Shown one piece after another: positions 1 to 12,978 of a DNA stretch of 12,978 nt. Position numbers and translations under genes: made by a program. Origin of the DNA: Nitrospirota bacterium (GTDB lineage Bacteria; Nitrospirota; Nitrospiria; Nitrospirales; Nitrospiraceae); assembly GCA_005877535.1 (NCBI GenBank), contig VBOM01000179.1, positions 1-12,978 of the forward strand. The letters run 5' to 3'. The notes below the pieces were generated by a model. The model made no database searches, had not been told where the DNA came from, and saw only the letters and a list, made by a program, of their open reading frames with translations. How positions within the stretch are numbered: the stretch's first letter is position 1; each line of letters starts with the position of its first letter.

Positions 1-144
1 GCGGACCTTTTCCCCTAGCGCAATAACCATATGCTTGGCCGTTGAGCCGGTCCCGAGGCCAACGACCATCCCATCGTGGACGAATTCGACGGCTGTTAGC
101 GCCGCGGCTTTCTTCAAGCTGTCGAGCTCCCGGCTGCTCATCAT
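1..144 (-). CDS. rpiA: Ribose-5-phosphate isomerase A, N-terminal part (runs off the left edge)
   Basis: RpiA interconverts ribose-5-phosphate and ribulose-5-phosphate in the cytoplasmic non-oxidative pentose phosphate pathway. Only the first 48 codons are present. They read [21 protein letters not shown] and continue into a [15 protein letters not shown] segment, the glycine-rich GTGSTA phosphate-binding loop typical of RpiA, at about residues 25-38. The start is ATG at 144, with a second ATG directly after it at 141. The glk stop codon overlaps this start in an ATGA junction, and no good Shine-Dalgarno is visible, so the gene is probably translationally coupled to glk. It is the last visible gene of the pgi-pgl-glk-rpiA operon. 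The catalytic and C-terminal parts lie outside the window. The family call is confident despite the short fragment. Confidence 0.85.
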
Positions 145-1214
145 GATGCTGGGGTATGGGAGAGAGCCGCGGCGACAGAGGCGGCACCGAGGAGCGCTGT
201 GTGCTGATTCATCACCACTTTGACCGGGATCGAACTCATCAAGCGCTTATAGCGACCTTTGTTCGTGAAGGCCTTCATAAATGTTCCATCTTTCAGCTTG
301 GCCAGCAGCTTCGGTGCAATGCCACCGCCCAGATACACGCCGTTAAGCGTCATGGCCTTCAGGGCAAGATTGCCGGCTTCGGCTCCATAGATGGAGGCGA
401 ACAGGTCGAGCGCCTGTTTGGCGATGTCTGCCTGCCCCTTGAGCCCGGCTGCTGCAATCACAGCAGCAGGGTCGCCGGTTTTGATCTGTTCCGAGAGCTA
501 CGTCGGCTCATTCTTCCTGCTGTCGCGAATATAGTCATAGATGGCATGCAGACCGGGGCCTGACAACACACGTTCGTAACTCACGTGCAGGTAGTTACTG
601 CGTAGATGGCGTAGCAATTCAATTTCGTTGTCATCGTTCGGTGCGAAGTCTGCATGACCCCCTTCCGACTGCATAGGTTGATAGCGTGAGCCGTTCCAGA
701 AGAGGATAGATTCGCCCAGTCCGGTTCCTGCCGCGATCAGGGCGAGCGCCTGGTTGTGGGGTGGAGGAGTTCCGTTGTTGAGGATTTCGACTTCGTCCGA
801 TCGGAGCAATAGAATCCCGTGGGCCATGGCTTCGAGATCGTTGAGCAGCTTCACCCTCGGTATGTCGAAATGTTTCGCCAGGGTTGCGCCATCGACCACC
901 CACGGGAGGTTGGTCGTCTGAGAATGGTTCTGAATGACGGGGCCGGCGATGCCGAAACAAGCCGCATCAATTTTCGGCGGTTCTTCCTCTGGACGCTCCG
1001 GCTCTGGCTCGGCAGCGTCGCTCTTTTCGGTTGTGAATTCGTCGATCGGTGTCGGGGGCTTCGCCGGGACAAGAAATTCAGTGAGCATGGCCTCGAGCGA
1101 AGTGTAATCGGCACTGTGGAATGACTCCAATCGGACGGGATCGACGCGCTCCTTCCTCCAGTCGAACAGGGCCAAGTGAGTTTTCGTGCCCCCGATATCT
1201 CCGGCAACAATCAT
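141..1214 (-). pseudogene. glk: Glucokinase interrupted by an in-frame TAG stop
   Basis: Glk makes glucose-6-phosphate from glucose and ATP. The start chosen is ATG 1214, giving MIVAGDIGGTKTHLALFD with the family's N-terminal phosphate loop GDIGGTKT. A purine-rich GAGCGAG sits just upstream, 7 bases after the pgl stop; the frame stays open back to 1268, but that would overlap pgl. Further motifs are FGIAGPV (87-93), LNDLEA (124-129, with the presumed catalytic Asp127), AAGTGLG (161-167) and SEGGHADFAP (183-192). A TAG at 500-498 stops translation at codon 239. The same frame then continues LSEQIKTGDPAAVIAAAG through GAEAGNLALK and GVYLGGGIAPK to the normal C-terminus, 357 positions in all. 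Family members commonly have Trp-Leu where this gene has stop-Leu, so a single TGG to TAG change is the simplest explanation. Residues about 49-80 are an unusual Pro/Glu-rich insert. As read, the 238-residue product lacks the C-terminal lobe and would probably be inactive. Confidence 0.85.
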
Positions 1215-1221
1215 CTCGCTC

Positions 1222-1995
1222 TCACGCGCTCGTCCGCTGTTGATGTATCGGAAGCTCGGCTGCCGCACCTCGGTCGAGGAACCAGATGAGGCGGCCTTCC
1301 TCTGGCTCGACCAACGATGCAGGGAGGCGTCGCTCAGTCTCAGTCTTCGGATCGAGGATGGCTCTCACGACTCCTGCTTTGTTGGCTCCCGCAACGAGAA
1401 ACAGTATCACACTCGCCCTGTTGATCACACCTAGGGTCATGGTCAGTCTGTTGGGGGGATCTTTCGGAGATTGCGTTGCCGCAATCAGACGTTGATGGTC
1501 CCGCAGGACCGGCGCCCCGGGAAACAAGGACGCCGTATGCCCGTCTTCGCCTAGCCCTAGTAAGATGAGGTCAAGGGATGGCTTGGCCGATGGTGAGGTC
1601 TTCGTCGCAAGACGCAGCTGCTGTTCATACTCAGAGGCCGCCGCCTGTGGGTCATAACTTTCCCCTGCCATTCGATAGATCTGCGAAGGCGCTATCCTCA
1701 GAGGGGTGAACAGAGTTTTGTCGGCCAGGGAGTAATTGCTCCGAGGATCATCCGGAGGGACGCAGCGTTCATCGCTGAAGAAAAAGGTGGTCCGGGACCA
1801 ATCGAAACGATCGACAAAGGAGGGAGAGGTTAGTGATCGGTAGAGGGTTTCCGGCGTTGTGCCGCCGGAAAGGGCGATGAAGAATCGGCCGTTCGTGCGA
1901 ACAGCCTCCTTGCCTACTTCCAGTACAAATGTAGCTGCTGCTTCAGCCTCTGTTTCACTGTCGCTGTGGATACGGATGTCTGGCACGGCGGGCAT
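1222..1995 (-). CDS. pgl: 6-phosphogluconolactonase
   Basis: Pgl hydrolyses 6-phosphoglucono-1,5-lactone to 6-phosphogluconate, the second step of the oxidative pentose phosphate pathway, in the cytoplasm. The 257-residue protein is of normal length for the Pgl/DevB (SOL) type. It shows ALSGGTTPE (41-49), SDERCVPPDDPRSNY (74-88), LGLGEDGHTASLFPG (146-160), PNRLTMTL (181-188) and AGANKA (202-207). The GEDGHTAS and SDER segments form the sugar-phosphate site in this family. Translation starts at ATG 1995, one base after the pgi stop codon, and ends 7 bases before the glk start, so it sits in a tightly packed operon. Nothing suggests damage in this gene. Confidence 0.93.
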   Translation of the reverse strand: MPAVPDIRIHSDSETEAEAAATFVLEVGKEAVRTNGRFFIALSGGTTPETLYRSLTSPSFVDRFDWSRTTFFFSDERCVPPDDPRSNYSLADKTLFTPLRIAPSQIYRMAGESYDPQAAASEYEQQLRLATKTSPSAKPSLDLILLGLGEDGHTASLFPGAPVLRDHQRLIAATQSPKDPPNRLTMTLGVINRASVILFLVAGANKAGVVRAILDPKTETERRLPASLVEPEEGRLIWFLDRGAAAELPIHQQRTSA

Positions 1996-1996
1996 C

Positions 1997-3697
1997 CTAC
2001 TTCTTGCGGGCGGGCCCGTTCCTGGTGCCCCGCTTAGTTGAACGCCGAGCCGGAGTGCGAGGCGCGAGGGACTTCGTCAGGGCCTGAATCGTCGCGACCG
2101 GGTTCTTGCCCAGGGGCAAGACGATGGCCTGTTGCCCATGAGCATGGAGGGCCTGTATGTCGCCTGCTGCTTGGGCCTGCGCGAGGATGCGAAAGGTGAA
2201 CGGTTTTCCGGGGATCCTGAGATCGGGAATCATAGGATCGACAAGTTGTAAGAAGAGTCCGCCCTTCGGGCCCCCCTTGTGGAGTTGGCCTGTCGAATGG
2301 AGATACCGCGGACCATAGCCGGCTGTCGTGGCCACATGGTGATGGGAGACGAGCGCTCTTCGCAGCGAGCGAACAGCCTCCTCCATCTTGGAGGAGGGTG
2401 TCGTATATGCCAAGATTGCGACGTAGGCGCCTGGTCGACACTGTCGCTTGAGTTGTGCCGAGGCTTGTGCCACGGTCACGGTGGTCTGTTTCGGCAACCG
2501 GCCGGTGGACTGGATTGTTTCCAGTACGCGGGCGGTGTTGTCTTTACTTTCTTGGACGTTCGGTTGATCGAACGGGTGAATCTTCAGGAGGTGGCCTGCC
2601 AGGGCTGTGGCGACTTCCCACCGGAAAAATTCTGCCGCGAGATCGTAACGGTCTTGGAGCGTGAGCATCAGGAGTGGGTGGCACTGTCGCGCGAGCCCGG
2701 CGATCTGTCGGTCGAGTTGTCTATTCTGATCTCCCTTCAACCTCAAATAGACAAAGAGCCGGTCGGTGCCATAGGAGGTTGCTGAGACAATTGGCTCATT
2801 TGCCACAGGGATGAGGCCGGTTCCTTCCTTGCCTGTGCTTTCCGCGAGAAGCTGTTCTGCCCACAGACCAAATGCGGCGATCTGTGGTGATGCGATCAGG
2901 GTGACTTTGTTGCGTCCTGCTTGCGCCAGCGCGGCCATCGTTGCGCCAAGGTCGGCACCGGGGTTCTGTCCAAGAGGGGGCTGGATTCGACAGGCCTGGG
3001 CCATGGCTGCGGCACGGGCGAGTAATTGTGTGACATCGATCCCCATGAGGGCGGCAGGAACTAATCCAAAATAGGAGAGGACCGAGTACCGTCCACCGAT
3101 GTCGGGTGGGCTCGTAAAGATGCGCCAGAACTGATGCTCTGCTGCCAGTTTTTCCAATCCGGTGCCGGGATCGGTAATGGCGAGGAACTGTTCGCCGCCT
3201 TGGTTGCCCGGAGTCTGGTGAACAAGTTCCCAAAAGTGGGCGAAGAGGGACATGACTTCGATGGTTCCGCCGGATTTGCTGGCGAGGATGAACAGGCTTC
3301 GAGCCGGGTTGATCGCCTGCGTGACCTGCCGAATCCAGCCTGGAACGGTGGAATCGAGGACCCACAAACGTGGGAACCCGCGGGATGGTCCAAATGACGC
3401 GCGCAGCACTTCCGGCCCCAAGCTGCTGCCACCCATTCCGAGCAGGACCACGTCGCGGACGCCGCGCTTTTTGGCCTGAGTGGCAAAGGCCCGTAACTCC
3501 TCGGTCCGATCCTTCATGTACTCGATGATGGTCAGCCAGCCGAGACGGTTGGTGATGTCGGTGGGATCTTGCTTCCAGAGTCGATGGTCGTGGGCCCACA
3601 GTCGCTCGACCGCCTGGGATGCGGAGAGTCGTGCACCAGCCGCAGTAACCAGGGATTGAAGTTCCGAGGGAAATGATCGATGAGCCTCGAGTGTCAT
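1997..3697 (-). CDS. pgi: Glucose-6-phosphate isomerase (type found as the isomerase half of Tal-Pgi proteins)
   Basis: Pgi interconverts glucose-6-phosphate and fructose-6-phosphate and links glycolysis or gluconeogenesis to the pentose phosphate genes downstream. The start chosen is ATG 3697 (MTLEAHRSF), because AGAAAGG lies at a good distance upstream; the frame is open to another ATG at 3742. The product is 566 residues. Two SIS sugar-phosphate-binding folds are visible. The first has LLGMGGSSLGPEVLR (85-99), LWVLDSTVPG (111-120), ASKSGGTIE (139-147) and GGRYSVLSYFG (201-211). The second has LLAESTGKEGTG (283-294), where the Glu of the ESTGK motif is the likely catalytic base, HPFDQPNVQESK (374-385), and GYGPRYLHSTGQLHKGGP (460-477). 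The last segment is typical of isomerase domains fused to transaldolase, but no transaldolase domain precedes this one. The last 20 residues are a basic, probably disordered tail. It is the first gene of the minus-strand operon. Confidence 0.92.
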   Translation of the reverse strand: MTLEAHRSFPSELQSLVTAAGARLSASQAVERLWAHDHRLWKQDPTDITNRLGWLTIIEYMKDRTEELRAFATQAKKRGVRDVVLLGMGGSSLGPEVLRASFGPSRGFPRLWVLDSTVPGWIRQVTQAINPARSLFILASKSGGTIEVMSLFAHFWELVHQTPGNQGGEQFLAITDPGTGLEKLAAEHQFWRIFTSPPDIGGRYSVLSYFGLVPAALMGIDVTQLLARAAAMAQACRIQPPLGQNPGADLGATMAALAQAGRNKVTLIASPQIAAFGLWAEQLLAESTGKEGTGLIPVANEPIVSATSYGTDRLFVYLRLKGDQNRQLDRQIAGLARQCHPLLMLTLQDRYDLAAEFFRWEVATALAGHLLKIHPFDQPNVQESKDNTARVLETIQSTGRLPKQTTVTVAQASAQLKRQCRPGAYVAILAYTTPSSKMEEAVRSLRRALVSHHHVATTAGYGPRYLHSTGQLHKGGPKGGLFLQLVDPMIPDLRIPGKPFTFRILAQAQAAGDIQALHAHGQQAIVLPLGKNPVATIQALTKSLAPRTPARRSTKRGTRNGPARKK

Positions 3698-3930
3698 GGC
3701 AGGCCTTTCTTCTATTCTAGATATCGAGTGAGAGAAATACAAACGTCAGAGCTTACCTATTGAAATGCGGTTCGAAGGATGTGAAAGAGCATGCCTCCTG
3801 TGAATGTCCAGACGAGAGATTGTGCATGATCACGAGAGACGGTGAGATGTAGGGAGGGCGATGAGGGGGACCTACCTCCTGTCAAGAGGGTGATGGCCCG
3901 TGATGTGAGCCTGCACCACCACCTGCTTCC

Positions 3931-4218
3931 TTATTGGCTGGTCCATTCCCAGGGATTGCTATCAGTATCAGAGAGGGTGATGATCGTTCCTCTGCCGGTG
4001 GAGATCAGGGCGTCCAGCATCACCGGACAGCCCCGTTTGATGTAGGGATGATCCCGAGCCGTATGGACGAAAAGAATATAGGGTTCCGTCGGCGCCACCT
4101 GGGTCAGTTGTTTGCCGAGGGTCTCATCATGGACTTGGAACGTAAGGAGCAGGACGGAATTAATGGCGATAGGCGAAACGGCAGACTCATCAGAGAACGG
4201 TATGCCACTGCTCTGCAC
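3931..4218 (-). CDS. Unrecognised small protein, possibly exported; start uncertain
   Basis: I do not recognise the family. The frame encodes 95 residues from GTG 4218 to TAA 3931. Its third-codon positions are mostly G or C, as in the neighbouring genes, which favours real coding on this strand over the overlapping plus-strand frame. It contains a hydrophobic stretch (INSVLLLTFQV), then TEPYILFVHTARDHPYIKRG and a tail TLSDTDSNPWEW. The frame is open upstream only to a TGA, and those codons read LLLVTLV, like the core of a signal peptide. An ATG at 4240 lies in another frame, one base off. A small frameshift may therefore have removed a secretion signal, or the true start may be the weak GTG. 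It lies 69 bases downstream of the L,D-transpeptidase gene on the same strand and might be co-transcribed with it. Confidence 0.4.
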   Translation of the reverse strand: MQSSGIPFSDESAVSPIAINSVLLLTFQVHDETLGKQLTQVAPTEPYILFVHTARDHPYIKRGCPVMLDALISTGRGTIITLSDTDSNPWEWTSQ

Positions 4219-4287
4219 GAGGGTGACGAGAAGGAGTCATATCAGGCAAGATCAGACCGATAGGAAAAGGCGCTTCTTGAGTCCTGC

Positions 4288-5436
4288 TTAGGTCTCTTCC
4301 ATTTGGTCATCGAGTGTTGCTAAGGTCACCGCCACCGGGTTTTGTTCGTATAGCGCACCGACGATGGTGACAGGCGTCCCCTTCGCGACTCGGTCATAGA
4401 GAATGGCCATATGCGAATCGTCGAGCATGACGCATCCCAATGTTTGGGCCATCAGTTCGTTCTCAACCCCGTGGATTTCGATTTGTCCCCCGATAGCTCT
4501 CGATGCGGGAATCTGTCCCGACTTCCTCCCGAGCTGGTAGCGTCGTCGATCATCTTCGTTAGGATAGTCGAGAACTAGGGCCCGGTAAAATTGAGTCTGT
4601 CCCTGCCCGTCCTTGCTGCTGATCCGATATCGGCCTTCCGGGGTGGCGCCGTCTTCCTGGTATTGCTTCTCTCGAATACCATTGAACCCGAGCCGGACTG
4701 GGTACGATAATATTTTTTGTCCGTTTCTGTAGAGAGTCAACACTCGATCCGCCTTGTTAATGACAATCGCCGAGGCTCGGTGAATGCGTGACCAGCTGAT
4801 GGTGCCCTTGGCCATCTGTTGCCACCGACTGATTTGATCTCGATCGGCGTACCGCCCCAATTCGCTGCTCAGCAGGGCCGCTTCCATTGCCAGAATTTTC
4901 GCAGCCCGGTTAGACGCGTCGAGAGACCGATCGTAGCGACCCTGTTCATAGAACGCATGAGCCTGCTTCATCAGTAGGTCGATTTCATCGATTTTCTGTC
5001 CCAGCCAGAGCCGACTACCGATGGCACTGACATGCAGGCTCATCGTCCGGAATCGATCCTCGACCCGGGCGATCTTGTCTTCGTTTGAGCGGCGGAGCAA
5101 TTCACGTTCATTCGTAAGGCGGGCAACAGTGCGGGCCCCTTCTTCTTGCAGACGGTGAAGGGCAACTTCCAAGTCGTTGGGTTCCCACGGCCAACGGATC
5201 AGATCCTCGTCTGCCTGGACACGAGCTTTTAGTGCCAGCCATTGGTGTGAGAACTGGGCATAGTCGGTGGGTGAAAACTCAGCCGCCCGTAATTCCATCA
5301 AGTCGCGATCAATGTTTTCAACCGCTGTGACCGCGTCTTGAGACACGGCGTCCACGCAGCCAGAGAGGGAGCTGGCTAGCGCCAAGACCCCCCATCCCAA
5401 GAACTCCCATCTTAGTCGTAGACAATGACTAGACAT
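4288..5436 (-). CDS. Lipoprotein L,D-transpeptidase (YkuD domain)
   Basis: This is probably a periplasmic, lipid-anchored enzyme that forms L,D cross-links in peptidoglycan or attaches proteins to it. The 382-residue protein starts with a basic and hydrophobic leader ending in a lipobox LSGC, with the modified Cys at 27. Residues about 35-210 are strongly helical and charged, with a TPR-like segment AHAFYEQGRYDRSLDASNRAAK (159-180). The YkuD domain starts near residue 222 (AIVINKADRVLTLYRNG) and contains GATPEGRYRI (263-272). The catalytic motif is IHGVENELMAQTLGCVML, with His322, Gly323 and the nucleophile Cys335 (the HG-x-TxGC pattern). The start ATG 5436 has only a distant AAGG upstream. 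It is divergent from rpmH across a long gap. The specific substrate cannot be told from sequence. Confidence 0.88.
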   Translation of the reverse strand: MSSHCLRLRWEFLGWGVLALASSLSGCVDAVSQDAVTAVENIDRDLMELRAAEFSPTDYAQFSHQWLALKARVQADEDLIRWPWEPNDLEVALHRLQEEGARTVARLTNERELLRRSNEDKIARVEDRFRTMSLHVSAIGSRLWLGQKIDEIDLLMKQAHAFYEQGRYDRSLDASNRAAKILAMEAALLSSELGRYADRDQISRWQQMAKGTISWSRIHRASAIVINKADRVLTLYRNGQKILSYPVRLGFNGIREKQYQEDGATPEGRYRISSKDGQGQTQFYRALVLDYPNEDDRRRYQLGRKSGQIPASRAIGGQIEIHGVENELMAQTLGCVMLDDSHMAILYDRVAKGTPVTIVGALYEQNPVAVTLATLDDQMEET

Positions 5437-5710
5437 ACAGCAAATCTACCTTACTTCTGTTCCGGCACAGAGAGATTTCTCTTTTCAATTTTGGCAATGG
5501 CTGTCTGCATTTCGCTAGATACGGCCTACCCAGCATTATTCATGATGGTTCGTCGCGAAGTCCCATAAACAGCCGGGCGAAGGCCAGTTGCACCAGGCGA
5601 GAAAAAAACATTCCTTCTGTTTGCCACTAACCTCTGGCCCTCGCCTCTCGCCTAACCGTTGGTGTTCCCCTATACAAGATGGTGAGAGCCCTAATTAATA
5701 CGCAATGGTA

Positions 5711-5726
5711 ATGCCAGCAATGGCAT
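5711..5726. other. Short hairpin with a GCAA tetraloop
   Basis: ATGCCA and TGGCAT form a perfect 6-pair stem closed by GCAA, a GNRA-type loop that is stable in RNA. No T-tract follows, so it is not an obvious terminator. It may belong to a small RNA or to an old repeat, or be chance. Confidence 0.35.
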
Positions 5727-5995
5727 AGGAAAGGTTGGGAGAAAACTGAGCAGTTACAACAATTAGCGCTGGGACAGATTCAAGGCCTAGGAAATCCTGG
5801 GGCAATCTAGCCTGCCAGCGACAAAAGCGCCTCAATACAAAAGAGTTATCAATGGGTTAGGACCGACCTCTCTCTGGGCTTGCAGGGTGTAGAACAGCAA
5901 TGCCGACCTGCCTGAAATCCAATGGTCCGCATGTCTGGGGCAACAGACACGATCTCTTAGGAGCGCCGCGCGTGATGGGCGAGACAAAATGGGAA

Positions 5996-6048
5996 TCCAA
6001 TCCGTCCATGTCGCGCCTTTCTCGCATGTCTCGCGCTTCACGCGCCAC
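5996..6048. repeat. Dispersed 53-base repeat, copy 1
   Basis: The segment from TCCAATCCGTCCA to TCACGCGCCAC matches 8779-8831 at 50 of 53 positions without gaps, in the same orientation, while the flanks do not match. Both copies are intergenic. The repeat is GC-rich and rich in CGCG/GCGC words. Read on the minus strand, both copies could encode an Arg/Asp-rich peptide (ARDMRERRDMDGLD in this copy), but no gene structure supports that. Confidence 0.8.
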
Positions 6049-6051
6049 ATG

Positions 6052-6073
6052 CCCTTGCGCAAGGGACCGGTCC
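6052..6073. promoter_or_regulatory. Two abutting palindromes upstream of the rpmH promoter
   Basis: CCCTTGCGCAAGGG (6052-6065) is a perfect 14-base palindrome, and GGACCGGTCC (6064-6073) is a perfect 10-base palindrome that overlaps it by two bases. They end 19 bases before the -35 element, a place where an activator or another regulator could bind. They directly follow dispersed repeat copy 1, so they may instead be part of a larger repetitive element. Regulation is inference only. Confidence 0.4.
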
Positions 6074-6092
6074 TAGATGGATAGCACGTAGT

Positions 6093-6121
6093 TTGACAGG
6101 GTACCACCCCGTCCCTATAAT
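6093..6121 (+). promoter_or_regulatory. Consensus sigma70 promoter for the rpmH cluster
   Basis: TTGACA at 6093-6098 and TATAAT at 6116-6121 are separated by exactly 17 bases, a full match to the sigma70 -35, spacer and -10 consensus. Transcription would start near 6128, leaving a leader of about 38 bases that contains the rpmH ribosome-binding site. A promoter this strong fits a ribosomal protein gene. It probably also drives rnpA and at least part of the downstream cluster. Confidence 0.88.
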
Positions 6122-6165
6122 AATGCCCTTGTCATCCATGAGTGTTTTAGGTAAGGAGTGATAGC

Positions 6166-6303
6166 ATGTCTTTTACATCTCAGCAGCCATCGAACCTCAA
6201 GAAAAAACGTGAACATGGATTCCGTAAGCGAATGAGTACGAAGAATGGCAGGAAGGTCTTGGCTCGTCGTCGCGCGAAGGGACGGGCCCGCTTAACCGTA
6301 TAG
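6166..6303 (+). CDS. rpmH: Ribosomal protein bL34
   Basis: bL34 is a small, highly basic protein of the large ribosomal subunit. The 45-residue product has the family signature [17 protein letters not shown] followed by [16 protein letters not shown] and ends RARLTV, which is full length. The usual N-terminus (often MKRTFQPS) is replaced by a slightly longer MSFTSQQPS. The start ATG 6166 is preceded by AAGGAG (6153-6158) at a 7-base spacing, and a perfect consensus promoter lies about 45 bases upstream. It is the first gene of the cluster, followed by rnpA as in most bacteria. Confidence 0.97.
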
Positions 6304-6472
6304 GTCAGGTGACGCTGCTAGGGCTGCACGAAGGAATCTTTGCCCTCCGTTATGTGCTCCAGACAAGCTAGTTCCCAGCACAGGATGGCGGTGTGTGGTC
6401 ATGACCGAGTCCGGAGATCTGGCCTCGAAGAGGAAGTCCTGTGCAAGTTCGCCCTTTCCTACGATGACGGCG

Positions 6473-6835
6473 ATGTCGCAGGGTGGGGGTGACAGGGATC
6501 TCTTCCTGAAACGCAGCCGCGACATCGAGTATGCTAAGAAGCACGGCAGTCGTATCTCGACCGCCCTATTTACTCTGGTGATTTGCCGGACTGATGTAAG
6601 GGACAGCCGGGTCGGTATCGTGGTGGGGAAGCGATTCGGGGGAGCGGTCAGCCGAAATCGGGTGAAGCGCCTCTTTCGGGAGCTCACGCGGCAACTGCGC
6701 GGTCAATTGCTCCCTGGACACGCCCTTGTGGTCTTTCCCAAGCGGGATTCGATTGCTCAACCATTTGCCGTCTTGAAAGAGGTGTGGTTGTCGGCGCTCC
6801 AGCGCCAACGACTGCTTCATATCCATGAGGACTAG
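6473..6835 (+). CDS. rnpA: Ribonuclease P protein component
   Basis: RnpA is the protein partner of the RNase P ribozyme, which matures the 5' ends of tRNAs. From ATG 6473 the product is 120 residues, the usual family size. It shows FLKRSRDIEYAKKHG near the N-terminus, the central RVGIVVGKRFGGAVSRNRVKRLFRE (the conserved RNR-x-KR-xx-RE RNA-binding helix), and a C-terminal LPGHALVVFPKRD segment. The start is uncertain because no clear Shine-Dalgarno precedes any candidate. The frame is open back to GTG 6395 (146 residues), with ATGs at 6401 and 6464. I prefer 6473 because family members have only a few residues before the FLKRSRD-like motif. The 3' end overlaps the yidD start by 11 bases. The gene looks intact. 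Confidence 0.9.
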   Translation: MSQGGGDRDLFLKRSRDIEYAKKHGSRISTALFTLVICRTDVRDSRVGIVVGKRFGGAVSRNRVKRLFRELTRQLRGQLLPGHALVVFPKRDSIAQPFAVLKEVWLSALQRQRLLHIHED

Positions 6836-7231
6836 CGTGCGCCATTGGTGTCGGACCCTGCTTGCCGGTCGCCGCAATTGGATCTCGGCTTTTCTAGGAG
6901 CCTGTCCAACATTGCCGTTCGTGACGAGGCCAAGGAGGTGCGGCCAGATGCGAGGCCGCAGGCCTGGAAAAACCGGAGGTGTATTCGCTGGAATACGTAG
7001 AGGATTTTTTCTGGCCGAGAACGACGCAGATGGTCGCGAATCGTTCGCCGTAGTAGAAAGGTCAATGTCAGACAGGCTCCTTGGGCCAGCCGCCCTTCTG
7101 AGGCGATCTGCTCTGAATATGCGAGGGCTGCAATCAGCCGGTACGGAATGCCGCCTAGACACAAGCTTGCGATCTGCCGTCTGCTGAAATGTGACCCGTT
7201 TCTTCGGGGAGGAATGGATCCTGTGAAGTAG
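6825..7231 (+). pseudogene. yidD: Membrane protein insertion efficiency factor YidD, split by a palindromic insertion and frameshifted
   Basis: YidD is a small inner-face membrane protein thought to help YidC-dependent insertion. Its 5' part starts at ATG 6825, overlapping the end of rnpA, and reads MRTSVRHWCRTLLAGRR then NWISAF. A 186-base palindromic element (6896-7081) follows. Removing it exactly joins TTTCT to TGGGCCAGCC and restores F-L-G-P-A, the family's conserved SPLLGP-like motif. The 3' part, ICSEYARAAISRYG then CRLLKCDPFLRGGMDPVK and TAG 7231, is clearly YidD, but it is in a frame that requires loss of one base between 7089 and 7109. The conserved C-R-F before the CSEYA motif has also changed. 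The combination suggests a decayed gene. The element itself (62 codons) keeps the frame open, so only the 1-base loss finally destroys the frame. As read, the frame from 6825 ends at 7187 with an unrelated tail. Confidence 0.85.
6896..7081. mobile_element. 186-base imperfect palindrome (MITE-like or repetitive palindromic element) inserted in yidD
   Basis: The outer ends are inverted repeats: AGGAGCCTGTC, two mismatches, then a matching run including ACATTG (6896-6914 against 7063-7081). The exact centre, between 6988 and 6989, is a perfect hairpin GTATTC-GCTG-GAATAC (6981-6996). Every position x pairs with 13977-x without any gap. Further matches are GGCC (6961-6964) with GGCC (7013-7016), AAAAA (6968-6972) with TTTTT (7005-7009), and CCA/TGCG (6944-6952) with CGCA/TGG (7025-7033). 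Pairing stops exactly outside 6896 and 7081. No target-site duplication is obvious. It encodes no transposase, so it would need a helper in trans. One reading frame through it has no stop. It is probably repeated elsewhere in the genome. Confidence 0.85.
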
Positions 7232-7270
7232 TAGGGTCACAATTGTTCACATCGGGGTAGCGGTTTATTT

Positions 7271-7345
7271 ATGGACAAACGCGTTGTCATTTTTCTTGTT
7301 CTGTCGTTAGCGATCATCGTGGGGTTTCATCGGAACAAACGGTGA
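7271..7345 (+). pseudogene. yidC: Signal-anchor fragment of YidC, out of frame with the body
   Basis: ATG 7271 starts MDKRVVIFLVLSLAIIVGF, the typical basic-plus-hydrophobic first transmembrane segment of Gram-negative YidC. After GF the frame reads HRNKR and stops at TGA 7345. The body of yidC resumes in another frame at about 7327 (SSEQTVTIETDLV). Family members normally have a longer linker between these two parts, so the simplest explanation is a deletion, not a multiple of three, that removed the linker. The spacing from the yidD stop (39 bases) is normal for this operon. Confidence 0.75.
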
Positions 7346-8775
7346 CGATTGAAACGGATCTGGTTCGGGTCGGTCTGTCGAATCGTGGCGGAGTGATTCA
7401 GAGTTGGGAGCTGAAGCGATACCACACGGCACCCCCCGAAAAGAAGCCGGTGCAACTCGTCTATCAGGGGGGAAAGTTCAAAGGTCCACTATCGATTACG
7501 GTAGCGAATCCCGAGATCGACAAGACGATTCGAGAAGGCCTCTATGGAATTGAGAAAGATTTCACGATTCTCGATGCTGCTCATCCTGTCGGGCATGTCA
7601 CGATGCAGTTCCACGATTCAGCCACCCATCTCGGCGTAGAGAAACGGCTGACCTTTCATCACGATAGTTACGTGGTGGATGTGTCGGTCGACTTGGAGGG
7701 GGTGACCGAACCCTATGATGTCGGGTTGGGGACTAACTTCGGTATCGTGGAATGGGGTAGTGGGTTCATCGGTGTGATCGGATCTGCCTGGCGGGTTGAC
7801 GACAAAATAGAAAAAGAGACGCCAGAAAAAGAGCTTGAGCGGAAGGGGACAGTTCAGTGGGTCGTATTGCACGATAAGTACTTTATATCGGTATTGATGC
7901 CGAAACAGGCTACGGGCGTGCTGGCCAAGAACGAAGGCGAGAAGATCGTGTCGGCTGGGGTGCGAATGGCCGCGTCAGGCGGCGCGTCATCGGTTGGTCT
8001 TCAACTCTACGCAGGCCCGAAGGAGCACGACTCGCTCCGCTCGTTGAACGTGGGCCTGGAAGAGATGATCGATTTCGGATTCTTCATCTTCGGCAGCTGG
8101 GCTGTTGTGAAGGCGGTCGCCAAGCCGATTTTTTATGTGCTGCGATTCATCCATGGGTATACCTATAACTATGGGGTCACCATCGTCCTGTTAACGGTGG
8201 CGATCAAGCTGTTATTTGCGCCGTTGCAATACAAGAGCTACAAGTCGATGAAAATGATGCGGGTGATCCAACCCAAGATTGCTGCAGTCCAGGAGAAATA
8301 CAAGGGTGACCGCGACCGTCTGAACAAAGAGTTAATGAAGCTGTATAAAGATCAGAAAGTGAATCCGCTGGGCGGCTTTCTCCCGATGATCCTGCAGATG
8401 CCGGTCTTCGTGGCCCTGTTCAATGTCCTCTACACGACGATCGATTTGCGCCAAGCCCCTTTCATGCTCTGGATTACCGATTTGTCGGTGCAGGATCCCT
8501 ACTATGTATTGCCGATTATCATGGGGGTGACGATGTTTATCCAACAGAAGATCACGCCCACCACGATGGATCCGACCCAGGCGAAGATCATGTTGGTGCT
8601 CCCGGTAGGCATGACATTCCTGTTCGTTAATTTTCCTGCGGGCCTTGTGTTGTATTGGCTCACGAACAATACCCTGACCATCTCCCAACAATTGCTCACG
8701 GATCGTTTTGTGTTTCGCAACCACAAGGCATTCATCTCGGCAGGGGCCGAGCAGAGCGGCAGCCCGAACGCATAG
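7342..8775 (+). CDS. yidC: Membrane protein insertase YidC (body, lacking the in-frame first transmembrane segment)
   Basis: YidC inserts and folds inner-membrane proteins, alone or with SecYEG. The open frame from GTG 7342 gives 477 residues. Residues 1-240 are the periplasmic P1 beta domain. Five hydrophobic segments follow at about 246-268, 276-296, 345-366, 386-402 and 416-440. The cytoplasmic loop has KMMRVIQPKI and YKDQKVNPLGGFLPMILQMP. The conserved positive residue of the hydrophilic groove is probably Lys289 (AIKLLFAPLQ). LRQAPFMLWITDLSVQDPYY and FPAGLVLYW complete the signature. The C-terminus is not strongly basic. The signal anchor lies in another frame (7271-7345), so GTG 7342 is unlikely to be the natural start. 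Without an anchor, the P1 domain would need another way across the membrane. YidC is generally essential, which favours a sequence error or an unrecognised start here. Confidence 0.9.
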   Translation: MTIETDLVRVGLSNRGGVIQSWELKRYHTAPPEKKPVQLVYQGGKFKGPLSITVANPEIDKTIREGLYGIEKDFTILDAAHPVGHVTMQFHDSATHLGVEKRLTFHHDSYVVDVSVDLEGVTEPYDVGLGTNFGIVEWGSGFIGVIGSAWRVDDKIEKETPEKELERKGTVQWVVLHDKYFISVLMPKQATGVLAKNEGEKIVSAGVRMAASGGASSVGLQLYAGPKEHDSLRSLNVGLEEMIDFGFFIFGSWAVVKAVAKPIFYVLRFIHGYTYNYGVTIVLLTVAIKLLFAPLQYKSYKSMKMMRVIQPKIAAVQEKYKGDRDRLNKELMKLYKDQKVNPLGGFLPMILQMPVFVALFNVLYTTIDLRQAPFMLWITDLSVQDPYYVLPIIMGVTMFIQQKITPTTMDPTQAKIMLVLPVGMTFLFVNFPAGLVLYWLTNNTLTISQQLLTDRFVFRNHKAFISAGAEQSGSPNA

Positions 8776-8778
8776 GCG

Positions 8779-8831
8779 TCCAATCCGTCCACGTCGCGCC
8801 TTTCTCGCATGTCGCGCGCGTCACGCGCCAC
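8779..8831. repeat. Dispersed 53-base repeat, copy 2
   Basis: This segment differs from 5996-6048 at only three positions (8792, 8814 and 8820) and has no gaps. It begins 4 bases after the yidC stop codon. Its right end forms half of a GC-rich stem-loop with the bases that follow. The occurrence of two near-identical copies in one 13-kb window suggests a genome-wide family. Confidence 0.8.
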
Positions 8832-8843
8832 GGTGCGTGGCGC
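8825..8843 (+). terminator. GC-rich stem-loop between yidC and mnmE (possible weak terminator)
   Basis: GCGCCAC (8825-8831) and GTGGCGC (8837-8843) form a perfect 7-pair stem around a GGTGC loop. A short T-run (8852-8855) comes 8 bases later, too far for a classic intrinsic terminator. It could weakly attenuate transcription, stabilise the yidC mRNA end, or simply be part of the repeat copy that overlaps it. Confidence 0.35.
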
Positions 8844-8885
8844 TGGCGGACGTTTTATCAGCATCCTGCCAGTGAAAGAGTCGTC

Positions 8886-9314
8886 ATGCATGGAGGACTC
8901 GAAGACACGATCTGTGCCATTGCCACCCCCATAGGGGAGGGCGGCATTGGAATCGTTCGTCTGAGTGGCCCTCACGCGCTTGTCGTCGCTTCCCGAGTTG
9001 TTCGGTTGCGGTCTGGTGATCCCCTCTCATCGGTTCCCTCTCATACGCTGCATCTAGCAGACCTTGTGACTCCCACATCCGATAAGCGGAAAGAGGAAAG
9101 AGCCCTTCATCACCGCCTGCCCGTATCAGGCCTGCTCGATGAGGCGCTCGTGGTCTATATGAAGGCTCCGCGGTCGTATACGGCAGAGGACGTGGTGGAG
9201 ATCCAGTCTCATGGCGGGGCCTTGGTGCTTGGGATGGTTTGCAAGGTCTGTATTGAGTCCGGTGCAAGGATGGCGGAGCCGGGAGAGTTTACGAAGCGGG
9301 CCTTCTTGGGATAG
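8886..9314 (+). pseudogene. mnmE: MnmE, N-terminal part, frameshifted by a 77-base duplication
   Basis: MnmE works with MnmG to place carboxymethylaminomethyl groups on wobble U34 of tRNAs. The N-terminal formyl-tetrahydrofolate-binding domain is encoded here. ATG 8886 gives MHGGLEDTICAIATPIGEGG, then IGIVRLSGP and VVEIQSHGGALVLG, which match the family start well. The longer open frame upstream runs through the dispersed repeat and is not expected to be coding. After [11 protein letters not shown] the frame meets a tandem duplication, reads LG and stops at TAG 9314 (142 residues). Deleting one 77-base copy joins this part in frame to the C-terminal part, giving a normal 475-residue MnmE. The Shine-Dalgarno is weak (AAAGAG). 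Confidence 0.88.
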
Positions 9315-9381
9315 TTTGCAAGGTCTGTATTGAGTCCGGTGCAAGGATGGCGGAGCCGGGAGAGTTTACGAAGCGGGCCTT
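9228..9381. repeat. Exact head-to-tail 77-base tandem duplication inside mnmE
   Basis: Positions 9228-9304 and 9305-9381 are two adjacent copies with no spacer. They differ only at 9236 (G) and 9313 (A). The flanking bases do not match on either side. Because 77 is not a multiple of three, the second copy shifts the frame. The G-to-A change in copy 2 lies in the TAG stop (9312-9314) that ends the first mnmE fragment. The duplicated stretch encodes the conserved region up to [11 protein letters not shown]. Confidence 0.95.
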
Positions 9382-10390
9382 TCTCAACGGGCGGTTAGAT
9401 CTTTCTCAGGCGGAAGCGGTACTCGATACAATCAGGGCCACATCATCCGTGGGATTGAATATCGCTCAACGCCAGCTACGGGGGGATCTCGCTCGTGAGG
9501 TGGAACAGGCTCGGACCTCTCTCCTGACGGTGCTGAGCCATGTGGAGGCTGGGATCGATTTCGTGGACGAAGATATTTCCTTTCTGAAACGCGATGAACT
9601 GGTGCGTATCGTGAAAGCGGCCTGTGCGGTGGTTCAGAAACTGGAAGCAACGGCGCGGGAGGGGCGGATCCTGCGGGAAGGGGCGCGCGTCGTCATCCTT
9701 GGCTGCCCGAATGTCGGCAAGTCCAGCTTGTTGAACTGTCTCCTGAGAGAAGAGCGGGCGATTGTGACTGCCATTCCTGGAACGACGAGGGATGTGATTG
9801 AGGAATCCATCAATCTTGACGGGGTGATGATTCATTTGCTTGATACGGCAGGAGTGAGGGAAACGGACGATATCATCGAACAGGAAGGGATCAAACGGAC
9901 GCGTGCCGCACAAGACGAGGCCGACCTCTTATTAGTGGTGGTGGATGGGAGTGTGCCCCTCACGGGCGATGATCGAAAGCTCTTGACTGCGGCCAGGGAT
10001 CGCAAGCATCTGGTGCTGCTGAACAAAGCGGATCTTGCCGTTACTGTGGAAAGAGATGCCGCGCTTGCGGGCCATCTGGTGTATGTTGTTTCAGCTAAAA
10101 CAGGGTTGGGGGTGGAGATGGTGAAGTCGGCTCTTCGCGCTCAGCTGGTGTCCGAGGGCTTTGAAGCAGCGGAGAGTTTCACGGTGACGAACGTGCGACA
10201 TCGGGACTCGTTGCGCCTGGCTGGTGAATCCTTGGGCCAGGCTCTTGAGTCCGTGCGCTGTGGGATGGCTGGGGAACTTGTCTCGATCGATGTGCGCGCC
10301 GCAGCCGACGCGCTCGGAGAAATCACCGGCGCCATCACGACGGACGAGATCCTTGGTCGGATCTTTTCAGAATTCTGTATCGGCAAGTAG
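9347..10390 (+). CDS. mnmE: MnmE, C-terminal part: helical domain and GTPase domain
   Basis: From ATG 9347, which lies inside the second copy of the duplication, 347 residues are open: [19 protein letters not shown] and onward. The part encodes the helical domain and the inserted G domain: [12 protein letters not shown] (119-130, P-loop), AIPGTTRD (142-149, G2), DTAGV (166-170, G3) and NKAD (226-229, G4). It ends with the invariant C-terminal FCIGK, whose Cys is needed for the modification. If translated alone it would lack the folate-binding and dimerisation domain, so tRNA modification would fail even if GTP hydrolysis remained. The mnmG start follows 13 bases after the stop, as expected for the mnmE-mnmG pair. 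I regard it as one half of a broken gene, not an independent protein. Confidence 0.9.
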
Positions 10391-10403
10391 GAAAAGGTTG
10401 AAC

Positions 10404-12302
10404 ATGGGACAGGCAGTGGACGTCATTGTGGTGGGTGGAGGTCATGCCGGCTGCGAAGCCGCCCTGGCCGCGGCGCGTATGGGTGCGCGTACCTTGCTGC
10501 TCACGATGGATCATGACCGAATCGCGCAGATGTCGTGCAACCCGGCGATCGGGGGAATCGCCAAAGGGCATATGGTAAAGGAGATCGATGCGCTGGGCGG
10601 GGAGATGGCGCGGAACACTGATCAAGCCGGCATCCAGTTCCGCTTCATCAATACGAGTAAAGGCCCGGCGGTGCGAGCCCTCCGCGTCCAATGCGACAAG
10701 AAACTGTACCGAGAGGCCATGCAACGAACGTTGAGCCGTCAGGCAGGGCTGACGATCGGCGAGGGAACGGTCGATCGCTTGCTGACGCATGCCGGTGCGG
10801 TTACAGGCGTGGTGACGGATCGCGGTGATCACATACAGGCGAAGGCCGTTATTCTTACATCAGGTACATTCCTTAAGGGACTTATCCATATCGGCTTGAA
10901 TCATTTTCCTGCGGGACGAGCCGGAGAGGCGTCTGCCGAGCACCTATCTGATTGTATGCGCGACCTGGGGTTTGAAGTGGGCCGGCTCAAAACCGGCACG
11001 CCTCCTCGCTTGGATGGGGCGACCATCGATTTTTCCGTGATGGTGCCCCAGCCGGGGGATGATCCGCCGCCACCGTTTTCGTATCGGACCGACAGGATTG
11101 AGAACCGTCAGCTCCCCTGTCATTTAACCAATACCAATCGTGCGACGCACGAATTGATCCAGCGTAATCTGGACCGGTCACCACTCTACAGTGGCATCAT
11201 TGAGTCGGTGGGGCCGCGGTATTGTCCATCGATCGAAGATAAAGTCGTACGCTTCGCGGATAAAGACCACCACCAGATCTTTATCGAGCCTGAAGGGTTG
11301 GATAGCCGTGAATTTTATCCCAACGGGATCTCCACCAGCCTGCCGGTTGATGTCCAGGCAGCAATTCTGAAGACGATTCCTGGGTTAGAGCAGGCCACCA
11401 TGCTCAAGCCTGGGTATGCGATCGAGTACGACTACTTTCCTCCAAGGCAATTGCATCCGACTCTGGAGACCAAGCTGCTGAATGGGCTGTACCACGCGGG
11501 ACAGATCAACGGGACCTCTGGATATGAGGAAGCAGCGGCTCAGGGCCTCATGGCTGGGATCAATGCAGTCCTTAGACTTCGAGACGAGTTACCATTAGTG
11601 CTCGATCGGTCGCAGGCCTATATTGGTGTGTTAATTGACGATCTCATTACAAAAGACGCACGTGAACCCTATCGCATGTTTACATCACGGGCAGAGTACC
11701 GACTCTTGTTGCGCCACGGAAATGCTGATCTTCGATTAACTGATACTGGACGGCAGGTTGGTTTGATTTGCGACGAAGTCTATGCAAGGTTCCAGTTAAA
11801 ACAGCAAGCCATTGAATCTGAACTCCTACGACTCGAAGAGCTTCGACCAAAACTCACGGAAGCTGTTCGTGAACGCCTAGCGAAGGTTCAGATTGAGGAA
11901 GTCTCTGGACCCTACACAGCAGCTCAACTTTTGCGGCGCCCAGGGACGAGCTATAAGTCTTTGTTAGAGGCACTTGAAGTAATCGCAGTGCAAGATATTG
12001 AAACTGCGGACGAAATAGAGTTGCAAATCAAGTATTCAGGTTACATCAAGCGCCAGCTTCAACAGATAAGCCGATTCAAAAATCTTGAAACGAAGCCCAT
12101 TCCTCTCATTTTCAATTATGATGAGACTCCTGGTTTCTCACGGGAGGTCCGCGAAAAGCTGAAAAAAGTTCGCCCTGCGTCTATTGGCCAGGCATCGAGA
12201 ATTTCAGGAGTCACGCCAGCAGCAATTTCGCTTCTCCTTGTGGCGCTCGAAAGGTACAAAGGCCAATCCAGTCGAGATAGACTTCGCCCGGTCTCATCCT
12301 AG
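10404..12302 (+). CDS. mnmG: tRNA uridine 5-carboxymethylaminomethyl modification enzyme MnmG
   Basis: MnmG is the FAD-dependent partner of MnmE in modifying wobble uridine U34. The 632-residue protein starts at ATG 10404, preceded by AGGAAAAGG and 13 bases after the mnmE stop. It shows the dinucleotide fold [14 protein letters not shown] (7-20), [18 protein letters not shown] (43-60) with Cys45, [14 protein letters not shown] (81-94), [10 protein letters not shown] (193-202), [14 protein letters not shown] (271-284) with the conserved Cys274, [13 protein letters not shown] (335-347), and [18 protein letters not shown] (364-381). The C-terminal part has [17 protein letters not shown] and [10 protein letters not shown], for MnmE and tRNA contacts. 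Length and motifs are complete. Base composition drops from GC-rich to near 40-50% GC after roughly 11550. Confidence 0.96.
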
Positions 12303-12308
12303 GATGAG
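12293..12308. other. Perfect 16-base palindrome over the mnmG stop codon
   Basis: CTCATCCT and AGGATGAG are exact reverse complements with no spacer, and the TAG stop of mnmG (12300-12302) lies across the centre. With no loop and no following T-tract it is not a standard terminator. It could be a protein site or chance. Confidence 0.4.
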
Positions 12309-12372
12309 CGAACGCAGATATTTTCCCTATCCATTCCGGAATGTCTTGACCTCATATGCTGATTCACGTAAT

Positions 12373-12388
12373 TGTTCCACGTGGAACA
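12373..12388. other. parS centromere site (ParB-binding palindrome)
   Basis: TGTTCCACGTGGAACA is a perfect 16-base palindrome. It fits the widely conserved bacterial parS pattern TGTTNCACGTGNAACA, including the CACGTG core. parS sites cluster near the origin and nucleate ParB spreading for chromosome segregation. It lies between mnmG and rsmG, just where parA and parB usually follow, which supports the call. The proposed GTG start of rsmG lies in the right half of the palindrome. Confidence 0.9.
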
Positions 12389-12978
12389 TGAACAAGAATT
12401 GCGAGAATTCGTGGTCAGCTCAGCAAGGGAACTTGGACTGACTATAGGGGAAAGCCATGCGAAACAGTTCATCCGCTACCTCGCTCATCTCATTGAGTGG
12501 AATAGAGTGATTAATCTCACGGCGATCATCGATCCCAAGGAAGTCATAATCAAGCATTTCGTTGACTCACTCGTTGCGCTTGTCGCGACGAGTTTTCCAC
12601 AAAATAGCATGGTGCTCGATGTCGGGTCTGGAGGAGGTTTTCCTGGTATCCCTCTTAAAATTGTGAGATCCGACTTGCGCCTGGCCCTTATAGAGCCAGT
12701 TCAGAAGAAATGTTCATTTCTCAACTCAGTGATCGGCCTGCTAAAGCTTCATGATGTTTTTACGTTTGATGGCACCATCGAGCATTATGCTCAGAAACCA
12801 ATCATCCAAGCTATTGATATGGTTGTGGTAAGGGCCTTGAAGTTTGAAGAAATAAAGAAACACATTTCTGCATTGTTGACTTCAAAAGGGAAAGTTGTCT
12901 TGTACCGAACATCTTCCATCGACAAACAGGAAATGGGAGAGGAGTTTCATCTTGTGAGCGAAACGGCTCTTATGCTCC
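12381..12978 (+). CDS. rsmG: 16S rRNA (guanine-527-N7) methyltransferase RsmG (3' end beyond the window)
   Basis: RsmG uses S-adenosylmethionine to methylate N7 of G527 in 16S rRNA. About 199 residues are visible. They include FIRYLAHLIEWNRVINLTAI (30-49), with the family's WN-x-x-x-NLT, then KHFVDSL (58-64) and the SAM-binding motif VLDVGSGGGFPGIPL (78-92). IEPVQKKCSFLN (104-115) and VVVRAL (148-153, in place of the usual SRA) follow. The start is uncertain. The frame is open only from TTG 12372. Candidates are that TTG, GTG 12381 (chosen, giving the usual short N-terminal lead) and GTG 12411; none has a good Shine-Dalgarno. The gene is AT-rich (about one third GC in places), unlike its upstream neighbours. 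In many bacteria parA and parB come next, and the adjacent parS fits that order. Confidence 0.93.
   Translation, partial: MEHEQELREFVVSSARELGLTIGESHAKQFIRYLAHLIEWNRVINLTAIIDPKEVIIKHFVDSLVALVATSFPQNSMVLDVGSGGGFPGIPLKIVRSDLRLALIEPVQKKCSFLNSVIGLLKLHDVFTFDGTIEHYAQKPIIQAIDMVVVRALKFEEIKKHISALLTSKGKVVLYRTSSIDKQEMGEEFHLVSETALML

Follow-up and report, generated by a model that had tools for sequence, protein, structure and literature searches.

The window analysed here, a 12,978-nucleotide stretch of a Nitrospirota draft genome, carries a palindromic element in the place of yidD, between rnpA (positions 6395-6835) and yidC (7342-8775), both of which are confirmed by Pfam. The palindrome at 6896-7081 is real yet imperfect. 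The initial annotation described gap-free pairing over 93 positions per side, and a scan of arm pairing found the single centre (x + y = 13977), the absence of gaps and the sharp end of pairing on both sides as stated, but only 56 of the 93 positions per arm are complementary; the runner-up centre within the window gives 44 pairs and the mean over centres is 23.4 (sd 4.3). Clean pairing comprises the outer 11 and 6 pairs and an inner hairpin of 6-7 bp, with the remaining arm interrupted. The folding energy lies 7.1 sd below that of dinucleotide shuffles for DNA and RNA alike (0 of 200 shuffles were equally low), and a search of the window against Rfam at the gathering threshold returned no matches.

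Across copies, the fixed ends of the element are GGAGCC, starting at 6897, and GGCTCC, ending at 7080; the A and T at the two extremities of the 186-base palindrome lie outside them and form part of the dinucleotides at the flanks. Our preferred reading of the 186 net bases is a TA dinucleotide (6895-6896, unstranded), which we take to be element-borne, plus a 184-bp MITE, GGAGCC...GGCTCC (6897-7080, unstranded), delimited by 22 near-full-length genome copies, their alignment and a size class of 183-184 bp. The MITE is bounded by 18-bp terminal inverted repeats, each with one mismatch to GGAGCCTGTCCGACATTG, on the left at 6897-6914 (forward strand) and on the right at 7063-7080 (reverse strand). 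Inside lies a hairpin module, or core, common to other palindromic repeat families (6944-7034, forward strand; row L001:1549-1639 of alignment A1 and model R1), with the central hairpin GGAGGTGTATTCGCTGGAATACGTAGAGG at 6975-7003 (forward strand). The TT at 7081-7082 (unstranded) is read as the target dinucleotide, part of a CTT codon of yidD; the empty yidD junction reads CTTG in G006 and G008, two of the nearest relatives.

What is left of yidD is a 5' part (6825-6894, forward strand), placed by alignment to relatives and by the uninterrupted frames of L211 (75 aa) and L215 (66 aa), and an out-of-frame 3' remnant (7083-7232, forward strand; the end is approximate, inferred from the length of the L211 frame). 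Removal of the 186 bases gives TTTTCTTGGGCC (F-L-G-P), and G006 and G008 have the identical CTTGGGCC at the joint. Excision had been expected to rebuild the F-L-G-P-A motif, and the motif is indeed restored, but the frame is still lost: the window's yidD is one base shorter than its relatives near 7092, about 10 bases downstream of the joint. Because this missing base leaves the frame broken after excision, we read the gene as a pseudogene.

Some part of the yidD region is matched in all 32 genus genomes. Loci from 29 relatives were compared at the site, and the joined flanks align across it without the element in 19 (71-87% identity), none of which has TA at the junction; the remaining 10 failed to align across it. 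The segment could instead be native to YidD, or an assembly artefact, and its 186 net bases do form 62 stop-free codons through which an ORF (6825-7187) reads. That ORF has no Pfam match, the site is continuous in the 19 relatives, and the genome has 21 more near-full-length copies at other places; we regard this explanation as refuted and scarcely credible.

Two further repeats were observed in the window. mnmE is broken by a near-perfect 77-bp tandem duplication (9228-9381; 99%) into one frame with TrmE_N (8655-9314) and another with the remainder (9347-10390); the duplication either arose recently by mutation or reflects a fault in the assembly. A 60-base direct repeat (5989-6048 and 8772-8831; 90% identical) perhaps represents another dispersed repeat family.

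Distribution of the family and insertion sequences with the same ends

The host's own draft genome (2.33 Mb, 505 contigs, 79.8% complete) contains at least 22 near-full-length copies, the window copy counted, with 40 of 53 BLAST candidates scored; the others are 75-92% identical to the window copy by BLAST. Partial copies are also present, and weak matches in this genome cover mainly the interior. An alignment of 23 copies fixes the ends as GGAGCC...GGCTCC. Matches at E ≤ 1e-5 were found in 37 of 61 genomes (own and relatives) and at E < 1e-40 in 24 of the 32 genus genomes, generally from 13 scored candidates in each genome. In named genomes, the 18-base end occurs at no fewer than 112 loci, 106 of which are labelled Nitrospira, Nitrospirae or Nitrospiraceae among the matches listed. 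The hairpin model was run on five of the six otherwise-labelled genomes (all but L176, labelled Gammaproteobacteria): four had no match, and a Pyrinomonadaceae MAG had three, on contigs of 3.6-3.7 kb, which are possibly contamination.

Searches of plasmids gave no match to the 184-bp element or to a second, U-type family (see below), phages gave no match, and no viral contig had the hairpin pattern. The 18-base end was seen once in a viral contig, IMGVR_UViG_3300022200_000097 (L183:6387-6404). In the open literature, no title among those listed describes the 184-bp family, and the papers listed for its motif strings appear unrelated by title. The available text of a paper on palindromic multicopy sequences in Geobacter bemidjiensis (PMC2996986) contains none of the searched motif strings, and the available parts of PMC5767232 and PMC12306157 offer nothing further on the family. 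The element is short, non-coding and dispersed and has fixed 18-bp terminal inverted repeats, as expected of a MITE, and there is good support for assigning it to a new Nitrospira MITE family whose ends are of IS1182 type.

When the ends were paired in 201 loci, with repeats of one place retained, the pairs fell into classes of 183-184 bp (81 pairs), 131-132 bp (9 pairs) and about 1.6 kb. The 131-bp class has identical ends around a different interior. L118, L139, L172 and L175, and likewise L202, contain ISs of 1585-1619 bp that have these 18-bp ends and CTA...TAG flanks. Transposase frames were located by eye in the first four; that of L139 is open (487 aa), while those of L172 and L175 are in pieces. 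The family and domain scan, which covered L139 alone, scored its transposase at 362.9 bits against NCBIfam NF033551 (IS1182; cut-off 270) and identified the Pfam domains DDE_Tnp_1, DDE_Tnp_1_6 and DUF772. The L202 transposase is 75% identical to that of L139, and the others are similar by eye. The four transposase loci of the genus are L202 (perfect ends, in G014), L203 (variant ends, in G005), L205 (one variant end) and L204, where no matching ends were found. All six ISs, L203 included, are flanked by CTA...TAG, that is TA/TA, so that a one-sided TA is seen in MITEs only.

The initial annotation's description of a mobile, non-autonomous palindromic element has thus held up: the further copies, empty sites and transposase with the same terminal repeat that it proposed to look for were all found, the copies in the own genome (22) and in relatives (37 of 61 genomes match, the own one included), the empty yidD site in 19 of the 29 relatives, and the transposase genes within ISs of about 1.6 kb, of which the one tested is of the IS1182 family. 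Its qualifier "recently mobile" is borne out only in part: 28 of 112 insertions have two perfect ends, but the window copy has one mismatch per end and lies in a gene that has decayed further.

An IS1182-type transposase was detected in 5 of the 61 genomes at E ≤ 1e-20 and, at the same threshold, not in the host's own draft genome (79.8% complete). Given this distribution, the MITEs are mostly partnerless today, or the partner lies in unassembled DNA. MITE and IS pieces compared by eye have nothing obvious in common past their ends, and movement of the MITE in trans by an IS1182-family transposase is suggested by the shared ends only. An IS5-type transposase (PF13340) had been considered as the partner; it is present in 10 of the 32 genus genomes and absent from the host's own, and it was dropped once IS1182-type ISs with the same ends turned up.

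In two loci, paired MITE copies bracket a segment (L089:3147-4118 and L093:1431-2764), the former with a cupredoxin-like open frame recognised by eye; these are possible composite transposons.

Flanking dinucleotides and a candidate mechanism of insertion

A first set of 112 insertions with distinct flanks (set size classes; at most eight end mismatches in total) comprised 58 with TA on both sides (TA/TA), 45 with TA on one side and 9 with none. Removal of false pairings (in L077 and L172) and of poor ends (L020, L109 and L176), with at most four mismatches per end, left 107 insertions: 57 TA/TA, 42 one-sided (27 left, 15 right) and 8 with none. A separate sample of 107 under slightly different limits gave 56, 42 and 9, and the 28 insertions with perfect ends gave 18, 9 and 1. 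Orthologous copies of one insertion (L060, L089, L149 and L166) are counted separately in these figures. This is apparently one insertion site in four genomes (L060:2383-2440, L149:3898-4081, L089:3147-3330 and L166) with similar one-sided or non-TA flanks, and the own-genome copy there is cut down to 58 bp.

The end base G deviates in 7 of 214 cases, while the outer Y is C in 155 and T in 43. Because the end G is kept while the outer Y varies, we place the start of the fixed end at GGAGCC, and a 4-bp CTAG duplication was rejected on the same grounds. For ISPse1, which is of IS1182 type, the table in PMC3281130 gives 4 bp. L105, with TA on neither side, has CTAG in its one relative.

Empty alleles were then compared. 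Those of TA/TA copies have TA in 12 of 12 cases at five sites (four at L042, one at L043, two at L046, four at L078 and one at L122, the last aligned at 74% identity), and a sixth TA/TA copy, L008, has TG in the single alignable possible empty allele. Six one-sided sites, where the same place is counted once, lack TA in every empty allele: L001 (yidD; 0 of 19), L007 (0 of 7; CGA in six genomes and CAA in one), L034 (0 of 26, at a gappy site), L039 (0 of 5), L119 (0 of 1) and L132 (0 of 1, gapped within five bases of the junction). L001 shares its non-TA flank with the two closest empty alleles; for L007, L034 and L039 this flank matches at least one empty allele, and in L119 and L132 there is no exact match. 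By contrast, TA does occur among the empty alleles of two other one-sided sites, in 1 of 6 genomes for L003 and in 1 of 1 for L151 (gapped within five bases of the junction), and flank mutation therefore accounts for some one-sided cases. Excluded from the comparison were the rows of L022, L053, L137, L143 and L202, whose junctions are poor or gapped, and those in which the relative has the element or other repeats at the place. For L006, L036, L005, L015, L099, L131, L152, L156 and L162, no spanning empty allele was found with joined-flank queries, which covered 1256 of 1958 and 1561 of 1820 bases.

At most of the one-sided sites compared, the target dinucleotide thus appears to have been kept once and a TA added. 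Since empty alleles have TA at five of six TA/TA sites and lack it at six of eight one-sided sites, it is likely but not proven that the TA is borne by the element and inserted without target duplication. The initial annotation had proposed a check for target duplications, which would agree with TA/TA in 57 of 107 insertions, but nearly half lack matching flanks and the empty sites suggest that TA/TA consists of a target TA plus one borne by the element. The same MITE could still insert with an ordinary 2-bp target duplication, the one-sided flanks being later mutations of TA/TA or NN/NN, and both the predominance of TA/TA and the TA in empty alleles of L003 and L151 are in keeping with this. 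Ten of the 28 copies in which all 36 end bases are perfect nevertheless lack TA on at least one side; the TA positions deviate at 15.7% per base compared with 3.6% in the ends (in a sample biased to one perfect end); the six one-sided sites have no TA in any empty allele; and identical non-TA pairs are rare (CA/CA twice and TG/TG once among 107). We consider duplication a serious but doubtful alternative. Replacement of a target inverted repeat was rejected, as no bases are lost at the junctions of yidD, L007, L042, L046 and L078, except for the one absent close to the yidD joint.

With considerable confidence, we explain the family as a MITE that an IS1182-family DDE transposase mobilises in trans, with an element-borne TA and the hairpin as a passenger. 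The transposase would bind the 18-bp ends GGAGCCTGTCCGACATTG and insert the MITE at Y-NN-R sites, CTAG being preferred. The excised element would keep the TA of its donor flank (2 nt) on each 5' end, and these ends would be ligated at a target with a 2-bp stagger, replacing fill-in from the target. The strands of the resulting heteroduplex, TA-element-NN and NN-element-TA, would then be separated by replication, yielding daughters in which one flank is TA and the opposite one the target dinucleotide; where the target was TA, both flanks would be TA. Relative to the orientation of the hairpin, TA lies on one side in 19 cases and on the other in 18 (112-insertion set), an absence of polarity that the replication model predicts.

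The internal hairpin module

The module at 6944-7034 is common to a second family of about 120 bp, the U-type, with the form GCAGGATGCTCAAAAAG...CTTTTTCAGCATCCTGC-TA. Its TA flanks are polar (15 of 23 on the 3' side, 2 of 23 on the 5' side), suggesting that it moves differently from the 184-bp family. At L037, around 1497-1502, a 184-bp copy lies exactly at a CTAG formed by a U-type 3' end. A REP/REPIN-type repeat, mobilised through recognition of its hairpin by a single-strand transposase (Y1, RAYT), would account for the many copies, the imperfect hairpin and the polar U-type flanks. Y1_Tnp, however, occurs in 11 of the 15 chosen genomes that carry the hairpin and in 7 of the 11 chosen without it, and is absent from the host's own genome, G001, G070 and G088, all hairpin-rich, and the ends of the 184-bp family match a DDE-type IS. 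As a general explanation it is very improbable, being disfavoured for the 184-bp family, though it may apply to the U-type.

When 41 hairpins of the two families are aligned, 19 pairs are formed at 94.2%, 13 of them changed on both sides, and two G-U pairs are retained in 36 rows. The covariation score is 0.495; shuffles give 0.173, none of 500 scoring as high, and sliding gives no more than 0.131. The rows were chosen by centre pattern and by hand and the structure was derived from the same alignment, so part of the pairing follows from this choice, unlike the compensatory changes of the outer stem. At E ≤ 0.001, with 36 candidates scored in each genome, the covariance model R1 has matches in 53 of the 118 Nitrospirota genomes searched. 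In distant families, where many R1 matches are weak (30-55 bits), the hairpin recurs under wholly different outer arms. In G088, the hairpins of L243, L253 and L262 include CGTAGCGCTGCTACGCC, 17 bases of the central palindrome of a Geobacter metallireducens element. Hairpin copies are clustered at spacings of about 140-170 bases in these three loci and in L265 (G070), both genomes being distant Nitrospirota, and other-armed palindromes (ATTATTCATGA...TCATGAATAAT and similar) surround a related GCGTAC centre at L038:1400, L072:7644, L079, L099 and L154.

The compensatory changes in 13 of the 19 pairs, the covariation, the two retained G-U pairs and the presence of CGTAGCGCTGCTACGCC would also suit a regulatory RNA or transcription-processing hairpin, with selection, beyond mobility alone, explaining the spread. 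This is unlikely, since the yidD copy sits within a gene and the 131-bp class combines the same ends with a different interior. The latter comparison also indicates that the hairpin is dispensable for movement, and we think that the module is a passenger that may be kept for its folded shape. More tentatively, we propose an IS1182-type element that ligates its own donor dinucleotide without duplication, together with a phylum-wide, portable hairpin core that swaps terminal repeats.

An unexplained palindrome thereby becomes a large natural data set on IS1182-type end joining, with about 100 insertions, for some of which empty alleles exist. The analysis also brings to light a hairpin of conserved shape that is common in an environmentally important phylum and whose window copy matches no curated RNA family; otherwise the element is a mobile element of known kind.

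Comparison with known palindromic and IS1182-family elements

ERIC, REP and BIME repeats are dispersed imperfect palindromes. The Nitrospira element is scattered in the same way but has IS1182-type ends and no association with a Y1 transposase. Geobacter metallireducens has a 24-member "short RNA element" family (PMC2700814), of which 17 central-palindrome bases recur within hairpin copies of a distant Nitrospirota genome; the comparison is by central palindrome rather than full alignment, and the family is presented in the relevant part of that paper without a claim of mobility. Rickettsia palindromic elements, described in PMC10969869 as being of about 150 bp and in-frame within genes, resemble the 186 stop-free net bases found here, but the yidD of the window is read as dead, its frame lost downstream, and the likeness is one of description rather than sequence.

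Other parallels come from the IS1182 family itself. Methanosarcina acetivorans has IS1182-family MITEs of 160 and 169 bp with the partner ISMac2 (PMC3852290), which are likewise short and non-autonomous with inverted repeats of about 25 bp (columns as read). Their host belongs to another domain and their direct repeats are listed as 4 and 0 bp, and again they are likened by description and not by sequence. IS1272 of Staphylococcus, also of the IS1182 family, is described in PMC5678879 as making newly found insertions without target-site duplication, and a transposase of this family inserting without duplication fits the mechanism proposed for Nitrospira. IS1272 differs in replacing a target inverted repeat, whereas the Nitrospira yidD junction loses nothing and the target would be Y-NN-R.
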